Assembly: GCF_024168825.1 (NCBI RefSeq)
Contig: NZ_JALJWH010000001.1
Span: 2,480,001-2,544,000, forward strand
Length of the DNA stretch: 64,000 nt
Direction of reading: 5' to 3'
From: Paenarthrobacter sp. A20
GTDB lineage: Bacteria; Actinomycetota; Actinomycetes; Actinomycetales; Micrococcaceae
Shown: one piece after another, positions 1 through 64,000 of the stretch
Layout: each line of letters begins with the position of its first letter
How positions within the stretch are numbered: position 1 is the first letter of the stretch
The notes under the pieces: generated by a model
The model's input: the letters and a program-made list of their open reading frames with translations, nothing else
Databases searched by the model: none
What the model was told of the DNA's origin: nothing
Made by a program: the position numbers and the translations under genes

Positions 1-562
1 GCAGATCCAGGGCTTCTTCGACGGCCCCGTTGACCACCTGATGGCCATCCCGCTGCTGGCTGACTACATCCGCACCAAGGTCGAGGCCGACAACATCACT
101 GTTGTTTCCCCGGACACCGGACGTGTCCGCGTTGCCGAGCAGTGGGCCGAGCGCCTGGGCGGTGCCCCGCTGGCGTTCGTGCACAAGAGCCGCGACCTCA
201 CGGTTCCCAACCAGGCCGTCTCCAAGACGGTTGTTGGCCAGGTTGAAGGCCGCACCTGCGTTCTGATCGACGACATGATCGACACTGGTGGAACCATCTC
301 CGGCGCTGTCCAGGTCCTGAAGAACGCCGGTGCCAAGGACGTCATCATCGCCTGCACGCACGCTGTCTTCTCCGACCCCGCCGCGCAGCGCCTGGCCGAT
401 TCCGGCGCCCGCGAAGTGGTGGTCACCAACACGCTGCCCATCCCGGCTGAGAAGCGCTTCCCGTCACTGACGGTGTTGTCGATCGCACCGCTGATTGCAC
501 GCGCCATCCGTGAAGTGTTCGACGACGGTTCGGTCACCAGCCTGTTCGACGGCAAGGCATAA
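1..562 (+). CDS. prs: Ribose-phosphate pyrophosphokinase, C-terminal part (5' end outside window)
   Basis: Makes PRPP from ribose 5-phosphate and ATP in the cytosol, feeding purine, pyrimidine, histidine and tryptophan synthesis. The reading frame is open from the first complete codon (position 2) and enters with QIQGFFDGPVDHL, a typical Prs stretch, so the true start lies upstream. The PRPP-binding loop VLIDDMIDTGG is present, and the segment VVSPDTGRVRVAEQWAERLG carries the conserved region before it. About 186 residues of a protein usually near 325 are visible. A strong terminator follows, so rplY downstream probably has its own promoter. In actinobacteria this gene normally follows glmU. 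Confidence 0.96.
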   Translation, partial: QIQGFFDGPVDHLMAIPLLADYIRTKVEADNITVVSPDTGRVRVAEQWAERLGGAPLAFVHKSRDLTVPNQAVSKTVVGQVEGRTCVLIDDMIDTGGTISGAVQVLKNAGAKDVIIACTHAVFSDPAAQRLADSGAREVVVTNTLPIPAEKRFPSLTVLSIAPLIARAIREVFDDGSVTSLFDGKA

Positions 563-583
563 CGCCGGACTGCTGAAAGTACG

Positions 584-625
584 AGGGCCACCTGCCGCCT
601 CACGGCGTCGGGTGGCCCTTTTCTT
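584..625 (+). terminator. Rho-independent terminator after prs
   Basis: AGGGCCACC (584-592) pairs with GGTGGCCCT (611-619) and is followed by a TTTTCTTT tract. It lies 22 bp after the prs stop codon. Confidence 0.85.
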
Positions 626-881
626 TGCCCGTTTTCAGTTCCGACGCGTTCCGCTGCTAAACTCTTGGGGATACCTTGGCGAGGGAGAGCACATCCGGTC
701 CGCGTTTGATGGACCAGGGTTGCGGGTCTCCGTTATCGACTGGGTCTGCATCTCCTTCAACACAGGCGGAACGGCTGCTCGGCGGCCGCCCTCAGCCGGG
801 CGTAGAAGGTCTCCAGACCTCCGCCCTTGCTGATAGACCAGCCCGGATATTTTCGGGCGCCACAGTAATCAAGGAGTACAC
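626..881 (+). other. Intergenic leader upstream of rplY, no gene seen
   Basis: About 255 bp with no convincing ORF and no tRNA signature. It presumably holds the rplY promoter and 5' leader. Short self-complementary pieces occur near 806-820 and 842-862 (CCCGGATATTTTCGGG), just before the AAGGAG ribosome site. A structured leader is possible, but no known riboswitch class was recognised. Confidence 0.4.
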
Positions 882-1454
882 ATGTCTGAGCAGAAGCTCA
901 CCGCAGAACTGCGCACCGAATTCGGCAAGGGTTTCGCCCGCCGTGCACGCATGGCCGGCCAGATCCCGGCTGTTATCTACGGCCACGGCGCAGAGCCGAT
1001 CCACATCAACCTGCCGGGCCGCGCCACCACGCTGGCAGTCCGCGTTTCCAACGCCCTCCTGGCGATCGACGTCGACGGCGAGCAGCACCTGACGCTCGTC
1101 AAGGACATCCAGCGCGATCCCGTAAAGCAGATCATCGAGCACGTTGACCTCCAGACCGTGAAGGCCGGCGAGAAGGTTACCGTCGACATCGCAATCCACG
1201 TTTCCGGTGAAGTTGCTCCGGGTGCTGTTGCCAGCCTCGAAGCCACCACGGTTTCCCTCGAAGCCGAGGCAACCCACGTTCCCACCGCCGTCGAGGTCAG
1301 CATCGAAGGCCTCAAGGCCGGCGAGAGCATCCACGCTTCGGACCTCGTCCTGCCGAAGGGTTCCACCCTGCTCACCGAAGGTGACACCCTGGTGGTCCGC
1401 ATCGCTGAGACCGCTTCCGAAGCTGAAGAAGAAGCAGCACCGGCTGCCGAGTAG
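882..1454 (+). CDS. rplY: 50S ribosomal protein L25/general stress protein Ctc
   Basis: 5S rRNA-binding ribosomal protein of the long (Ctc/TL5) form, 190 residues. The N-terminal L25 domain covers about residues 1-90 (starts MSEQKLTAELRTEFGKG). The C-terminal TL5-type beta domain covers about 95-180 and contains PTAVEVSIEGLKAGESIHASD. An acidic Glu/Ala-rich tail ends the protein, as is common in actinobacteria. The ATG is preceded by AAGGAG at good spacing. It sits between prs and pth, the usual actinobacterial order, and has its own terminator. Confidence 0.96.
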   Translation: MSEQKLTAELRTEFGKGFARRARMAGQIPAVIYGHGAEPIHINLPGRATTLAVRVSNALLAIDVDGEQHLTLVKDIQRDPVKQIIEHVDLQTVKAGEKVTVDIAIHVSGEVAPGAVASLEATTVSLEAEATHVPTAVEVSIEGLKAGESIHASDLVLPKGSTLLTEGDTLVVRIAETASEAEEEAAPAAE

Positions 1455-1484
1455 TCTTCTGACTGCTTGAGGCTTATGCCGTGG

Positions 1485-1522
1485 AGTGGCCGGGTACCTT
1501 CGGGTCCCGGCCACTTTCTTTT
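1485..1522 (+). terminator. Rho-independent terminator after rplY
   Basis: AGTGGCCGGG pairs with CCCGGCCACT (ends 1515), with an internal ACC-TTC-GGT loop, followed by TTTCTTTT. It lies about 30 bp after the rplY stop. Confidence 0.87.
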
Positions 1523-1610
1523 GGCCCTTGCCGGTAGTCCCTGGCTGGCCGCCTGTCCTGGCTGGCAACCTGTCCCCGCTGATAAAACCAACGTTCCCTA
1601 GGATGAGACC

Positions 1611-2195
1611 ATGAGTGACACCTGGCTGATTGTCGGCCTCGGCAACCCCGGCAGTGAGTACAGCAACAACCGGCATAACGTGGGCCAGATGGTGCTGGAT
1701 GAGCTCGCGTCCCGCATGGGTGGGAAGTTCAAGGTCCATAAGGCCCGCGCCCAGGTGGTGGAGGGCCGGCTGGGCATCGGTGGCCCTCGCGTGGTCCTGG
1801 CCAAGCCCATGACGTATATGAACACGTCCGGGGGACCCGTAGCGGGGCTGTGCAACTTCTTCGACATCGCACCGGACCACGTCATAGCGGTCCACGATGA
1901 AATCGACATCCCTTTTAACACAGTCAAGCTAAAACTGGGCGGCGGTGAGGGCGGGCACAACGGCCTGCGGGACATCTCAAAAGCACTCGCCACCAAGGAT
2001 TATCTGCGGGTTCGTGTAGGGGTGGGGCGGCCGCCGGGACGGATGGAGACCGCCGATTACGTCCTCCGGGATTTCGCCACCGCAGAAAAGAAGGAACTGC
2101 CTTTCCTGCTTGACGAGGCGGCCGACGCCGTGGAGTTGCTCATGGACCAGGGCCTGCTGTCGGCGCAGCAGAAACACCACCCCGCGAAATCTTGA
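1611..2195 (+). CDS. pth: Peptidyl-tRNA hydrolase
   Basis: Cytosolic esterase that releases peptides from prematurely dropped peptidyl-tRNA. At 194 residues it has the usual Pth length. Visible family motifs: GLGNPG at residues 9-14, catalytic His22 in NRHNVG, the substrate-binding [10 protein letters not shown] around residue 65, HDEIDIP around 97, and [13 protein letters not shown] around 111. The gene has a normal ATG start. The following 140 bp before the large regulator gene contain no terminator that I can identify. Confidence 0.96.
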
Positions 2196-2336
2196 GCAAA
2201 TCTTGAGGAAAGCCTGATGAAAGCCTGACGGTCCCGAGGACCCTAAGGCCTACAAAGTGTCGGCGCCCGAAGGTAGTGTGCATGGTACGCAGGTAAGCGG
2301 TGGGGGACTGTCGCGGATGTGTAGCGAAGGATGCGA

Positions 2337-5069
2337 ATGTCGGCGGAGTTGCTAAACAAGGGCGGGGGAGGCGCAGCAAGGGCTGCGGCTCCCGATCTTG
2401 TGGGCGGACCAACCGACAGGCAAACGTGGTCACTCCTGGCCCGGAGCCATGATCTGTCAAAGGCCGGCAAATACCTTGAGTCACCTGATTCCTATGGAGT
2501 AGTGCTCACGGGCCAGCGGGGAATCGGCAAATCCGGGCTTGCCCGCGCTGTTGTATCTTCGCTGGGGCCCAAGGTCCACAGCCTCCAATTGCGCAACACC
2601 GTAGCCAACGGCCAAACCCCGTACGGATGCCTGGGGTTCCTGTTGGCCCGGCTGCCGTCCGAAGCCGTAAGTTCCCCTACCGGGATCCTGCACGCAGTGA
2701 CCAGCCTGATCAGGACAGAGGCCGCGGGCCGGGACACGGTTCTCATCGTGGACAACGCCGGTGGCATGGACCCCATGAGTACGGGCGTGCTGTTGAACCT
2801 CATGGCCACGGGTACCGCAAAGGTCGTTGCCACGGTCCAGCGCGCCAGCGACCTCCCTGCTGACTTCCACCGCCTGGTCCTTGAAGGTGAGCTGGGCGAA
2901 GTCCACCTCAACACCTTGAGCGAGGAACAGACCAAGCAAGTGCTGGGCTCTGTGCTGGGGCACTACGTATCCTCGACTTTGGTGGGCTCGCTGCATTCGG
3001 CTGTTGGCGGTAACCCCATGCTCCTCCACGCCCTCCTCGAAGAGCAGAGGCATACCGGCAATCTGGTCCTGAACGATTCCGTGTGGACGCTCAGGGACCG
3101 GATCAAGCTGGAGGGCGCAACGGTTGTTGAGGACTTTGTCCGCTCCAGGCTGGCGCGCGAAACGCAGGCCAGCAGGACCGTCGTCGAAATCCTGGCCTGT
3201 GCGCAGCGCGCCACCCTCATGGACTTGGCAGCCATCTTCGGGACAGAGGTCCTGGTGGAGATGGAGGAATCCGGGCTGCTCACCGTGGAGCGGTGCGGTG
3301 ACCATTGGGTCTCCCTCCGCGATCCCTACGTTGGCGAGGTAGTCCGCGGCTGGTTGAGCACCCGCCGCAGGCGTGAATTGCGCCTGATGCTGCACGGCCC
3401 CCAAGAACCTGAGTTGCAGGGGTTGGCGGCGCAGGATCTCCTCAGCTACGCCGCGTGGATGCATTCGTGCGAGGACGAGCCAATGCCCTCGCCGGCGCAT
3501 GCCCTCGCGGCCGGGCGTGCGGCGCTGGATGACTACGACCCCAATTTCGCCATCCAGTGCACGCTGTCACTGGGCCCGAAAGATGTGGAGTGGGTACCCG
3601 GGCAACGACTGAAGGCCGCGGCATATCTCATGCTGGACCTGCCGTTGCATGCTGCACAGGCGTTGGATGAGGTGTCCGAGTCCCATCTCGCTGCCCTGGA
3701 TCCACTGGAATTCGCGGAGATTACGGCAGCAAAATGCCAGGCCATGACATGGATTGATGGGCGTTCGGGCATGGTGCCGGGAGTTGTTTCCGATGGGCTT
3801 GAGACCCTTGAAACCATGGCGGAGGCCTATCCGGCAGAGACGCTGGCCAAGGCGCGCAACCGCCTCCACCTGTGCAGCTACGAATACAACTCCTACATGG
3901 GCGAGTACGCCGCCATGATCGACGATCTGGAAGGGGAACTGGCCAAGGACCCGGACGCGGACCGCGAGCACTGGCTGAGGTCCTCCTTCTTCCTGATTGA
4001 GGCCCGTTGCATTCTTGGCCGGGAGCTTGAGGCGCAGGAACTCGCCAGGACCGTGTCACGGAATCTCGGTGACACAGACCGTCCAGCCCAGCTGGAGGAG
4101 GCCTTCGCCAGGCACGCCTTCCTGGTGCTGTTGTTGTCGGGGCAGTGGCGGCAGTGCATCGAACTCATACGGCGCACGCCATCGAGGTCATCACGGCTCC
4201 AGTACCGGGGTGCGCTGACTGAACTGGGCATCGGCCTCGCGTACGCCTACGCGGGCAAGCCTGCCAGCGCCATCGAACCGCTGCGGTCCGCCGTTGCCCA
4301 GCTTGAACTCCGTCCGGCCATGAACATGAACAAGGTAGCGTACGCCGCTACCGCTTTTGCCTACGCCCAAGTGGGCAATTCAGTGGAGGCCGGGCGGTAT
4401 TTGGACCTCTACAGGACGTGCAGGGGAGTGGGGACATTCTTCTCCGAATCCGTTGCTGGGTTCTGCTCGGAAATGGCGGGGCGTTGGATGGGGGATCCTG
4501 AGGTCAAGCAGCGGCTCCTGGCGCGGGTGCGCAACGACATCGATAAGCAGCGGTTGACGACCGCCGGCATTTACCTCTTTGGTGCCACAGTTGAAGGGAC
4601 CGACGACGAGTACCGGCTGCTCGAAGACATTGCCGGGCGTCGCCAAGGGCCCCTCGCCGAGATTTCGGGGAACCTCGCCCGAGGCGCCCTGGCCAGGAGC
4701 TCCCGGTCCCTCCTGGCCGCCGCGGATGCTGCCGCAACGCTGGACCTGCTGGTGGTTGAGGCCCGGTGTGTGGCCATGGCATTGGACTTTGCCCGGGACG
4801 CCGGCGAGACAACAGCGGCCCGGACAGCCCAACTGAGGCTGGAGCGCCTGGAACATTCCGTGTCAACATTGCCGATCCAACCGCGCAGCGACGCGCCGGT
4901 ACTGACCGAGCGGGAACGCCAAATTGCTAAACTCGCCGGGAAGGGAGTCAGCAACCGTGAAATCGCGATGGATATTGGGGTGTCTGTGCGAACTGTCGAG
5001 GGCCATTTGTACCAAGTGTTTACCAAGCTCGGTGTGTCGTCTCGAGGCGAGCTCAATGGACTCCTATGA
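2337..5069 (+). CDS. Large ATP-binding LuxR-family (LAL/STAND) transcriptional regulator 1
   Basis: About 910 residues. The N-terminal P-loop is GQRGIGKSGLAR (about residues 60-71) and a Walker B-like VLIVDNAGGMD follows near 135. A long alpha-helical, TPR-like middle leads to a C-terminal LuxR HTH: LTERERQIAKLAGKG, then SNREIAMDIGVSVRTVEGHL (about 855-905). By family (MalT/LAL), ATP binding in the NTPase domain should control the HTH. ATG 2337 is preferred over ATG 2331 because AAGGA lies 5 nt before it. It is the first of three tandem paralogs, and 35 bp separate it from the second, so the two are probably co-transcribed. The ligand and targets are unknown. Confidence 0.9.
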   Translation: MSAELLNKGGGGAARAAAPDLVGGPTDRQTWSLLARSHDLSKAGKYLESPDSYGVVLTGQRGIGKSGLARAVVSSLGPKVHSLQLRNTVANGQTPYGCLGFLLARLPSEAVSSPTGILHAVTSLIRTEAAGRDTVLIVDNAGGMDPMSTGVLLNLMATGTAKVVATVQRASDLPADFHRLVLEGELGEVHLNTLSEEQTKQVLGSVLGHYVSSTLVGSLHSAVGGNPMLLHALLEEQRHTGNLVLNDSVWTLRDRIKLEGATVVEDFVRSRLARETQASRTVVEILACAQRATLMDLAAIFGTEVLVEMEESGLLTVERCGDHWVSLRDPYVGEVVRGWLSTRRRRELRLMLHGPQEPELQGLAAQDLLSYAAWMHSCEDEPMPSPAHALAAGRAALDDYDPNFAIQCTLSLGPKDVEWVPGQRLKAAAYLMLDLPLHAAQALDEVSESHLAALDPLEFAEITAAKCQAMTWIDGRSGMVPGVVSDGLETLETMAEAYPAETLAKARNRLHLCSYEYNSYMGEYAAMIDDLEGELAKDPDADREHWLRSSFFLIEARCILGRELEAQELARTVSRNLGDTDRPAQLEEAFARHAFLVLLLSGQWRQCIELIRRTPSRSSRLQYRGALTELGIGLAYAYAGKPASAIEPLRSAVAQLELRPAMNMNKVAYAATAFAYAQVGNSVEAGRYLDLYRTCRGVGTFFSESVAGFCSEMAGRWMGDPEVKQRLLARVRNDIDKQRLTTAGIYLFGATVEGTDDEYRLLEDIAGRRQGPLAEISGNLARGALARSSRSLLAAADAAATLDLLVVEARCVAMALDFARDAGETTAARTAQLRLERLEHSVSTLPIQPRSDAPVLTERERQIAKLAGKGVSNREIAMDIGVSVRTVEGHLYQVFTKLGVSSRGELNGLL

Positions 5070-5104
5070 GGCCGGGTGCCCAGTAGTTTCAGTTCGGGTT
5101 GCCC

Positions 5105-7765
5105 ATGCAGGCTGAGCACCTTGTAGGCCGGGACGCCGAACTGGACCTGGCCACCGGGATATTGCGCCAGGAAGGCGCAGGGGCTGTGCTCCTGGTAGCG
5201 GATCCTGGTATCGGCAAGACTGCCTTGGCAGCCGAAATCGCGGCCCGTCTGGCAGGGGAAATGGTGGTGATGCGGGTCCATGGGAGTCCCGCCTTGTCTG
5301 CTGTGCCCTACGGTGTCCTGGCGCCCTACCTGATGGATCTCCCGGTTGAGCAGGCCACCTCCCCTGTTGCGATCCTGCGCGAGTTCTGGTCACAGTTCGA
5401 AAAGCGGCGCGGTGGCGAAGGCGCCCGCCTGCTGCTCATCGTGGACGATGCACACGACCTCGACGAAGGCAGCACCCAGATCCTGGCCGAATTGGTGACG
5501 GCAGGATGGGCGCGGCTGGTGGCAACCAGCAGGCCGCGGCCCGGTTTGCCGGCTGCCTTGCTCCAGCTCTGGTATGACGGCCTTGCCGAGCGGCTGGAAC
5601 TGCATCCCCTTGACCAGGAAAGCGTCACTGAGCTGGCGGAGAAGACCCTTGGTGGAACGGTCATGGCCAGTGCCGCGGACGTCCTGCACTCCGTTTCCGA
5701 GGGTAACCCCCTGCTTCTGCGCTGCCTCCTGGACGACTCAAGGGCCGACGGAAACCTGGTGCGCAGGAATGGAGTCTGGTTCCTGACTCATGCCCTCTCA
5801 GGCAACGGCGAAGGACTGGCCGAGGTGGTGAGGAACAGGGTCCTGCGGACCAGCGAGGCCGAACGGGAAGCGATGTATGTCATTGCGTTGTCCGAGCCCG
5901 TCCCTGCCGCTGTCCTGGACACACAAGTGGGCAGGGAAACCGTGAGGTCGTTGATGGACAGCCGGTTGGTCCTGTCCACCAACGGGCCAGGCAGCCCGCT
6001 CAAGATGTGGCACCCCATGTACAGTGAGGCGCTGCGCCAGATCGTTTCGCCCGCTCGAAGCCTCCAGATCCGGCAGCGCATGGTCCAACACTTGCTCGCG
6101 GAGCCGCCCACCGCCGAGGGCTTGCTGCGCTTGGTGAGCTGGGCGCTGGACTGCGGCGCCGACGTCGAGGATGAACAACTGCTGCAGGCAGCGTTCCTGG
6201 CCGCGAAGCTGCTCCAGAATCCCTTGGCGCTGGCCGCCGCCGGCAAAGTCGGCTCCGAGGTGCTGCGCCCGCGTGCCCGGGCCGTTATGGCCATGGTCAA
6301 CTACAACGACGGCGACTTCAGCAGTACCGTACGGTTGCTGGAAGAAGACTTGGGTTTCCTGGACGCGGATCCGTCCGGACCGGTGGGCACAGGTCTGCTG
6401 TGGGCAGCTGCCCGGGCGGCGAATGGAGACTCGTCCGCGGACATTGTTGCCGACGCACGGGCCGCCGCCGCCACCCTGATCAAGGGCCGTCCGGCGTCGG
6501 ACCCGATGGTTGGGCTGGTGGGGCGGCATGCCCGCGCCCTGGAATTGGCGGCCTTGGCCCATGATGGGCAGTACGGAGAACTCCGCGAGGGCCTGGAGCG
6601 GTTTGCTGAAGTGCTCGGAACCGATGAACCGGATTTCGTGATGAACCGGGTTTTCCTGCTGGCCATGCAGTGTGAGCTGCTGACGGTCGAGGGCCGGGCC
6701 GCAGAGGCGCTGGAAGCCGGCCGTGAGGCCCTGGCGCTGCTGGACGCACCCTCGGATGAGCTCCTGTACTTCAGCGACTTCGTCCTGGCCCGCTACACCC
6801 TCGCAGCCTTGGAAGCGGGCGATTGGGGGGCTGCCGGGAGCGCGCTTGACCGCTATTCGGCCAGTTCGGCCTTGGGACTCATTGTTTTTGGTGGCGATAT
6901 TCAGACCCTCAAAGGATTGTCGCTGCTGCGCCAAGGCCGCTTGGAACAGGCCACGGAGCTGCTGGCGCCCGCCGTCGAGGCGCTCCGGATCCACGACCCC
7001 CAAAGGCTGCAGGGCCTGGGCGGTGCCTTGGCGTTCTACGCGGCGGCCAAGTCCGGCGACACCGCACTTGCAATGCGCTTGGCAGGTGAGCAGGACGAAG
7101 CCGCGGTTGGCGGATCCTATGTAGGGGCCCTTTCGGAGCTGTTCATCCTCGCCGGCCAGGAACTGCTGGCAAAAGGCTCAGGGTTGGACAAACTGCGGAA
7201 GCTGCCCGAATCCGGGCCGCTGCATCGATGGCCCGGAGTTTTGCTGCAGAATCTTGTCCTCCGGGCAGAGCTCGGTGATATGCCGGCCATGGAGTCAGTC
7301 ATGGACACGGCGTCGTCCATGTCCGGTGCGTGGGCAGCAGGATGGCAGTCGATGGCGGCAGCACATCTGGGCGGTGAGGGCCAGGGCTTCGTCAACGCGG
7401 GCAACCTCCTGGCCGCCGCCGGTATGCCCGGCCCTGCCGCAGTGGCGTTCGACAAGGCTGCCCTGTCGTTCGACGCTGAAGGCAAACGCCCGGAGGCACG
7501 GCAGGCAGCGGTGCTGCGTGACGTGAGCGAAGCCAGCCTTGGCGACGCACTGGTCCATGACCCGAGTGCCGAAGCAGACCGTTCCGTGCCGTTGACGCGC
7601 CGGGAGCAGGACATCGTGGCATTGGCCGTTTCAGGACTGACGGACCGCCAGATTGCCGAGAAGCTGATGGTCTCGGTGCGCACCGTCGAAGGCCACCTTT
7701 ACCGCAGTTACGCCAAGCTGGGTATCCGACGGCGCGAAGATCTCGGGGCGGCCGTCCGCCACTGA
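5105..7765 (+). CDS. Large ATP-binding LuxR-family (LAL/STAND) transcriptional regulator 2
   Basis: About 886 residues with the same architecture as the preceding gene. It opens with LVGRDAELDLATGILRQ. P-loop DPGIGKTALAAE is near residue 35 and Walker B LLLIVDDAHDLDE near 113. A helical repeat region follows, then a C-terminal HTH with LTRREQDIVALAVSGLTDRQ and AEKLMVSVRTVEGHLYR. The frame allows a TTG at 5099, but ATG 5105 is the more natural start; neither has a strong ribosome site, so translation may be coupled to the upstream gene 35 bp away. It probably forms a regulatory pair with its neighbour. Confidence 0.9.
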   Translation: MQAEHLVGRDAELDLATGILRQEGAGAVLLVADPGIGKTALAAEIAARLAGEMVVMRVHGSPALSAVPYGVLAPYLMDLPVEQATSPVAILREFWSQFEKRRGGEGARLLLIVDDAHDLDEGSTQILAELVTAGWARLVATSRPRPGLPAALLQLWYDGLAERLELHPLDQESVTELAEKTLGGTVMASAADVLHSVSEGNPLLLRCLLDDSRADGNLVRRNGVWFLTHALSGNGEGLAEVVRNRVLRTSEAEREAMYVIALSEPVPAAVLDTQVGRETVRSLMDSRLVLSTNGPGSPLKMWHPMYSEALRQIVSPARSLQIRQRMVQHLLAEPPTAEGLLRLVSWALDCGADVEDEQLLQAAFLAAKLLQNPLALAAAGKVGSEVLRPRARAVMAMVNYNDGDFSSTVRLLEEDLGFLDADPSGPVGTGLLWAAARAANGDSSADIVADARAAAATLIKGRPASDPMVGLVGRHARALELAALAHDGQYGELREGLERFAEVLGTDEPDFVMNRVFLLAMQCELLTVEGRAAEALEAGREALALLDAPSDELLYFSDFVLARYTLAALEAGDWGAAGSALDRYSASSALGLIVFGGDIQTLKGLSLLRQGRLEQATELLAPAVEALRIHDPQRLQGLGGALAFYAAAKSGDTALAMRLAGEQDEAAVGGSYVGALSELFILAGQELLAKGSGLDKLRKLPESGPLHRWPGVLLQNLVLRAELGDMPAMESVMDTASSMSGAWAAGWQSMAAAHLGGEGQGFVNAGNLLAAAGMPGPAAVAFDKAALSFDAEGKRPEARQAAVLRDVSEASLGDALVHDPSAEADRSVPLTRREQDIVALAVSGLTDRQIAEKLMVSVRTVEGHLYRSYAKLGIRRREDLGAAVRH

Positions 7766-8237
7766 CGGTGCCGCCCTTTGAGTACCCATAAAACCCGCAA
7801 TGGGCCACTTGCGCCCCTGTCTGCGCGGGATTTAGCCAATCAATGGAGTAACGCGCGGGTGTTTGGCGTCCAAACCAAGTAGTGCCCTGTTGGGGGACTG
7901 AGTACAACAAGGTACCGGGCCGGAAAAAGCCGCGGAGTAATCGAGTACCAACTACTGGTGTACGGCAGTCGCCACCACGGCAGGATTGTTCTTGGAAGAA
8001 CGGTTCAGCCCCAAGCATCACCGGGATTCCGAAAGTCGCATCATCCGCATCGGTGGTCTCTTTGAGCCGATGCACCGGCCATCGAAAGATGGTCCGGCCC
8101 TGGACGAAGCCGGCGGCGACAGAGTCTTCTGAGACCGAGACTCTCCCCCCAGCCGCCGCCGGCTTCTAGGCCAGGTAGCCCGCACTTCGCGGGAACCAAA
8201 CCTCCCGGACCATGGGACTGCTGCTATTGGAGTGCGC
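7766..8237 (+). other. 472-bp intergenic regulatory region upstream of the third LAL gene
   Basis: No convincing gene. It begins with a weak hairpin (AAACCCGC 7791-7798 with GCGGGATTT 7825-7833) that may end the upstream transcript. It then holds five GAGTA boxes, annotated separately, and a GC-rich stretch leading to the TTGGAG ribosome site of the next gene. The 10-mer TGGGGGACTG at 7891-7900 also occurs at 2302-2311, just upstream of the first LAL gene. Confidence 0.5.
7780..7947. promoter_or_regulatory. Cluster of GAGTA boxes (putative operator array)
   Basis: GAGTA occurs at 7780-7784, 7846-7850, 7900-7904, 7935-7939 and 7943-7947, all on the plus strand; the last two are direct repeats 8 bp apart. 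CAAGTAGTG lies at 7876-7884 and ACTACT just after the last box. The same words recur in an array at 21076-21171. The binding protein is unknown; one of the neighbouring LuxR-type regulators is a candidate by proximity only. Confidence 0.5.
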
Positions 8238-10700
8238 ATGCTGCCGGATCCCTGGCTGGACGAAGACACCGTCACAGTCGGGCTGAGGCCATCAGCATTC
8301 CCGGACCGGACGCGGCTCCTCGATATCATCCTTTCCGCAGTACCGTCATCCTCCACCAGCGGCATCGTGGTGGTGGGAGACCGAGGATCCGGAAAGAGCC
8401 ACCTGTTGCTCTCCGTCAAAGCGGGGCTCCCCGACTCCATGGACGTCAGGAGCTTTGCAGGCAAGCCAGAGCTCAAAACCACCAGTTACGGAGCCTTGGG
8501 CGCGGCCCCTGCGGAGGAAGGCGACGGGGCAGCACTACCAGGACTTCACGTACTCAGGGCCCTCACCAGCACCCTTGGCGCTGCCGGGTATCTGTACACC
8601 CCAACGCTTGGCCGACGCCGGAACAAGCGCCAGTCGCAACCGGAACGTCCTCCGTTGGTATTGCTGGTAGACGACATCCACTACGTGGATCCGGCCTCGC
8701 TGGCCGTCCTGCTGCAGCTCATCCCCGGCTTCGGGGCAACGTTGGTGGCAACCGCGGACAGTCGCCGGCCCCTTCCGCCGGACCTCTACCAACTGTGGGA
8801 AGACGGCTTCCTGGAGCAGTATTTTCTTCCACCCTTTACTTTCTCGGAGGCACACGTGGTGTGCGAGGCCGTCCTGGGCGGCAGGGTCCAACGCCGCGCC
8901 AGCAGTCTTCTCGCTGCCATGAGCGGCTTCAACGTGGGCCTGCTTGGATTGGCAATCAACGATGCCCGCCACGCAGGGCTTCTTATGCGGAAGGACGGCT
9001 TCTGGACCATCGACGTCCGGGTCCATTGCCACTGGCCCGCTGTCGTTGCGCAGGTGCACGCCGAAAACGCTGCCCGCCCACCTGAGGAACGGCATGCGCT
9101 GGAACTCATCGCGCTCGCAGAGCCCGTGGCGCTGGACGTCGTGGAACGCCACTTCGGCCGGAAGGCAGTGGAGGATCTCCTGGACAACCACCACATCAGG
9201 TTGCTCCCCGGACGGCCACCGCTGGTCCGGACGAGTTCCTGGCTGCGTGGGGAGGGCACCCGCCTGTCTGTGCCGCGCCCCAGGAGCCTTGCACTCCGGC
9301 TGGGTGTTGAGGAGCCGCAACTTACGCGGGAATCGGCGCCCACCATGCTGCGCTGGATGAACTGGACCTTGGACTGCGGCCTCACACTCTCTGATGAGCT
9401 CCTCCTGGCTGCCGCCCCGGCCGCGGACAGGCCATCCACCGCAGAGCTTGCGCTGCGGGCCGCCGCAGCTGTGACAGAGCCCGGCCGGCAGGACGAGGCA
9501 AGGCTGCTCAGGGCACGGGCACTGGTGGCCGAAGGCCATATCGGCGAAGCGGCGCCGGAACTTCGGGAATTGGCAGCAAAGGCCGGGTCCGCCACCGTAA
9601 AGACCGATGCCGCGAACCGACTCGTGGCGCTGGAACTCCTGGGCGCTGTTTCCGATGAACCGGCAACTGGTGCTCCGGAGCAAGTGACCACAAGGGACAC
9701 CGGGCTGGAGCAGGTGCCCCAAGGGGTGTCCGGGCTGGTGCTTGAAAACGTCCGGGAAGCCGAGCGCCTGCTGCAATCCGGAGCTGCCCCGGAGGCATTG
9801 GAGAGGTCCACAGCGGCAATGGCGGCCGTGGAAGCGGACGTGGGCTTGGAAATGTTCCGGCCAGGGGTGCTGCTCCGGCATGTGGTGTGCCTGCGGAACA
9901 ACCTTGCGTGGGGGCAGGTGGATTCGCTCCTGGAATGCCCTTCCGCGTTCGTGCTCCCTAAGTATTTGGCCGTGTGCCTGGAGGTGGCCCGCGGATACGC
10001 CGAACTCAGCCAAGGGCTCCCGCGTGCGGCGCGGGGAACCCTGGAACCGGTGCTTGCGGAACTGTCCGACGCCGGCCTGCCGCCGGTACTCGCCCTGGCC
10101 GCAGCCATGCTGGCCTACTCGGAGGCGCTCTGCGGCAACCCGGACCTTGCCATGGAACGGGTGAAGCAGAGCCTGGCCGCACTCTCACGCGTGTCCCGGG
10201 GGCCCGCGGACCTCTTGCCTGAGCTCAGCACCGTGTACTTGGCAGCGGCGCAGGACCAAGTGTCGGGCAAGCCAAGCCACTTGATGGCGCTGGCCGGACA
10301 ACTTCACGCCCAAGGCAGTACGTTGATGGAAGCGGAGGCAGTGTCCCTCCTGACGCTCAACGCAAGCAGCGCCGCCGTCGACGATCTTGTGATCCAGCGC
10401 CGCCTGGCGGGGCTGGCTGCGGACATTCACGGCGCGGGCGGAGCAGCCCTGGGAACGTATGCCTCCGCACTGCTGGACAACGACCCCAAGACGCTCGAGT
10501 CGGCAGGGCGGAGCTTGTCCGCAGACCGGCAGTTTGCGCATGCAGCCATCTGCTATTCGCGGGCAGCCAGTGGATATGAAGCAAGAACCCGGAGCGCGGC
10601 GAGCCGGCGGGCCGCGGTACTCGTTGAGCGGCTGCGCGGTGCGTTCGACAGCGAAGCGGTTCCGCCGCTGGGCTGGGTGCCCGGGAGGGCAGGCGGCTGA
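8238..10700 (+). CDS. LAL-like P-loop ATPase paralog lacking the LuxR HTH domain
   Basis: About 820 residues, paralogous to the two upstream regulators. P-loop is GDRGSGKSHLLL (about residues 45-56) and Walker B is LVLLVDDIHYVDPASL near 140; LWEDGFLEQYF matches the equivalent post-Walker region in gene 2. The helical repeat region is present, but the protein ends in LRGAFDSEAVPPLGWVPGRA where an HTH would follow in its siblings. No HTH is encoded in any frame before sufS. GTG 8232 is too close to GGAG (8229-8232), so ATG 8238 is chosen. It may modulate the two complete regulators or bind another partner; that is inference. Confidence 0.82.
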   Translation: MLPDPWLDEDTVTVGLRPSAFPDRTRLLDIILSAVPSSSTSGIVVVGDRGSGKSHLLLSVKAGLPDSMDVRSFAGKPELKTTSYGALGAAPAEEGDGAALPGLHVLRALTSTLGAAGYLYTPTLGRRRNKRQSQPERPPLVLLVDDIHYVDPASLAVLLQLIPGFGATLVATADSRRPLPPDLYQLWEDGFLEQYFLPPFTFSEAHVVCEAVLGGRVQRRASSLLAAMSGFNVGLLGLAINDARHAGLLMRKDGFWTIDVRVHCHWPAVVAQVHAENAARPPEERHALELIALAEPVALDVVERHFGRKAVEDLLDNHHIRLLPGRPPLVRTSSWLRGEGTRLSVPRPRSLALRLGVEEPQLTRESAPTMLRWMNWTLDCGLTLSDELLLAAAPAADRPSTAELALRAAAAVTEPGRQDEARLLRARALVAEGHIGEAAPELRELAAKAGSATVKTDAANRLVALELLGAVSDEPATGAPEQVTTRDTGLEQVPQGVSGLVLENVREAERLLQSGAAPEALERSTAAMAAVEADVGLEMFRPGVLLRHVVCLRNNLAWGQVDSLLECPSAFVLPKYLAVCLEVARGYAELSQGLPRAARGTLEPVLAELSDAGLPPVLALAAAMLAYSEALCGNPDLAMERVKQSLAALSRVSRGPADLLPELSTVYLAAAQDQVSGKPSHLMALAGQLHAQGSTLMEAEAVSLLTLNASSAAVDDLVIQRRLAGLAADIHGAGGAALGTYASALLDNDPKTLESAGRSLSADRQFAHAAICYSRAASGYEARTRSAASRRAAVLVERLRGAFDSEAVPPLGWVPGRAGG

Positions 10701-10788
10701 CGTGCTGTACGGCACACCTTCGGCACCGCACGCCAGGGGTCTCCGTGGGATAATGGGGAGTCCCTGAAGGATTTCCAAGGAGCGCCCC

Positions 10789-12114
10789 TTGACTGCCGTA
10801 TCAACCCCCGCCTCTCTGCAGCGGTCCGTGCATGCCATGGACAACGCGGAGGTGTTGCGGATCCGGAACGACTTCCCGGTGCTGGACCAGCTGGTCAACG
10901 GCAAGCCCCTGATCTACCTCGATTCCGGCGCCACGTCGCAGAACCCGCTCAGCGTCATCGAGGCCGAGCAGGAGTACTACGAGCAACGCAATGCAGCCGT
11001 TCACCGCGGCGCGCACCACCTCGCCGTGGAAGCCACGGAGGTCTTCGAGGACGCACGCCAGACCGTCGCGGACTTCGTCGGCGCCCGGTACGAGGAAACC
11101 GTGTGGACCTCCAACGCCACCGAAGGCCTCAACCTGATCAGTTATGCCTTGTCCAACGCTGCTCTCTGGGCAGCGCAGGGGAGGGGCGGTTCGGCGTTGA
11201 AGGACCTGGCCATCGGACCGGGCGACGAGATCGTGGTCACCGAGATGGAACACCACGCCAACCTCATCCCCTGGCAGGAACTCGCCTTCAGGACAGGAGC
11301 CACGCTCAAGTTCATCCCCGTTACGGACGAAGGGACCCTGCGGCTCGACGCCGCCGCTGACATCGTGGGGGAGCGGACCAGGCTCCTGGCCTTCACCCAT
11401 GCGTCGAACGTCCTGGGCACCATCAACCCGGTGGCGGAGTTGGTGGCCCTCGCCCGCCGGGTTGGAGCCCTGGTTGTGTTGGACGCGTGCCAGTCCGTGC
11501 CGCACATGGCAGTTGACGTCAAGGAACTGGACGTCGATTTCGCCGTGTTCTCGGGGCACAAAATGTTGGCGCCCACCGGGGTTGGCGTGCTTTACGGAAA
11601 GCAGGAACTCCTTGATGTCCTGCCGCCGTTCCTTACGGGCGGCTCCATGATCACCACTGTCACCATGGAGCGGGCGGAGTACCTGCCGGCACCCCAGCGG
11701 TTCGAGGCCGGCACCCAGCGCATCTCCCAGGCCGTGGCGCTCGCGGCCGCCGTGAACTACCTCACGGAGACCGGGATCGACCGCATCCATGCGTGGGAAG
11801 CAACGCTGGGACAGCGACTGGTAACGGGACTGGAGGGCATTGACGGCATCCGTGTCGTCGGTCCAGCCTCCGGGTCCGAGCGGATCGGTTTGGCGGCGTT
11901 TGACGTCGCCGGTGTCCACGCCCACGACGTCGGCCAGTTCCTGGACGACCGCGGCATCGCCGTTCGCGTCGGTCACCACTGCGCCCAACCCCTCCACCGC
12001 CGCTTGGGGCTGACGGCAACGACGCGAGCGAGTACTTACCTCTACAACACAACGGACGACGTCGACGCTTTCCTCGACGCTGTTTCCGGGGTCCGGGCCT
12101 ACTTCCAGGCCTGA
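10789..12114 (+). CDS. sufS: Group II cysteine desulfurase SufS
   Basis: PLP enzyme that takes sulfur from cysteine for Fe-S cluster assembly, 441 residues. The PLP lysine is Lys258 in FSGHKMLAPTGVG, and the catalytic cysteine is Cys398 in RVGHHCAQPLHRRLG, the class II (SufS) signature. EMEHHANLIPWQ and DACQSVPHM are also typical. The start is TTG 10789, supported by AAGGAG six bases upstream. It is followed 88 bp later by sufU, the scaffold or sulfur-acceptor partner. sufBCD are not in the window. Confidence 0.94.
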   Translation: MTAVSTPASLQRSVHAMDNAEVLRIRNDFPVLDQLVNGKPLIYLDSGATSQNPLSVIEAEQEYYEQRNAAVHRGAHHLAVEATEVFEDARQTVADFVGARYEETVWTSNATEGLNLISYALSNAALWAAQGRGGSALKDLAIGPGDEIVVTEMEHHANLIPWQELAFRTGATLKFIPVTDEGTLRLDAAADIVGERTRLLAFTHASNVLGTINPVAELVALARRVGALVVLDACQSVPHMAVDVKELDVDFAVFSGHKMLAPTGVGVLYGKQELLDVLPPFLTGGSMITTVTMERAEYLPAPQRFEAGTQRISQAVALAAAVNYLTETGIDRIHAWEATLGQRLVTGLEGIDGIRVVGPASGSERIGLAAFDVAGVHAHDVGQFLDDRGIAVRVGHHCAQPLHRRLGLTATTRASTYLYNTTDDVDAFLDAVSGVRAYFQA

Positions 12115-12202
12115 CAAACGGCACAGGCCTTGTTGGCCGGAACGCCGTCAATCCACGATTTCGCCAGAACAGGCATCAACCACCGAACAGGCAACAACCA
12201 CC

Positions 12203-12655
12203 ATGAGTCTTGACCAGCTGTACCAGCAGATCATCCTGGACCACTCCAAGCAGCGTCACGGCAGCGGCCTGGCAGAAACGGCCGCCCCCGCCGGGGCATC
12301 CACCGGCCAATCGCACCAACTGAACCCTGTGTGCGGGGACGAAGTGACCCTGCGGCTCGCCGTTGCGGACGGAACAGTCCAGCAGATCAGCTGGGACGGT
12401 GCCGGCTGCTCCATCTCCATGGCGTCGGCCTCGGTGCTCAGCGAACTGGGTGAGGGCATGTCAGTGGAGGAACTGCACGCAGTGATCGAGAACTTCCGCG
12501 AGGTCCTCCGGTCACGTGGCAAAGTCCAGGCGGATCCGGAGATCCTGGGCGATGCCGCCGCGTTCGAAGGTGTCGCCCGGTACGCAGCGCGCGTGAAGTG
12601 CGCCATGATCTCCTGGGTTGCCGCGGAAGACGCCCTGAACCAGGCCACCGCCTAG
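12203..12655 (+). CDS. sufU: Fe-S cluster assembly protein SufU
   Basis: Zinc-dependent sulfur acceptor that activates SufS, 150 residues. The three metal-ligand cysteines and the conserved Asp are visible: Cys44 and Asp46 in NPVCGDEVTL, Cys69 in DGAGCSISMASAS, and Cys133 in VKCAMISW. The SufU-type spacer between the second and third cysteines, including the segment ELHAVIENFREVL, separates it from IscU. It pairs with sufS immediately upstream. Confidence 0.94.
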   Translation: MSLDQLYQQIILDHSKQRHGSGLAETAAPAGASTGQSHQLNPVCGDEVTLRLAVADGTVQQISWDGAGCSISMASASVLSELGEGMSVEELHAVIENFREVLRSRGKVQADPEILGDAAAFEGVARYAARVKCAMISWVAAEDALNQATA

Positions 12656-12668
12656 CCCTTCCGAAGCA

Positions 12669-12687
12669 CCCGCGCGTCAGGCGCGGG
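12669..12687. terminator. Possible bidirectional hairpin between sufU and nhaA
   Basis: CCCGCGC (12669-12675) pairs with GCGCGGG (12681-12687) in the gap and 3' overlap of two convergent genes; the nhaA stop codon lies in the loop. There is no T tract, so termination activity is uncertain. Confidence 0.35.
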
Positions 12688-14065
12688 CAAAGACGTCAGG
12701 TACGCCGTCGCCGTCGTCGTCCCGTTCTTCCTCCGCCTGCACCTGGCGGTAGCGCCGGTTGCGGGCCCTCAGCACGACGGCGGCCAGCAGCGCCGCTATC
12801 AGGGAGCCTGCCAGGATGGCCACCTTGGCGTGGTCATTGTGTGCCGAACCGGTGCCGAAGCTCAGCTCGCCGATCAGTAGCGAGACGGTGAACCCGATGC
12901 CGGCCAGGAGGGCCAGCCCGAAGAGGTCGATCCAGGCAATGCTGGAGTCGAGGCTTGCCCGGGTGGTCTTGGTGACCAGGAACGTGGTGCCGAAGACGCC
13001 AACGGCCTTGCCCACCACCAACGCCGCCACAATGCCGACGGCCACGGGATCCGAGAGGGCTGCGCCCATGCCATCGAGTCCGCCCAAGGCCACGCCGGCT
13101 GAGAAGAACGCAAAGACAGGTACGGCAAACCCTGCCGAGAACGGGCGCAGGCGGTGTTCGAAGTGCTCTGCCAGGCCCTCGGAAGGCTCTCCCTTTTTGC
13201 CGCTTGCCAGGACGGGCACGGCGAAGCCCAGCAGCACCCCGGCCACGGTGGCGTGGATGCCGGAGGCGTGGACGAAGCCCCAGGTAGCCAAGGCGAGGGG
13301 GACGAGCAAGTACCAGCTGCGGATCCGTTTTTGGACCAGGAAGGTGAAGAGGGCGAGCGGAACCAAGGCCGCCAACAGCATCAAGGGCTGGAGGCCCGTG
13401 GAGTAGAAGAAAGCGATAATGCCGATGGCGATGAGGTCGTCCACCACGGCGAGAGTCAGCAGGAAGGTCCGCAGGGCAGCGGGCAGGTGCGTGTTGATGA
13501 CGGCCAGCACGGCAAGGGCGAAGGCGATGTCAGTGGCCGTGGGAATGGCCCAGCCCTTGAGCGTTTCGGGGGATCCCAGGTTGAACAGGACGAAGATCAA
13601 CGCCGGAACCACGACGCCGCCGACGGCCGCGGCCACCGGGACCACTGCCCGGGCCGGTTTGCGGAGTTCGCCGGCAACGAATTCGCGCTTGAGCTCAAGG
13701 CCGGCGAGGAAGAAGAAGACTGCCAACAGGCCGTCCGAGGCCCAATGGCCAAGGCTGAGTTCAAGATGCCAGGGTTCGTAGCCGATCTTGACATCGCGGA
13801 GCGCGAAGTAGCCATCTGCTGCGGGCGAGTTGGCCCAGATCAGGGCGACGACGGTGGCCGCCAGGAGGAGTGCGCCGCCCACGGTTTCCGTGCGGAGAAT
13901 GGAGAGGATCCGGCGGTACTCGGGGTACGTGGAGCGGGAGAAGACTTTGCTGGAGCTGCTGGTATCGGGCGAAGGAGGGAGTTGCTGGGCCACGGGGGGC
14001 TCCTCACGGTGGGCGGGCATCACGAAGACATCGCCGACCAGACTTCCCGGCACACCATTGTCCAT
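12677..14065 (-). CDS. nhaA: Na+/H+ antiporter NhaA
   Basis: Inner-membrane antiporter for sodium and pH homeostasis, about 462 residues with about 12 hydrophobic segments. The substrate-binding core is intact: [15 protein letters not shown] in TM IV and the paired aspartates in [17 protein letters not shown] in [23 protein letters not shown] is the typical first helix. ATG 14065 is used; TTG 14074 and ATG 14020 are alternatives. Two copies of a palindromic operator-like site lie just upstream of and across the start region, so the gene is probably under local repressor control. A charged tail ([13 protein letters not shown]) ends the protein. Confidence 0.93.
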
Positions 14066-14068
14066 CTT

Positions 14069-14137
14069 ACCCAACTGGGTAGCAGCACATGCTCCAATAG
14101 GGGCTCAGTGGAGCGTTTACTGCTACTCAGTTGGGTA
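14069..14137. promoter_or_regulatory. Twin palindromic operator sites upstream of nhaA
   Basis: TACCCAACTGGGTA at 14069-14082 and TACTCAGTTGGGTA at 14124-14137. The second is the reverse complement of the first with one mismatch, and together they contain exact 12-nt inverted copies (14066-14077 and 14128-14139). They bracket the likely nhaA promoter, as expected for a TetR- or MarR-like repressor. No such regulator is encoded in the window. Confidence 0.6.
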
Positions 14138-14146
14138 AGGCGAGGG

Positions 14147-14368
14147 TCAGGCGACGAGGCCCGCAATCCCGATGGCCGCCGTCGCAAGGCCGAGCACCAT
14201 GGAGATGGTGACCAGCACGACGTGGACCGTGAGGAACTTCGTGGCCTTGCCTGCGGCGTCGCGGGCGCGGGGGTCCTTCATGACACGCTTCAGGAACTGC
14301 GGCCACACAACCAAGGACCAGACACCGGCAACGATCAGGACGACCGCAAGGATCGCGGGGATCTCCAC
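14147..14368 (-). CDS. Small SCO4848-type membrane protein
   Basis: 73 residues with two hydrophobic segments (IPAILAVVLIVAGVWSLVVW and about 48-70) flanking a charged loop, FLKRVMKDPRARDAAGKATKF. The loop and overall pattern match the small actinobacterial membrane family typified by SCO4848; function unknown. Its start lies 1 bp after the stop of the DUF2505 gene upstream on the same strand, so the two are surely co-transcribed. Confidence 0.8.
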   Translation of the reverse strand: MEIPAILAVVLIVAGVWSLVVWPQFLKRVMKDPRARDAAGKATKFLTVHVVLVTISMVLGLATAAIGIAGLVA

Positions 14369-14369
14369 G

Positions 14370-14867
14370 CTAGTGGCTTTCGAGCCAGGCCTGGGCCTGC
14401 TGCGACTGGATGTTCAAGGCCTTGCCCACCATGGGCTCCGCGGCGTCGGCGATCTTGCCACCGAGGAACGGGACCGAGGAGGACACGTTGCCTTCGAGCT
14501 CGATGCGGGTGTTGCTGCCATCGGCCACGAGGCGCTGAACGGCCGTGACGTCGAGGGGAGCACCCGAGATCTTGAGGGCGATGTTGCTGGCGCGCGAGCC
14601 GTCGGCGGCAGGGGCTTCCCACTGCTCGGTCTGGGTGACCTTCAGGGTTTCGCCAACGAACTTGCGGGCAATGTCCGGCAGCCGCGTGGTGGGGAGGGTA
14701 CGGACGGTGGTGGTGGTGAAAGCACCGGCGGTGTCGCCGTCGATCGTGAACGATTCCAGGGAGCCGCCCACCAGTTCGCTCGTGTGACGCAGGAATTCCT
14801 CGTCGACAAATACGGCAGCTACGCGGTCAACGCTGTGCGGCAGGGTGGTGGATGCGCTCAGGGCCAT
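14370..14867 (-). CDS. DUF2505 family protein (SRPBCC-like)
   Basis: 165 residues opening with MALSASTTLPHSVDRVAAVF, followed by alternating beta-rich segments and ending in a long helix (ADAAEPMVGKALNIQSQQAQ). This is the pattern of DUF2505, a helix-grip family related to polyketide cyclase/START folds and widespread in actinobacteria with no assigned role. A small hydrophobic ligand is plausible from the fold. It is followed directly by the small membrane gene. Confidence 0.8.
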   Translation of the reverse strand: MALSASTTLPHSVDRVAAVFVDEEFLRHTSELVGGSLESFTIDGDTAGAFTTTTVRTLPTTRLPDIARKFVGETLKVTQTEQWEAPAADGSRASNIALKISGAPLDVTAVQRLVADGSNTRIELEGNVSSSVPFLGGKIADAAEPMVGKALNIQSQQAQAWLESH

Positions 14868-14914
14868 GGGTCCTCCGTGGATGATGGTGGTGAAGCTTTT
14901 TAGCTCCCAACATC

Positions 14915-16453
14915 CTACGGGTTGTCCGTGGCCACCCCCGAACCCCGCTTCTGCTCAGCCTCCTGGAGGGTCATGGCCGCCGCCGAAATGTTGCGAGCCA
15001 TCGACGGGAAGATGAACCCGTGGAACGGGTACACGCCCAACCAGTAGAGCCTTCCCGCCAAACCCCGGGGGAAGAAGATGGCTCGCTGCTTGTACAGGCT
15101 CCCGCCGCCGTCGGGCTCCACTGCCAGTTCCAGCCAGGCGCCGCCGGGTGCCCGCATCTCGGCGCGAAGGCGCAGCAGGTGTCCCCGCTCGATGGCCTCC
15201 ACCCGCCACCAATCCACCACCTCGCCGGTATTCAGCGTCTTGGGGTGGCGCCGCCCCCGCAGCAACCCGGCACCGCCCTGCAACTTGTCCAGCCAGCCAC
15301 GGATGCGCCAGGCCAAAGGCAGCGAGTACCAGCCGTTCTTGCCGCCGATGCCTTCGATGATGGTCCAGACGTGTTCGGGCTTGGCGTCGCTGTGGAAGGC
15401 CCGTTCATCCAGGAACACTTTGTAGCCGGCCCAGTCGGGGTCGCTCGGAAGCGGATCGGCATCGATGCCGGCGTTGGCCCACGTGGTCTCCACCTGCACG
15501 TCCCGTTCCTTGCCGAGCGCCAAGGCGACGGCACGGCGGTAGGGCGTCAGGCCGCCGTCGGGCTGCGGGAAGTAATCGTCGACGTCGTGCTCCCTCGACA
15601 CAGCGTCGTGCTGCAGTGACTGCACCAGAGGCAAGGACATGGACAGCGGAATGGGTGTCACCAGGGCAACCCACAGGCCGGCAAGCTTGGGTGCCGGGAC
15701 GGGGAGCGCAATGACCAAGCGCCGGGGGAGTCCACGCTCCACGGCGTACTGGTTCATCATGTCCTTGTATTTCAGGACGTCCCGGGACCCGATGTCGAAG
15801 GAACGGTTCAGTTTCTCCGTGAGCGCCGCGGCAGCGACGAGATAATGGAGCACATCGCGGACGGCAATGGCTTCAACCCGATTGTTGACCCAACTGGGCG
15901 CCGGCATGACGGGCAAGGTTTCGGCCAGGTGGCGGATCATCTCGAACGAGGCCGACCCCGAACCGATCACTACACCGGCTTGGAAGACGATGGCGTCCAC
16001 CGGCGACTCAAGGAACACCCTGCCCACGGTCTCGCGCGAACGCATGTGCGTGGACAGCTCGGTGTTCTCCGGGTGCAGCCCACCGAGGTACACGATCCTG
16101 TCCACCCCGGCCTCCGCTGCGGCTCCTGCCACGAGCCGGGCCATGGCTTCTTCCTTGGACTCGAACCCGCTGCCGGACGCCATGGAATGGACCAGGTAAT
16201 ACAGGACATCCACGCCGTTCAGGGCATCGGCGAGGCCTTCGGCGTCGGACAGGCCGTTCTCGATGATTTCGACGTCGTCATGCCAGGGAACGTCGGCGAT
16301 CTTCTGTGGCGTACGGACCAGCACTTTAACTCTGTGGCCGGCTTCGAGGAGCCGGGGGACCAAGCGGCCGCCGATGTATCCCGTGGCGCCGGTGACCAGC
16401 ACTGTCTTGGTGTCCTGCGGGGTGTTGGAATGCGTAGCTTCCGAAGGCTGCAA
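14915..16453 (-). CDS. SDR-family NAD(P)-binding protein with C-terminal DUF2867 domain
   Basis: 512 residues. The N-terminal extended/atypical SDR domain (about 1-290) starts with the nucleotide loop VTGATGYIGGRLVPRLLEAG. The C-terminal DUF2867 domain (about 300-500) contains GGKNGWYSLPLAWRIRGWLD and ends near the membrane-like IFFPRGLAGRLYWLGVYPFH. The start is TTG 16453, supported by AGGAG five bases upstream. It diverges from mfd with about 110 bp between start codons. The substrate is unknown; relatives are annotated as nucleoside-diphosphate-sugar epimerase-like. Confidence 0.85.
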   Translation of the reverse strand: MQPSEATHSNTPQDTKTVLVTGATGYIGGRLVPRLLEAGHRVKVLVRTPQKIADVPWHDDVEIIENGLSDAEGLADALNGVDVLYYLVHSMASGSGFESKEEAMARLVAGAAAEAGVDRIVYLGGLHPENTELSTHMRSRETVGRVFLESPVDAIVFQAGVVIGSGSASFEMIRHLAETLPVMPAPSWVNNRVEAIAVRDVLHYLVAAAALTEKLNRSFDIGSRDVLKYKDMMNQYAVERGLPRRLVIALPVPAPKLAGLWVALVTPIPLSMSLPLVQSLQHDAVSREHDVDDYFPQPDGGLTPYRRAVALALGKERDVQVETTWANAGIDADPLPSDPDWAGYKVFLDERAFHSDAKPEHVWTIIEGIGGKNGWYSLPLAWRIRGWLDKLQGGAGLLRGRRHPKTLNTGEVVDWWRVEAIERGHLLRLRAEMRAPGGAWLELAVEPDGGGSLYKQRAIFFPRGLAGRLYWLGVYPFHGFIFPSMARNISAAAMTLQEAEQKRGSGVATDNP

Positions 16454-16562
16454 AGGAACTCCTGGGGCTGGGGGTAGAGGTAGGCTGGAATGACCCGGCG
16501 TTCATCTGAATTTCCGGGCATTTGTGTTGCCTGCCCTTGGACCCACCCTAGGAGTTTCTGTC

Positions 16563-19500
16563 ATGAGCCTCAACGGTCTGCGCCGCGCATTGGCGGAGGA
16601 CAAGACGTTCGCGCGCGTCCGAACGGAGGCACAGCGGCCTTTCAGCGACCGCAACACCGACTACCAGATCAGCGCGCCCACGGGCATGCGCGCCGTCCTG
16701 CTGGCGGAAATGGCAGATGCCCTGGCTTCCCAGGACGGCACTCCCGTGGTTCTCGCCGTCACCGCAACCGGCCGCGAAGCCGAGGACCTCACAGCCGCGC
16801 TGGGCTCCTATCTTCCGGCGGACTCCATAGCGACCTTTCCCAGCTGGGAAACCCTCCCGCATGAGCGGCTGTCGCCGCGCTCGGACACCGTTGGCCGCAG
16901 GCTCTCCGTCCTGCGCCGCCTGACCCACCCTGAAACGTCGACGGCGGCCCCGTTGCGCGTGGTGGTGGCCCCGGTCCGCGCCGTGGTCCAGCCCATTGTT
17001 GCCGGTCTCGGCGACCTTGTTCCGGTGACACTGCAGGTAGGACAGGAACGTTCGTTCACGGAGGTCGTCCGCGCCCTGTCCGACGCCGCCTATGCCCGCG
17101 TTGACATGGTGACGCACCGCGGCGAATTCGCGGTCCGCGGCGGCATCCTTGACGTCTTTCCGCCCACCGAGGACCACCCGATCCGCGTGGAGTTCTTCGG
17201 TGATGAAGTGGACCAGATGCGTTGGTTCGCGGTCGCCGACCAGCGCTCGCTGTCCGCGCCCGGGATCCACCACCCCACGGAACTGCATGCCCCGCCGTGC
17301 CGGGAAATCCTGATCACGCCCTCCGTGATGTCCCGTGCCTCGAAGCTGAAGGCCGACATGCCTGCCGCAGCGGACATGCTGGAGAAGATCGCGGGCGGCA
17401 TCGCTGTTGAGGGCATGGAATCGCTGGCTCCGGTGCTGGTGGATGCCATGGTCCCGTTCGTGGACCAGCTACCGGCAGGCTCGCTTTCCGTGGTCATCGA
17501 ACCGGAGAAGGTGCGCACCCGTGCGCACGATCTCGCGGCGACCAACGAGGAGTTCCTCGAAGCTGCGTGGTCAACAGCGTCCGACGGCGGTGCGGCGCCC
17601 CTTGACCTGTCGTCCCAGGCTTCCACGGATCTGCATGCCGCCAGCTTCAAGTCCCTCACCGACACCCGCTCCGCCGCCCTTGCGCACAACGTTTCCTGGT
17701 GGTCCATCACCTCGCTCGCCTCGGACGAGGACCTGGTACTGGATATCGACGTCCTCAACATGCGGGCCCGTGAACCGCGTGGTTACCAGGGCGAAGTGGC
17801 CGAGATGCTGGAGTTCATCGGCTCCCGCGTCCGTGAACAGTGGCGTGTGGTGGTGGTAACCGATGGTCCCGGGCCCGCCCAACGCCTGGCCGAGCTGTTC
17901 CACGACGCCGACATTCCTTGTTCCCGCGTTGAGTCCCTGGACAAGGAACCCCAGGCCGGAATCATCGAGGTGACCACCGCCGCCGTCGGACGTGGTTTTG
18001 TCCTGGACGGCCTCAAATTGGGCCTGTTGACCGAAGCGGACTTGCTGGGTCGCGCCACGGCCAGCTCCACCAAGGACATGCGGCGCATGCCGTCCAAGCG
18101 TCGCAACGCCGTGGACCCGCTGCAGCTGCACGCCGGCGATTTCGTGGTGCATGAGCAGCACGGCATTGGCCGGTTCGTCGAGCTCATCCAGCGCAAGGTC
18201 ACAGGTACGTCAGCCTCGGACGCCGGGCTGCGCGAGTATTTGGTCCTGGAGTACGCGCCGTCCAAGCGCGGCGCCCCGGGTGACCGGCTCTTCGTGCCCA
18301 CAGACCAACTGGACCAGGTGACACGCTACGTCGGCGGGGACACCCCGGCATTGAGCAAGATGGGCGGCGCGGACTGGGCCAGCACCAAGTCCAAGGCGCG
18401 CAAGGCCGTCAAGGAAATCGCCGGCGAACTGATCCGGCTGTACTCCGCCCGCATGGCATCCCGAGGCCACGCCTTTGCCCCGGACACCCCCTGGCAGCGC
18501 GAACTCGAGGAGGCTTTCCCCTATGTGGAGACGCCCGACCAGTTGACCACCATCAACGAGGTCAAAGCGGACATGGAGCGGGAGATCCCCATGGACCGGC
18601 TCGTGTCCGGAGACGTGGGCTACGGCAAGACCGAGATCGCAGTCCGTGCAGCATTCAAGGCCGTCCAGGACGGCAAGCAAGTGGCTGTCCTGGTGCCCAC
18701 CACGCTATTGGCCCAGCAGCACTACGAGACGTTCACGGAGCGCTTCTCCGGGTTCCCGCTGCGCGTGAAACCACTGTCCCGCTTCCAAAGCACCAAGGAA
18801 GCCAAGGAAACGGCCGACGGCGTCAAGAGCGGCGCCGTGGACGTGGTGATCGGCACGCACCGGCTCTTGTCCAAGGACTTTGAGTTCAAGGACCTGGGCC
18901 TGGTCATCGTGGACGAAGAGCAGCGCTTCGGAGTGGAGCACAAGGAAGCGCTCAAGAAGATGCGCACCAACGTGGACGTGCTGGCCATGAGCGCCACGCC
19001 GATTCCGCGAACCCTGGAAATGTCCCTCACCGGCATCCGGGAAACGTCCACCCTGGCCACGCCTCCGGAGGAACGGCACCCCGTCCTGACCTACGTGGGA
19101 CCGTATACCAACAAGCAAACGTCGGCCGCCATCCGCCGCGAACTCATGCGCGAGGGACAGGTGTTCTTCGTCCACAACCGGGTTTCCTCGATTGAGCGCA
19201 TCGCAGCGCAGATCCGCGAGCTGGTCCCGGAAGCGCGGGTGGAAGTAGCGCACGGGCAGATGTCCGAGAGCCGCCTTGAGAAAATCATCGTGGACTTCTG
19301 GGAGAAGCGCTTCGACGTACTGGTGTGCACCACCATCATCGAGACCGGCCTGGACATCTCCAACGCCAACACCCTGATTGTGGATGGCGCGGACAAGTAC
19401 GGGCTTTCGCAGCTCCACCAGCTTCGTGGACGTGTTGGCCGTGGCCGCGAACGTGCCTACGCCTACTTCCTCTACCCGTCCGAGAAGCCGCTGGGCGAGG

Positions 19501-20183
19501 TAGCTCTGGAACGCCTCAAGGCCGTGGCAGCCCACAACGAGCTGGGCGCCGGCATGCAGCTGGCCATGAAGGACCTCGAGATCCGTGGTGCGGGAAACCT
19601 GCTGGGCGGTGAGCAGTCCGGCCACATCCAGGGCGTGGGGTTCGACCTCTACATCAGGCTGGTTGGCGAGGCTGTTGCCGAGTACCGAGGCGAGGCCGAG
19701 GAGAAGGCTGCCGAGATGAAGATCGAGCTGCCCGTCAACGCCCACCTGCCCCACGACTATGTGCCCGGCGAAAGGCTGCGCCTGGAGGCGTACCGTAAGC
19801 TCGCCGCGGCCATTACCTATGAAGCCATCGACGAGGTCCTTGCTGAACTCGTGGACCGGTACGGTGAGCCGCCATTGCCCACCCAAAACCTCATTGCCGT
19901 GGCACGCTTCCGGGTGGGTGCCCGCGAAGCCGGCCTGTCCGACGTCGCGCTCCAAGGCAACTTCATCCGTTTCTCGCCGGCGCAACTGCCCGAATCCAAA
20001 ACCATGCGCCTGAACCGCATGTACCCGGGTTCGCAGGTCAAGCCTGCTTTGGACTCCGTGCTGATTCCCAAGCCCAAGACTGCCCGGATCGGTGGACGGG
20101 ATCTCCAGGACGCCGAAATCCTGCAGTGGGCCAACAACGTCATCGAAGCAATCTTTACCGACGTCCCCGTGAAGGCTGGCTAA
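16563..20183 (+). CDS. mfd: Transcription-repair coupling factor
   Basis: ATP-driven translocase that removes stalled RNA polymerase at lesions and recruits UvrA. About 1206 residues, full length. Domains in order: UvrB-like N-terminal module; the CarD/RID RNA-polymerase-binding domain around HAGDFVVHEQHGIGRFVELI; helicase domains with Walker A GDVGYGKTEIA, DEEQ box VIVDEEQRFGVEHKE and the motif AMSATPIPRTLEMSLTGIR; a C-terminal TRCF domain. ATG 16563 is chosen because AGGAG precedes it; an in-frame GTG at 16524 lacks a ribosome site. Its order after pth is conserved in actinobacteria, with the 2.3-16.5 kb block interposed here. Confidence 0.96.
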   Translation: MSLNGLRRALAEDKTFARVRTEAQRPFSDRNTDYQISAPTGMRAVLLAEMADALASQDGTPVVLAVTATGREAEDLTAALGSYLPADSIATFPSWETLPHERLSPRSDTVGRRLSVLRRLTHPETSTAAPLRVVVAPVRAVVQPIVAGLGDLVPVTLQVGQERSFTEVVRALSDAAYARVDMVTHRGEFAVRGGILDVFPPTEDHPIRVEFFGDEVDQMRWFAVADQRSLSAPGIHHPTELHAPPCREILITPSVMSRASKLKADMPAAADMLEKIAGGIAVEGMESLAPVLVDAMVPFVDQLPAGSLSVVIEPEKVRTRAHDLAATNEEFLEAAWSTASDGGAAPLDLSSQASTDLHAASFKSLTDTRSAALAHNVSWWSITSLASDEDLVLDIDVLNMRAREPRGYQGEVAEMLEFIGSRVREQWRVVVVTDGPGPAQRLAELFHDADIPCSRVESLDKEPQAGIIEVTTAAVGRGFVLDGLKLGLLTEADLLGRATASSTKDMRRMPSKRRNAVDPLQLHAGDFVVHEQHGIGRFVELIQRKVTGTSASDAGLREYLVLEYAPSKRGAPGDRLFVPTDQLDQVTRYVGGDTPALSKMGGADWASTKSKARKAVKEIAGELIRLYSARMASRGHAFAPDTPWQRELEEAFPYVETPDQLTTINEVKADMEREIPMDRLVSGDVGYGKTEIAVRAAFKAVQDGKQVAVLVPTTLLAQQHYETFTERFSGFPLRVKPLSRFQSTKEAKETADGVKSGAVDVVIGTHRLLSKDFEFKDLGLVIVDEEQRFGVEHKEALKKMRTNVDVLAMSATPIPRTLEMSLTGIRETSTLATPPEERHPVLTYVGPYTNKQTSAAIRRELMREGQVFFVHNRVSSIERIAAQIRELVPEARVEVAHGQMSESRLEKIIVDFWEKRFDVLVCTTIIETGLDISNANTLIVDGADKYGLSQLHQLRGRVGRGRERAYAYFLYPSEKPLGEVALERLKAVAAHNELGAGMQLAMKDLEIRGAGNLLGGEQSGHIQGVGFDLYIRLVGEAVAEYRGEAEEKAAEMKIELPVNAHLPHDYVPGERLRLEAYRKLAAAITYEAIDEVLAELVDRYGEPPLPTQNLIAVARFRVGAREAGLSDVALQGNFIRFSPAQLPESKTMRLNRMYPGSQVKPALDSVLIPKPKTARIGGRDLQDAEILQWANNVIEAIFTDVPVKAG

Positions 20184-20187
20184 CCGA

Positions 20188-20997
20188 ATGATGGGAGGAC
20201 ACCACGCCGCGTCAGGAGCCGCGGCGTGGATAGCTATTGCCTCGACCGGCCCGTACGCCTTGGGCTGGTACCCGCTGGATTCCACCGGCATCCTGATCGG
20301 AGCCATGGCGACGGCGGGAACAGCCTTGGTCTGCGACTGGGACCACCGGCACAGCACGATCGCGAATTCGCTGCCGCCGTTGTCGAACGCGATCGCCGTC
20401 GGAATCGAGAAGGCCAGCGGCGGGCACCGGCAGGGCACGCACTCCCTGCTGGGCGCCTCAGCCTTCGTGGTGCTCGCAGCCATGGCCGCACAGTTCCAGA
20501 TGGTAACCCCGGTGGGCAAGCTTTCCGTGGGTGCAGGGCTGCTGTGCATGTTCATGATCAACCTTGCCGCCAAGGCCTTGAACCTGTTTCCCAAGTCCGG
20601 CTGGATCACCAATTGGCTTTTCGCCCTGGTGATGGCCGGACTGGTGACCTGGTTTGCGCCCGATCAGTGGGGATGGTTGCCGTTGTCCATGCTGACCGGT
20701 GTTGTGGTGCACATCGTAGGGGACATGATCACCGTGGGCGGAGTCCCACTTTTGTGGCCAATTGTCATCAAACCGCCAAAATTTCTCCGCAAATCCTTCA
20801 TTAGTGGAATTTGGCGGGCAAACGGCGCCTTCTCCATTCCGCTGTTGGGGCGGGCTGGTTCGCGCCGTGAATGGCTGGTCCTTATTCCTGTCAGTGGATA
20901 TGCCATGGTGGGCATGATTGCTTCGGCCTGGACGCTTGCCCAACAGCATTGGCCCGGAGTTCTGGCCGCTTTGGGCGGTGTTCTTCCCTTGCCTTAG
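20188..20997 (+). CDS. YdjM/DUF457-like metal-dependent membrane hydrolase
   Basis: 269 residues, mostly hydrophobic with about six membrane segments. The metal-site pattern of the YdjM family is visible: an early HHAASG, the acidic CDWDHRHS, and GGHRQGTHSLLG around residue 75. E. coli YdjM is LexA-regulated; this gene starts 4 bp after the mfd stop and is probably co-expressed with it, which fits a link to DNA damage. The enzymatic activity is not established for the family. Confidence 0.82.
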   Translation: MMGGHHAASGAAAWIAIASTGPYALGWYPLDSTGILIGAMATAGTALVCDWDHRHSTIANSLPPLSNAIAVGIEKASGGHRQGTHSLLGASAFVVLAAMAAQFQMVTPVGKLSVGAGLLCMFMINLAAKALNLFPKSGWITNWLFALVMAGLVTWFAPDQWGWLPLSMLTGVVVHIVGDMITVGGVPLLWPIVIKPPKFLRKSFISGIWRANGAFSIPLLGRAGSRREWLVLIPVSGYAMVGMIASAWTLAQQHWPGVLAALGGVLPLP

Positions 20998-21075
20998 GGG
21001 TGCAGCAGGCCTAGTATTACCGCACCTGCAGTGAGGCGTATGTAACGTCGGTGGAATATTTGAAATGACCCTCTA

Positions 21076-21171
21076 CAAGTAGTGGGTTGCTGCTAAAACT
21101 GCGTACTCCGCTGCCAGACCAAGAGCTACTCCCTGAGATTTCGAGTAGTGACTACTCGTGCCTTCGGAGTA
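21076..21171. promoter_or_regulatory. GAGTA/TACTC box array upstream of the glycan cluster
   Basis: TACTC at 21104-21108 and 21127-21131, a perfect 17-bp palindrome CGAGTAGTGACTACTCG at 21142-21158, and GAGTA at 21167-21171. CAAGTAGTG at 21076-21084 is identical to 7876-7884. The array lies 57-150 bp before the first glycosyltransferase start, a position suitable for an activator or repressor site. It is the only obvious regulatory structure in the 230 bp after the YdjM-like gene. Confidence 0.6.
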
Positions 21172-21227
21172 GAACCCCTAATAGCTTGGACCTCAACGTC
21201 AAATTGTTTGACTAAATGGAGGTTCAG

Positions 21228-22025
21228 ATGGATCTGCTCCACTCGCACAGTATCCATACAGGCAGCAGGGGGAGTTTTCAAGCCCGGCAGGGGACCGATT
21301 CGCTTCGGCGTTCACACGTAGACCTTGAAGTGGTTATTCCTGCCTATAACGAGGCTGCCCGAATTCCCGGAACGCTCATGCAAGCAGTCGATTTCCTGGC
21401 CGGGCAGCCGTGGTCTTCCCGGATTGTGGTGGTGGACAACGGCAGCGTAGACGAAACGGGCGCAGTAGTCCGCAGGATATCCCGCGACAAAGGAAACGAA
21501 ATTCCTATTTCCGTGGTGGGGTGTTCACGCCGCGGAAAAGGGGCGGCAGTCAGCAGGGGCCTGCTCAGCGGAACGTCCAAGTACACGGGCTTCTTTGACG
21601 CTGACCTGGCGACACCGCTTGAAACACTGATCCCGACGATGGCCCACTTGGAAGAGGGCGCCTCCGCGGTCATTGCCTCCCGTCACGCGCCAGGTTCCAC
21701 CTTTGTCCAACCTCAACAACTGGGACGCCGGGTAGGCGGAACAGCCTTTCGTGTGCTGACCAAATCGAAGGTTAAAGGCATTTGGGATACGCAGTGCGGC
21801 TTCAAGTTTTTCGAACGGGCCGCACTGACAGCAGCCATGGTCCAGTGCCGCACCGCCGGTTTTGCTTTCGACGTTGAACTGCTCCTCCGGCTCCAGCACC
21901 AAGGGGCCCGGATTGTTGAATTACCCGTGGCCTGGACGGATGTGGCAGCGTCTACTTTCCGGCCGTTCAAAGACGGAATTTCCAGTTTTGCCTCAGTTCT
22001 CCAACTACAAAAGGCGATGCCGTGA
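21228..22025 (+). CDS. Family 2 glycosyltransferase (dolichyl/polyprenyl-phosphate sugar transferase-like)
   Basis: About 265 residues, GT-A fold. DLEVVIPAYNEAARIPGTL begins the nucleotide-binding half, VVVDNGSVDETG follows, and FFDADLATP supplies the DxD metal site. CGFKFFERAA and the late VELPVAWTDV resemble Alg5/DPM-type enzymes that load a sugar onto a polyprenyl phosphate. ATG 21228 is chosen (GGAGG six bases upstream) over ATG 21216. Such an enzyme could make the lipid-linked donor used by the GT-C domain encoded two genes downstream; that link is inferred. It overlaps the next gene by 4 nt. Confidence 0.87.
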   Translation: MDLLHSHSIHTGSRGSFQARQGTDSLRRSHVDLEVVIPAYNEAARIPGTLMQAVDFLAGQPWSSRIVVVDNGSVDETGAVVRRISRDKGNEIPISVVGCSRRGKGAAVSRGLLSGTSKYTGFFDADLATPLETLIPTMAHLEEGASAVIASRHAPGSTFVQPQQLGRRVGGTAFRVLTKSKVKGIWDTQCGFKFFERAALTAAMVQCRTAGFAFDVELLLRLQHQGARIVELPVAWTDVAASTFRPFKDGISSFASVLQLQKAMP

Positions 22026-23461
22026 CCGAAACCTTGGTAAATGCCGGCCTCCCGGCACAATTGGCCGGTCAACGGATCCTCGTCCTGAACTGGCGTGACA
22101 TCAGGCACTCCCAGGCCGGTGGAGCCGAACAATACATGCACGAAATATCGCGTCGTTGGGTCGATTTCGGCGCCGAAGTGACGTGGTTCACCGGACGTGA
22201 AGATCATCAGCCCGCCGAGGACGTCATTGATGGCATCCGAGTGGTCCGTTCGGGCGGCCCCTTGTCCCTGTATGGCAAAGCAGCCCTCAGAATGCTGCGT
22301 ACGCGCAACCGGTTCGACGCCGTTATTGATTGCCAAAACGGGATTCCGTTCTTTTCGCCACTGTTCCTGCCCCGGGAAATGCCCATCGTTCAATTGATTC
22401 ACCATGTCCACCAGGAACAATTCCGCACCCGCTTTTCGGCTCCGATGGCCGCCGTGGGCCGCTTGCTCGAAAGTACAGGGGCCAAGGCAGTCTATGGACG
22501 ACGGGCTATTGCCGCGGTATCGCCATCCACCCGGCTGGAGTTGCGCAAGCTCGGGTTCCCCGGTGCCATCCACGTAGTTCCGAACGGAACCATCGAAGTG
22601 CCCAAGACCGTTGGCCCCCGCGATCCCGAGCCGACCATCGCCGTCGTCAGTCGATTGGTACCGCACAAACGGCTGGACCTGCTGTTGGGCCAGTTTGCCA
22701 TTGCCGCGGCAAGCGTACCCAAACTCCGCCTGGAAATAATGGGCGATGGTCCCGAGCGGCCGCGATTGCAGCAGCTGGCCATGGACCTGGGCCTCGATGA
22801 CATCGTGACATTCCACGGTTACCAACCCAACCACGCCCGCAACAGCCTGCTGAACAGAGCCTGGCTCACCGTTTCGACGTCGGCCTCGGAGGGCTGGGGT
22901 TGCTCGGTGATTGAGGCGGCCGCGTGGGGTGTTCCGTGCCTGGCGCTGCGCGTCCCAGGCATCCGGGACTCGGTGGTTCACGGGAGCACGGGCTGGTTGG
23001 TGGACACGGCTGCCGAGTTCGGGCCCGCCTTGGTGGCCGCCCTCGAGACACTCTCCGAACAGCGTGAGGCGGGCGGGATGTCGGCCAGGTGCCAGGACTG
23101 GGCACGCTGCTTCACCTGGGATCGCAGCGCGGCCCTGCTCGCCGGGGTGCTCATGGAAGAAGGAGCCTTGCGTCGCGGAGGCGTCGACGCCGGCGGTTCG
23201 TCATCGGACATGTCCACGCTGGTGCACTTTGACATGCCTGCCGGCGCCAACCTGGAAGCCATCCTTCGGCCAACCGACGAGGTCTCCGAAAACCAAGGGC
23301 GGGTGTCCGTGCTGATGAAGGGCCGGGACGAATTCGAGGCCTTCGCCATCATGAGGCGCATTGGAGTTGTATCAGCCGAACTCCGTGCCGTGGGCCGGAG
23401 CACGCTCCTGGCCGGTCCTGGAAGCACGTTTACACCTGCAGACGCCGTTGAGGGCATGTAG
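22022..23461 (+). CDS. Family 4 (GT-B) glycosyltransferase with C-terminal extension
   Basis: 479 residues, GTG start overlapping the previous stop by 4 nt. The acceptor-side N-terminal half has NWRDIRHSQAGGAEQYMHEI; the donor half has VVSRLVPHKRLDLLLGQFA and the EX7E region SASEGWGCSVIEAAAWGVP. About the last 85 residues, from STLVHFDMPAGANLEAIL to the end, lie beyond a normal GT4 C-terminus and look like a small alpha/beta module of unknown role. Likely transfers a hexose to a growing cell-surface glycan in the cytosol. Confidence 0.87.
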   Translation: MTETLVNAGLPAQLAGQRILVLNWRDIRHSQAGGAEQYMHEISRRWVDFGAEVTWFTGREDHQPAEDVIDGIRVVRSGGPLSLYGKAALRMLRTRNRFDAVIDCQNGIPFFSPLFLPREMPIVQLIHHVHQEQFRTRFSAPMAAVGRLLESTGAKAVYGRRAIAAVSPSTRLELRKLGFPGAIHVVPNGTIEVPKTVGPRDPEPTIAVVSRLVPHKRLDLLLGQFAIAAASVPKLRLEIMGDGPERPRLQQLAMDLGLDDIVTFHGYQPNHARNSLLNRAWLTVSTSASEGWGCSVIEAAAWGVPCLALRVPGIRDSVVHGSTGWLVDTAAEFGPALVAALETLSEQREAGGMSARCQDWARCFTWDRSAALLAGVLMEEGALRRGGVDAGGSSSDMSTLVHFDMPAGANLEAILRPTDEVSENQGRVSVLMKGRDEFEAFAIMRRIGVVSAELRAVGRSTLLAGPGSTFTPADAVEGM

Positions 23462-23497
23462 CGGACACCAGTCCATGGGGGAATTCGAGGGGGAAAA

Positions 23498-26400
23498 ATG
23501 ACTGACACTTTGCGCGCACCCGATACGAAGGCAGACGCCACTCCTGTGAACCTGCCGGAGCGGAAACCGGGACCAACCCCGGGCCGTGGGCCGAAAAGAG
23601 CATCGCCAACGGACAGCGGCGCCAGCGCCAAAGTAGCCGAAAACAGTGGCTTCCTTTCCGTAGCAGCTGGTTTGGTGGGGGTCATCAGCTACGCCTGCAC
23701 ACTGCTGATGGCCAACATGCTGGGCACGGCGGACTACACGCAGTTCGCGGCCGGGGCGATGCTTCTGGGTGTCGTAGGCATCGTCGCTTCCGCGCTCGTT
23801 CCCCTTCCCCTTTCCCACTTTGTGGCCGTCCACCCGGCAGGGTCGGTGGGGCGCAGGGACGGCATGGCCTTCTCGGTGTTCGTCTCCTTCATCGCGGGCA
23901 TCGTTGCCGCGGTGACGACCGGCGCACTGACGCTGGCCTTCGCCACGCCGGCACTTGCTGCTGCTGTAGCGCTGGGTTCACTGGCCATCTTCCTGATGGC
24001 GGCGCCGTCGGGCTGGCTGCAGGGTGAGCTGCGATTCAAGTGGTACGCGCTGACAACCATCGGCGAAGTGCTCCTGAGGCTGGTGTTCAGCCTCCTGGTG
24101 GTGGTCCTTGCCTGGGGTGCTGTGGGCGCGATCCTTGGATTCGCGGTGGGTGCGCTGGCCCTGGTGGTTGTTCCTTGGTCCTTTTACCGGGACCTCCAGT
24201 GGCGCCCGGGTGTCCTGCGGCAACGATGGCGGTGGGCTGAGACCACTGACATCGCGTCCGTCCTGTGCGTGGTGTCGGTTCTGGTTGGCGTGGATGTGGT
24301 GGTGGTGGCGTTCCTGGACGAAGGTTCCGCCGCCGCAGGATTTCAAGCGCTGGCGACTATTGCCAAGGGCCCGGTCTACGTTGCGGCGGGCACCGCGTTG
24401 GTGGCGTTTCCACTGCTCCGCCGCCGCGGCGCCAATGTCCGCCAAGTACTCGCTGCCGCCTTCGCTTCCTTCAGTCAGCTCGCCGTGGTGGCGTTCGCCA
24501 TCATCGCCACCGCCCCCCATGTTTTTGCCGGTGTGATCATTCCGGAGAAATATCATGGCTCCCTGGAACTCCTGCCCTGGCTTGCGGCCGCCGGGTTGGG
24601 CTACGCAGTCCTCACTGTCCTGGCCACGATCCTGCTCGCGCTGCGGGCATACCGGCGCTGCCAAACCGGCTTGGCCTGCGCCTGCCTCCTTGTAGTGGCA
24701 GGGCTCTGGGTGGGGTGGCACCTTGCTGCGGTCAGTGGCCTGGCCATGGGCTCTGCGATCGGGGCTGTCCTTGCAGCGCTGGTGATGACACTCATTTCAA
24801 GGCCGGTCCTCACTGACATTGGACCGGTGAAGGGCGCCGGACGCTTCATGGGCGGCGCTGCCGCCCTGCTGCTGGTCCTTGCCGTCGCCAGCCAACTTCA
24901 GCCCTTCGCGTGGCTGGTCCTTGCGACCATCAGCGGGCTGGCTGTGCTGGCCCATCAGCGCGGTTTGTTGCCGCGAACGCTGGGCATTGGACCCTTTCGA
25001 CGGCGGTTCGGGGCGCGTTCCCGGGCTGGCCGGCGGTCCGCGGCCCAGGAGCCTTTCAGCAGCGTGCTGGCAGCAACCATGGTCCGGGTGGTTTCCAGTC
25101 CGGCGGCAATCTTCGTTGCCGTGTCCGCTGCTGCCTTTGGGGTGCGGGCCTTTGGCCTGGAGCGCGGCTTTGAAATGTGGGTGGATGAGCTGCTCTACGT
25201 CCGTCTGGGCGAGTCGCTGACGACAGGCCAGGTTCCCACCTTGCCGGACGGCCCGTTCTTCCTGCACCCACCGGGCTTCTTCATACTGGAGGCCGGAGCC
25301 ATCAAGCTCTTTGGAATCTCCGGCGACATCGTGGAAGTAGTGCTGCAACTGCGCTGGCTCAACGCCGCCCTGGGAGCAGTCACCGTTGGCTTGGGATTCC
25401 TTCTGGTCAGAAGGCTTGCAAGCACGACGGCGGCATGGCTCACCGCGGTGGTCCTGGCCTTCGAACCCTTCATCCTGCGGAATAACAGCCATGCGTTCCT
25501 GGAGACGGCGGCGATGGCCTTCGTGCTCGCTGGCTTCCTCGTGCTGACTGGCCCGCGCCAGGCGGCGGGGAAGCTGCCCGGTATCCTGCGGCTGCCCGGT
25601 ATCCTGCGGCTGGTCGGGGCTGGACTCCTGCTGGGATACGCCGTCCTGTGCAAGGACTTCTTCGTCATCTGCACAGTTGGTCCCGTCGTAGTCGCCGTGA
25701 TCTGGAAGCGGACCCTGCCATGGCGGCAGGCCGCCGTCGTGATTCCTGCAGCGGCCGTGCCGTACGCGACGTACCTGGCCGTGGCGGCTTCGCAAGCCCA
25801 CCTGCCGGATTGGATCGATGCGAAGACCAGCGGCTTGCTGCGGGCATCGGGACTGGAAAAGAGTACGGGCTTCACCGCAGAAGGTTCACCGGACATCGTC
25901 ACCAGGTTGGTCGAACAGAGCGGACACTTTGGCACCAGCTACCTCCTGCTGGCCCTGTGCCCCTTGGCCGGTGCGATGCTGTGCTTCAGCCACCGGGCAG
26001 ACCGGCGACTGATTGGTCTTGCCGGCCTCGCTTTGGGCGCTGCCGGGGCTTACAGCGCCGCGTTTGGCACCTTCGAGGAACAGTACGGGTATGGCGTCAT
26101 GATCGCCGGGGTACTGTGTTCGGTCCTTGTGGTGGTTGAGCTCCGGGAGAGGTGGGTGCGGGGACGGACGTTCCTGGCCGTCGCCAGCCTGTGCTTCGTG
26201 GCCTTGACCGTGGTACTGGGTGTACGGACCGCACTGACGGTGGACAACGGCTTTGTCCAGGTCAAGGAGTGGGTTAAAACCAACCTCCCGCAGGAGGCCC
26301 GGGTAAGTGTCACCAACAGCACGGGTGAGTTCGCTTTTGCCGACGATCCACGGTTTGGTGTTTGGCCGTCCGCGCCCCTGATGCAGGGAGCCGGGGCAAG

Positions 26401-26617
26401 CTACATCCTGACGCAGTCACACCCCACAAGCCAGGGCTACGGCTACGCGAGGCCCGAGATGCTGACATGGCTCAAGGAGCACGCAACACCCGTGTTCAGC
26501 GCCGAGGGACCCACCAACGGTGCCACCACGCTCTGGTTTGTGCCACCTGCCGAACTCAGCGCCGGAGCTGCCGACGGCACGGGCACGCCCTCCAAAACCT
26601 ACGAGACGGAACGGTGA
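23498..26617 (+). CDS. Fusion of Wzx-like polysaccharide flippase and GT-C (family 39/ArnT-like) glycosyltransferase
   Basis: 1039 residues, almost entirely membrane. About residues 45-500 form a 12-14 helix exporter of the Wzx/MATE-like type (AAGLVGVISYACTLLMANML early). About 530-1039 form a GT-C enzyme with the first-loop acidic pair Asp563-Glu564 in MWVDELLYVRLGE, then HPPGFFILEAGAIKLFG and FLETAAMAFVLAGFLVL, as in Pmt/ArnT-type enzymes that use polyprenyl-linked sugars outside the membrane. A single reading frame without any frameshift joins them. An 18-nt tandem duplication lies between the two halves of the GT-C part. Flipping and transfer in one polypeptide is inferred from the domains. 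Confidence 0.83.
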   Translation: MTDTLRAPDTKADATPVNLPERKPGPTPGRGPKRASPTDSGASAKVAENSGFLSVAAGLVGVISYACTLLMANMLGTADYTQFAAGAMLLGVVGIVASALVPLPLSHFVAVHPAGSVGRRDGMAFSVFVSFIAGIVAAVTTGALTLAFATPALAAAVALGSLAIFLMAAPSGWLQGELRFKWYALTTIGEVLLRLVFSLLVVVLAWGAVGAILGFAVGALALVVVPWSFYRDLQWRPGVLRQRWRWAETTDIASVLCVVSVLVGVDVVVVAFLDEGSAAAGFQALATIAKGPVYVAAGTALVAFPLLRRRGANVRQVLAAAFASFSQLAVVAFAIIATAPHVFAGVIIPEKYHGSLELLPWLAAAGLGYAVLTVLATILLALRAYRRCQTGLACACLLVVAGLWVGWHLAAVSGLAMGSAIGAVLAALVMTLISRPVLTDIGPVKGAGRFMGGAAALLLVLAVASQLQPFAWLVLATISGLAVLAHQRGLLPRTLGIGPFRRRFGARSRAGRRSAAQEPFSSVLAATMVRVVSSPAAIFVAVSAAAFGVRAFGLERGFEMWVDELLYVRLGESLTTGQVPTLPDGPFFLHPPGFFILEAGAIKLFGISGDIVEVVLQLRWLNAALGAVTVGLGFLLVRRLASTTAAWLTAVVLAFEPFILRNNSHAFLETAAMAFVLAGFLVLTGPRQAAGKLPGILRLPGILRLVGAGLLLGYAVLCKDFFVICTVGPVVVAVIWKRTLPWRQAAVVIPAAAVPYATYLAVAASQAHLPDWIDAKTSGLLRASGLEKSTGFTAEGSPDIVTRLVEQSGHFGTSYLLLALCPLAGAMLCFSHRADRRLIGLAGLALGAAGAYSAAFGTFEEQYGYGVMIAGVLCSVLVVVELRERWVRGRTFLAVASLCFVALTVVLGVRTALTVDNGFVQVKEWVKTNLPQEARVSVTNSTGEFAFADDPRFGVWPSAPLMQGAGASYILTQSHPTSQGYGYARPEMLTWLKEHATPVFSAEGPTNGATTLWFVPPAELSAGAADGTGTPSKTYETER
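25574..25609 (+). repeat. In-frame 18-nt tandem duplication inside the flippase-GT fusion gene
   Basis: CTGCCCGGTATCCTGCGG at 25574-25591 is repeated exactly at 25592-25609, encoding LPGILRLPGILR in a loop between hydrophobic segments. Confidence 0.9.
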
Positions 26618-26621
26618 ACCC

Positions 26622-27773
26622 ATGAGAATCCTGCATCTGGGTTTTGAGGATCCCCGCATGCCCGGCGCCGGTGGGGGATCGGTGAGGACCCATGAGATCA
26701 ATCGCCGCCTCGCAGCCGACGGGTTCCGGATCACCGTGCTGACTACACGCTATCCGGGGTGGCGGGAGCGGGTTCAAGACGGGGTGCACTACGTACCGAT
26801 CGGCTTCGGGCAGGGCAGCACGCGTATGACCCGCCTGCTGGGGTATGTTGTCCGCCTGCCGTTCGAAGCCCGCAAACGTCGCGCCGCCGCCGACCTTGTG
26901 GTGGAGGACTTCTTCGCTCCGTTCTCCACCATGGCCGCCCGGCTGTGGACCAAAAGGCCCACCATTGGCGTGGTTCAGTGGCTGCACGCCCGTGAGAAAG
27001 CGCGGCAATACAGGCTTCCTTTGCACTGGTTGGAACGGTTCGGAGTCAGGCGTCATCGGCGGTGCATCGCCGTCTCGCAGGGAATTTCGGACCGGCTGAC
27101 CGCCCTGAACCCGGACATCCACGTGGACGTGATCGGAAACGGCGTGGACCCTGCCGCCTGGAAACCTGTGCCAACGGTTGGCCAGGACATTCTTTGCCTT
27201 GGCCGGCTGGAGTTCACCGGCAAGGGCCTGGACCTGCTGCTGGCGGCCTGGGCACAATGCTGCCGACGAATCGACGGAAAGCTGTTGATTGCAGGGACCG
27301 GCCCCGACGAGGCGACACTGCGCGCAGCCATTGCGAACGCCGGACTTGCGGACCGTGTGGAGCTCCTTGGCTGGCTGTCCGGAGATGCCAAGTTCCAGGC
27401 CTTGAGCCGTGCACGACTGGTGGTGTGCCCGTCCCGGCAGGAGACCTTCGGCTTGGTGGCCATCGAAGCGCTGGCCACCGGCACGCCGGTCATCGCCTTC
27501 GATATTCCTTGCCTTCGGGAGATTGTCCCGAACGGTGCGGGCTGGCTGGTGGACGCGTTCGACGTCGGCGCCCTCGCCCGGGAGCTCGAGGCGCGGTACT
27601 CCCAATCCGGCCTGGAGTCCGTCGGTGCGCAGGGCCGGGCCTTCGCGGCCGGCTACAACTGGGACCGTTTGGCAACGCTGCAGGGTGCGGCATACCGTGC
27701 CGCGATATCTGAGCCCGCTGCTTTTGAAGCCCAGGTTGAAGGCCCCGCGGCGCTACCGCACATCGTCCGTTAG
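26622..27773 (+). CDS. Family 4 (GT-B) glycosyltransferase
   Basis: 383 residues. MRILHLGFEDPRMPGAGGGS is a typical GT4 opening with the glycine-rich acceptor loop. The donor half has LCLGRLEFTGKGLDLLLAAW and the EX7E motif in SRQETFGLVAIEALATGTPV. ATG 26622 is chosen 5 bp after the fusion gene's stop; the frame is open further upstream but the residues there do not resemble a glycosyltransferase. It adds another sugar-transfer step to the cluster. Confidence 0.9.
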   Translation: MRILHLGFEDPRMPGAGGGSVRTHEINRRLAADGFRITVLTTRYPGWRERVQDGVHYVPIGFGQGSTRMTRLLGYVVRLPFEARKRRAAADLVVEDFFAPFSTMAARLWTKRPTIGVVQWLHAREKARQYRLPLHWLERFGVRRHRRCIAVSQGISDRLTALNPDIHVDVIGNGVDPAAWKPVPTVGQDILCLGRLEFTGKGLDLLLAAWAQCCRRIDGKLLIAGTGPDEATLRAAIANAGLADRVELLGWLSGDAKFQALSRARLVVCPSRQETFGLVAIEALATGTPVIAFDIPCLREIVPNGAGWLVDAFDVGALARELEARYSQSGLESVGAQGRAFAAGYNWDRLATLQGAAYRAAISEPAAFEAQVEGPAALPHIVR

Positions 27774-27785
27774 GAAGGTACCGTC

Positions 27786-28577
27786 TTGCCCCAGCAATCC
27801 AGAATCGATCGATCCTTGTCAGGCGATGCGCCGTGGCTTTTCCTTTCGCCGCACCTGGACGACGCCGTCCTGTCCTGCGGTGCGCTGATGGAGGCCCAGG
27901 CCCAAGGCCGCGAAGTGATTGTGGCAACCTTGTTCACTGAAGCGTCGCCGGGGCCGCACACACGGGCCGCGAAGTCCTTCATGAACCAATGCGCGGTCAA
28001 GAATGCCGGGCATTTGTTTGCCGCCCGTCAAGCCGAAGACAGGGCAGTGTTGGAAGACATGGGCGTCCGATCGATCCACATGGGAGCCGTGGACGCTTTG
28101 TTCCGCCGACGCCGGGCCCTCCGGTTTGGCAGCAGTGCTTGGGACAGGCTTCTCCCGGAAATGACGCACCGATATCCCACGTACAGGTTCGACATCGCGC
28201 TGGGACGGATCGCGAGGGGAGACCAGGAGCTCATCGGCCAACTCCGCACCGATGTGGCTGGGTTGATGGGGCTGACCGGGGCCGAGCTGCTGTTCTGCCC
28301 TGTGGGAGTAGGGAAGCACGTGGACCACCTCATCACCCGGGAAGCCGGCATGGCCCATCCGGAGAACCTGGTGCTGTACTCGGATTTCCCTTACGACCTC
28401 GAGGCCGAACCGGATGCACGGCGCTTGGCACAACTGGGCTACGTCCCGTGGAGCTGGGATCAGGGCCTTGCCAATAAGCCGCCCAGGATCCGGCAATACG
28501 GCACCCAGGCGGATGCACTTTTTCCCACTGGCGAGGTTCCGGTAAAGGCGGAGACCTACTTCGTCCCGGCTTTTTGA
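27786..28577 (+). CDS. PIG-L family (LmbE-like) zinc-dependent deacetylase
   Basis: 263 residues. The zinc and catalytic site of the family is clear: FLSPHLDDAVLSCGAL (His23, Asp25, Asp26) and the distal HVDH in GKHVDHLITR. The start is TTG 27786 with AGGAAGG seven bases before it. Family members remove N-acetyl groups from GlcNAc-containing lipids, thiols or antibiotics. In this operon the likely substrate is an N-acetyl sugar of the glycan or its lipid carrier, which is inference. Confidence 0.88.
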   Translation: MPQQSRIDRSLSGDAPWLFLSPHLDDAVLSCGALMEAQAQGREVIVATLFTEASPGPHTRAAKSFMNQCAVKNAGHLFAARQAEDRAVLEDMGVRSIHMGAVDALFRRRRALRFGSSAWDRLLPEMTHRYPTYRFDIALGRIARGDQELIGQLRTDVAGLMGLTGAELLFCPVGVGKHVDHLITREAGMAHPENLVLYSDFPYDLEAEPDARRLAQLGYVPWSWDQGLANKPPRIRQYGTQADALFPTGEVPVKAETYFVPAF

Positions 28578-28599
28578 GTAGCTGACAGGCCGGCTGTGG

Positions 28600-29703
28600 T
28601 CAGCAACCTTCGCGGTTGTTCGACACAACATTGCCGGGAGCATCGCCAAGCTTCATGGCCCCGCTCTGGCAGAAGACGTTGTCCGTCACCGTGATATTCC
28701 TCAGGTCCCCTTGGAAATCCAGCCACGGTCCTGGCGTATCAACGACGGAGTTGTTCTTGACCACGATGTCATGAACAGCGGCGTTGCCGTCGTAGTAGCC
28801 GATCTTGACGCCGTTGGGGGATTCCCAGAAGCGGTTGTTCTCCACCGTGATGTTGTAGATCTCGTGCTTTCCCACCGCCAACTGCATTCCAGAACCGTGC
28901 GATCCGCCGCGGACCTTGTTATTCCGGTAGGTGACGTCGTAGACCGAGGCTCCAATGGTTTGCGCCACGAGGCCGTCGTCGCCGTCGTCTCCCTGGCGTT
29001 GATCGACAGTATTGCCTTCCACTATGCCGCCGTGTGAATCGGTGATGTGGATGCCGTCCAATTGATCGTATGTGCCGCTGCTGGTCACCAGCGTGTCATT
29101 GTTGCGGATGCAGAAGTTGCTGCTGGCGACCACCGCGATGGAGTAGGTAAAGGGGTTCCGGGTCCGGACATCTTCCACCAACGCATTGGTGGTGTGACGC
29201 ACGTCCACCAGGTATTCAGTGAGCCGTTCCGAGGTGTTGCCGTCCAATTCCCCGCCGCTTTGATCTGCAGTGAGGTGGGAGATGGTGACGTTCTGCGCCC
29301 CGTTGGTGGTGATGAGCGGGTGCCCGCCGAAGGGTCCTTTGGTTTTCAGGAACCCCGGCCCCGCTTTCAGCACTGTGGCTTGCCCCGTACCCTTGAGGGC
29401 CACGTTGCTCTTGATGACCAGCGGACGCCCCAGCGTGAACGTTCCCTCAGGCAGTTCTACGATGCCGCCACCGTCCTTGGATGCGGCGTCGATGAGTTGC
29501 TGGAGGGACTTGGAGGTGTCCTCCGGGTCCAGGTAGCCGTTGACTGTGAACTTCTCGACGTGGGTGGCTTGGCTGCCCGGAGCGCTGCAGTAGGACGGGT
29601 TAGGGTCGACGGCGCCGGGTTTCGCCGCGACGACGGCCACGCCGAGGCCTGCCGCGGCCAATGCCACTACCAGCAAGGCAACCTTGGGGACCGCTGATTT
29701 CAT
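28600..29703 (-). CDS. Secreted right-handed parallel beta-helix protein (pectate-lyase-like fold)
   Basis: 367 residues. An N-terminal signal/anchor (VALLVVALAAAGLGVAVVAA) is followed by about eight beta-helix coils rich in NNxV/ITVxxN patterns, such as IYNITVENNRFWES, HDIVVKNNSVVD and NITVTDNVFC. An N-terminal GGGIVELPEGTFTL segment is typical of the polysaccharide lyase/epimerase superfamily. No catalytic set can be assigned by eye. It is convergent to the glycan cluster and 22 bp from it, so a role in modifying or trimming that glycan is plausible. Confidence 0.8.
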   Translation of the reverse strand: MKSAVPKVALLVVALAAAGLGVAVVAAKPGAVDPNPSYCSAPGSQATHVEKFTVNGYLDPEDTSKSLQQLIDAASKDGGGIVELPEGTFTLGRPLVIKSNVALKGTGQATVLKAGPGFLKTKGPFGGHPLITTNGAQNVTISHLTADQSGGELDGNTSERLTEYLVDVRHTTNALVEDVRTRNPFTYSIAVVASSNFCIRNNDTLVTSSGTYDQLDGIHITDSHGGIVEGNTVDQRQGDDGDDGLVAQTIGASVYDVTYRNNKVRGGSHGSGMQLAVGKHEIYNITVENNRFWESPNGVKIGYYDGNAAVHDIVVKNNSVVDTPGPWLDFQGDLRNITVTDNVFCQSGAMKLGDAPGNVVSNNREGC

Positions 29704-29732
29704 GGCAACACCCTATCCTGCGCGGGTTTCCG

Positions 29733-29759
29733 GCGGGTTAAGCGGGTTAGAGCGGGTTA
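29733..29759. repeat. Three short GCGGGTTA repeats upstream of the beta-helix gene
   Basis: GCGGGTTA at 29733-29740, 29742-29749 and 29752-29759, spaced 9-10 bp (about one helical turn), 30-56 bp upstream of the beta-helix start. The spacing would suit an operator or activator site. Confidence 0.5.
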
Positions 29760-29762
29760 AAA

Positions 29763-29796
29763 GGAAACGGCCCAGGCAGCAGCCTGAACCGTTTCC
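29763..29796 (-). terminator. Rho-independent terminator of the deoC-side minus-strand transcript
   Basis: On the minus strand GGAAACGG pairs with CCGTTTCC, with an inner CAGGC/GCCTG stem, followed by TTTT. It lies 16 bp after the stop of the small membrane gene. Confidence 0.85.
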
Positions 29797-29811
29797 CGAC
29801 ATGTGAAGGAT

Positions 29812-30039
29812 TTAGCTTTCGCCCGCGGAATCAGAGCGGCCAAGAATGGTCTGCGGGATCCAGAAAGCCAGAGCGAACAGGCCCAGGCAGACGGCCATCG
29901 GCCACGGGTTCTCGAGGCTCAGGAAGGACAGCGAGTAGATGGCGCCCAGGAAGAGCACGAACATGACCACGAACAGCACAATGCTTGTGCCCAGGTTGTT
30001 CTCACGTTCAATGGGGGCGCTTGTTGCGTTCTTGGACAT
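29812..30039 (-). CDS. Small two-helix membrane protein, function unknown
   Basis: 75 residues with two hydrophobic segments (SIVLFVVMFVLFLGAIYSLS and PWPMAVCLGLFALAFWIPQ) between polar ends. A strong GAGGAGG ribosome site precedes the ATG. It lies 53 bp after deoC on the same strand and ends at a good terminator, so it is likely the last gene of the deoC transcript. I do not recognise the family. Confidence 0.75.
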   Translation of the reverse strand: MSKNATSAPIERENNLGTSIVLFVVMFVLFLGAIYSLSFLSLENPWPMAVCLGLFALAFWIPQTILGRSDSAGES

Positions 30040-30092
30040 TCGTTCCTCCTCGGCCCCGCGGGGCTCAAAAATCTCTGGCGGTTGCGGAAGCC

Positions 30093-30785
30093 TCAGTAGG
30101 CAGATGAACCTTGTTCACCCTTGACGATGGCAATTCCGGAACTCGCTCCGATACGTGTTGCACCAGCAGCAATCATAGCCTGTGCATCGGCGAGGGAACG
30201 CACTCCACCGGAGGCCTTGACGCCCAAGTCCGGTCCAACGGTCTTGCGCATCAACGCAACGTCTTCTGCTGTGGCGCCGCCGCCGTTGAATCCGGTGGAC
30301 GTCTTTACGAAGTCCGCCCCTGCCTCCACGGCTGCTTGGCACGCGATGACCTTCTGCTCATCGTTCAACATTGACGTCTCGATGATGACCTTCAGGATGG
30401 CTTCACCGGCGTGGACTGTCTCGGCCACGGCCTTGATGTCATCCACCAGCGCACCCTTGTCGTTGGCGCGGGCGGAGGCCATGTTGATGACCATGTCGAT
30501 CTCGTCCGCTCCATCAAGCACGGCTCCGCGTGCTTCGAAGGACTTGACGTCGCTGGGCGTGGCACCCAGGGGGAAGCCGATCACCGAGCACGTCAGCACA
30601 CCGGAACCTTTGAGGGCCTTGGTGACGGTTTTGACCCAGACCGGGTTCACGCACACTGATTTGAACTGGTATTCGATGGCTTCGGCGCACACCTTGAGGA
30701 CGTCGGCCTCGCTGGCCTCCGGCTTCAACAGGGTGTGGTCGATGTAGGAGGCGATGTTCGCAGGGGCGACGGCTTGGTTGCTCAT
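30093..30785 (-). CDS. deoC: Deoxyribose-phosphate aldolase
   Basis: Class I aldolase that splits 2-deoxyribose 5-phosphate to glyceraldehyde 3-phosphate and acetaldehyde in deoxynucleoside catabolism. About 230 residues. Visible motifs: [12 protein letters not shown] near the N-terminus, [26 protein letters not shown], and the Schiff-base lysine in [13 protein letters not shown]. The start is set at ATG 30785 with GGAAGGA upstream; the frame stays open further but without family similarity. A purine nucleoside phosphorylase elsewhere in the window belongs to the same salvage pathway. Confidence 0.95.
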
Positions 30786-30911
30786 GGGATCCTTCCGTGC
30801 TGGGCGTGGCCGGCCCGGTGGCCGCAGGGTTGTCACTGCCCGTCAAAGGACCATCTTGCCACATGGCCTGAGGGCTTTTGGGGTTTGTCCACATAGGCAA
30901 AGTCAGGCCTG

Positions 30912-32441
30912 ATGATGGTCCGGGATGGCTGGAAGAGTTGGGGTATGGAGCGGATTTGGAGGGGGCAGGCGGCCACTGCGGCTACTGCAGCGACTGCGGC
31001 GGTAGGGGATGTTTTGGCGGCCCTGCGTTCCGTCCACCTTGGTGTCGGTAGCCGTGGGTTGATCGACCAGATCCGCGGGCTGGAAGAGCTGAAGTCCGCC
31101 GTCGTGGGGTTGCAGGCCCGTGCCGCGGTGGCCTTTGACCTGGCCCAACGGCAGGAGCAGGCCGCGGTGGGTGTGCCCGCGTCCGAACGGGGCCACGGTG
31201 TCGGGGCGCAGATCGCGTTGGCCCGGCGGGAATCCCCGAACCGGGGCTCACGACTCCTGGGCATGGCGAAGGCGCTGGTGACGGAGATGCCGCACACCAT
31301 GGCGGCGCTGGAATCGGGCCAGTTGAATGAATGGCGGGCCACGCTGCTGGTCAAGGAAACAGCATGCCTGTCTGCGGAGGACCGGTGCGCCGTGGACGAG
31401 GAACTCTCCGCAGATACCGGCACGTTCGAGGGGAAGGGCGACCGGGCGGTCATCGCCGCGGCGAAGGCTGCCGCCTACCGGCGTGATCCGCGTTCCGTTG
31501 CCCAACGCGCCGCCCACGCTTCCACCGAACGGACCGTGACCCTGCGCCCGGCGCCGGACACCATGACCTACCTGACCGCCCTCCTGCCAGTGGCTCAAGG
31601 TGTGGCGGCGTACGCCGCTCTGACCCGGGCTGCTGACTCTGCCCGTTCGGCCGGGGACCCCCGGATCCGGGGCCAGGTCATGGCAGACACCCTCGTCGAG
31701 CGCATCACCGGCAGGCGCGGCGGGATCAGCGGAATCGACCTGCAGCTCGTCATGACCGATCGAACCCTCTTTCAGGGCGACAGCGAACCTGCCCGGCTCC
31801 AGGGATACGGAGTTGTGCCTGCAGAATGGGCCAGGGCACTGGTTGGCGCCGGAAGCGGGGCCCTGTCCGAGCAGGCCCCGGCACCAAGGCAGGAGCCGGC
31901 GCCAACGCGGGACGACGAGCTAACCGTGTGGCTCCGCCGGCTCTACACCGCGCCGGCCACAGGCGAACTTCTGACCATGGACTCCAGAGCGAGGCTCTTC
32001 CCGCCACGACTCAGGCGTTTCATCGAAACCCGTGATGACACCTGCCGCACCCCCTATTGCGACGCGCCCATCCGGCATATCGATCACGTGGTCCCTTGGC
32101 ATTCCGGCGGGACCACCACGCTGGCCAACGGGGCCGGACTCTGCGAGGCCTGCAACCACACCAAAGAAGACCCCGGCTGGAGCGCCAACACCATGCCCGG
32201 CGACAGACACACCCTGGAAACCACCACACCCACGGGACACAGCTACCGGTCGAAAGCCCCAGCCTTGCCGGGTTATAGACAGGGCTCTCGCACGTCCGCG
32301 GTGACAACTCCGGGGGTGATAGCGGAACCGTCGGCGACTCCAACAGGTTCGAGCATTACGCCCCCGGAGAGTTCACCGCAATCCCGCCGGGTTGGCCGTA
32401 GGGTGCGGTACCGGGACAAGTCGCCCGCGGTGGTTCGGTGA
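30912..32441 (+). CDS. DUF222/13E12-type HNH endonuclease domain protein
   Basis: 509 residues (or about 498 if ATG 30945 is used). A long helical DUF222 region with VGLQARAAVAFDLAQRQEQA and ESGQLNEWRATLLVKETACL leads to a C-terminal HNH site: TCRTPYCDAPIRHIDHVVPW, then LCEACNHTKE. The tail TTTPTGHSYRSKAPALPGYR is typical. These 13E12-type genes are multicopy in Arthrobacter, Mycobacterium and relatives. Their function is not settled and they are often linked to mobile DNA. It diverges from deoC. Confidence 0.88.
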   Translation: MMVRDGWKSWGMERIWRGQAATAATAATAAVGDVLAALRSVHLGVGSRGLIDQIRGLEELKSAVVGLQARAAVAFDLAQRQEQAAVGVPASERGHGVGAQIALARRESPNRGSRLLGMAKALVTEMPHTMAALESGQLNEWRATLLVKETACLSAEDRCAVDEELSADTGTFEGKGDRAVIAAAKAAAYRRDPRSVAQRAAHASTERTVTLRPAPDTMTYLTALLPVAQGVAAYAALTRAADSARSAGDPRIRGQVMADTLVERITGRRGGISGIDLQLVMTDRTLFQGDSEPARLQGYGVVPAEWARALVGAGSGALSEQAPAPRQEPAPTRDDELTVWLRRLYTAPATGELLTMDSRARLFPPRLRRFIETRDDTCRTPYCDAPIRHIDHVVPWHSGGTTTLANGAGLCEACNHTKEDPGWSANTMPGDRHTLETTTPTGHSYRSKAPALPGYRQGSRTSAVTTPGVIAEPSATPTGSSITPPESSPQSRRVGRRVRYRDKSPAVVR

Positions 32442-32467
32442 GGAAAGGGACTTCCAGCCGAGAAGGA

Positions 32468-33340
32468 TCATGCTGCAAGGGGCGCTTGCAGATCCGCGAA
32501 GCCCGGCGAACCCAAGAGCATGCCCGAAGCGCACAGCATCGCCGAAGACTCGGCGGAGAGAAGCAAACCAAGGCGAAGGCCGTCGCAGGACGCGGCGTCG
32601 CCGATCGCCCAGATACCCGGAACGGAGGTGGCGAGGTCGCGCCCCACTGCAATGCCGCCGTCGGACGCTACCAGGAGGCCGGCGCTCTCGGCGAGATCGT
32701 TGCGTGCAGTGCGCTCCTCGGCGATGACTACGAGGTCTCCGTTCATGCTGCTGCCATCCTCGAAGAGGATGCCGGTTGCCGGGAGCGGGGAGCCAGCAGC
32801 AGACGCTACGACGGCGGCAGGGCGGAGGGTGGTGCGGACGGGACGGACCCCGCGTGCCCGCAGCACGGCCTCAGCCTGGCCAGCAGCAGGTCCGTTGCCT
32901 ACGAGGATCCCCAAGGGGCGTCGGCCGACGATCCGGGTGACGTCCTTGACTGCTTCGCCGATGTTTGCGGCGTCGTCGATGGTGGAGTAGCTCAGGCTGG
33001 ATTCGGCGCCCGCCACCGGGGGCAGGACCGGGGCGGAGCCTGTTGCGATGACCAGCTGGTCGTAAGCGAACTCCATGCCGTCCACAGTGGTGACAATCTT
33101 TGAGTCGGCGTCGATGAAGCTGGCCGGCTGGCCGAAGCGGACCGAGACCTGGGGGAGTTCAGCGAGTTCAAGCAGGGCGTCCGGGCACTCGTCACGGTTG
33201 CTGAGCACGGTGATGGTTCCGTCGAACGCGCGTTGCCGGGAGTCGGACCTTCCGGCAAGTCGCCGCACCAAAGCCTGGGCGGCGGGGCCTGCGCCTGCGA
33301 TGACGATGTGGAGGGAAGGTGCGGACGGGGTGGCGGACAT
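32468..33340 (-). CDS. Short FAD/NAD-dependent pyridine-nucleotide reductase, NirB N-terminal-like
   Basis: 290 residues. FAD loop HIVIAGAGPAAQALVRRLAG, second GD-type site VPGIWAIGDAAS, and an NAD-loop region LGILVGNGPAAGQAEAVLRA. It resembles the N-terminal reductase half of NirB but is shorter than usual (about 380-400 residues), partly because the region after the first FAD loop is compressed (TVLSNRDECPDALLELAELP). The electron acceptor is unknown. It is convergent with the HNH gene; 156 bp separate its start from the patatin stop. Confidence 0.75.
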   Translation of the reverse strand: MSATPSAPSLHIVIAGAGPAAQALVRRLAGRSDSRQRAFDGTITVLSNRDECPDALLELAELPQVSVRFGQPASFIDADSKIVTTVDGMEFAYDQLVIATGSAPVLPPVAGAESSLSYSTIDDAANIGEAVKDVTRIVGRRPLGILVGNGPAAGQAEAVLRARGVRPVRTTLRPAAVVASAAGSPLPATGILFEDGSSMNGDLVVIAEERTARNDLAESAGLLVASDGGIAVGRDLATSVPGIWAIGDAASCDGLRLGLLLSAESSAMLCASGMLLGSPGFADLQAPLAA

Positions 33341-33496
33341 GTTTGGCCCTTTCGCTCATATGACCTGCTGTTGATCATCAGCGTATTCGGCCGGTTTTTC
33401 GCGGGTGTTTCCCCGCTGTTGCCATCTTTGGCGTATCCGTAGCGTGGTGTTTACCAGCCGGTAATAACGTGCGTCACATTCGGCCGCCCATGACCC

Positions 33497-34852
33497 TCAG
33501 TATCGGCGGAGCAGCTCGCGGAAACCGTTCCCAGCGAAGCCGGCCACTGCCCCCGCACGGTCCACGAGTCCGTGGGCGCCCACCGGTTCGAGGGAGGCCA
33601 GGAGCCCTGCAGCGTCGGCCAGGCTCATGCTGAGGTCGGCAACCAGCCCACCAACTTCCAGCCGGGCACGCCGCGTATCCGCCCAGGCATCCGGACCCGG
33701 GTCGTCACGCAAGGTGCGCGTCACGGCGACGCTTTGCCACCCGCCGTCGAGCCTTACCCGTGCACGGTACGTGACGTCGTCCCCCATGACCTCCACCCGG
33801 CCGCCTGCCAGGAACGCCCGCCCGAACCGTGGGTGCTCAAGGTATCCGGTGAGCTGAGGCGCTTCATCGCCGGGATCAGACGGAAGGACCACTGTGGCCT
33901 TGAGCGTCACGGGAGAACCGTCCAGGTCGCCGCGAAGGGTGTCGTTGAAGCGGACTCCCGGTGCCGGTTCAGTCATCGCAGTGCAGCTCGCATCCTTGGC
34001 CACTCCGGCGTCAGTCATTGATTCAAGGTAGGCGCGGGCATCCCGGTAACCCATCCCGATCAGGGTCTCGGCGTCGATCCTGCCCAAGTAGAACTCCGGG
34101 TCCAACGGAAGCGGGTGGCGTGGCCGGACCACATGCAGCACAAACTCGCGCCCGGCAGTTGCGGCAACCTCGAAATCCGCCAAGAGCGCCCCCATGGCGC
34201 TCATTTCGATCATGTGCACGTACTGTTCCAGCGGACCATCGCCCCAGTACGGCGTATTTCCAATGCACCAGACAAGCCATACTTCGTCGGCACCCCGCTG
34301 CAGGGCTTCGGCCACGTTGGCGTCCCGTACCCAGACCGCGTCGGTCCAAATCTTCCCGTCCCGTCGCAGGGGTGTCAGGAAGATGGGCAACGACATGCCC
34401 GCCGCCATGAGCCCGGCGTCAATGACCGTGGCGTCGAGTGCGTGGCAGCGCTTTTCGGTGAACTCCACTACGTTGAAGGAACCTTCGACGGCGCCCGGTT
34501 CAGCCGCGCGGGCGCGGATGGTTGCGTCGTTGATGCCCAGAGCCGGGAAGACTTTCCCGAGGATGCCGTCGGCATCGCCGATGGCAGGAAGGGACCACGG
34601 CCCCTTGAGATAGTCACCCACAGGCAATGCCGAGCCGAAGTCCTTGACGTCAACCCCCGACCAACGGTTGCACATCTCCTCAGGCGACACTCCTGAGAGC
34701 AGCATGCCGGCCGTGAGGATCCCGCCGGAGGTGCCGTCAACATGGTGGAATTCCAGGCCTTCCTCAGCGAGCGCCTTCACCACGCCGGCCTGCCAGGCCA
34801 CCCGCATTCCGCCACCTGCGAGGACCAGCGAGCGTTTCACGGTGCGCTTCAT
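33497..34852 (-). CDS. Patatin-like phospholipase
   Basis: 451 residues. Oxyanion loop LAGGGMRVAWQAG and nucleophile Ser42 in DGTSGGIL give the patatin GxSxG elbow; the partner Asp is probably the one in KIWTDAVWVRD. A C-terminal beta-rich domain of about 150 residues (from PGVRFNDTLRGDLDGSPVTL) is an extra module of unknown role. ATG 34852 overlaps the upstream stop by 4 nt. It is the last gene of a seven-gene coupled operon and may release fatty acids from lipids handled by the other members. Confidence 0.87.
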   Translation of the reverse strand: MKRTVKRSLVLAGGGMRVAWQAGVVKALAEEGLEFHHVDGTSGGILTAGMLLSGVSPEEMCNRWSGVDVKDFGSALPVGDYLKGPWSLPAIGDADGILGKVFPALGINDATIRARAAEPGAVEGSFNVVEFTEKRCHALDATVIDAGLMAAGMSLPIFLTPLRRDGKIWTDAVWVRDANVAEALQRGADEVWLVWCIGNTPYWGDGPLEQYVHMIEMSAMGALLADFEVAATAGREFVLHVVRPRHPLPLDPEFYLGRIDAETLIGMGYRDARAYLESMTDAGVAKDASCTAMTEPAPGVRFNDTLRGDLDGSPVTLKATVVLPSDPGDEAPQLTGYLEHPRFGRAFLAGGRVEVMGDDVTYRARVRLDGGWQSVAVTRTLRDDPGPDAWADTRRARLEVGGLVADLSMSLADAAGLLASLEPVGAHGLVDRAGAVAGFAGNGFRELLRRY

Positions 34853-35322
34853 CCTGCCAGCCCGGCGTTGGCTGGTGCCGCACTGATGCGACGCCAATAG
34901 ATGAACAGGAGTATCGCCGTCGCGAGGTCGAAGAAGGCGACTAGCAGGGCCAGGGGTGAGAAGACGCCGTTGAGGACGCCGATGCCCACGGCTCCGAAGG
35001 CGCCGGTTTTCTGCAGGCCGGACCAGAGCACCACTTCCGGGGAAGGCACGGTGTTGAGCAGGGTGTGGAGGAGCAGTCCGCCGACCACGACCATGAACAT
35101 GCCCACGGTGCCGAAGAGTTGGCGGGTTTCGGGGGTGGAGCCGGCGCCGATCAGTTGGAGGACCGGTCCGCCGAACGGAACCTGGATGGCGCCGGTCAGC
35201 ACCGTGATGATGGCAATGACTGCGAGGGCTGCTCGAAGTGGATCAGCGAGGGCCCAGGCGAGAGTGCCGGGAGGGTGCGGCCGGCGGGATCGGGCGGGGT
35301 GACCGGGCTGGTGCGCGGTCAC
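34849..35322 (-). CDS. Small membrane protein of the GMC-oxidase operon (B)
   Basis: 157 residues with GTG start at 35322 overlapping the previous stop by 4 nt. A basic, proline-rich N-terminus is followed by about four hydrophobic segments: AALAVIAIITVLTGAIQVPF, LFGTVGMFMVVVGGLLLHTL, VGIGVLNGVFSPLALLVAFF and LATAILLFIYW. The frame stays open far upstream, but those residues are His/Arg/Pro-rich read-through of the neighbour. Family not recognised; its context argues for a membrane subunit of the operon product. Confidence 0.72.
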   Translation of the reverse strand: MTAHQPGHPARSRRPHPPGTLAWALADPLRAALAVIAIITVLTGAIQVPFGGPVLQLIGAGSTPETRQLFGTVGMFMVVVGGLLLHTLLNTVPSPEVVLWSGLQKTGAFGAVGIGVLNGVFSPLALLVAFFDLATAILLFIYWRRISAAPANAGLAG

Positions 35323-35801
35323 GCGAACGACTCCAACAGCCGGCCGCGGTCCACCAGCAGCCACACCATGGCGGCCCAGGTGAGGGTGGATACGTAGAAG
35401 CGGATGTCGTTGAGCATCATCCAGCGTTTGAGCAGGGTGCGCAGTTCGGTATCGTCCGCGAAGTCGCCGCCACGGATCCGGACGTTGATGGGGATGATGA
35501 TGCCTTGGCCCACCCAGGTCAGGACGATGATTCCCAGCAGGCAGATGATGGCGGGGATGACGCGGATGGTGCCCCATTCGGACCAGACGAGGATGCCGCC
35601 GGAGATGAACATGATGGGCACCACGATGGTGAAGAACTTGGTGGCCGCACGCGTGGGGATGCCGAAGTGCATGTCCACGTTGTCGCGGGCCAATGATTCC
35701 CATGTGGGGTAGAGGAAGAACTTGAGCACCCACATGGTGCCGACGTACATGGTGGCGCCGAAGAGGAAGTAGAGGGCGTTGATCAGGAGGAGCCAGTTCA
35801 T
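35319..35801 (-). CDS. Small membrane protein of the GMC-oxidase operon (A)
   Basis: 160 residues with four membrane segments: LLLINALYFLFGATMYVGTM, FFTIVVPIMFISGGILVW, IPAIICLLGIIVLTWVGQGI, and a C-terminal TWAAMVWLLV. A conserved-looking charged loop (RIRGGDFADDTELRTLLKRW) lies before the last helix. ATG 35801 overlaps the upstream stop by 4 nt and its own stop overlaps the next start by 4 nt. I do not recognise the family; it could serve as a membrane anchor or electron-transfer partner. Confidence 0.74.
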   Translation of the reverse strand: MNWLLLINALYFLFGATMYVGTMWVLKFFLYPTWESLARDNVDMHFGIPTRAATKFFTIVVPIMFISGGILVWSEWGTIRVIPAIICLLGIIVLTWVGQGIIIPINVRIRGGDFADDTELRTLLKRWMMLNDIRFYVSTLTWAAMVWLLVDRGRLLESFA

Positions 35802-36751
35802 TGGGCACCGCCCTGTACCCGGCTGCGGTCCGGCGGGGCCAGCCATTCCTGCCCTTGGCCCAAATCCACCACGCTGTCCATCATGTCCCCGCCGCGCAGC
35901 GCTGCGGCTTCGAGCTGGGTGGGGGCTGTGAGGAACCAGGCTTCGTAGTGGTCGTCCAGGACACCGTGGGCTTGCGGCAACCATGCGGTGAACACCGGTT
36001 TGCTTTCTACCTGCAGCTTTTTCAAGGGTTCGACGCCGGGCGCGTCACCGAGGATGAGCCGCGCCTTGGCTTGGGCTCCGAGGGCGATGTCCCCGGTGGC
36101 TTCGAAGTAGATGTCCGATTTCCAGAGCATGTTCCGGAAGACACAGTAGTTTGAGGCAGCGAGTTTGAGTGGCAGCTGGGTTGCGCTTGGCGCTGCGGGC
36201 CGTTCGATCTCGATGTAGCAGCCCAACTGGCCGTCCTTGTCGTACTGTGCGGAGACCGAGGAGTCCGTGACCACGAAGTCCAGGTTGGCTTGGTGTTTGG
36301 GCATTCCCCAGATCCCTTTGCCTCCCTTGACTGAGACTTCGGAGCTCACGGGCAGGTCCACCACGAACTGACCCAGTTTGAAGGTCTTTTGGAAGATCAG
36401 CGGGAGGATGGGCGGGGCTGGGCGGCTGCCGTGGGTGATGGCGATGGCCAGGGAGTATTCGATGTACTTCCCGATGTCAGTGGATTTGTAGTTGACCACC
36501 GTCACCACCAACAAGCCTTTGCCGCCGAGACTGAACGGCCGCATCTCGGAACCGGGGAGCGCAGCGGCCGCGGCTTTCTTGTTGATGGGGAAGGCCGCCA
36601 TCAGTACGGGCGAGTCATCGGAATTGACCGGCATGACGTACTTGATCCCATCCGCGAAGGCATGCTGCCCGCGGAGCCGCTCCTGCCGCCGTGGAACCGG
36701 AGACGGGAGGAGTTTGAGCAAGGGTGTGGCCAGCTCGGTGAGGTTTTTCAT
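35798..36751 (-). CDS. Acetoacetate decarboxylase-like protein
   Basis: 317 residues. The segment FVVDLPVSSEVSVKGGKGIW followed by GMPKHQANLDF matches the acetoacetate decarboxylase (ADC) family core, where the lysine of the xPK motif forms the Schiff base; here it is MPKH rather than the clostridial PKK. VVNYKSTDIGKYIEYSLAIA fits the earlier beta region. ATG 36751 overlaps the upstream stop by 4 nt; the open frame beyond it is out-of-frame hydrolase sequence. Decarboxylation or aldol-type chemistry on an oxo-lipid is possible but unproven. Confidence 0.78.
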   Translation of the reverse strand: MKNLTELATPLLKLLPSPVPRRQERLRGQHAFADGIKYVMPVNSDDSPVLMAAFPINKKAAAAALPGSEMRPFSLGGKGLLVVTVVNYKSTDIGKYIEYSLAIAITHGSRPAPPILPLIFQKTFKLGQFVVDLPVSSEVSVKGGKGIWGMPKHQANLDFVVTDSSVSAQYDKDGQLGCYIEIERPAAPSATQLPLKLAASNYCVFRNMLWKSDIYFEATGDIALGAQAKARLILGDAPGVEPLKKLQVESKPVFTAWLPQAHGVLDDHYEAWFLTAPTQLEAAALRGGDMMDSVVDLGQGQEWLAPPDRSRVQGGAQ

Positions 36752-37821
36752 GGTGTTGGCTCCTGGGCTGGGCTGATTGCTGGGGTTCCGTTGAGTTCGT
36801 TGACAATGACTGGGAAGGTGTCCTGCCAGGCGTGGTCGCCGAAGAAGACGTCCAAATGGCCGTAGCCGGGGATGAGGTGGAGTGAGTCCTTCCCGGGGCG
36901 GTGCTTTTGGAAGAACGCGAAGGTGCGTTGCTGGCTTTCGGGCAGGAAGCACAGGTTGTCCAGGCCGGCGATGAAAGCGAACCTCGCGTCGGTCTGGGGA
37001 GCCTCTGCGACGAAATTGTCCGGCAGTTCCGGATGGTCGCCGGCAGCCACCATGTGCCCGGCTTTGATGCTGCGGCCCATTTCTTCGAAGAAGGTCACGG
37101 GTACCTCCGCGAACTCTCCGCTGAGCCACTGGTGGGTGGCGTCGTCGAGGTTTTCATGGGACCAGAGGGCCGGGCGGCCGCTGCCGTAGGTGAAGCTGAC
37201 CATCTTGCAGACGGTGTTGTCGCATTCATGGTGCGTGGCTTTGACCAGGCCCCGGATGGCCCGGGTGAAGTACCCCTGCGACTTGTACCCCCACGCTGGT
37301 GACAAGTACGGAGTGAAGACCTTGACCACAGGGGTCAGGTAGTCGATCTTGAGCCGGGAGAACGCCGGAACCACCGGGTGCAGGGACACCGCATTGGACA
37401 CGATGGTGTCCACTTGCGGCAGGAGTCCGGCCACGGCGGACATGGTGAATGATGTGGATCCCTGGCAGTGGATCACAGCCTTCATGGTCTCCGCGCCCGT
37501 CGCGTTCAGGACGTGCTCGACGGCGGCAGGATGGTCGTACACGGCCGCGTCGGCAAGCGTCCAGGACAGCGGATCGAGGTCGATGGAAGCCCGCCAGTTC
37601 AGCATCCACACATCCCAGCCGTCTTCGAGGAGGACGTCTACGATGGTGGTCTTGACCGGGGGCCGGAACAGCTCAGCCCTGACGCCTGAGCCGTGGACCA
37701 GTATCACGGGACCCTTTGTGGCTTCCGCCGGCGACGTGACGTGGACGAGGCTGAGCGGTGTGTTGTCCCGGGCACGGAGGGGGATGACCTCAGTCCTGTG
37801 CTCGGCACGGGTGATGATCAT
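36748..37821 (-). CDS. Alpha/beta hydrolase with apparent cysteine nucleophile
   Basis: 357 residues. VILVHGSGVRAELFRPP gives the HG oxyanion region. The nucleophile elbow reads KAVIHCQGSTSF, placing Cys119 where a Ser normally sits. LIPGYGHLDVFFG supplies the C-terminal catalytic His. A Cys nucleophile is known in PHA synthases (GxCxG), so thioester or acyl-transfer chemistry is possible. The lid region is long (about 150-290). It overlaps both neighbours by 4 nt. Hydrolase genes of this type next to GMC oxidoreductases suggest lipid or sterol substrates. Confidence 0.82.
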   Translation of the reverse strand: MIITRAEHRTEVIPLRARDNTPLSLVHVTSPAEATKGPVILVHGSGVRAELFRPPVKTTIVDVLLEDGWDVWMLNWRASIDLDPLSWTLADAAVYDHPAAVEHVLNATGAETMKAVIHCQGSTSFTMSAVAGLLPQVDTIVSNAVSLHPVVPAFSRLKIDYLTPVVKVFTPYLSPAWGYKSQGYFTRAIRGLVKATHHECDNTVCKMVSFTYGSGRPALWSHENLDDATHQWLSGEFAEVPVTFFEEMGRSIKAGHMVAAGDHPELPDNFVAEAPQTDARFAFIAGLDNLCFLPESQQRTFAFFQKHRPGKDSLHLIPGYGHLDVFFGDHAWQDTFPVIVNELNGTPAISPAQEPTP

Positions 37822-39836
37822 GGGGTGCTTCCCTTCTGTGTGATGGTGATGGTCCGTGCGATGGTGATGGGTTCTTCAAGAAGCCGCACGCCGGGCAGGC
37901 CGGTAACCGGAACCAGGCGCGCGCCGTCGTCGCTGCTTGCCAGTTGCCAATCGCGGCAGACTGTGTCCACCATGAGGGGGTAGACGGTGAGGTCGCCGTC
38001 GGGTGCGAGGTGGATGCGGAGGAAGCCTTTATGGTCCTCGATTGCCTGGCCGGACATCCTCCAGGAGGACACCTCTCCGCTGGGCGTCGCCAGGATGTAC
38101 AGGGCAAAGGCCTCGCTGCCGAGCACCCAGCCACCCAGATGCACCAGCGCCAGGGCCAGGACCAGGATCACGAAGTCCGGCCAGCTTCCTGGCCAGGGAA
38201 CCAGGATCACGACGGCGGCACTCACCGCGAGCGCTGACAGCTGGTACAGCGCGCCCCGGACAAAAACGACGATGCCTGCCTTGGCCACTCCGAGCCAGCG
38301 GGCAAGCGTGGAGGCGACGGCCAGCACCAGCGGAAGGGCAAGGACCAGGACGAGGACCAACAACCAGGTGTTGCCGCGGGTGAGGCTGCGCAGGCTGTCC
38401 ACGAACGACTCGCCGCGGAAGGCGCTGAAGACGGTCCACAGGGTCAGGGCGGCCACCACGTGCACTATGCCGAGCGACAATCCGAAGCCGGGGTTGCGGA
38501 TGGGGAGCCAGAACTGCGAGAAGGGGTTGGCCAGCTGCGGGCCGAGCAGGCGGGAATCTCCTTGGCCGGGAAAGGTGGTGGGTGTGCGGGTGAACGTTCG
38601 GGCTGCGGCTGTGGGCTCAGGGCCTGGCTGCCCCGTGCCCGTCAGCCCCGTGTGTTCGCCGTTGGAGGACTCACCGGGAGCCGCCGACGGGGCAGGAAGG
38701 ACGATGTCCTCCGGCAGCCCGTGTGTATCCGAGAGGTAGGCGCCGCCCAACCCGCAGGTGATCATCTGGGTCTTGCCTGGATCCGGTGCCTGGTGCTGGC
38801 CGCGGGAGTGCTCTCCGGGGTGGGAGTCCTCGTAGCGGGCGTAATGGTGGAGGTCGCCGGTGAGCCACAGCCGGACGCTGGCACCGGTGGCTTCGAACAT
38901 GCCGGTTTCAGGGTTGAAGCGCCGGCGCAGGTAGTCCTGTTCGAAGAAGTTTGCCTGGCGGAACTCACCCAGGGCCGGATCAGCGGCGTCAACCCAGAAG
39001 GGGGCGGCCACGCAGAGGATGATCGCGTCACCTGGCTGCAATTGAAGGGTGACGTTCCGGTAGAAGTAATCCAGCTGCGGCTCGTCGATGTACTGGCCCA
39101 ATTGACTGTCCAGGCCCAACAGCCACCAGCCGGGCGTGCCGCCGCGGCCCGGCCCGGGAGGGGCGCCGGTGAGCCGGACGGCAAAGTAGCTGCGCGTCTG
39201 GATGGTCCGCCAGCCCCCGATGCTCCGTTGCCTGGTGAAGATCCGGACGAAGGAGGTGAGGCCGTCGTACCAATCGTGGTTGCCGGGAAGCGCAAGCATG
39301 ATGGGTACGGGATCCCGTCGAGGGTGGGCCGGAAATGCCGTCCGGTACGGGCCGGCCATCCGGTTCTCATAGGCCGCCGGGGAAGCCACAGGGTAGACCT
39401 CGTCCCCTCCCAGCACCAGGATCCTGCCGCGGGGGAGCTCATGTCCGTCCACGGTCAGGGTGTCCTGGGCCAGCAGGGATGCCACCGTGTACGTGGCATC
39501 GAAGCCGTCGCCGAGGTCGGCCGCGAAGTCGAGCCACATGTCCGCAGGTGCCGACCCTGCTGCACGCTCGTCCTGAAGCCCGGCAGGCGAGGGCAGGCCC
39601 CGGCTGCTGACCGGGGGCTGCGCCGGCTGGCCCTGGACGGGAAGGTTATCCAAGCGCAGGGGATCGGCGGGAAAGCTGCCCTCAAGCTCACGCTTATCGC
39701 CAAAATCGGCGAATACGGTGGCCGCCGCAACCTTCAGCGCAGTCCTGGCCAGCGACATGGGTGAGAGCCAACGAACCGCCGCCTGGGGTGTGAAACCCAG
39801 GACGGCGTGGTGTTTCGCGAGCTCCCAGCTTTTCAT
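37818..39836 (-). CDS. Membrane-bound metallophosphoesterase
   Basis: 672 residues. Metal-binding motifs of the calcineurin-like superfamily are in order: VLGGDEVYPVASP, LALPGNHDWYDGL, and LWLTGDLHHYARYE. After an Ala/Pro/Thr-rich linker, about four membrane segments follow near residues 470-610 (LSLGIVHVVAALTLWTVFSA, WLLVLVLVLALPLVLAVAST and others), and a soluble C-terminal tail of about 60 residues ends the protein. Start ATG overlaps the GMC stop by 4 nt. Substrate unknown; lipid phosphates or phosphodiesters would fit the membrane location and operon. Confidence 0.85.
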   Translation of the reverse strand: MKSWELAKHHAVLGFTPQAAVRWLSPMSLARTALKVAAATVFADFGDKRELEGSFPADPLRLDNLPVQGQPAQPPVSSRGLPSPAGLQDERAAGSAPADMWLDFAADLGDGFDATYTVASLLAQDTLTVDGHELPRGRILVLGGDEVYPVASPAAYENRMAGPYRTAFPAHPRRDPVPIMLALPGNHDWYDGLTSFVRIFTRQRSIGGWRTIQTRSYFAVRLTGAPPGPGRGGTPGWWLLGLDSQLGQYIDEPQLDYFYRNVTLQLQPGDAIILCVAAPFWVDAADPALGEFRQANFFEQDYLRRRFNPETGMFEATGASVRLWLTGDLHHYARYEDSHPGEHSRGQHQAPDPGKTQMITCGLGGAYLSDTHGLPEDIVLPAPSAAPGESSNGEHTGLTGTGQPGPEPTAAARTFTRTPTTFPGQGDSRLLGPQLANPFSQFWLPIRNPGFGLSLGIVHVVAALTLWTVFSAFRGESFVDSLRSLTRGNTWLLVLVLVLALPLVLAVASTLARWLGVAKAGIVVFVRGALYQLSALAVSAAVVILVPWPGSWPDFVILVLALALVHLGGWVLGSEAFALYILATPSGEVSSWRMSGQAIEDHKGFLRIHLAPDGDLTVYPLMVDTVCRDWQLASSDDGARLVPVTGLPGVRLLEEPITIARTITITQKGSTP

Positions 39837-42505
39837 TGCTTCGGCTTGAAAGGGAACGGGATACGTTTGAGCCCCGCACCGTAGACCTGCCGGAGTTCGC
39901 CACCGAACAACTTCCCGAAGGCCACCAATCCTGCAACGGGGGCTGGGCCTTCGGGGCGGAACGTGGTGAGTTGCTTGGCGAAGTCGAGAGGCCTGATGTA
40001 AAGGATGCCGGCGCCCACGACGCCCTCATGGCCGGTGTCGTCTGAGGCCGGCAGCCCGGCCGGTGGAACGTGCCCCTTGAGGATGGTCGCATACAGGGTG
40101 GTGGTGTCCGCCCAAAGGTCGAAGCCTGCCTCGTTGTGGATCAGTTTGTGCCCGGTGAACGTGAAAGGCGTTCCGCCTGGGTCCCGCAGCCACAACCGGT
40201 ACAGCATGCGCCTGGCTGGTGCGCCGTCGTCGGAGGTGTCCTCGACAAACAGGTTGAACCAGCCACGCTCCACCGGCATCCGGCCGCCGAAGAAGTCCGC
40301 CAAGACATAGCCCTCGGTCTTGGCAGGGTGGTTCGGGTCGGCAACGAACGCGTCAATGTCCTCGGCAACAATGGTCAGCTCGAACATGATCCGACGGCTT
40401 CGGTCCCGCCCCAGGCTCCGGCCCTTTTCCGGGTCGGTGATGCCGGGACTGAACCAACCGTGCATCTGTTCGGTGAACCGCACGGACGTTGCATCCTTGT
40501 TTTGAGCGCCAGGCACCCCCAGGCCGCGACTGCGCACCCCGGACCCTTCGGAGACGGCGCTCGCAGGCTGTTCCTCGGGCGCCGCCTTGCCTTTGGTAGC
40601 GTCCGGTGCCAGAGCGCGCGGAGCGGACGCACCGACGTCGACGACGGCGCCTGCCGCCTCGCGCTCAACGGTCGCCTTTCCGCTGGACTCGCCCGGGGCC
40701 TGCGCATCTGCGGGACTGATGCCTCTGTGGCCCGCCCTGTCCGCGTCCTCGACGATGTGGGCACACGTGCGTTCCGCGAACGCGGCGATGGTCAAGGACG
40801 GGTTGGCGCCCACCGGACCGGGCATAGCGGCTCCATCGACCACGTACAGCCCCGGGTACCCGAACACCTCGCCATAGGAATCGCAGACTGCCTCCCCGGG
40901 GTGCCGGCCGGACGGCGCGCCCCCGATCGGGTGGACGGTGATGACGCGCTTGGCCCACCACAGCGGGTTGTCAATGAAGTCGCCGTCGAGGTCTTTGGAA
41001 ACCGACTCCATGGTTTCGCGGACGCGGCCGAAGTATTCCTTGGACGTGGCCATGGTCCAGGCGATGGCGAGCCTGCCGTCGCGAAGGGTCATCACGCCGT
41101 CGGGAATGTCCCTGCCCATGCCGAGCAAAGGCACCGAACTGGACGATAGGCGGCCGTCACCCAAGGCTGCGGCGAGGTCGGCCGAGACGTTGGAACGGCC
41201 GGAGTCGAACAGCCTGTCCTTGAAGAGTTGCCCCGCGACCCTGGCGGTGCGTTTGATGGTGGTTCCCAACTGGGCGGTTTCGATGAGCCAGTTCATGAAG
41301 GCCGGATACCCGGCGTCCTCCACGTAGTAGCCGCGGCCATCGCCGTCGTCGTCGTTCGAATCCGGAACCCTGATCGCTGTGGTGATCACCGGTCCTCGGC
41401 TGCCGGCCAGCGTTCGGACGCCGGGACGCGAGCCGTTGGCAGGGGGAGTCTTGGCGCCCATGATGAACGTCAAAAGGTCGCCGTTGCCGCTGAACCGGGT
41501 GCCCAAGGCGTCACTGAGTGCCGGGAGGGACCCGCGGTTGCGGAGCAGCAGGAAGTTGGTGCCGAACGTACCTGCACCCAGGATGAGCCTGCGGCAATGG
41601 ATGATGCGCTCGGTGAGGAGTTCGCCGTGGTGGTCCGGATTGTGCACAACGTACCGGACCTCATAACCGCTGTCCGGCGTTCCGGAATCCAGCGGCCGGA
41701 TGCCGCGGACATCATGGAAGGTGCGCACATCGGCGCCCTTGAATGCCGCGGCTGAGACGTAATTGTGGTCCAAGGTGTTCTTGGCGCCGGCGTTGCACCC
41801 GATGTCGCATTCACCGCTGAGCGTGCACGTCGTCCGCACAGTGTCGGGGCCATGGATGCTGCCGTAGCCGGGCAGGGGCAGCGCATGGTTGGTCCGCGGT
41901 TCCGCGGTCGGGCTGCTGGAGAACGTGATGGCAAGGGGCGGGCGGGTGATGGCCAGGCCCAGGTTCGCGGCCGATTTTTCCATGGCCACGGTTTTGGCCG
42001 TGTCCCTGTACGGGTAGGGGACAGGCTGGAGCATAGCCTCGGCGGCATCGTAGTAAGGTTCGAGATCTGCCCGGGTGAAGGGCCAGTTCTCGTACCCGCC
42101 GCCGGGAATGGGTGACTCGTTGACGAACCACTTTTCGTCTTTGCGCAGCAGCACGTTGGCGTAAATGAGTGAGCCGCCACCCAGCCCGCTGGACACCAGT
42201 CCCTCAGTGCCACGGAATGTCCAGGCGTCAAAGAGCCCGTACAGGCCGCGGTCCGGATCCCAGAAGTTCCTGCCCATCTCGGACGGCGAGCGCGCGAAGC
42301 TGCCGGGTGGGTAAGGTTTGCCGCGTTCCATGAGCACAACGGACTGCCCGGCTTCGGCCAGTCGAAGTGCGGCCACGGAACCGCCGAAGCCTGAACCAAC
42401 CACCACTGCGTCGACTTTTTCGATGCCACTGCCCCGGTGGCGTGAAGGATCACTGGCGGGTTCGGTACCCGCATCCCCACTGTTCCCGGTCCCCAGACGA
42501 CCCAT
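39833..42505 (-). CDS. GMC-family oxidoreductase (cholesterol-oxidase-like) with C-terminal beta domain
   Basis: 890 residues, first gene of the seven-gene operon, with GAGAGGAA before the ATG. The FAD-binding loop is VVVGSGFGGSVAALRLAEAG near residue 36. GLVSSGLGGGSLIYANVLLR and the late VITVHPIGGAPSGR and YVVDGAAMPGPVGANPSLTI match cholesterol-oxidase-type GMC enzymes. An Ala/Glu-rich linker (about 600-685) leads to a C-terminal domain of about 200 residues starting near FTEQMHGWFSPG, which is extra to a minimal GMC enzyme. It likely oxidises a hydroxyl on a hydrophobic substrate. The exact substrate cannot be read from sequence. Confidence 0.87.
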   Translation of the reverse strand: MGRLGTGNSGDAGTEPASDPSRHRGSGIEKVDAVVVGSGFGGSVAALRLAEAGQSVVLMERGKPYPPGSFARSPSEMGRNFWDPDRGLYGLFDAWTFRGTEGLVSSGLGGGSLIYANVLLRKDEKWFVNESPIPGGGYENWPFTRADLEPYYDAAEAMLQPVPYPYRDTAKTVAMEKSAANLGLAITRPPLAITFSSSPTAEPRTNHALPLPGYGSIHGPDTVRTTCTLSGECDIGCNAGAKNTLDHNYVSAAAFKGADVRTFHDVRGIRPLDSGTPDSGYEVRYVVHNPDHHGELLTERIIHCRRLILGAGTFGTNFLLLRNRGSLPALSDALGTRFSGNGDLLTFIMGAKTPPANGSRPGVRTLAGSRGPVITTAIRVPDSNDDDGDGRGYYVEDAGYPAFMNWLIETAQLGTTIKRTARVAGQLFKDRLFDSGRSNVSADLAAALGDGRLSSSSVPLLGMGRDIPDGVMTLRDGRLAIAWTMATSKEYFGRVRETMESVSKDLDGDFIDNPLWWAKRVITVHPIGGAPSGRHPGEAVCDSYGEVFGYPGLYVVDGAAMPGPVGANPSLTIAAFAERTCAHIVEDADRAGHRGISPADAQAPGESSGKATVEREAAGAVVDVGASAPRALAPDATKGKAAPEEQPASAVSEGSGVRSRGLGVPGAQNKDATSVRFTEQMHGWFSPGITDPEKGRSLGRDRSRRIMFELTIVAEDIDAFVADPNHPAKTEGYVLADFFGGRMPVERGWFNLFVEDTSDDGAPARRMLYRLWLRDPGGTPFTFTGHKLIHNEAGFDLWADTTTLYATILKGHVPPAGLPASDDTGHEGVVGAGILYIRPLDFAKQLTTFRPEGPAPVAGLVAFGKLFGGELRQVYGAGLKRIPFPFKPKQ

Positions 42506-42653
42506 GGCCGTTCCTCTCAGAGGAGATCTGACTACATAGCTGCAGCTGACGGCGCCGGGCGTGGCCGGGCGATGCCTCCGCGGACTATGGGGCTTATGTT
42601 CCCACCGGGCAGGGGATCTGTAAATGAGGTGGAGTTATTGGGTAGTACTCGGG

Positions 42654-43085
42654 TTAAGCGAGGCGCCTGTAAACCATGTCAAAGTCGTGTTCCAGCGGTC
42701 CACCGGGGTAACTGCCCCGCTCCAAGCGCGCAGTGATGGTGGTGCCATCCTCGCTGAAGCGGCCAACAAAGCGCTGAGGCCAGTCCGGTCCATCCCGGAA
42801 AAGGGTCCACAACTTGTCCTTGAGCGTCATGTCGTAGATCCGCGCTACGCCACGCGAGTCGAAATAGTGCTGCTGGAACGCACCGTCCGAGCCTGTGGCG
42901 CCGATGACGCTGACCGCGTTGGGGTACTCGGGGTGCTGGACCGTGGAGCGCTGAATGAGGAAGCCTCCGCCCTCGAGCCACTCGAACGCCGTCCTACCGG
43001 AGATCTCCATGCCCGGAACGGACGTTTCCCACTCGCCGACCAGGATGTTCAGTTGCTCCAACGTGGGTTTTGGATCCCGTGCCAT
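42654..43085 (-). CDS. Conserved protein, DUF1579/lipocalin-like
   Basis: 143 residues opening with PTLEQLNILVGEWETSVPGM and AFEWLEGGGFLIQRSTVQHP, then QQHYFDSRGVARIYDMTLKD and RFSEDGTTITARLERG. The LVGEW opening and the alternating beta pattern resemble small beta-barrel families (DUF1579 or nitrobindin-like) that appear alone in actinobacterial genomes. No catalytic residue is evident. About 150 bp separate it from the GMC operon start on the same strand. Confidence 0.7.
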   Translation of the reverse strand: MARDPKPTLEQLNILVGEWETSVPGMEISGRTAFEWLEGGGFLIQRSTVQHPEYPNAVSVIGATGSDGAFQQHYFDSRGVARIYDMTLKDKLWTLFRDGPDWPQRFVGRFSEDGTTITARLERGSYPGGPLEHDFDMVYRRLA

Positions 43086-43213
43086 GGCTGCCCTCTCTTC
43101 GCGTCTTCGCGCTGGTGAACAGGTTCAGCGTAGAGCCCGTCGGTTCCTCCGCCTAGGGTCCTGGCCCCAACTGTTTCCTGTACGGCCGGCATGGTGGGTG
43201 GCAGGATGGGCGC

Positions 43214-43810
43214 ATGAGCCGAGTAACCTGCGATCTCACCGTGTCTCTGGACGGCTTTGTTGCCGGCCCCAACCAGTCCCTGGATCAGCCGCTGGGGGAG
43301 CGCGGCGAAAGCCTGCACCGCTGGCAGTTCGAAGAACGTGAAGCCAACGCAGCCGAAGTGGCCGGGATCCTGGAGGCGGGCGCCTACATCATGGGCAGGA
43401 ACATGTACGCAGGACCAGGGGCCGGCCCTTGGGACGCGGACTGGCGCGGGTGGTGGGGTGAGGAACCTCCTTACCATGCGCCCGTCTTCGTCCTGACCCA
43501 TCATGAGCGGGAGCCCTTGGAGCTGCAGGGCGGCACGACGTTCCACTTTGTCACCAATGGTATTGAGGCTGCACTGGACCGTGCCCGGGAAGCTGCCGGC
43601 AGCAAGGACGTGGCCATCGCCGGCGGAGCGCAGACGGCCCGGCAGTTCCTCTCGGCGGGGCTGATGGACGAGTTGAGGCTCCACATCTCGCCGGTCATTC
43701 TCGACGGCGGCGAGCGGCTGCTGGATGGACTCGGGGACGTCCGCCTGGAGCCGGTGGACGTACGGGGGACCGGGCTCGTGACGCACGTACGGTACCGCGT
43801 GATTCGCTAG
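43214..43810 (+). CDS. Dihydrofolate reductase/RibD C-terminal family protein
   Basis: 198 residues. SRVTCDLTVSLDGFVAGPNQ, AGAYIMGRNMY, the glycine-rich DVAIAGGAQTARQFLSAGLM and DELRLHISPVILDGGERLLD are the standard series for the RibD C-terminal/DHFR-like NADPH-dependent reductase family. Most members next to unrelated genes have no defined substrate. GGCAGG precedes the ATG. The AAA ATPase gene begins 31 bp downstream on the same strand. Confidence 0.9.
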   Translation: MSRVTCDLTVSLDGFVAGPNQSLDQPLGERGESLHRWQFEEREANAAEVAGILEAGAYIMGRNMYAGPGAGPWDADWRGWWGEEPPYHAPVFVLTHHEREPLELQGGTTFHFVTNGIEAALDRAREAAGSKDVAIAGGAQTARQFLSAGLMDELRLHISPVILDGGERLLDGLGDVRLEPVDVRGTGLVTHVRYRVIR

Positions 43811-43841
43811 CCGGAGATTCGGTGACTGCAAGAATGGGCGC

Positions 43842-44561
43842 ATGCCCCTCCACACCTACCCCATCCGACGGGTTGCTGAGGACCCTGCAAACGTTCTTGA
43901 TCGCGGTCGCTGGCCGGCAGCGCTGCCGCCTGTTGCCCAGGTGCTTGATGAGGGCCTCGACCTGACCTCAGCAACCATCCTGATTGGCGAGAACGGGTCC
44001 GGCAAATCGACCCTGGTGGAAGCCATCGCCCTGGCTTACGGTCTGTCGCCGGAAGGCGGTTCCACCGGTGCACGGCACACCACCAGGTCCAGCGAATCCG
44101 TCCTCGCCGACCACTTGCAGCTTGTCCGGAATGCCGGTGCCAGCCGGCGGGGGTACTTCCTGCGGGCCGAAACCATGCACGGATTCTTCACGTACCTCGA
44201 GATGAACCCGAGCACATCCGGGGACATCCCATTCCACGACATGTCCCACGGCGAGTCATTCCTGGAATTGGCGCTGGACAGATTCAAGGGGCACGGATTG
44301 TGGGTGCTCGATGAGCCCGAGTCGGCTTTGTCGTTCAGCGGTTGCCTCAGCCTTCTCAGTGTTCTGAAGGACCTGTTGTCCCACGGAGATTCCCAGGTCA
44401 TCATGTCCACTCACTCACCTCTTCTGGCGGCCCTTCCGGGCGCCCGGATCCTGGAAGTCGGGCCTTGGGGCCTGCGGGCACGCGACTGGGAAGATCTTGA
44501 TCTTGTTGCTAACTGGCGGTCATTCCTGGACGCACCTCAGAGGTATCTTCGGCACATCTGA
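43842..44561 (+). CDS. Small ABC-type AAA ATPase
   Basis: 239 residues. Walker A ILIGENGSGKSTLVEAIALA near residue 47, an ABC-type signature FHDMSHGESFLE, Walker B GLWVLDEPESALSF, and the switch His in VIMSTHSPLLA. It resembles stand-alone ATPases of the YbbL/OLD-like type annotated as AAA family, with no membrane partner nearby, so it is not an obvious transporter subunit. It probably shares a transcript with the reductase gene upstream. Confidence 0.86.
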   Translation: MPLHTYPIRRVAEDPANVLDRGRWPAALPPVAQVLDEGLDLTSATILIGENGSGKSTLVEAIALAYGLSPEGGSTGARHTTRSSESVLADHLQLVRNAGASRRGYFLRAETMHGFFTYLEMNPSTSGDIPFHDMSHGESFLELALDRFKGHGLWVLDEPESALSFSGCLSLLSVLKDLLSHGDSQVIMSTHSPLLAALPGARILEVGPWGLRARDWEDLDLVANWRSFLDAPQRYLRHI

Positions 44562-44643
44562 CGCCACCTCACGTGGCCAACGCGCCGGGAAAGTGACCGG
44601 AGAGGTTCGCGAATGGGCGGGGCTTGCCCGATGATGAGGTCTG

Positions 44644-44686
44644 GTCCGGTGATGGGTCCCGTCCGGTGATGGGTCCCGTCCGGTGA
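44644..44686 (+). repeat. 17-bp tandem repeat, about 2.5 copies
   Basis: GTCCGGTGATGGGTCCC at 44644-44660 and exactly repeated at 44661-44677, then GTCCGGTGA at 44678-44686. It lies 20-62 bp upstream of the lipoprotein start, in the likely promoter or leader. Confidence 0.9.
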
Positions 44687-44705
44687 GCGGCGTAGCCTTG
44701 GCGGC

Positions 44706-45524
44706 ATGGGGAAACTATTGAGAGCAGCACCACGCCTTACATTGACCTGCGGAGCCCTGATGCTGTTGGGAACGGGGTGCGCATCGCTCGGACAGCCGGC
44801 CGGCGGCTTGCCGTCTGCCAGCCTGCCGTCCGCCGGGAGCCCAACCCCGGAAATCCGACCGGAAGTTGTGCTGTGCCAAGGCAACGAGGTTTCGCGTCAG
44901 GCGCTGGACAATCCACGACCGGCCAGCGAGCTCGGCCCGGAGGCCGCCCCGGCTCTCGCCGGCCGTGGGGTCACGGCTTTTGACCCGGTCACCTGGCTGA
45001 TTGCGCAGGAGAGCAGCGATCGTGTGATGCTCATGAACAAACTCGCAGCTCCCCAGGATCACGGCCACGGCGATGTCCGCGACTACATGTATATCGTCAT
45101 TTCCACCCACTCCATGGCATCGGAACCAGGTAAACCGGTATGGGCGGTCGTCGAGTCATCGACCTGCACGCCCACGCTGGACCTTGGCGAGCTGAGAGCC
45201 GGCGCAGTCACTCTTGATCCCTCGTTGCCGCCGGCCCCTGAGTCCGATCGCGTGGCTCTCCTCGTCACGGAGTTCGACTGCAACTCCGGGAAGAACGCCG
45301 AAGGCCGGATTGACGTCGTCAAGCTCGTCGAAACAGAGTCCACGGTCGAGGTCGTCCTGGGGGTGCAGCCCGCCGGGGCGCAGTGGGCCACCTGTCAGGG
45401 AAACCCGGCGACGCCCTTCGCTGTCGATCTCGAACGGCCGCTCGGGAACCGTACCATCCTGGACGCCGCCGTCCTGCCCGCGCGCGAGATCACAGCACCA
45501 GCCCGGCCGGGAACCGGCGGATAG
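44706..45524 (+). CDS. Putative lipoprotein, function unknown
   Basis: 272 residues. A signal peptide with lipobox LGTGC (Cys25) is followed by a Gly/Pro/Ser-rich spacer and a globular part containing four further cysteines (VVLCQGNE, STCTPTLDL, FDCNSGKNAEG, WATCQGNP), possibly two disulfides outside the membrane. No family recognised. It stands alone with a tandem repeat in its upstream region. A GC hairpin without T tract (45538-45553) follows the gene. Confidence 0.75.
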   Translation: MGKLLRAAPRLTLTCGALMLLGTGCASLGQPAGGLPSASLPSAGSPTPEIRPEVVLCQGNEVSRQALDNPRPASELGPEAAPALAGRGVTAFDPVTWLIAQESSDRVMLMNKLAAPQDHGHGDVRDYMYIVISTHSMASEPGKPVWAVVESSTCTPTLDLGELRAGAVTLDPSLPPAPESDRVALLVTEFDCNSGKNAEGRIDVVKLVETESTVEVVLGVQPAGAQWATCQGNPATPFAVDLERPLGNRTILDAAVLPAREITAPARPGTGG

Positions 45525-45653
45525 CTCTATCTGCCTTCCCCGCCCCGGCGGGGACCAGCAGCCATGCCATCTCCGGCCCGCGATTTCACGGTTCCGCGGG
45601 TAGGTTTCGGGTGGAGATCGAACAATGTCCGCCAACCGCTGTACACTCAAGTA

Positions 45654-45669
45654 TCGAACATATATTCGA
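45654..45669. promoter_or_regulatory. SOS box upstream of umuD
   Basis: TCGAACATATATTCGA is a 16-bp near-palindrome matching the actinobacterial LexA site TCGAAC-N4-GTTCGA with one substitution. It lies 13 bp upstream of the umuD GTG. Confidence 0.8.
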
Positions 45670-45682
45670 ATAAAGGTGTGTT

Positions 45683-46114
45683 GTGGGCGTGATCGTCGGC
45701 CCCCGCGTGATAGATGCGGGCTTTTCCCTGATGTCGGTACTGCTGGCTCCAATCCCGGTGGCGGCAGGGTATCCATCGCCTGCCCAGGACTACTTTGACG
45801 GCAGGATCGATCTCAATGAGCACCTGATCAAGGATGTCACCAGCACTTTCGTGGTGAGAGTGACGGGGCAATCCATGGAGGGTGCCGGGATCAGCGATGG
45901 GGACGAGTTGATCGTTAACCGGGCGCTGGAGCCCAAGGACGGGTCCGTCGTCGTGGCTGTCCTTGACGGTGAGTTGACCATCAAGAGGCTCCGCGTCACG
46001 CCCTCAGGGGTGATCCTCCAGGCGGACAATCCCAAGTACCCGGACATTCGCGTGCCGGCAATGTCTGAGCTGACCATCTGGGGCGTGGCAACCACGTGCC
46101 TGCATCACATCTAG
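45683..46114 (+). CDS. umuD: UmuD-type S24 peptidase, DNA polymerase V accessory subunit
   Basis: 143 residues. The self-cleavage site Ala28-Gly29 (PVAAGYPSP), catalytic Ser64 (GQSMEGAGI) and Lys101 (ELTIKRL) have the same mutual spacing as E. coli UmuD (Gly25, Ser60, Lys97), so the protease should be active after RecA contact. GTG 45683 is preceded by AAAGG six bases upstream. An SOS box overlaps the promoter. Its partner umuC lies about 460 bp downstream rather than overlapping, with a broken regulator gene between them. Confidence 0.92.
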   Translation: MGVIVGPRVIDAGFSLMSVLLAPIPVAAGYPSPAQDYFDGRIDLNEHLIKDVTSTFVVRVTGQSMEGAGISDGDELIVNRALEPKDGSVVVAVLDGELTIKRLRVTPSGVILQADNPKYPDIRVPAMSELTIWGVATTCLHHI

Positions 46115-46156
46115 CTGTCGCCGCCCCCGCTGATCCCCGAGTTGATCCGTTCTATC

Positions 46157-46189
46157 TTTGAGTGCACATACGCGACATATGCACTTGAA
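46157..46189. promoter_or_regulatory. Imperfect inverted repeat, relic ArsR-type operator
   Basis: TTTGAGTGCACAT (46157-46169) and ATATGCACTTGAA (46177-46189) form 13-nt arms with 10 matches around CGCGACA. The position over the start of the ArsR remnant is what autoregulation by that family would predict. Confidence 0.45.
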
Positions 46190-46376
46190 GGATGGGTCTA
46201 CTCTTCGATGGTGTCAGTCCGGGCCGGAACTGCTCGAGAGCGCAGCCGTGACACTTCGGATGCTGGCCGAACCGACCCGCCTCAACCTTCTTTGGCAACT
46301 CGCCAAACTCCGGCTCATCCAGGAGACCATCAACCACGCCGACCACCAAGTCAGGGGCGAACCCGCCCACGACTAA
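46158..46376 (+). pseudogene. Internally deleted ArsR/SmtB-type metal-responsive regulator
   Basis: The frame reads LESAAVTLRMLAEPTRLNLL WQLAK, the usual start of an ArsR winged helix, then jumps to LRLIQETINHADHQVRGEPA HD, which looks like the C-terminal tail of the same family (xHADHxVxGxPxHD). The recognition helix and wing between them are missing, about 45-50 residues, so DNA binding should be lost although the frame is intact. Likely start ATG 46179 or an upstream TTG at 46158. The metal exporter that usually accompanies such a gene is absent. The deletion is inferred from family knowledge. Confidence 0.62.
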
Positions 46377-46489
46377 CCCAAGCGGTGTGATCAGCGGCAG
46401 GTTGATATCGAACTGGAGCTGATGTTGTGGGCGGAGTTCGGTCGCTGCTGCAACGCGGTTTCTTGTCGCCGGTCGGCGGTACAGTTGAT

Positions 46490-46513
46490 GCATTCGAAGA
46501 TATATTCGAATGC
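46490..46513. promoter_or_regulatory. SOS box upstream of umuC
   Basis: GCATTCGAA (46490-46498) and TTCGAATGC (46505-46513) are perfect 9-nt arms around GATATA. The core TCGAAGATATATTCGA (46494-46509) has the same 16-bp layout as the umuD box and shares ATATATTCGAAT with it. Confidence 0.8.
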
Positions 46514-46573
46514 ATGGGGTGTCCTGCGTGATGATTGCGGGCATGCGTGCTAGTGGCGAACGCAAGGAGAATG

Positions 46574-47872
46574 ATGTCCAAGCCAGCTCTCATGCATCAA
46601 ATGCAAGAGATTGCCCATGTGGATATCAACTGCTTCTATGCGTCGGCGGAGAGGGCATTCAACCCCGCGCTGGAGGGCAAGCCATTGATTGTGTTGTCCA
46701 ACAATGACGGTTGCGCCGTGACCAGGTCGCCGGAAGCCAAGAAGCTGGGCATTGGGCTGGGGGAGCCGTGGTTCAAGATCGCCCCACGGGCCAAGGAATG
46801 GGGGCTGATAGCGCTCTCCAGCAACTATGAACTGTACGGCGACATCAGCTCCCGGGTCATGGAGCTCCTGGCCCGCTACTCGGCATGGCAGGAGGTCTAC
46901 TCCATTGACGAGGCGTTTCTCGGAGTCAGGGGACAACCGCAGGACTTGCTGGAGCTGGGAAGCACCATCAAGGCAGCCTGCCAACGGCATGTGGGGGTTC
47001 CGGTCTGTGTCGGAATCGCCCGCACCAAGACCCTGGCCAAGCTCGCCAACAAATGGGCTAAGCACAATCCAGCCTTCCACGGCGTATGCCGCTGGGACTC
47101 GGTCCCCGAAGCCCAACGCGAAGCTCTCATGGCACGGCTGTCCGTCATTGAAATCTGGGGTGTGGCAACGCGGCTTACCAAGCGCCTGAACGCCCTGGGA
47201 ATCTTCTCAATCCTGGACCTGGTCCGCGCCGACCCGATTGCTTTGCGGGACAAGTTCTCGATTGTCATGATGCGAACCGTCCTGGAACTCCAAGGCACGC
47301 CCTGTATTCCCATGGAGGAAGAGAGAGTCGGCCGGGACCAACTGATCTTCTCCCGCTCGTTCTCCACACCGATTACGACGACGGACCAGCTGCGGCAGGT
47401 GCTCAGCGTCTACGGTCAAATGGCCAGTGCCAGGCTGGCCAAGCACGATCTTCAGGCCAAGCTCCTAACAGCGTTTGCCGCGACGTCCGTCTACAACCCG
47501 AACGATAAGTCCTTTCCCACGGTCACCGTGAGGCTGCCCATGCCCACGTCGGACCCCGTGCTCCTCACCAAGGCCGCACACGCGCTGGTCCCCAAAATCC
47601 AGGAAGGCGTGAAGTATGCCAAAGCCGGAATCATGGTCACGGACCTCCGTCCCAGCGGCAACCAGAAACCGTTGGAGATCTTCGAGAACCGTCATGAGGA
47701 GCGCGGCATCGGCCCCCTGCTGGAGCAAGTCAGCAAGCGGTATGGCCGGGGCTCCATCGGCCTGGGCCACGCCGGCATTAAGGGCGGCCCGGACTGGTCC
47801 ATGAAACGGGACATGCTCAGCCCCCGCTACACCACCAACTGGGACGAACTTCCCCTGGTGAAGGCGGCGTAG
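46574..47872 (+). CDS. umuC: Y-family DNA polymerase UmuC (Pol V catalytic subunit)
   Basis: 432 residues. Palm motifs HVDINCFYASAERAFNPALE (Asp17) and YSIDEAFLGV (Asp112, Glu113) carry the metal-binding acids. IAVSNNDG-type sequence appears as IVLSNNDGCAVTRSPEAKKL. The C-terminal GLGHAGIKGGPDW and SPRYTTNWDELP resemble the DUF4113 tail of UmuC. ATG 46574 is chosen (AGGAG four bases before it) over the tandem ATG 46571 and an upstream GTG. It has its own SOS box, so it can be induced independently of umuD. Confidence 0.93.
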   Translation: MSKPALMHQMQEIAHVDINCFYASAERAFNPALEGKPLIVLSNNDGCAVTRSPEAKKLGIGLGEPWFKIAPRAKEWGLIALSSNYELYGDISSRVMELLARYSAWQEVYSIDEAFLGVRGQPQDLLELGSTIKAACQRHVGVPVCVGIARTKTLAKLANKWAKHNPAFHGVCRWDSVPEAQREALMARLSVIEIWGVATRLTKRLNALGIFSILDLVRADPIALRDKFSIVMMRTVLELQGTPCIPMEEERVGRDQLIFSRSFSTPITTTDQLRQVLSVYGQMASARLAKHDLQAKLLTAFAATSVYNPNDKSFPTVTVRLPMPTSDPVLLTKAAHALVPKIQEGVKYAKAGIMVTDLRPSGNQKPLEIFENRHEERGIGPLLEQVSKRYGRGSIGLGHAGIKGGPDWSMKRDMLSPRYTTNWDELPLVKAA

Positions 47873-47900
47873 CGTGGCAGGGGACGAGGAAGCGGAGGAC

Positions 47901-49058
47901 CTACGCCCGCAGCCGGTAACCGCGCTTCACGACGGTCTCCACGAGCTTGCCATCCGGCAGCGAGGACCGCAGCCTGCTGACTGTCATGTCCAGGGCGTGC
48001 ACGGAGCCACGCAGGTCCAACAGGTCCGAGAGCGCTTCCCTGGACAATACGGCTCCGCCCGCGCCGAGCAGGGCCCGCAGCAGCAGGAGGGGGGCCGGTG
48101 CAAGGTCCACCACCTCACCGTTGATCCGCAGGCAGCGCCCACGCAGCTCGATCGTTGCGCTCTTGGTTTCCAAACGGCGCACGTGGTTCAGGGACAGGTG
48201 CTCCGTCACCAAGCGGATCAAGGCACCCATCCGGTAGCGGTCGGGGATAAGGGGCGTCAGCCCGGCGTCGACCAGTGGCTGTGCGGTGACCGGCCCCACC
48301 GCGGCAACAGTCACCGGCCCCTTAAGGGCTTCGATGAGCTGCCGGTAGAGGCCCATTTCGTGAGCGGTGCTCCACATGGCATCCACCGCGGGGGCGCTGG
48401 TGAACGTCAGTACATCGAGGTTCCCGCCCACCACGGCTTCGATCAGGCGCGGCAGTTTGTCCTCGCCGTCGGGCTTCACCCAGCGGTATGGCGTCACGGT
48501 CAGGACCGTGGCGCCGGACATGCGGAGCCGCTCCAGCTGGCGGACGTCGGTGTATCCGTGCAGCTGCACGGCCACGGTCTTGCCACGAACGCCTTCGGCC
48601 AGCAGCATGTCCACCAGCGTGGCCGTGGTTTCGTCACTGCTGATTCCGACGTCGGCAAGACCGGCAGCGCGCACGGCACCGCGGGCCTTGGGGCCACGGA
48701 CGAACATGCGGCAAGCGGACAAGGCTTCCAGGAGTTGCTCGCCGATGCCGAACGAGTCCGCGGCCTCGCACCAGCGGCGCATTCCGTAAGCCGTGGTGGC
48801 GATACAAATGTCCGGCTTTGCCGCAATGATGGTGCGGGTGTCCTCGATGAGGACCATGTCTTCCTGCACAGGAGCGATCTTCAAAGCGGGGGCGTGCAAC
48901 ACGCTCGCACCGCGGCGCTCCAATGCCTCAATGAGGTCACGGGAACGGCGGTGCGAGGTGACGCCGATTCGGAAGCCATCCAGCGGCGCATCGGCCGCTT
49001 CGGATACTCCCGGAGCGGCGGTGGCGTCGTGGACTTCGAGGGCGCGTGCAACAGTCAT
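47901..49058 (-). CDS. hemD: Uroporphyrinogen-III synthase fused to an OmpR-type winged-helix domain
   Basis: 385 residues. The HemD domain occupies about 28-280 (DGFRIGVTSHRRSRDLIEAL, FTSAPAVDAMWSTAHEMGL, VAAVGPVTAQPLVDAGL). About 295-385 form an OmpR/PhoB-type winged helix: ATIELRGRCLRINGEVVDLA, VLSREALSDLL, VHALDMTVSRLRSSL, and the wing VETVVKRGYRLRA. This fusion is known near nitrite/nitrate assimilation genes in actinobacteria and may act as a regulator rather than only as a haem enzyme. It is last in the nirB-cobA-hemD transcript, 12 bp after cobA. Confidence 0.88.
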   Translation of the reverse strand: MTVARALEVHDATAAPGVSEAADAPLDGFRIGVTSHRRSRDLIEALERRGASVLHAPALKIAPVQEDMVLIEDTRTIIAAKPDICIATTAYGMRRWCEAADSFGIGEQLLEALSACRMFVRGPKARGAVRAAGLADVGISSDETTATLVDMLLAEGVRGKTVAVQLHGYTDVRQLERLRMSGATVLTVTPYRWVKPDGEDKLPRLIEAVVGGNLDVLTFTSAPAVDAMWSTAHEMGLYRQLIEALKGPVTVAAVGPVTAQPLVDAGLTPLIPDRYRMGALIRLVTEHLSLNHVRRLETKSATIELRGRCLRINGEVVDLAPAPLLLLRALLGAGGAVLSREALSDLLDLRGSVHALDMTVSRLRSSLPDGKLVETVVKRGYRLRA

Positions 49059-49070
49059 GTGTTCTTACCT

Positions 49071-50105
49071 TCAGGCTTCAAGGAGCGAAGCCGCGAGGCG
49101 GCTCAGTTCAGCGGATGCTTCAGCATGATTGCGGTTGGCTTCAGCCACCCGGACCACCTCGCCGATGACCAGAACGGCCGGGTTGCTGCAGCCGGTGGCT
49201 GCAGTTTCGATCGTACCCAGATCAGCGATGGTGGTGCGCTGTCCCGGACGGTAGCCACGTTCAACGACGGCCATGGGCATGTCCGAATTCATCCCGGCCC
49301 GACGCAGGCCTGCCGCCAGCTGGGGAAGGGTGCCGATACCCATGAGGACCACGATCGTGCCGCCAAGGCCGGCAAGGTGGGTGTGCTCCTTCTCGGTCAA
49401 CGGGGCGTGGCCGGACACCACGGTGAACATGTGGCTCACTTCGCGGTGTGTCACCGGGATCCCTGCCGCTGCAGGAACGGAGATGGCACTGGTGACACCG
49501 GAAATCACCCGTACCGGGACGCCGGCCGCAACACAGGCGGCCACTTCCTCGCCTCCGCGGCCGAACACGTATGGATCGCCGCCCTTGAGTCGGACCACGT
49601 TCTTACCCAGCAGGGCAGCTTCCACCATGAGCTTCTCGATGTCACGCTGAGTCACCTTGTGGAGGCCAGGCTGCTTTCCGACATCCACCAGCTCGGCAGA
49701 GGTCAGGTCGGCCAGTTCCTGGTAGGGAGCCAGCCGGTCATAGAACACGACGTCGGCATCCCGCAAGGCGTCGATGGCACCAACCGTCAGCAGGTCCAGG
49801 GCCCCCGGGCCTCCGCCTACCAGGGTGACGTGGCCCTCAGCGCCCGGGGCGGGCTCGAACGCAACAGGGATTCCGGCGTCGCGGCAGCGTTCCACCAGCG
49901 GCAGCCAGCCAGCCCCGCCGTCGTCCACTACTGCCACCAGGAACGGGCGCTCGGGGAGCTGGCCGTCGCCGGGCACACCCTCCGGGGTGCTCAGCCGGTA
50001 CACATGGGCACCGGCGCTCTGGTAGCGGCGGATTGCTTGGCGGGCGGACTTGTCCGACCCCGTGACGAGGACGTCACGGCCGGTGAGATCGATGGTGAGC
50101 TGCAT
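49071..50105 (-). CDS. cobA: Uroporphyrinogen-III C-methyltransferase (SUMT) with remnant N-terminal domain
   Basis: 344 residues. The methyltransferase occupies about 93-330: VTLVGGGPGALDLLTVGAID, DVVFYDRLAPYQEL, KNVVRLKGGDPYVFGRGGEE, SGVTSAISVPAAAGIPVTHR and VVLMGIGTLPQLAAGL are diagnostic. The first 90 residues (LTGRDVLVTGSDKSARQAIR onwards) look like a shortened CysG N-terminal Rossmann domain without the usual glycine loop and without the remaining dehydrogenase/chelatase part. It makes precorrin-2 for the sirohaem of NirB. It lies 9 bp after nirB. Confidence 0.92.
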   Translation of the reverse strand: MQLTIDLTGRDVLVTGSDKSARQAIRRYQSAGAHVYRLSTPEGVPGDGQLPERPFLVAVVDDGGAGWLPLVERCRDAGIPVAFEPAPGAEGHVTLVGGGPGALDLLTVGAIDALRDADVVFYDRLAPYQELADLTSAELVDVGKQPGLHKVTQRDIEKLMVEAALLGKNVVRLKGGDPYVFGRGGEEVAACVAAGVPVRVISGVTSAISVPAAAGIPVTHREVSHMFTVVSGHAPLTEKEHTHLAGLGGTIVVLMGIGTLPQLAAGLRRAGMNSDMPMAVVERGYRPGQRTTIADLGTIETAATGCSNPAVLVIGEVVRVAEANRNHAEASAELSRLAASLLEA

Positions 50106-50114
50106 GGGAGACCC

Positions 50115-52745
50115 CTAGTTTTCTGCGCCGACGGTTTCGCTGCGGACCGGGATGGTGGAGGCAATGAGCACACCGCCCTTTTCTTCGTTCGTGGCCGGAC
50201 GGATCTGGCCCCGCTCAGGAACGAAGGAGATGGATTCGTCCTTCTGGTTGGGAGCGTTGACGAAGGAACGGAAACGGCGGAGGCGCTCCGGGTCCTTCAA
50301 CGTCTCAGCCCACTCGTCCTCGTAGGTGTCGATGTGCTTGGCCATGGCTGCCTCAAGCTCTTCGGCGATGCCCAGGGAGTCGTTGACCACTACCTCCTCG
50401 ACGTGCTTGATGCCGCCGTCAAGCTCCTCCTGCCAGCGAGCGGTGCGCTGCAGGCGGTCGGCGGTGCGGATGTAGTACATGAGGTAGCGGTCGATGTACT
50501 TCAGAAGGGTTTCGTCGTCCAGATCCTTGGCGAGCAGCTGGGCGTGGGCCGGGGTGGCGCCACCGTTACCGCCGACATACAGGTTCCAACCGTCCGCCGT
50601 AGCGATCACGCCAACATCCTTGCCGCGGGCCTCCGCACATTCGCGGGCGCAACCGGAGACACCCATCTTCAGCTTGTGCGGGCTGCGGAGGCCCCGGTAG
50701 CGGAGCTCCAGTGCGATGGCCATCGCCACGGAATCCTGGACACCGAAGCGGCACCACGTGGATCCAACGCAGGACTTCACCGTGCGCAGGCTCTTGCCGT
50801 ACGCCTGTCCGGACTCGAAACCGGCATCCACCAGTTCCTTCCAGATGTCCGGGAGCTGCTCAAGGCGGGCACCGAACATATCGATGCGTTGTCCGCCCGT
50901 GATCTTGGTGTAGAGGTTGTACTTCCCGGCAACGGCCGCGATGACGCCCAGGCCCTTGGGCGTGATCTCGCCACCTGCGATGCGGGGGACCACCGAGTAG
51001 GTGCCGTCTTTCTGCATGTTCGCCAGAGCGCGGTCGTTGGTGTCCTGCAGCGAGCCACGTCCGGCATCCAGGACATAGGCGGAGTGCTGGCTGGCCAGGA
51101 TGGAGGCAATGGTCGGCTTGCAGATATCGCAGCCCGCACCGGTGCCGTACTTGGCCATGATCTCTTCGAAGGACGTCAGTTCCAGCACGCGGATGGCGTC
51201 GAAGAGTTCCTGGCGGGAGAGGCTGATGTGCTCGCAGAGTGCCTTGGAGACCTCGATGCCGGACTTCTTCAGCTCGCCTTCGAGGAGCTTCTTGAGCATG
51301 GGGACGCACGATCCACACTGGGTACCGGCCCTCGTGCAGCCCTTGAGTTCGCCGAGTTCCTGCACAGGAGCGTCGCCTTCGCAGGCGCCGCAACCGTTGA
51401 TGGTGTCGCGGATGGTTCCGGCGGCCACGTTGTTGCAGGAGCACAGGATGGCGTCATCGGGGAGCTCGGTCTCCGGGGCCTCGCCACCGCCGGCAGCGCT
51501 CAGATAGGCACCGGGTTCGGCGGAGAGCTCGCGGCCCAGGAGCGGGCGGAGGCTCATGTAGGGGGAAGCATCGCCGACGAAAATGCCGCCCAAGAGGGTC
51601 TTGGCATCATCGGTGGTGACGATCTTCTGGTAAACGCCGCGGGCGGGGTCGGCGTAAACGATTTCGAGGGAGTGCTCGGTCCGGGCGAAGGCGTCACCGA
51701 AGCTGGCAACATCAACGCCGGACAACTTGAGTTTGGTGGCAGTGTCAAAGCCCGGGAAGGTCGCTTCGCCACCGTGCAGGCGGTCGGCAACGATCTCGGC
51801 CATGGTGTTGGCGGGAGCCACGAGGCCCAAGCACATGCCCTCGAAGTTGGCCACCTCACCGATGGCCCAGATCCCGTCCACTTCGGTAGCACAGAAATCG
51901 TTGATGACCACACCGCCGCGCTGGCCCAAGCTGAAGAGCTGCTCTTCGCCTTCTGCCGCGCGGAAAAGGTCGTCGCGGGGTTTGACGCCGATAGCCACGA
52001 TGACAAGGTCGGCGTCGATGGTGCGGCCGTCGGCCATGAGGACTCCGGTGACGTTGCCGTCGTCGTCCGTAACAACCTCCGAAGGGAAGACGCCACCGTG
52101 GACCTCGAAGCCCTTGGCTTCAATCAGCCGACCGAGGGCCTGGCCTGCGCCTTCGTCCAACTGGGTGTTCATGAGCCAAGGCGACCCGTTGATGACCACC
52201 GGAGTGGCACCGAGCTGCTCGGTACCGGCCGCGGACTCAAGCCCCAGCAGGCCGCCGCCGATGGTGACTGCGTTGACCTTGCGTCCCAGCTTCGCGCTGA
52301 GCTCGGCGATGGCCTTGTTAATGGTCCAGACGTCTTCGAGCGTGCGGTAAACGTGGGTGTGCTCGGCGCCGGGAATGGGAAGCCGGGCTGCATCCGAACC
52401 CGAGGCAACCACCAGGTGGTCGTATTCGTACTTGTTGCCGGCGGCCGTGAGCACACTCTTGGCAACCGTGTCGATCTTGACGGCGCGCTCGCCGGTCTTG
52501 AGGGTCAGGGCCTCGTGGTCCCACATCGATGCCTCGCCCAGGGTGAGGTCCACGTCGGTTTCGGTGAGGGCCTTGCTCAGCGCCACTCGGTCATAAGGGA
52601 GGTGGGCCTCTTCGGTCAGCACCGTAACCTGCCAACCTTCAAGTCCCCGGTTGACCATGGCATCGGTGAAACGGTGGGCAGCGGGACCGCCGCCGACGAC
52701 GACGATGCGGCGCGGGTTCTCTGTACTTGAAGTGTGTCCGGTCAC
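50115..52745 (-). CDS. nirB: Assimilatory nitrite reductase large subunit (NAD(P)H)
   Basis: 876 residues, cytosolic, reduces nitrite to ammonium. FAD-binding IVVVGGGPAAHRFTDAM and the second nucleotide site VTIGGGLLGLESA are at the N-terminus. A BFD-like [2Fe-2S] segment with LCSCNNVAAGTI, GCGACEGD and CTRAGTQCGSC follows mid-protein. The sirohaem/[4Fe-4S] ligands are SCVGSTWCRFGVQD (C-x5-C) and GVSGCARECAEARGKD (C-x3-C). It is first in a transcript with cobA and hemD. A GlnR-type site lies 68-94 bp upstream. nirD lies on the opposite strand, upstream, rather than downstream as usual. Confidence 0.96.
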   Translation of the reverse strand: MTGHTSSTENPRRIVVVGGGPAAHRFTDAMVNRGLEGWQVTVLTEEAHLPYDRVALSKALTETDVDLTLGEASMWDHEALTLKTGERAVKIDTVAKSVLTAAGNKYEYDHLVVASGSDAARLPIPGAEHTHVYRTLEDVWTINKAIAELSAKLGRKVNAVTIGGGLLGLESAAGTEQLGATPVVINGSPWLMNTQLDEGAGQALGRLIEAKGFEVHGGVFPSEVVTDDDGNVTGVLMADGRTIDADLVIVAIGVKPRDDLFRAAEGEEQLFSLGQRGGVVINDFCATEVDGIWAIGEVANFEGMCLGLVAPANTMAEIVADRLHGGEATFPGFDTATKLKLSGVDVASFGDAFARTEHSLEIVYADPARGVYQKIVTTDDAKTLLGGIFVGDASPYMSLRPLLGRELSAEPGAYLSAAGGGEAPETELPDDAILCSCNNVAAGTIRDTINGCGACEGDAPVQELGELKGCTRAGTQCGSCVPMLKKLLEGELKKSGIEVSKALCEHISLSRQELFDAIRVLELTSFEEIMAKYGTGAGCDICKPTIASILASQHSAYVLDAGRGSLQDTNDRALANMQKDGTYSVVPRIAGGEITPKGLGVIAAVAGKYNLYTKITGGQRIDMFGARLEQLPDIWKELVDAGFESGQAYGKSLRTVKSCVGSTWCRFGVQDSVAMAIALELRYRGLRSPHKLKMGVSGCARECAEARGKDVGVIATADGWNLYVGGNGGATPAHAQLLAKDLDDETLLKYIDRYLMYYIRTADRLQRTARWQEELDGGIKHVEEVVVNDSLGIAEELEAAMAKHIDTYEDEWAETLKDPERLRRFRSFVNAPNQKDESISFVPERGQIRPATNEEKGGVLIASTIPVRSETVGAEN

Positions 52746-52812
52746 TGGTGGGCCTTTCGCAGATGTTGCAGACGGATCTCCGCAACTTGTGGTTCCAGCC
52801 TAGGGACGGGCA

Positions 52813-52839
52813 GTTTCGCTTCAGTTTCCCTTATGTTTC
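52813..52839 (-). promoter_or_regulatory. GlnR-type box: three GAAAC half-sites at 11-bp spacing
   Basis: On the plus strand GTTTC occurs at 52813-52817, 52824-52828 and 52835-52839, each pair separated by six bases. On the minus strand this reads GAAAC-N6-GAAAC-N6-GAAAC, matching the actinobacterial GlnR pattern gTnAC-N6-GaAAC. It lies between the divergent nirB and nirD genes; nirB is a GlnR target in Streptomyces. Confidence 0.75.
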
Positions 52840-52864
52840 GTGATCTTAACTTCTGCATCACGAA
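52837..52864. promoter_or_regulatory. Inverted repeat TTCGTGAT-N12-ATCACGAA in the nirB-nirD promoter region
   Basis: Perfect 8-nt arms at 52837-52844 and 52857-52864, overlapping the last GAAAC half-site by 3 nt. It may be a second regulator site, for example for the HemD-winged-helix protein of the same cluster; the binder is unknown. Confidence 0.5.
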
Positions 52865-53026
52865 CGCATTTCCGGGGGCGTGAGGTCTCTTTTACGCGTT
52901 GGACACAAACGCGCACCCCTGTTGAAACACCCCCGCCCTAGCGTGGAGGAGTGGCCGCAAGCGTGGCCCGGTCCGGGGGAGTGACGGTGGAAATGCCAGC
53001 ACCCGGACACAGTGAGAGGGGCTGAA

Positions 53027-53389
53027 ATGACCGTAATTCTGGACCGTGCCGAGGACCTGACCACCACCGCCACGTGGCAGCGTGTTTGCCCGGTGGCAGA
53101 ACTGGAAGTGGCCTGGGGCGAAGCGGCACTGATCGCCGGACGCCAGGTTGCCCTGTTCCGCACCGCGCCCACCGAGGTCTTCGCTGTGGCACAGCAGGAT
53201 CCTGCAACGCTGGCCAACGTCATGGCCCGCGGCATCATCGGATCCCGAGGCAGCAGGCCGACCATCGCGTCGCCACTGCACAAGGAGGTCTACGACCTCG
53301 AAACCGGGGAGTGCTTCACCAACCCGGAACTTACGCTCGCCGTCTTCGCCACCCGTTTGGTGGACGGTTTCATCGAAGTTGAAGTCTAG
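53027..53389 (+). CDS. nirD: Nitrite reductase small subunit (Rieske-fold, no cluster ligands)
   Basis: 120 residues. WQRVCPVAELEVAWGEAALI, VALFRTAPTEVFAVAQQDPA, IASPLHKEVYDLETGECFTN and LAVFATRLVDGFIEVEV match NirD, a Rieske-like fold that lacks the Cys/His cluster ligands, as here. ATG 53027 follows GAGGGG-CTGAA; an in-frame start at 53012 is less likely. It is transcribed away from nirB with 281 bp between the start codons, an uncommon arrangement for two subunits of one enzyme. Confidence 0.92.
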   Translation: MTVILDRAEDLTTTATWQRVCPVAELEVAWGEAALIAGRQVALFRTAPTEVFAVAQQDPATLANVMARGIIGSRGSRPTIASPLHKEVYDLETGECFTNPELTLAVFATRLVDGFIEVEV

Positions 53390-53394
53390 GACTC

Positions 53395-55140
53395 CTACAA
53401 ACCCAATGCTTCGCGGACATCCCTAAGGACATCGTCCAGGGAGGTCCGTGCTGCTTGGCGTGCCTCGGGCAGTTCGGCCGCGGACTCAACGGCCTGGATG
53501 ACTTCCAGGTAGCACTTGAGCTTGGGCTCCGTGCCACTGGGACGGATAATCACGCGGGTGAGGTCCCGGGTCACATACAGCAGACCGTCCGTGGGCGGCA
53601 GGGCCTGGCTTCCTTCTGCCAAGTCGGTGAAGACCTCGACGGCGGAGCCTCCGAATGCTTCGGGCGGGTTGACCCGCAGGCGGTTCATCATGGCGTCGAG
53701 CAACCCGAGGTCTGCCACCCGGATGCTCAACTGGTCACTGGCGTGCAGCCCGTGCACCAGGTACAGGTCATCAAGGGTGTCGAAGATGGTCCTGCCCTCA
53801 GCTTTGGCGGCGGCGGCCAATTCGGCGATCAGGACTGCTGCGGAAATGCCGTCCTTGTCGCGCACCAGTTCGGGCGCCACACAGTAACCCAGGGCTTCCT
53901 CGTACCCGTAGGTGAGGCCGGGAACCCGGGAAATCCATTTGAATCCCGTGAGCGTTTCCTCGTGCGCATACCCGGCTGCTGCCGCGATCCGTGAGAGAAG
54001 GCGTGAGGACACGATCGAGTTGGCGAAGACGCCGCCCCGGGTCTCTTCGCCCGCACCGGCGGCCATGCGCGCTACGACATGTGCGCCCAGTAACGCACCC
54101 ACTTCGTCCCCGCGCAACATCCGCCAAGCACCGGTGGCGGGATCCAAGGCTGCGACTGCGGCGCGGTCGGCGTCGGGATCATTGGCCAGAACGATGTCCG
54201 CATCCGAGTCCGCGGCAGCCGCGAGAGCCAGGTCAAGCGCGCCGGGTTCTTCCGGGTTGGGGAAGGCAACAGTGGGGAAGTCAGGGTCCGGTGCCGCCTG
54301 TTCAGCCACCAGGGTGACGTCCGTGAAACCTGCGGCATTAAGGACTGAGACGGCCGTTTCGCCACCCACACCGTGCATGGGAGTCAGGACGATCTTGAGG
54401 TCCCGGGCGGGAAAGTGTTCCCGATCTGCCAGGCCGGCCATGGCAGTTTCATACTCTGCGGTGATGGCGTTGGGCAGCACGGTCCAGCCGGCCGCGGCCA
54501 GCTGAATCGAGTCCAGCGCCCCCACAGCCTCGATCTTCGCCGCGATTTTTGCATCGTAGGGGGCCACGATCTGGGAACCGCGCCCGCTCTCCGGCACAGC
54601 GTGCCGCCCCAGGTAGACCTTGTAGCCGTTGTCCTGCGGCGGGTTGTGGCTGGCTGTGACCATCACGCCGCCGTCGCACTCCAGTGACCTGACCGCGTAG
54701 GCGAGCAACGGCGTCGGGAGCGCCGCCGGCATGAGGAACGTCTCGATTCCTGCTGCGGTGAAGATTGCCGCGGTTTCCTCGGCAAAGATGTCCGAGTTGT
54801 AGCGGGCATCAAAGCCGACGACGGCGCGTGGCTGGGTTCCCGGCGCAGCTGCAGCGACTGCTTCGTTGAGGAAAGCCGCCAAACCTGCCGCGGCTCGACG
54901 GACAACGACGCGGTTCATGCGGTTGGGACCGGGGCCCAGTGCTGCGCGGAGGCCGGCAGTGCCGAACTGCAGGGTGCCGTTGAAGCTGTCGCCCAGCTCC
55001 TGGGCTGCTCCCGCATCACCGCCACTGGCGAGTTCGGCGAGCTCCACGAGAGAGGCCGACGTCGCCGGATCCGGGTCTTGGGATGCCCATTCGCGGGCGT
55101 CGGTGAGCAGCTGTTCAAATGCGGCATCGCTGGATGTCAT
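53395..55140 (-). CDS. Phospho-sugar mutase (phosphoglucomutase/phosphomannomutase family)
   Basis: 581 residues, cytosolic. Moves phosphate between C1 and C6 of hexose phosphates. TLQFGTAGLRAALGPGPNRM opens domain 1, catalytic Ser164 is in VMVTASHNPPQDNGYKVY, the metal loop is in LANDPDADRAAVA, and the C-terminal phosphate loop is IRPSGTEPKLKCYLEV. ATG 55140 is chosen; the frame runs upstream without similarity. It is homologous in type and position to mycobacterial pmmB, which lies beside deoD. Its stop is 5 bp from the nirD stop (convergent). Confidence 0.93.
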   Translation of the reverse strand: MTSSDAAFEQLLTDAREWASQDPDPATSASLVELAELASGGDAGAAQELGDSFNGTLQFGTAGLRAALGPGPNRMNRVVVRRAAAGLAAFLNEAVAAAAPGTQPRAVVGFDARYNSDIFAEETAAIFTAAGIETFLMPAALPTPLLAYAVRSLECDGGVMVTASHNPPQDNGYKVYLGRHAVPESGRGSQIVAPYDAKIAAKIEAVGALDSIQLAAAGWTVLPNAITAEYETAMAGLADREHFPARDLKIVLTPMHGVGGETAVSVLNAAGFTDVTLVAEQAAPDPDFPTVAFPNPEEPGALDLALAAAADSDADIVLANDPDADRAAVAALDPATGAWRMLRGDEVGALLGAHVVARMAAGAGEETRGGVFANSIVSSRLLSRIAAAAGYAHEETLTGFKWISRVPGLTYGYEEALGYCVAPELVRDKDGISAAVLIAELAAAAKAEGRTIFDTLDDLYLVHGLHASDQLSIRVADLGLLDAMMNRLRVNPPEAFGGSAVEVFTDLAEGSQALPPTDGLLYVTRDLTRVIIRPSGTEPKLKCYLEVIQAVESAAELPEARQAARTSLDDVLRDVREALGL

Positions 55141-55188
55141 AGGGACAAAACTATCCTCAATGAGCCGCGAAGGGGCAACGAGGGGCAA

Positions 55189-55226
55189 GATCCCTTCCCC
55201 CAAGAGGGGTCTTAATGGGTGGGATC
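55189..55226. terminator. Possible hairpin between GH32 and phospho-sugar mutase genes
   Basis: GATCCC (55189-55194) pairs with GGGATC (55221-55226), with an inner CCCC/GGGG stem. It lies after the GH32 stop on the minus strand. There is no T tract, so this is a weak terminator candidate. Confidence 0.35.
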
Positions 55227-55242
55227 CCGCTCATCGGCGGCA

Positions 55243-56859
55243 CTAAAGTGAGCGCGTTCGCACGGTGAAGTCCGTGTCGCCATCCAGGCTGAACCCTGAA
55301 GAACCCGTGTCGTCCCAGTCCGGGAAGAACGTGTCCGAAACAACCGCAGCTCCGTCTCCGGCGAAGACTTCCACAGAGGACGAATCCAAGAGGATGGTCA
55401 GATGGACCTTGTTCCCGGAGGATGGCAGGGCCACTTCGTGAAATGGGCTGAACTTTTCAGAGAAGTTGCCCGTTCCGGCCTTGGACCGGTCCACCCTGAG
55501 AGTGTGGTTCTCCTTGTTGTAGGAGATACGCAGGCCCGCATTGGCATCGGGCGATTGGCGGAGGATCAGTCCGGCTTCGCGGGCAGAGGTCAGTTCCATC
55601 TCGAGTTCGATCAGTTGGGCGCGGCCCGTGAAGTCCTCGCCGAGTGCCTTCGGTGAGGAGCCGATGGTGAGGTTTTTGCCTTTGACTTCACTGCCGGCGC
55701 GTTCAAGTGCCGTTCTTGCTGCGGAGGCGATGACGGACCGCAGTTCGAAACGGCGCTCTCCGCGAACCAAGGTGAGCTCGCGCGGAATCGCCATGGAACC
55801 TCGCCACGGAGTGGTGGGAACATGCTGGGCGTAGTCCCAGTTGCCCATCCAGCCAAGCAGCACGGGTTTGTCACCGGGCGCGCCGGAGATGGAGTTGGCC
55901 GCGTAATAGTCGGCGCCATGGTCCAGCCACTGGGATTCGTTGAGTGGGGCATCCGGTGCGGCCGCGTTTTCGGCTGTGAAGCGGGTCCCGTCGAATTCAC
56001 CGACGAAGTACTGCATGCCCGAGCCGCCAGCTATACCGCCGGGGTTGATGCTGAGCAGCATCACCCACTTCTTCGCGGTGGAACCTTCTACCTTCATCTG
56101 GAGAAGTTCGGGCACCTCCCAGAGCCCTCCTTGGGCTCCGACTCCCGAGAAATCACTCAAGTAATCCCACTGGAGCAGATCGGTGGACTTGAACATTTTG
56201 ACCACTTGGGCGTCGGCCACCACGGTGGTCATCACCCAGTAACCGCCCGGCTCATACCAGGTGATTTTGGGATCGCGGAAGTTGTTGTTCGTGGGCGCGA
56301 GGTTCAGCACAGGGTTGCCCCGGTACTTCTGCCAGGTGGTCCCGTTATCCAGGCTGAAGGCGAGCGACTGTGCCTGCGCGCCCTGGGGGAGTGCACCGTT
56401 CTTCCCGTAAGCGCTGGTGTAATGGGCCACCATCGGCGGATTCCCTGCCGATCCCAGTCCGGAAGCGTTGTTCGTGTCCATGACGATGCAGCCGGAGAAG
56501 ATCTCTTCCTCGGGGCTGGCTTCCATGGCCACGGGACGCTGTTCCCAGTGCACCAGGTCTGTGCTGGTGGAGTGGCCCCAGGACATGTTGCCCCACGAGT
56601 TTCCGCGCGGGTTGTACTGGTAAAACGCGTGGTAGGTCCCGTCGTGGAAGACGAGGCCATTGGGGTCGTTGAGCCAGTTCTTTTCAGCCGTCAGGTGGGC
56701 AACGGGCCGCCAAGGATCCGAAGCGGTAGGTGCCGGACCCGTCGAGGTGGGGGACGGCGTCGGGCTGGCCGTGCAGGAAGCGGCAGAAAAGGCGACCACG
56801 ACGGCGGCACTTGCGGCCAGTAAATGGCGGCGGGACAGGTGGGGGTTGGGATAAGTCAT
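55243..56859 (-). CDS. GH32 exported levanase/fructosidase lipoprotein
   Basis: 538 residues. A Tat-type signal (LSRRHLLAASAAVVVAFSAA) ends at a lipobox-like cysteine (Cys29), then a Pro/Ser/Thr linker. GH32 catalytic signatures are present: nucleophile Asp65 in NWLNDPNGLVFHDG, the RDP motif in NNFRDPKITWYEPGG, and the acid/base Glu in GGLWEVPELLQM. A C-terminal beta-sandwich follows (HLTILLDSSSVEVFAGDG). It should release fructose or fructo-oligosaccharides from levan or sucrose at the cell surface. It lies 92 bp after the levansucrase gene on the same strand, with a hairpin between. Confidence 0.92.
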   Translation of the reverse strand: MTYPNPHLSRRHLLAASAAVVVAFSAASCTASPTPSPTSTGPAPTASDPWRPVAHLTAEKNWLNDPNGLVFHDGTYHAFYQYNPRGNSWGNMSWGHSTSTDLVHWEQRPVAMEASPEEEIFSGCIVMDTNNASGLGSAGNPPMVAHYTSAYGKNGALPQGAQAQSLAFSLDNGTTWQKYRGNPVLNLAPTNNNFRDPKITWYEPGGYWVMTTVVADAQVVKMFKSTDLLQWDYLSDFSGVGAQGGLWEVPELLQMKVEGSTAKKWVMLLSINPGGIAGGSGMQYFVGEFDGTRFTAENAAAPDAPLNESQWLDHGADYYAANSISGAPGDKPVLLGWMGNWDYAQHVPTTPWRGSMAIPRELTLVRGERRFELRSVIASAARTALERAGSEVKGKNLTIGSSPKALGEDFTGRAQLIELEMELTSAREAGLILRQSPDANAGLRISYNKENHTLRVDRSKAGTGNFSEKFSPFHEVALPSSGNKVHLTILLDSSSVEVFAGDGAAVVSDTFFPDWDDTGSSGFSLDGDTDFTVRTRSL

Positions 56860-56885
56860 GGGGAAAATCCTGAAGGGGTTGGGGT

Positions 56886-56924
56886 GGCAGGGGTGCTGGC
56901 CCTTCTGGAGCCAACACCCCTGCC
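56886..56924 (-). other. Strong intergenic hairpin between GH68 and GH32 genes
   Basis: GGCAGGGGTGCTGGC (56886-56900) pairs with GCCAACACCCCTGCC (56910-56924) at 14 of 15 positions around a 9-nt loop. No T tract follows on the minus strand, so it may stabilise or process a shared mRNA, or attenuate the downstream gene. Confidence 0.6.
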
Positions 56925-56951
56925 GCGGCCTCACGGCCAGGGTTTTATGGC

Positions 56952-58550
56952 CTACTTGTAGTGGCCTTCGCCGCCGACGCGGACGTTGGTGGGCAGGTAG
57001 CCGAACGGGCCGAGGCCGTTCTGGCCGAAGCTGCGGTCAACCTGCGTCACTCCGCCCTTGAAGTTCATCTTCACGGTGGGTGAGAGTGAACCGCCGCGGA
57101 CACCGTCCACGTTGTCGATGAACGACTGCACCAGGCCTCCGGGCTGCACGTAGTGCGAGTAGGCCTGGAACTGGCGGCCATTCTGTCGGGGGTCCGGGCC
57201 TTCCGGGGCGTTGGCCGGCATGTTCAGGTCCGTGGGGGAACCCAGGGCCAGGCCGCTGTTGTTGACCGGCTGGTAGTCCGAACGGACGCCGTTGCCAACA
57301 AAGCCGTACACGCCGTCGGGACCGCGCATGCCGTCCGCGTAGGTGAACTGGTGGCTGATGGTGAACAGGTAGTACTTGTTCTTCCCGTTCTCGTTCTGGA
57401 TGAAGATCTGGGGACGCTCAGTCTGATCGTTGACGCAGTTTGCAGACAGGATCGGCGGAAGGAAGCTCCACTTGGTCAGGTCCTTGTTGTCTGCGACTGC
57501 CAGGCCCACGTTTGCTGTCTGGTACCAAGCGCCGGTGCTGTTGACCTGGGCCACGGTTTCGGCGTTGGGATCGCCGGGCTGGTAGCCCAGGTCTTCCTGC
57601 TTGCACTTGTAGGAGCCCCGGGTGCCACCGGTGTTGCCTTCGAAGACCATGAAGGTCTTGCCCGGGTGTGCGGGGTCCGCGAACGTGTACGGATCACGGA
57701 AAGCGAAGCCCGGGTTCTGGGCCTTGTTCTGGTACAGCTTTCCGTCCGGTTCCAGCAGTTTGGTGTGCTGGAAGCCATCAAAGCTCACGCCGTTCTTGTC
57801 GGCATGGATGGTGCCCAGGGCCTTGGCGATGGCCGCGTCGGGGGCGATTCCACCCCCACCGGCGTTGCGTTCGGCGATGTCATAGAACGTGGTGGCCGTG
57901 TAGAACACGTTGATCTTGTTGCCCTGCATGAGGCGGGTGGAACCGGACCATTCCGTGTTTCCGATGGACGTGTTGTCCAGGAACAGGTGTCCGCCGTAGT
58001 TCCATTTGTCCTTGGCAGGATCGGCGTTGGTCTTCCGGAAGAAGTAGCCGATCCGGGCGTTCCAGTGGCGCTGGTCGAAGCCGTAGCCTGCATGCCGGTC
58101 AGCCACCAGGGAGAAGATGACGTCATAGCCCTTGTAGCTGATCTGGTTCGCGTTCTCGTCGGTCAGGGACCAGGTGTCCCATACCCAGACGTCGTCGTTC
58201 ATGGCCGGGAAGTCCTTGGGGATTTCCGGCATGGTGACGTTGGGGCTCATGGAGTTCTGGCCCGGTGCAACGTTGGGGTTGCTCTGGGCCATGATCTGTT
58301 TGGCGTCGGCGCGCGTCCACTTGGACGTGAAGTCTGCTGCCGGGTCGTAGGCCTGCTGCGTATGGGTGGTTGGCAGCGGGAAGCCGGGCGTGGGTGCCGG
58401 CATGGTGCTCGACGGCGGGTCGGCCGGCAGGTTGGCCTGCGCAGCGGGCGTGACCAGCAGGATGCTGCCTGCCACGCTGGCTGCAGCGGCGACGGCTATT
58501 GCCCGTCGCAGACGGCGGCGTGGCCGTTGAGGGGTTGAGTGCGTGTTCAT
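56952..58550 (-). CDS. sacB: GH68 levansucrase, secreted
   Basis: 532 residues. A signal peptide with an arginine-rich n-region and AQA cleavage near residue 39 indicates export. GH68 residues are visible: nucleophile Asp125 in DDVWVWDTWSLTD, the RDP motif in AFRDPYTFADPAHPG, and the acid/base Glu in NDQTERPQIFIQN. Levansucrase splits sucrose and builds levan outside the cell. It is first in a two-gene levan cassette with the GH32 enzyme. LacI-type operator sites lie 270-340 bp upstream. Confidence 0.93.
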   Translation of the reverse strand: MNTHSTPQRPRRRLRRAIAVAAAASVAGSILLVTPAAQANLPADPPSSTMPAPTPGFPLPTTHTQQAYDPAADFTSKWTRADAKQIMAQSNPNVAPGQNSMSPNVTMPEIPKDFPAMNDDVWVWDTWSLTDENANQISYKGYDVIFSLVADRHAGYGFDQRHWNARIGYFFRKTNADPAKDKWNYGGHLFLDNTSIGNTEWSGSTRLMQGNKINVFYTATTFYDIAERNAGGGGIAPDAAIAKALGTIHADKNGVSFDGFQHTKLLEPDGKLYQNKAQNPGFAFRDPYTFADPAHPGKTFMVFEGNTGGTRGSYKCKQEDLGYQPGDPNAETVAQVNSTGAWYQTANVGLAVADNKDLTKWSFLPPILSANCVNDQTERPQIFIQNENGKNKYYLFTISHQFTYADGMRGPDGVYGFVGNGVRSDYQPVNNSGLALGSPTDLNMPANAPEGPDPRQNGRQFQAYSHYVQPGGLVQSFIDNVDGVRGGSLSPTVKMNFKGGVTQVDRSFGQNGLGPFGYLPTNVRVGGEGHYK

Positions 58551-58819
58551 GCTTGCTCTTCTCGCGGAGTGTTGGACTTCGTGGAGTGGGGCGCATGCCC
58601 TGTCCCCTGATGAGGGGTTCTTTTACTCAGGCGTCCGTCGATCCGCTGGAAGCGTCTTCGAAGGACGCCATCGTTTCGAGGTGGCGACGAGTCCATGCGG
58701 GGCCCTCGTCGCGGTGTGTTCCGGCACGTCGACTTACCGGAGCACTCTCCACGCTAGACACGTGTTAGGTCGCAAATCAAAGGGCATTTCATCTGCCCGG
58801 GAGGCTACCCGCCCGTAGA

Positions 58820-58835
58820 TGCGCAAGCGCTTACA
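58820..58835. promoter_or_regulatory. LacI-family operator-like site 1 upstream of sacB
   Basis: TGCGCAAGCGCTTACA contains the palindrome AAGCGCTT (58825-58832) with a central CG, typical of LacI/ScrR-type operators. Confidence 0.6.
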
Positions 58836-58878
58836 TTGCCAACGTGCGCGCGTGACATTTCCGGCCAGGCAGGTCAAA

Positions 58879-58890
58879 TGTTGCGCAACA
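58879..58890. promoter_or_regulatory. LacI-family operator-like site 2 upstream of sacB
   Basis: TGTTGCGCAACA is a perfect 12-bp palindrome with the TTGCGCAA core common to LacI-type sugar repressors. It lies about 55 bp from site 1. Confidence 0.6.
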
Positions 58891-58956
58891 AATCAGATTT
58901 ATTCTGGGAATCTGCTGTGCATTTACTTCCCGCCCCCGATTGTTAGCGCACACGCC

Positions 58957-58988
58957 GACGCGCACCCTTAAAGACGCGCACCCTTAAA
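58957..58988 (+). repeat. Perfect 16-bp tandem repeat
   Basis: GACGCGCACCCTTAAA at 58957-58972 is repeated exactly at 58973-58988, adjacent to the terminator hairpin of the purine phosphorylase gene. Confidence 0.9.
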
Positions 58989-58991
58989 CAG

Positions 58992-59025
58992 GAATGCGTG
59001 GCCACCTGCCAGTGACCACGCATTC
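58992..59025 (-). terminator. Terminator hairpin of the purine nucleoside phosphorylase gene
   Basis: GAATGCGTGG (58992-59001) and CCACGCATTC (59016-59025) are perfect 10-nt arms 13 bp after the stop codon on the minus strand. The following T tract is short (CTGTTTAA). Confidence 0.65.
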
Positions 59026-59038
59026 TTTGGGGTTCGTC

Positions 59039-59857
59039 TTAGAGCTTGGCGATGATCTCAGCCAGGAGCTTGGAGATCCGCTTGCCCGCGGCCTGCCCGG
59101 CTTCCAGGACCTCCGCGTGGCTCAGGGGGACCGGGCTGATACCTGCGGCGAGGTTGGTCACCAGCGAAATGCCGAAGACTTCCATTCCCGCATGGCGGCC
59201 GGCGATCGCTTCAAGCGCGGTGGACATGCCCACCAAGTCGGCGCCGATGCGCTTGGCGTACTGCACCTCGGCCGGCGTTTCGTAGTGCGGGCCCGTGAAC
59301 TGGGCGTAGACGCCCTCCTGCAGGGAGGAATCGACTTCGCGGGCAAGATCGCGGATGCGTGAGGAATAGAGGTCGGTGAGGTCAACAAACGTGGCGCCCT
59401 CAAGCGGTGAAGTTGCGGTGAGGTTGATGTGGTCGCTGATGAGCACGGGAGTGCCCGGGGTCCACGCCTCGTTGAGACCGCCGCAGCCGTTGGTAAGGAC
59501 CAGGGTCGTGCATCCGGCGGCTGCTGCGGTGCGGACGCCGTGGACCACTGAACGTACACCGCGGCCCTCGTAGTAGTGCGTCCTGGCGCCGAGGACCAGG
59601 GCCCGCTTGCCCTCTTTGGTGAGGACGGAGCGGATGGTGCCCACATGGCCCACGACTGCTGGTTTGTGGAAGCCCGGGACCTCCGAGGCGTTGAGTGTGG
59701 CGGTGGTTTCACCAATAAGGTCCGCGGCCTCCGCCCAGCCGGATCCGAGCACCAGTGCTACATCGTGGGACTCGACGCCGGTCTCCGCGGCAATGAAGTC
59801 AGCGGCGGCTTGTGCGGCTTCGAAAGGGTCTGTGTTCATCAGCTCAGTGTTACTCAC
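59039..59857 (-). CDS. Purine-nucleoside phosphorylase (class II, trimeric type)
   Basis: 272 residues (GTG start 59857; ATG 59839 possible). It releases purine bases from nucleosides for salvage. VALVLGSGWAEAADLI carries the phosphate loop; VGHVGTIRSVL, LGARTHYYEG, VLTNGCGGLNEAWTPG, QFTGPHYETPAEVQYAKRIG and VGMSTALEAIAGRHAGMEVF are the class II signatures. It is divergent from lpdA with 104 bp between starts. In mycobacteria deoD lies near lpdA and next to pmmB; here the levan genes separate it from the mutase. Confidence 0.94.
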   Translation of the reverse strand: MSNTELMNTDPFEAAQAAADFIAAETGVESHDVALVLGSGWAEAADLIGETTATLNASEVPGFHKPAVVGHVGTIRSVLTKEGKRALVLGARTHYYEGRGVRSVVHGVRTAAAAGCTTLVLTNGCGGLNEAWTPGTPVLISDHINLTATSPLEGATFVDLTDLYSSRIRDLAREVDSSLQEGVYAQFTGPHYETPAEVQYAKRIGADLVGMSTALEAIAGRHAGMEVFGISLVTNLAAGISPVPLSHAEVLEAGQAAGKRISKLLAEIIAKL

Positions 59858-59961
59858 TGGTACAAGCTACCTTGCGGCCACGGGACTTTGGTAGGGACCC
59901 GGGTGCTGGTGAGGGTGGGCTGAGTGGCAGCCGGCGTGGCAATGAGCGAGAATTGAGGATT

Positions 59962-61371
59962 GTGACCACCCAAGTTGACTTCAGTGCCCCCCGTATCGCG
60001 ATCCTGGGAGGTGGTCCCGGCGGATATGAAGCTGCCATGGTGGCCGCCTCACTCGGCGCCCACGTCACCATCGTTGAGCGGGCAGGCCTCGGCGGCTCAG
60101 CCGTGCTGACCGACGTCGTGCCTTCCAAGACCCTCATTGCCACCGCCGACCTCATGACCCGCGTCGGTGAGGCGGACGAGCTGGGAGTGAAGTTCGACGG
60201 CGACGGCACCGCGTCCAAGCCCCGTGCAGACCTTAAGCACATCAATGATCGTGTCCTGAACCTGGCCCATGGACAGTCCGAGGACATCCGTGCCGGCCTT
60301 GAGCGACTGGGCGTGGAGATCGTGATCGGTTCCGGCAAACTGCTGGACAACAACACCATCGAGGTCCTGACCCTCGAAGGAACCCGCACCATCGATGCCG
60401 ACGCCATCCTGCTGGCTGTCGGCGCCCACCCGCGCGAACTCCCCACGGCCAAGCCCGACGGCGAACGCATCCTCAACTGGGCCCAGATCTACAACCTGGA
60501 CGAGCTCCCCGAAGAGCTGATCGTGGTGGGATCCGGTGTTACCGGCGCGGAGTTCGCATCCGCCTACAACGGCCTGGGATCCAAGGTCACCCTGATTTCC
60601 AGCCGCGACCAGGTCCTTCCCGGCGAGGACACGGACGCTGCCAAGCTGCTGGAGGGCGTCTTCGAGCGTCGGGGCGTCCGCGTTTTGTCGAAGTCACGCG
60701 CGAACGCCGTCGAGCGGACGGACGACGGCGTGAAGGTCACCTTGGGTGACGGATCGGTCGTGACAGGCTCGCACTGCTTGGTGTGTGTTGGATCCATACC
60801 GAACACGGCCGGAATCGGTCTTGAAGAAGCCGGTGTGACCCTCACGGAGTCCGGCCACATCAAGGTGGATGGCGTTTCCCGCACCACCGCCCCCAACATT
60901 TACGCTGCCGGCGACTGCACAGGCGTTTTCGCCCTGGCTTCTGTAGCCGCCATGCAGGGCCGCATCGCCATCGCGCACTTCATGGGCGACGGAGTGAAGC
61001 CGCTCAAGCTCAACCAGGTGGCGTCCAACATCTTCACCTCCCCGGAAATCGCCTCCGTAGGCGTTTCCGAGGCCGATCTCGCCTCCGGCAAGTACCAGGG
61101 CGACGTGGTGATGCTGTCCCTGCTCAGCAATGCCCGCGCCAAGATGCGCAACACCAAGGACGGCTTCGTCAAGATCATCGCCCGCAAGGGATCAGGCACC
61201 GTGATTGGTGGCGTGGTGGTTGGCCCGAACGCTTCCGAGCTCATCTTCCCGATCTCCGTGGCCGTGACCCAGAAGCTCCACGTGGACGACGTCGCCAGCG
61301 CCTTCACGGTGTACCCGTCGCTCACGGGATCCATTTCTGAGGCCGCACGGCGCTTGCACGTGCACATGTAG
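59962..61371 (+). CDS. lpdA: Flavoprotein of the LpdA type (NAD(P)H:quinone reductase), lacking the redox disulfide
   Basis: 469 residues from GTG 59962 (GAGG upstream); an open frame reaches back to 59812 without similarity. FAD loop IAILGGGPGGYEAAMVAASL, second loop LIVVGSGVTGAEFASAYNGL, FAD site NIYAAGDCTGVFALASVAAM and the C-terminal dimer domain are those of dihydrolipoamide dehydrogenases. Where those have GGTCLNxGCxPSK, this protein reads GLGGSAVLTDVVPSKTLIAT, so both redox cysteines are absent, as in mycobacterial LpdA (Rv3303c), a quinone reductase. The His-Glu dimer-interface pair near the end is also changed. Confidence 0.88.
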   Translation: MTTQVDFSAPRIAILGGGPGGYEAAMVAASLGAHVTIVERAGLGGSAVLTDVVPSKTLIATADLMTRVGEADELGVKFDGDGTASKPRADLKHINDRVLNLAHGQSEDIRAGLERLGVEIVIGSGKLLDNNTIEVLTLEGTRTIDADAILLAVGAHPRELPTAKPDGERILNWAQIYNLDELPEELIVVGSGVTGAEFASAYNGLGSKVTLISSRDQVLPGEDTDAAKLLEGVFERRGVRVLSKSRANAVERTDDGVKVTLGDGSVVTGSHCLVCVGSIPNTAGIGLEEAGVTLTESGHIKVDGVSRTTAPNIYAAGDCTGVFALASVAAMQGRIAIAHFMGDGVKPLKLNQVASNIFTSPEIASVGVSEADLASGKYQGDVVMLSLLSNARAKMRNTKDGFVKIIARKGSGTVIGGVVVGPNASELIFPISVAVTQKLHVDDVASAFTVYPSLTGSISEAARRLHVHM

Positions 61372-61383
61372 GTTCAAACGCCG

Positions 61384-61459
61384 ACGCCCGTTTCGACGGT
61401 TCGCTGCGCACCATGCCGTTCGCACGGCACCCTGCGCAGCGAGCCATCGAGGCGGGCGT
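61384..61459. terminator. 76-bp near-perfect hairpin between convergent lpdA and MFS genes
   Basis: Arms of 27 nt (61384-61410 and 61433-61459) match at 23 positions; an inner TGCCG/CGGCA stem caps the loop. It sits between two convergent stop codons and could terminate both transcripts, though the T tract is short. The size and inner symmetry also fit a REP-like or miniature palindromic element. Confidence 0.65.
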
Positions 61460-61475
61460 TTCTGCGTCCAGCGAC

Positions 61476-62807
61476 TTAGCGGATGCCCCGGTACTTGAGG
61501 CCGGCTCCCAACGCCGCCAGGCTCAGGCAAGCCAGGATGGCCAAGTAGTAGGCAGGGGCGACATCCTGTCCTGTGATCTCGATGAGGTACGCGGCGATCA
61601 TGGGAGTGAAGCCACCGAAGGCCGCCACGGAAGCGTTGTAGCTGAAGGACAGTCCGGTTGCCCGGGAACGTGCATCAAAGGCGTCCGACATCACCGAGGG
61701 CAATGCTCCGAAGTAGGCGGCCTTCAGGCAACCGAGAATGGTCATGGTGGTGGCCAGAACCAGGAAGGACCTCCCGGCAGTCAGCCAGAGGAACAGCGGG
61801 ATCACCATCAGTGCGGTCAGAATGACCGTGGGGATCATGATCCTCAGTCGCCCGAACTTGTCCGAGAGGTGCCCCACCACGGGTGTCCCGAAGGTGAGGA
61901 TGACGCCCGTGATCACCAGGCAGCTGAACGAAGCTGACGGGTCGAGTCCCAACTGCTTGATCCCGTACGTAGGCATGTACTGGAGGATGAAGTTCACTGC
62001 CGTGGAAATGGCCAAGGCGCCTGCAGCAATGAAGATGCCGAGCTTTTGGGTCTTGAAAACATCCAGGATGGGGGATCCCGAGGCTCCGGCGTCGTCGTCG
62101 CTGCGGACGATCGGCGCTTCATCCACATGCTTCCGGATGAAGTAGCCCGCCGGGCCCACCAACAGCCCGAAAATGAAGGGGATGCGCCAGCCCCACTCGG
62201 TCATGTCCGATGCGGAAAGCACGGAGGTGAGGACGGCGACGAAGATGGCTGCCATCAGCGATCCCAAGCCTTGGCTGGCGAACTGGAAGCTTCCCAGGAA
62301 GCCCTTGCGCTTGGAGTCTTGGGCGATGAGGAACGACGTCGCGGCACCAAACTCACCACCAGCCGAGAAGCCTTGGACCAGGCGGGCAAGGATGATGCCG
62401 ATCGGGGCGAGCATGCCAATCTGGTCGTAGCCAGGCATGAAGGCGATCATCGCCGTGCCGATCACCATCAGGCGGATGGTCAGCATGAGGCCCTTTTTCA
62501 AACCCTTCCTGTCTGCGTAGGAGCCAAGGATGAGGCCGCCCAGGGGACGGATCAGGTAGGAGGCGCCAAAGACGGCAAAGGCTTGGATTAGCTCCACTGC
62601 CGGGTTTTCGGCCGGGAAGAAATTGCGGCCGATGTAGATGGCAAGCAGGGCATAGATGCCCATGTCGAACCACTCCAGGGCATTACCGACCGTCGCGGCG
62701 GCAATTCCTCGCGTGGTCGATTTCCTGGACTGCGGGCGTACAACGTCGTCGTTGATGCCAACAGGTGCCGGCTGCTGCGCAGGACCGGCGTTGGGCGTTG
62801 TTGTCAT
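61476..62807 (-). CDS. MFS transporter of the metabolite:H+ symporter (MHS) type
   Basis: 443 residues with 12 predicted helices. TVGNALEWFDMGIYALLAIY is the MHS-family opening, with the acidic residue in the first helix. RPLGGLILGSYADRKGLKKG is the MFS loop 2-3 motif, and ARLVQGFSAGGEFGAATSFL is typical of the ProP/ShiA/KgtP group. ATG 62807 is chosen; the upstream open frame is read-through. Likely substrates are small organic acids or compatible solutes. It lies 29 bp after the M20 peptidase gene and may import its substrate or product. Confidence 0.88.
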   Translation of the reverse strand: MTTTPNAGPAQQPAPVGINDDVVRPQSRKSTTRGIAAATVGNALEWFDMGIYALLAIYIGRNFFPAENPAVELIQAFAVFGASYLIRPLGGLILGSYADRKGLKKGLMLTIRLMVIGTAMIAFMPGYDQIGMLAPIGIILARLVQGFSAGGEFGAATSFLIAQDSKRKGFLGSFQFASQGLGSLMAAIFVAVLTSVLSASDMTEWGWRIPFIFGLLVGPAGYFIRKHVDEAPIVRSDDDAGASGSPILDVFKTQKLGIFIAAGALAISTAVNFILQYMPTYGIKQLGLDPSASFSCLVITGVILTFGTPVVGHLSDKFGRLRIMIPTVILTALMVIPLFLWLTAGRSFLVLATTMTILGCLKAAYFGALPSVMSDAFDARSRATGLSFSYNASVAAFGGFTPMIAAYLIEITGQDVAPAYYLAILACLSLAALGAGLKYRGIR

Positions 62808-62836
62808 GGTGTTCCCTCGATGATACGTAGTGGGAT

Positions 62837-64000
62837 TCAGGCGTGGGCTGCTGTGCGGCGTTGCTCCAGGACAGGAACCTGGGCTTGGCCTAGATCGTGG
62901 AAGAGCCCGCACGCGATCTGCAGGCCTTCGCGGGCGATGGACTCGAGCATGTGTTCGTTGGGCGCGTGCTGCAGGCAACCGGGGTAGGAGTGCGGGACCC
63001 AGAGTGTCGGCAGCCCCAGGATGTCTTCGAAAACGTGGTTGGGGAGGGAGCCGCCAATGTTGGGCAGGATCGCCGGTGCCGTGCCCGTGGTCTCCGTGAT
63101 GGACTGGCTGGCCCAGGCAACCCAAGGATTGTCCGGGTCCAACCTGCTGGCAGGAAAGACCGTGGTGACCCGGGCCTTGACCATGTCAAAGCCCTTGGCG
63201 TCCAGATGGTCCTGAAGTCGGCGCTCCAACCCGTTGGTGTCTGTTCCGGTGACGTATCGAAGTTGCAGGATTGCTTGCGCGGTTCCGGGAATGGCGTTGA
63301 CGGGGTTTTCCAGGTCAGCAGCGCCCAGGGCCAGGACTTCCAGCGTGTTCCAGCCGTAGACCCGCTCAGCAGGGCTGAGGCTCTCATCGCCCCAGCCCTC
63401 ATCAACGGCAGGGTCTTCGGGCCCCGGCAAGATTTCGACGCCGGCAAGGGCTCGCCGGACGGAGCCCGGTAGCGCTACAGGCAGCAGGCCGGGTATCTGA
63501 ACCCGGCCATGTCCGTCCACCAGTGTGCCGATGGCGGCTGCCAGGGTGGTGGCCGGATTCCGAAGGAGCCCGCCCCAGTTGCCCGAGTGGTAGGAGCTGG
63601 GCCGCAGCTTGGCCGTGAGCTCAAAGCTTGCGCCGCCCCGGGCGCCAAGGAAGATCGTCGGAGTATGGGCGTTGAGGCGGGGACCATCGGATGCGATGAA
63701 GACATCCGCGGAGAGCTCATCCTGGTGCGAGGCCGCGAACTCGGCCAGGTTGGGCGAGCCGATCTCTTCGCCGCATTCGAACAGGAATTTGAGATTGAAG
63801 CCAAGCTTTCCCTGGTGGGCAAGCAGAAGCCGGAGGGCTGCCAGGTTTACCAAGTGCTGGCCCTTGTTGTCGGCGGTGCCCCGGCCGTACCAGTGACCTT
63901 CTTGAACGGAAACTTCCCACGGATTACGGCCTCCTGCCCACCGTCCCTCGTGGCCGTCCACCACATCGGCGTGTCCGTAGCAGAGGACCGTGGGGAGCTC
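62837..64000 (-). CDS. M20-family metallopeptidase (dipeptidase-like), N-terminus outside window
   Basis: The frame is open to the window edge; the last codons read ELPTVLCYGHADVVDG, which includes the first metal-ligand region (YGHAD), so the start lies beyond 64000. Further motifs are GRGTADNKGQHLVNLAALR (second ligand Asp), FECGEEIGSPN (catalytic Glu pair), and SLPNHVFEDILGLPTLWVPH near the end. M20 enzymes cleave dipeptides or N-acyl amino acids with two zinc ions. It is cytosolic as far as visible and upstream of the MFS gene on the same strand. Confidence 0.92.
   Translation of the reverse strand, partial: ELPTVLCYGHADVVDGHEGRWAGGRNPWEVSVQEGHWYGRGTADNKGQHLVNLAALRLLLAHQGKLGFNLKFLFECGEEIGSPNLAEFAASHQDELSADVFIASDGPRLNAHTPTIFLGARGGASFELTAKLRPSSYHSGNWGGLLRNPATTLAAAIGTLVDGHGRVQIPGLLPVALPGSVRRALAGVEILPGPEDPAVDEGWGDESLSPAERVYGWNTLEVLALGAADLENPVNAIPGTAQAILQLRYVTGTDTNGLERRLQDHLDAKGFDMVKARVTTVFPASRLDPDNPWVAWASQSITETTGTAPAILPNIGGSLPNHVFEDILGLPTLWVPHSYPGCLQHAPNEHMLESIAREGLQIACGLFHDLGQAQVPVLEQRRTAAHA

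What the first reader, a model, noticed from the sequence alone, without database searches (positions are those of the whole stretch)
33497..42505. Seven-gene operon with every junction a 4-nt stop/start overlap
GMC oxidoreductase, membrane metallophosphoesterase, alpha/beta hydrolase, ADC-like protein, two small membrane proteins and a patatin follow one another on the minus strand. All six junctions overlap by exactly 4 nt (ATGA or GTGA at 39833, 37818, 36748, 35798, 35319, 34849). Such tight coupling implies fixed stoichiometry or a complex. The mix of oxidation, phosphate removal, thioester/ester chemistry, decarboxylation and lipid hydrolysis points to an uncharacterised pathway for a hydrophobic alcohol or sterol-like lipid.
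Basis: partly seen in the sequence, partly recalled or inferred. Interest (0 to 1): 0.78.

Follow-up and report, generated by a model that had tools for sequence, protein, structure and literature searches.

The report
Seven-gene lipid-type enzyme cluster, uncharacterised
Seven tightly overlapped soil-bacterium genes turn out to be a set of enzymes that recurs together, reshuffled and sometimes fused, across many bacterial phyla, which points to a shared pathway for an unknown, probably fatty, substrate.

Summary
In detail: seven minus-strand genes (33497-42505), six junctions, each a 4-nt stop/start overlap. The gene set is also co-conserved. Of 60 related loci with at least 8 kb on both sides, the ADC-family gene lies near the alpha/beta-hydrolase (ABH) in 57, the GMC flavoenzyme in 57 and the patatin in 53; among the 22 not from Actinomycetota, 21, 21 and 20. 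Gene order and spacing vary there, so the overlaps are not the constant feature.
A ~200-residue barrel domain ('CT', no Pfam family) ties enzymes together: it ends both GMC and patatin here, and elsewhere stands alone or is fused to ABH. Other fusions: GMC-CT-ABH, M2-patatin-CT, GMC-metallophosphoesterase.
The enzymes are unusual variants. ABH has an invariant Cys nucleophile with Asn at the likely Asp position (78/78). GMC carries a ferredoxin-like Cys motif absent from aligned cholesterol oxidases. The ADC-like protein keeps the catalytic-type Lys in an ADC fold.
Best reading: a membrane-associated multi-enzyme pathway on one hydrophobic substrate. Substrate and order of steps are unknown; the sterol idea is untested. 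Seven paper searches on the gene combination found no description (open-licence library only).

The parts
39833..42505 (-). GMC: FAD-dependent GMC-type oxidoreductase (aa 29-587) with a C-terminal CT barrel domain; 890 aa
   Evidence: GMC_oxred_C 54.6 bits; cholesterol oxidase chains, best E 1.9e-28 by phmmer; His525 and Asn568 each kept in 73 of 75 aligned rows
41795..41827 (-). Ferredoxin-like Cys motif of GMC, aa 227-237: CxxSxxCxxxC here, CxxCxxCxxxC in most relatives
   Evidence: 50 of 75 GMC rows have CxxCxxCxxxC, 21 (window included) CxxXxxCxxxC, 4 show neither (L030, L032, L048 partial; L043 is really the patatin); no Cys in the aligned cholesterol oxidase stretch
39878..40501 (-). CT domain of GMC (aa 669-876): mobile ~200-aa antiparallel barrel, no Pfam family
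   Evidence: AlphaFold2 pLDDT 87, pTM 0.84; 0 Pfam families at E 0.01
37818..39836 (-). MPE: divergent membrane metallophosphoesterase-like protein, 672 aa, hydrophobic segments about aa 455-560
   Evidence: Metallophos 14.0 bits, below the 21.5 cut-off; D103, D107, D110, D145, N186, H187, D188, D328, H330 each kept in 56-57 of 59 rows, 2 rows being gaps there
36748..37821 (-). ABH: alpha/beta-hydrolase with Cys119-His322-Asn289 in place of Ser-His-Asp
   Evidence: 78 of 78 cluster ABHs; all 120 listed homologues have Cys and Asn, 119 of 120 also match the His pattern; a low-probability profile alignment to canonical ABHs puts C119, N289, H322 on Ser, Asp, His
37465..37467 (-). ABH nucleophile codon Cys119
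   Evidence: HCQGS elbow in 78 of 78
36955..36957 (-). ABH Asn289 codon, at the likely position of the catalytic Asp
35798..36751 (-). ADC-like protein, acetoacetate-decarboxylase superfamily, 317 aa
36296..36298 (-). ADC-like Lys152, candidate Schiff-base lysine (..KGGKGIWGMPKH..)
   Evidence: invariant in 80 of 80; lines up by eye with the PKK motif of the canonical ADC of the same genome (L082)
35319..35801 (-). M1: small membrane protein, weak anthrone-oxygenase-like match
   Evidence: Anthrone_oxy 23.1 bits, below the 27.3 cut-off; alignment A1
34849..35322 (-). M2: small membrane protein, no known family
   Evidence: 0 Pfam and 0 NCBIfam families at E 0.1; alignment A2; in one open frame with patatin in L056 and L061
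33497..34852 (-). PAT: patatin-like acyl hydrolase, Ser42/Asp171 dyad, with a diverged C-terminal CT domain
   Evidence: PF01734 92.5 bits, cut-off 27.7; Ser42 in 69 of 70 and Asp171 in 70 of 70 rows
33500..33940 (-). Diverged CT domain at the C-terminus of patatin
   Evidence: profile comparison with the CT alignment: probability 93%, E 3.2e-7 over 143 columns

Best explanation
The cluster encodes one membrane-associated multi-enzyme pathway for a hydrophobic, lipid-like molecule, inherited as a module. Proposed working (inferred): MPE removes a phosphate or opens a phosphodiester; PAT cleaves an ester and frees an acyl group or alcohol; GMC oxidises an alcohol to a ketone or aldehyde and passes electrons through FAD and an Fe-S cluster; the ADC-like protein forms a Schiff base on the resulting carbonyl through Lys152 and decarboxylates or rearranges it; ABH makes a thioester on Cys119 and transfers or releases the acyl part; M1 and M2 anchor the system or relay electrons. 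The CT barrel on GMC, PAT and (elsewhere) ABH is the common element that binds the substrate or docks the enzymes to each other. Shown: co-conservation, fusions, shared CT domain, conserved residues, ADC fold (in a model). Not shown: substrate, order of steps, Fe-S content, complex, any activity.
For: Co-conservation around ADC: ABH 57, GMC 57, PAT 53, M2 50, M1 48, MPE 43 of 60 loci with full flanks; of the 22 not from Actinomycetota 21, 21, 20, 17, 16, 9. In the family sample ABH and PAT occur in the identical three genomes of 100; the two besides the window's own lie with all seven genes or were checked for one of them: L089/G023 has all seven. Flanks of non-close loci: no Pfam family in more than 3 of 118 ORFs at E 1e-5. 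CT on GMC in 52 of 74 rows (one of them, L043, is the patatin), on PAT in 23 of 28 non-Actinomycetota and 26 of 41 Actinomycetota rows by plain BLAST, standalone in L062, L065, L069, on ABH in 37 of the 120 listed homologues, 36 at the N-terminal side and 1 at the C-terminus. GMC-CT-ABH in one frame in L070; M2-PAT-CT in L056 and L061; GMC-Metallophos in L063. Seven clusters without the window-type MPE hold another metallophosphoesterase-like gene or domain: L043, L047, L060, L063, L065, L071, L077. Active-site residues kept; ADC fold.
Against: Nothing identifies the substrate. M1, M2, PAT and MPE are missing from some clusters (L036 and L041 lack M1, M2 and PAT; L087 has only GMC-CT and ABH), so the full set is not obligatory. 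ADC occurs alone in L022, L025 and L075. In 10 of the 22 full-flank loci not from Actinomycetota no phosphoesterase of the types seen was found near (L052, L054, L066, L068, L069, L070, its duplicate L072, L074, L081, and ADC-only L075, not searched exhaustively). MPE scores below the Metallophos cut-off, as do the L071 and L077 replacements; the L047 one has no Pfam match. In 22 of 74 GMC rows BLAST shows no CT. The CT fold has no close solved relative, so its ligand-binding role is a guess. The 80 loci are the best of 162 relatives and were chosen through ADC. In the phylum sample ABH and PAT are each in 3 of 197 genomes but share only two.
Confidence: 0.6

Rival explanations
1. Narrower version 1 (compatible with the general reading): catabolic operon for an environmental sterol or long-chain alcohol ester; PAT and ABH cut esters, GMC oxidises the freed alcohol like a cholesterol oxidase, ADC acts further down, MPE removes phosphate.
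For: GMC is nearest by sequence to cholesterol oxidase among solved structures; the ABH profile is nearest to gastric and lysosomal acid/cholesteryl-ester lipases (E 7.3e-10 to 2.8e-8); patchy distribution.
Against: GMC fails the curated cholesterol oxidase model by far (199.6 of 850 bits) and has a Cys motif that the aligned cholesterol oxidases lack; no ring-cleavage, beta-oxidation or uptake family recurs in the flanks scanned; secretion signals were not examined.
Confidence: 0.2
2. Narrower version 2 (compatible): membrane-lipid remodelling or repair; the enzymes act on the cell's own (oxidised or phosphorylated) lipids, for example under drying or oxidative stress.
For: Membrane proteins M1 and M2, membrane segments in MPE, a patatin and a phosphoesterase-like protein; no transporter family recurs beside the cluster. 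That many of the host taxa live in soil or on surfaces is recalled, not from a call.
Against: No stress regulator recurs in the flanks scanned; patchiness even within one genus fits a dispensable role.
Confidence: 0.25
3. Narrower version 3 (compatible): a small-molecule biosynthetic cluster making a lipid-like secondary metabolite.
For: Relatives of the ADC fold include biosynthetic enzymes (MppR, a Streptomyces aldolase-dehydratase); M1 has weak similarity to anthrone oxygenase.
Against: No polyketide, peptide or terpene synthase family is among the recurrent families of the flanks (families seen in one ORF only were listed in part).
Confidence: 0.15
4. Anti-phage defence operon (patatin effector, barrel sensor).
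Against: 0 of 7 proteins match a PADLOC model at E 0.01; no defence family recurs in the flanks scanned; ABH and ADC carry conserved metabolic-type active sites.
Confidence: 0.04

Closest known systems
Cholesterol oxidase (GMC type, e.g. PDB 4u2l, 1coy)
   Same: FAD-binding core and the His/Asn pair align
   Different: Below the curated model by 650 bits; extra ferredoxin-like Cys motif; C-terminal CT domain
Acid lipases (gastric, lysosomal; PDB 1hlg, 1k8q, 6v7n) and PHA synthase (9knj)
   Same: ABH profile matches them (E 7e-10 to 3e-8, and 6.6e-4); the Cys aligns with a Cys of the PHA synthase
   Different: The lipases have Ser at the aligned elbow; the ABH has Asn where the catalytic Asp is expected; far below curated PhaC models (18.9 of 365 bits)
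Acetoacetate decarboxylase superfamily (3bh2, 3c8w, 5upb, MppR 4jmd, 4zbt)
   Different: The residue after the Lys is an invariant His, not Lys; 317 aa with an invariant KGGKGIWGMPKH-type loop; 11-16% identity
Patatin-like phospholipases (PlpD 5fqu)
   Same: Ser/Asp dyad and family match
   Different: Carries a CT domain, or M2 plus CT in Myxococcota
Small antiparallel barrels (avidin, Gid4, AttH, PyrI4/PloI4, OmpA, Cap15)
   Different: No Foldseek match below E 0.01; no Pfam family; relation not established

Membership tests
Cholesterol oxidase (NF058674) | Score at or above the curated cut-off of 850 bits | tested here: not met
   199.6 bits
Cholesterol oxidase / GMC oxidoreductases | Active-site His and Asn of the GMC core | tested here: met
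   H525 and N568 align with His and Asn of cholesterol oxidase; each in 73 of 75 rows; the label 'active-site pair' is recalled
Fe-S flavoprotein dehydrogenases | Bound Fe-S cluster | not testable with these tools
   Only the Cys motif is seen: four Cys in 50 of 75, three in 21 of 75 including the window
Acetoacetate decarboxylase superfamily | PF06314 above cut-off and ADC fold | tested here: met
Acetoacetate decarboxylase (enzyme proper) | Catalytic Lys followed by a second Lys (PKK) | tested here: not met
   P151, K152, H153 in 80 of 80 family members, PKK in the canonical ADC of the same genome; the register is by eye, the profile alignment covered only an upstream stretch at E 0.069; that PKK marks the catalytic Lys is recalled
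Serine acid lipases | Ser-His-Asp triad | tested here: not met
   Cys, Asn and His patterns in 78 of 78; the Asn position rests on one profile alignment (E 0.0011, probability 21%), not on a structure; two single-sequence runs in the same call did not align
PHA synthase (PhaC) | Curated PhaC model score | tested here: not met
   18.9 bits against 365.3, and 15.3 against 622.65
Patatin-like phospholipase | PF01734 above cut-off and Ser/Asp dyad | tested here: met
   92.5 bits, cut-off 27.7; Ser42 69/70, Asp171 70/70
Calcineurin-like metallophosphoesterase | PF00149 above cut-off | tested here: not met
   14.0 bits, cut-off 21.5, for the window protein; GNHD and several Asp/His kept, so relationship likely but divergent
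Anthrone oxygenase (PF08592) | Score above cut-off | tested here: not met
   23.1 bits, cut-off 27.3
Calycin superfamily (CT domain) | Clear structural relative | tested here: inconclusive
Known anti-phage defence systems | Match to a PADLOC model | tested here: not met
   0 of 7 proteins at E 0.01

The most novel reading that the evidence does not exclude
An undescribed, phylum-crossing lipid pathway built around a mobile barrel domain (CT) that hands one hydrophobic intermediate between a natural cysteine-lipase-like acyltransferase (Cys-His-Asn), an Fe-S GMC dehydrogenase, a patatin, a Schiff-base ADC-like enzyme and a phosphoesterase.
Probability: 0.35. Interest if true: 0.85.

Novelty: new variant of a known kind. 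Interest (0 to 1): 0.68.

Why it matters
It turns seven scattered 'family protein' annotations into one testable system, seen here in genomes of nine groups labelled phylum (ABH tree). It supplies a candidate for a question asked in print, whether cysteine lipases exist in nature (PMC6642262, passage seen): a protein whose profile is nearest to acid lipases but has an invariant Cys, His and Asn. It also defines an unnamed domain (CT) shared by three enzyme classes, so function found for any one member would carry over to many genomes.

Tried and rejected
Defence system: rejected, no PADLOC match for 7 proteins. Recurrent regulator, transporter or synthase beside the cluster: 118 flanking ORFs (of 206 listed) from non-close loci scanned, no Pfam family in more than 3; only the first 25 of 139 families were shown. 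M1 and M2 as paralogues: no support (hhalign probability 0.6%). CT as a relative of the ADC barrel: no support (probability 0.3%). CT fold: no clear relative in the PDB. Solved relatives of the ADC-like profile by sequence: none at E 1. Solved relatives of the ABH C-terminal part: one weak hit, a putative esterase, covering only the His region (E 0.0054), so it did not test Asn289. Close ABH relatives with Ser in the own genome: none found. Viral contigs with ABH: none confirmed by tblastn. Plasmids: one record, Arthrobacter sp. StoSoilB13, unannotated. Promoters/terminators in 32400-43300: no more than in shuffles. First Cys-motif alignment (A8) had the window row in the wrong frame and was replaced by A9. 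Paper searches on the gene combination: 0 papers; one unrelated fungal paper (listing only); some searches were background searches (listings only, plus passages of two papers). Only open-licence PMC papers are held, so absence from print is not shown.

Not followed: the 82 weaker ADC relatives; the weak patatin-only genome G232; interaction or complex prediction (no tool).
Full report
OBSERVATION. The seven open reading frames and their six 4-nt overlaps are present as described: five ATGA and one GTGA. In a rough gene call of the window 0 of 24 same-strand neighbour pairs outside the cluster overlap by 4 nt, while the four junctions the caller saw inside all do; it did not call M2, so two junctions were unseen by it. 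The nine nearest relatives keep the pattern at every examined junction but one.

GENE IDENTITIES. GMC: GMC oxidoreductase core, best solved relatives cholesterol oxidases, but far under the curated cholesterol oxidase cut-off. MPE: metallophosphoesterase-like, below the Pfam cut-off, with hydrophobic segments at about 455-560. ABH: Abhydrolase_1, 28.1 bits, cut-off 25.8. ADC-like: PF06314. M1: weak anthrone-oxygenase match; M2: none. PAT: patatin. The nearest genes outside look unrelated: a 143-aa protein without a family upstream, a pyridine-nucleotide oxidoreductase downstream.

CO-CONSERVATION. A scan of one genome per species with the ADC-like protein gave 162 relatives; the best 80 loci were kept and searched with all seven proteins. 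Counts at E 1e-5 within 9 kb of ADC: all 80 loci: ABH 77, GMC 74, PAT 69, M1 64, M2 63, MPE 58; all seven in 46. Among the 60 loci with at least 8 kb on both sides: ABH 57, GMC 57, PAT 53, M2 50, M1 48, MPE 43; all seven in 39. Among the 22 of these that by record title are not Actinomycetota: 21, 21, 20, 17, 16, 9; all seven in 8 (L070 and L072 are the same genome and carry identical ABHs). Three loci (L022, L025, L075) hold ADC alone. The taxa include Bacteroidota, Rhodothermota, Cyanobacteriota, Pseudomonadota, Acidobacteriota, Myxococcota, Nitrospirota and Vulcanimicrobiota. Outside Actinomycetota a common order is ABH-ADC-M1-M2-PAT, with GMC (and MPE) downstream or upstream. An ABH tree groups mostly by phylum (12 label changes for 9 groups, least possible 8, shuffled mean 29.6; quick tree), which fits an old module kept patchily, perhaps with some transfer.

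PATCHINESS. In 100 genomes of the family (the window's own among them), ABH at E 1e-40 occurs in 3 and PAT in the same 3, 2-3 kb apart; 1 of 5 sampled genomes of the genus, the window's own, has it. In 197 genomes of the phylum, ABH (E 1e-60) occurs in 3 and PAT (E 1e-30) in 3, two shared, one of these the window's own. The other shared one, G107, has all seven genes with CT on both GMC and PAT (L088), as has G023 of the family sample (L089). The ABH-only genome G195 carries a reduced set, GMC-CT followed by ABH (L087). The PAT-only genome G232 was not examined.

THE CT DOMAIN. About 200 residues at the end of GMC recur as stand-alone proteins (L062, L065, L069). By BLAST with these, CT is on 52 of 74 GMC rows (one of them, L043, is the patatin), on 23 of 28 patatins of other phyla and on 26 of 41 patatins of Actinomycetota. 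The window's own patatin carries a diverged copy (probability 93%, E 3.2e-7). Of the 120 listed ABH homologues 37 carry CT, 36 at the N-terminal side (e.g. P0021, P0004) and one at the C-terminus (P0099). Paraburkholderia L070 has GMC-CT-ABH in one 1139-aa frame. No Pfam family covers CT. Its model is confident (pLDDT 87, pTM 0.84) and is a small antiparallel barrel with only middling matches to many barrels. A ligand-carrying or docking role is inferred from its distribution.

OTHER FUSIONS AND REPLACEMENTS. M2 and PAT share one frame in Myxococcota (L056, L061). Bradyrhizobium L063 carries a Metallophos domain (40.6 bits, cut-off 21.5) on its GMC. Six further clusters without the window-type MPE hold another metallophosphoesterase-like gene: L043/L047 type, L071/L077 type, L060/L065 type (grouping; Pfam: L043 24.2 and L065 24.3 bits above the cut-off, L071 21.0 and L077 18.0 below it, L047 no match and no alignment with the window MPE; L060 not scanned). 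This repeated replacement argues that a phosphoesterase step belongs to the system. In 10 of the 22 full-flank loci of other phyla none of these types was found.

INTERPRETATION. Together these make a single pathway the simplest reading: the same catalytic parts are kept together across phyla in different orders, are fused to each other in several ways, and share one extra domain. The membrane proteins, lipase-type hydrolases and sterol/alcohol-type flavoenzyme point to a hydrophobic substrate. The chemistry steps I give are assigned from family knowledge and are not ordered by evidence. Rivals 1 to 3 are narrower versions of the same reading, so their odds overlap with it and do not add up to one. 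The sterol proposal stays possible but has no support beyond distant GMC and ABH similarity.

NOVELTY. Searches for combinations of the family names in the held library found no paper describing the set. That library holds only open-licence papers. Each enzyme belongs to, or is distantly related to, a known superfamily, so I call it a new variant of a known kind, with unusual active sites and a new shared domain.

Noticed in passing
L022:9956-10945 and L025:10001-10939: In two Arthrobacter genomes an ADC-only version of the locus sits between a LacI-family regulator gene (Pfam run on the L022 one) and the same downstream oxidoreductase that flanks the full cluster elsewhere; six genes lost, or ADC older than the rest.
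   Followed up: partly
L087 (G195:C81): A reduced set: GMC-CT followed directly by ABH, with none of the other five genes found in 19 kb.
   Followed up: partly
L052:13940-16153 and L068:4877-7132: Odd 738-752 aa proteins beside the cluster, one family; the L052 one carries a family 1 glycosyl hydrolase domain and a family 3 solute-binding domain.
   Followed up: no
G107:C1:39310-40344 (L088): The ABH match of one cluster relative contains an in-frame TGA; left as it is.
   Followed up: no
window:42654-43085: A 143-aa gene without Pfam or NCBIfam family just upstream of GMC; among the 80 loci it was found only in the nine nearest relatives (L002-L009, L051).
   Followed up: no
window:30912-32441: A 509-aa plus-strand ORF with an HNH-like motif near its end (seen by eye, label recalled, no search run).
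   Followed up: no
L055:11673-12287, L078:11826-12239, L058:5216-5635, L064:3477-4052, L060:12878-13468: A further small membrane-type protein (one family; DUF4345 by Pfam in L055) lies beside M2 in four Bacteroidota loci and one Acidimicrobiaceae locus: an optional eighth part.
   Followed up: partly
G000:C1:3084524-3085285 (L082): The same genome has a second, canonical acetoacetate decarboxylase (163.7 bits) outside the window.
   Followed up: partly
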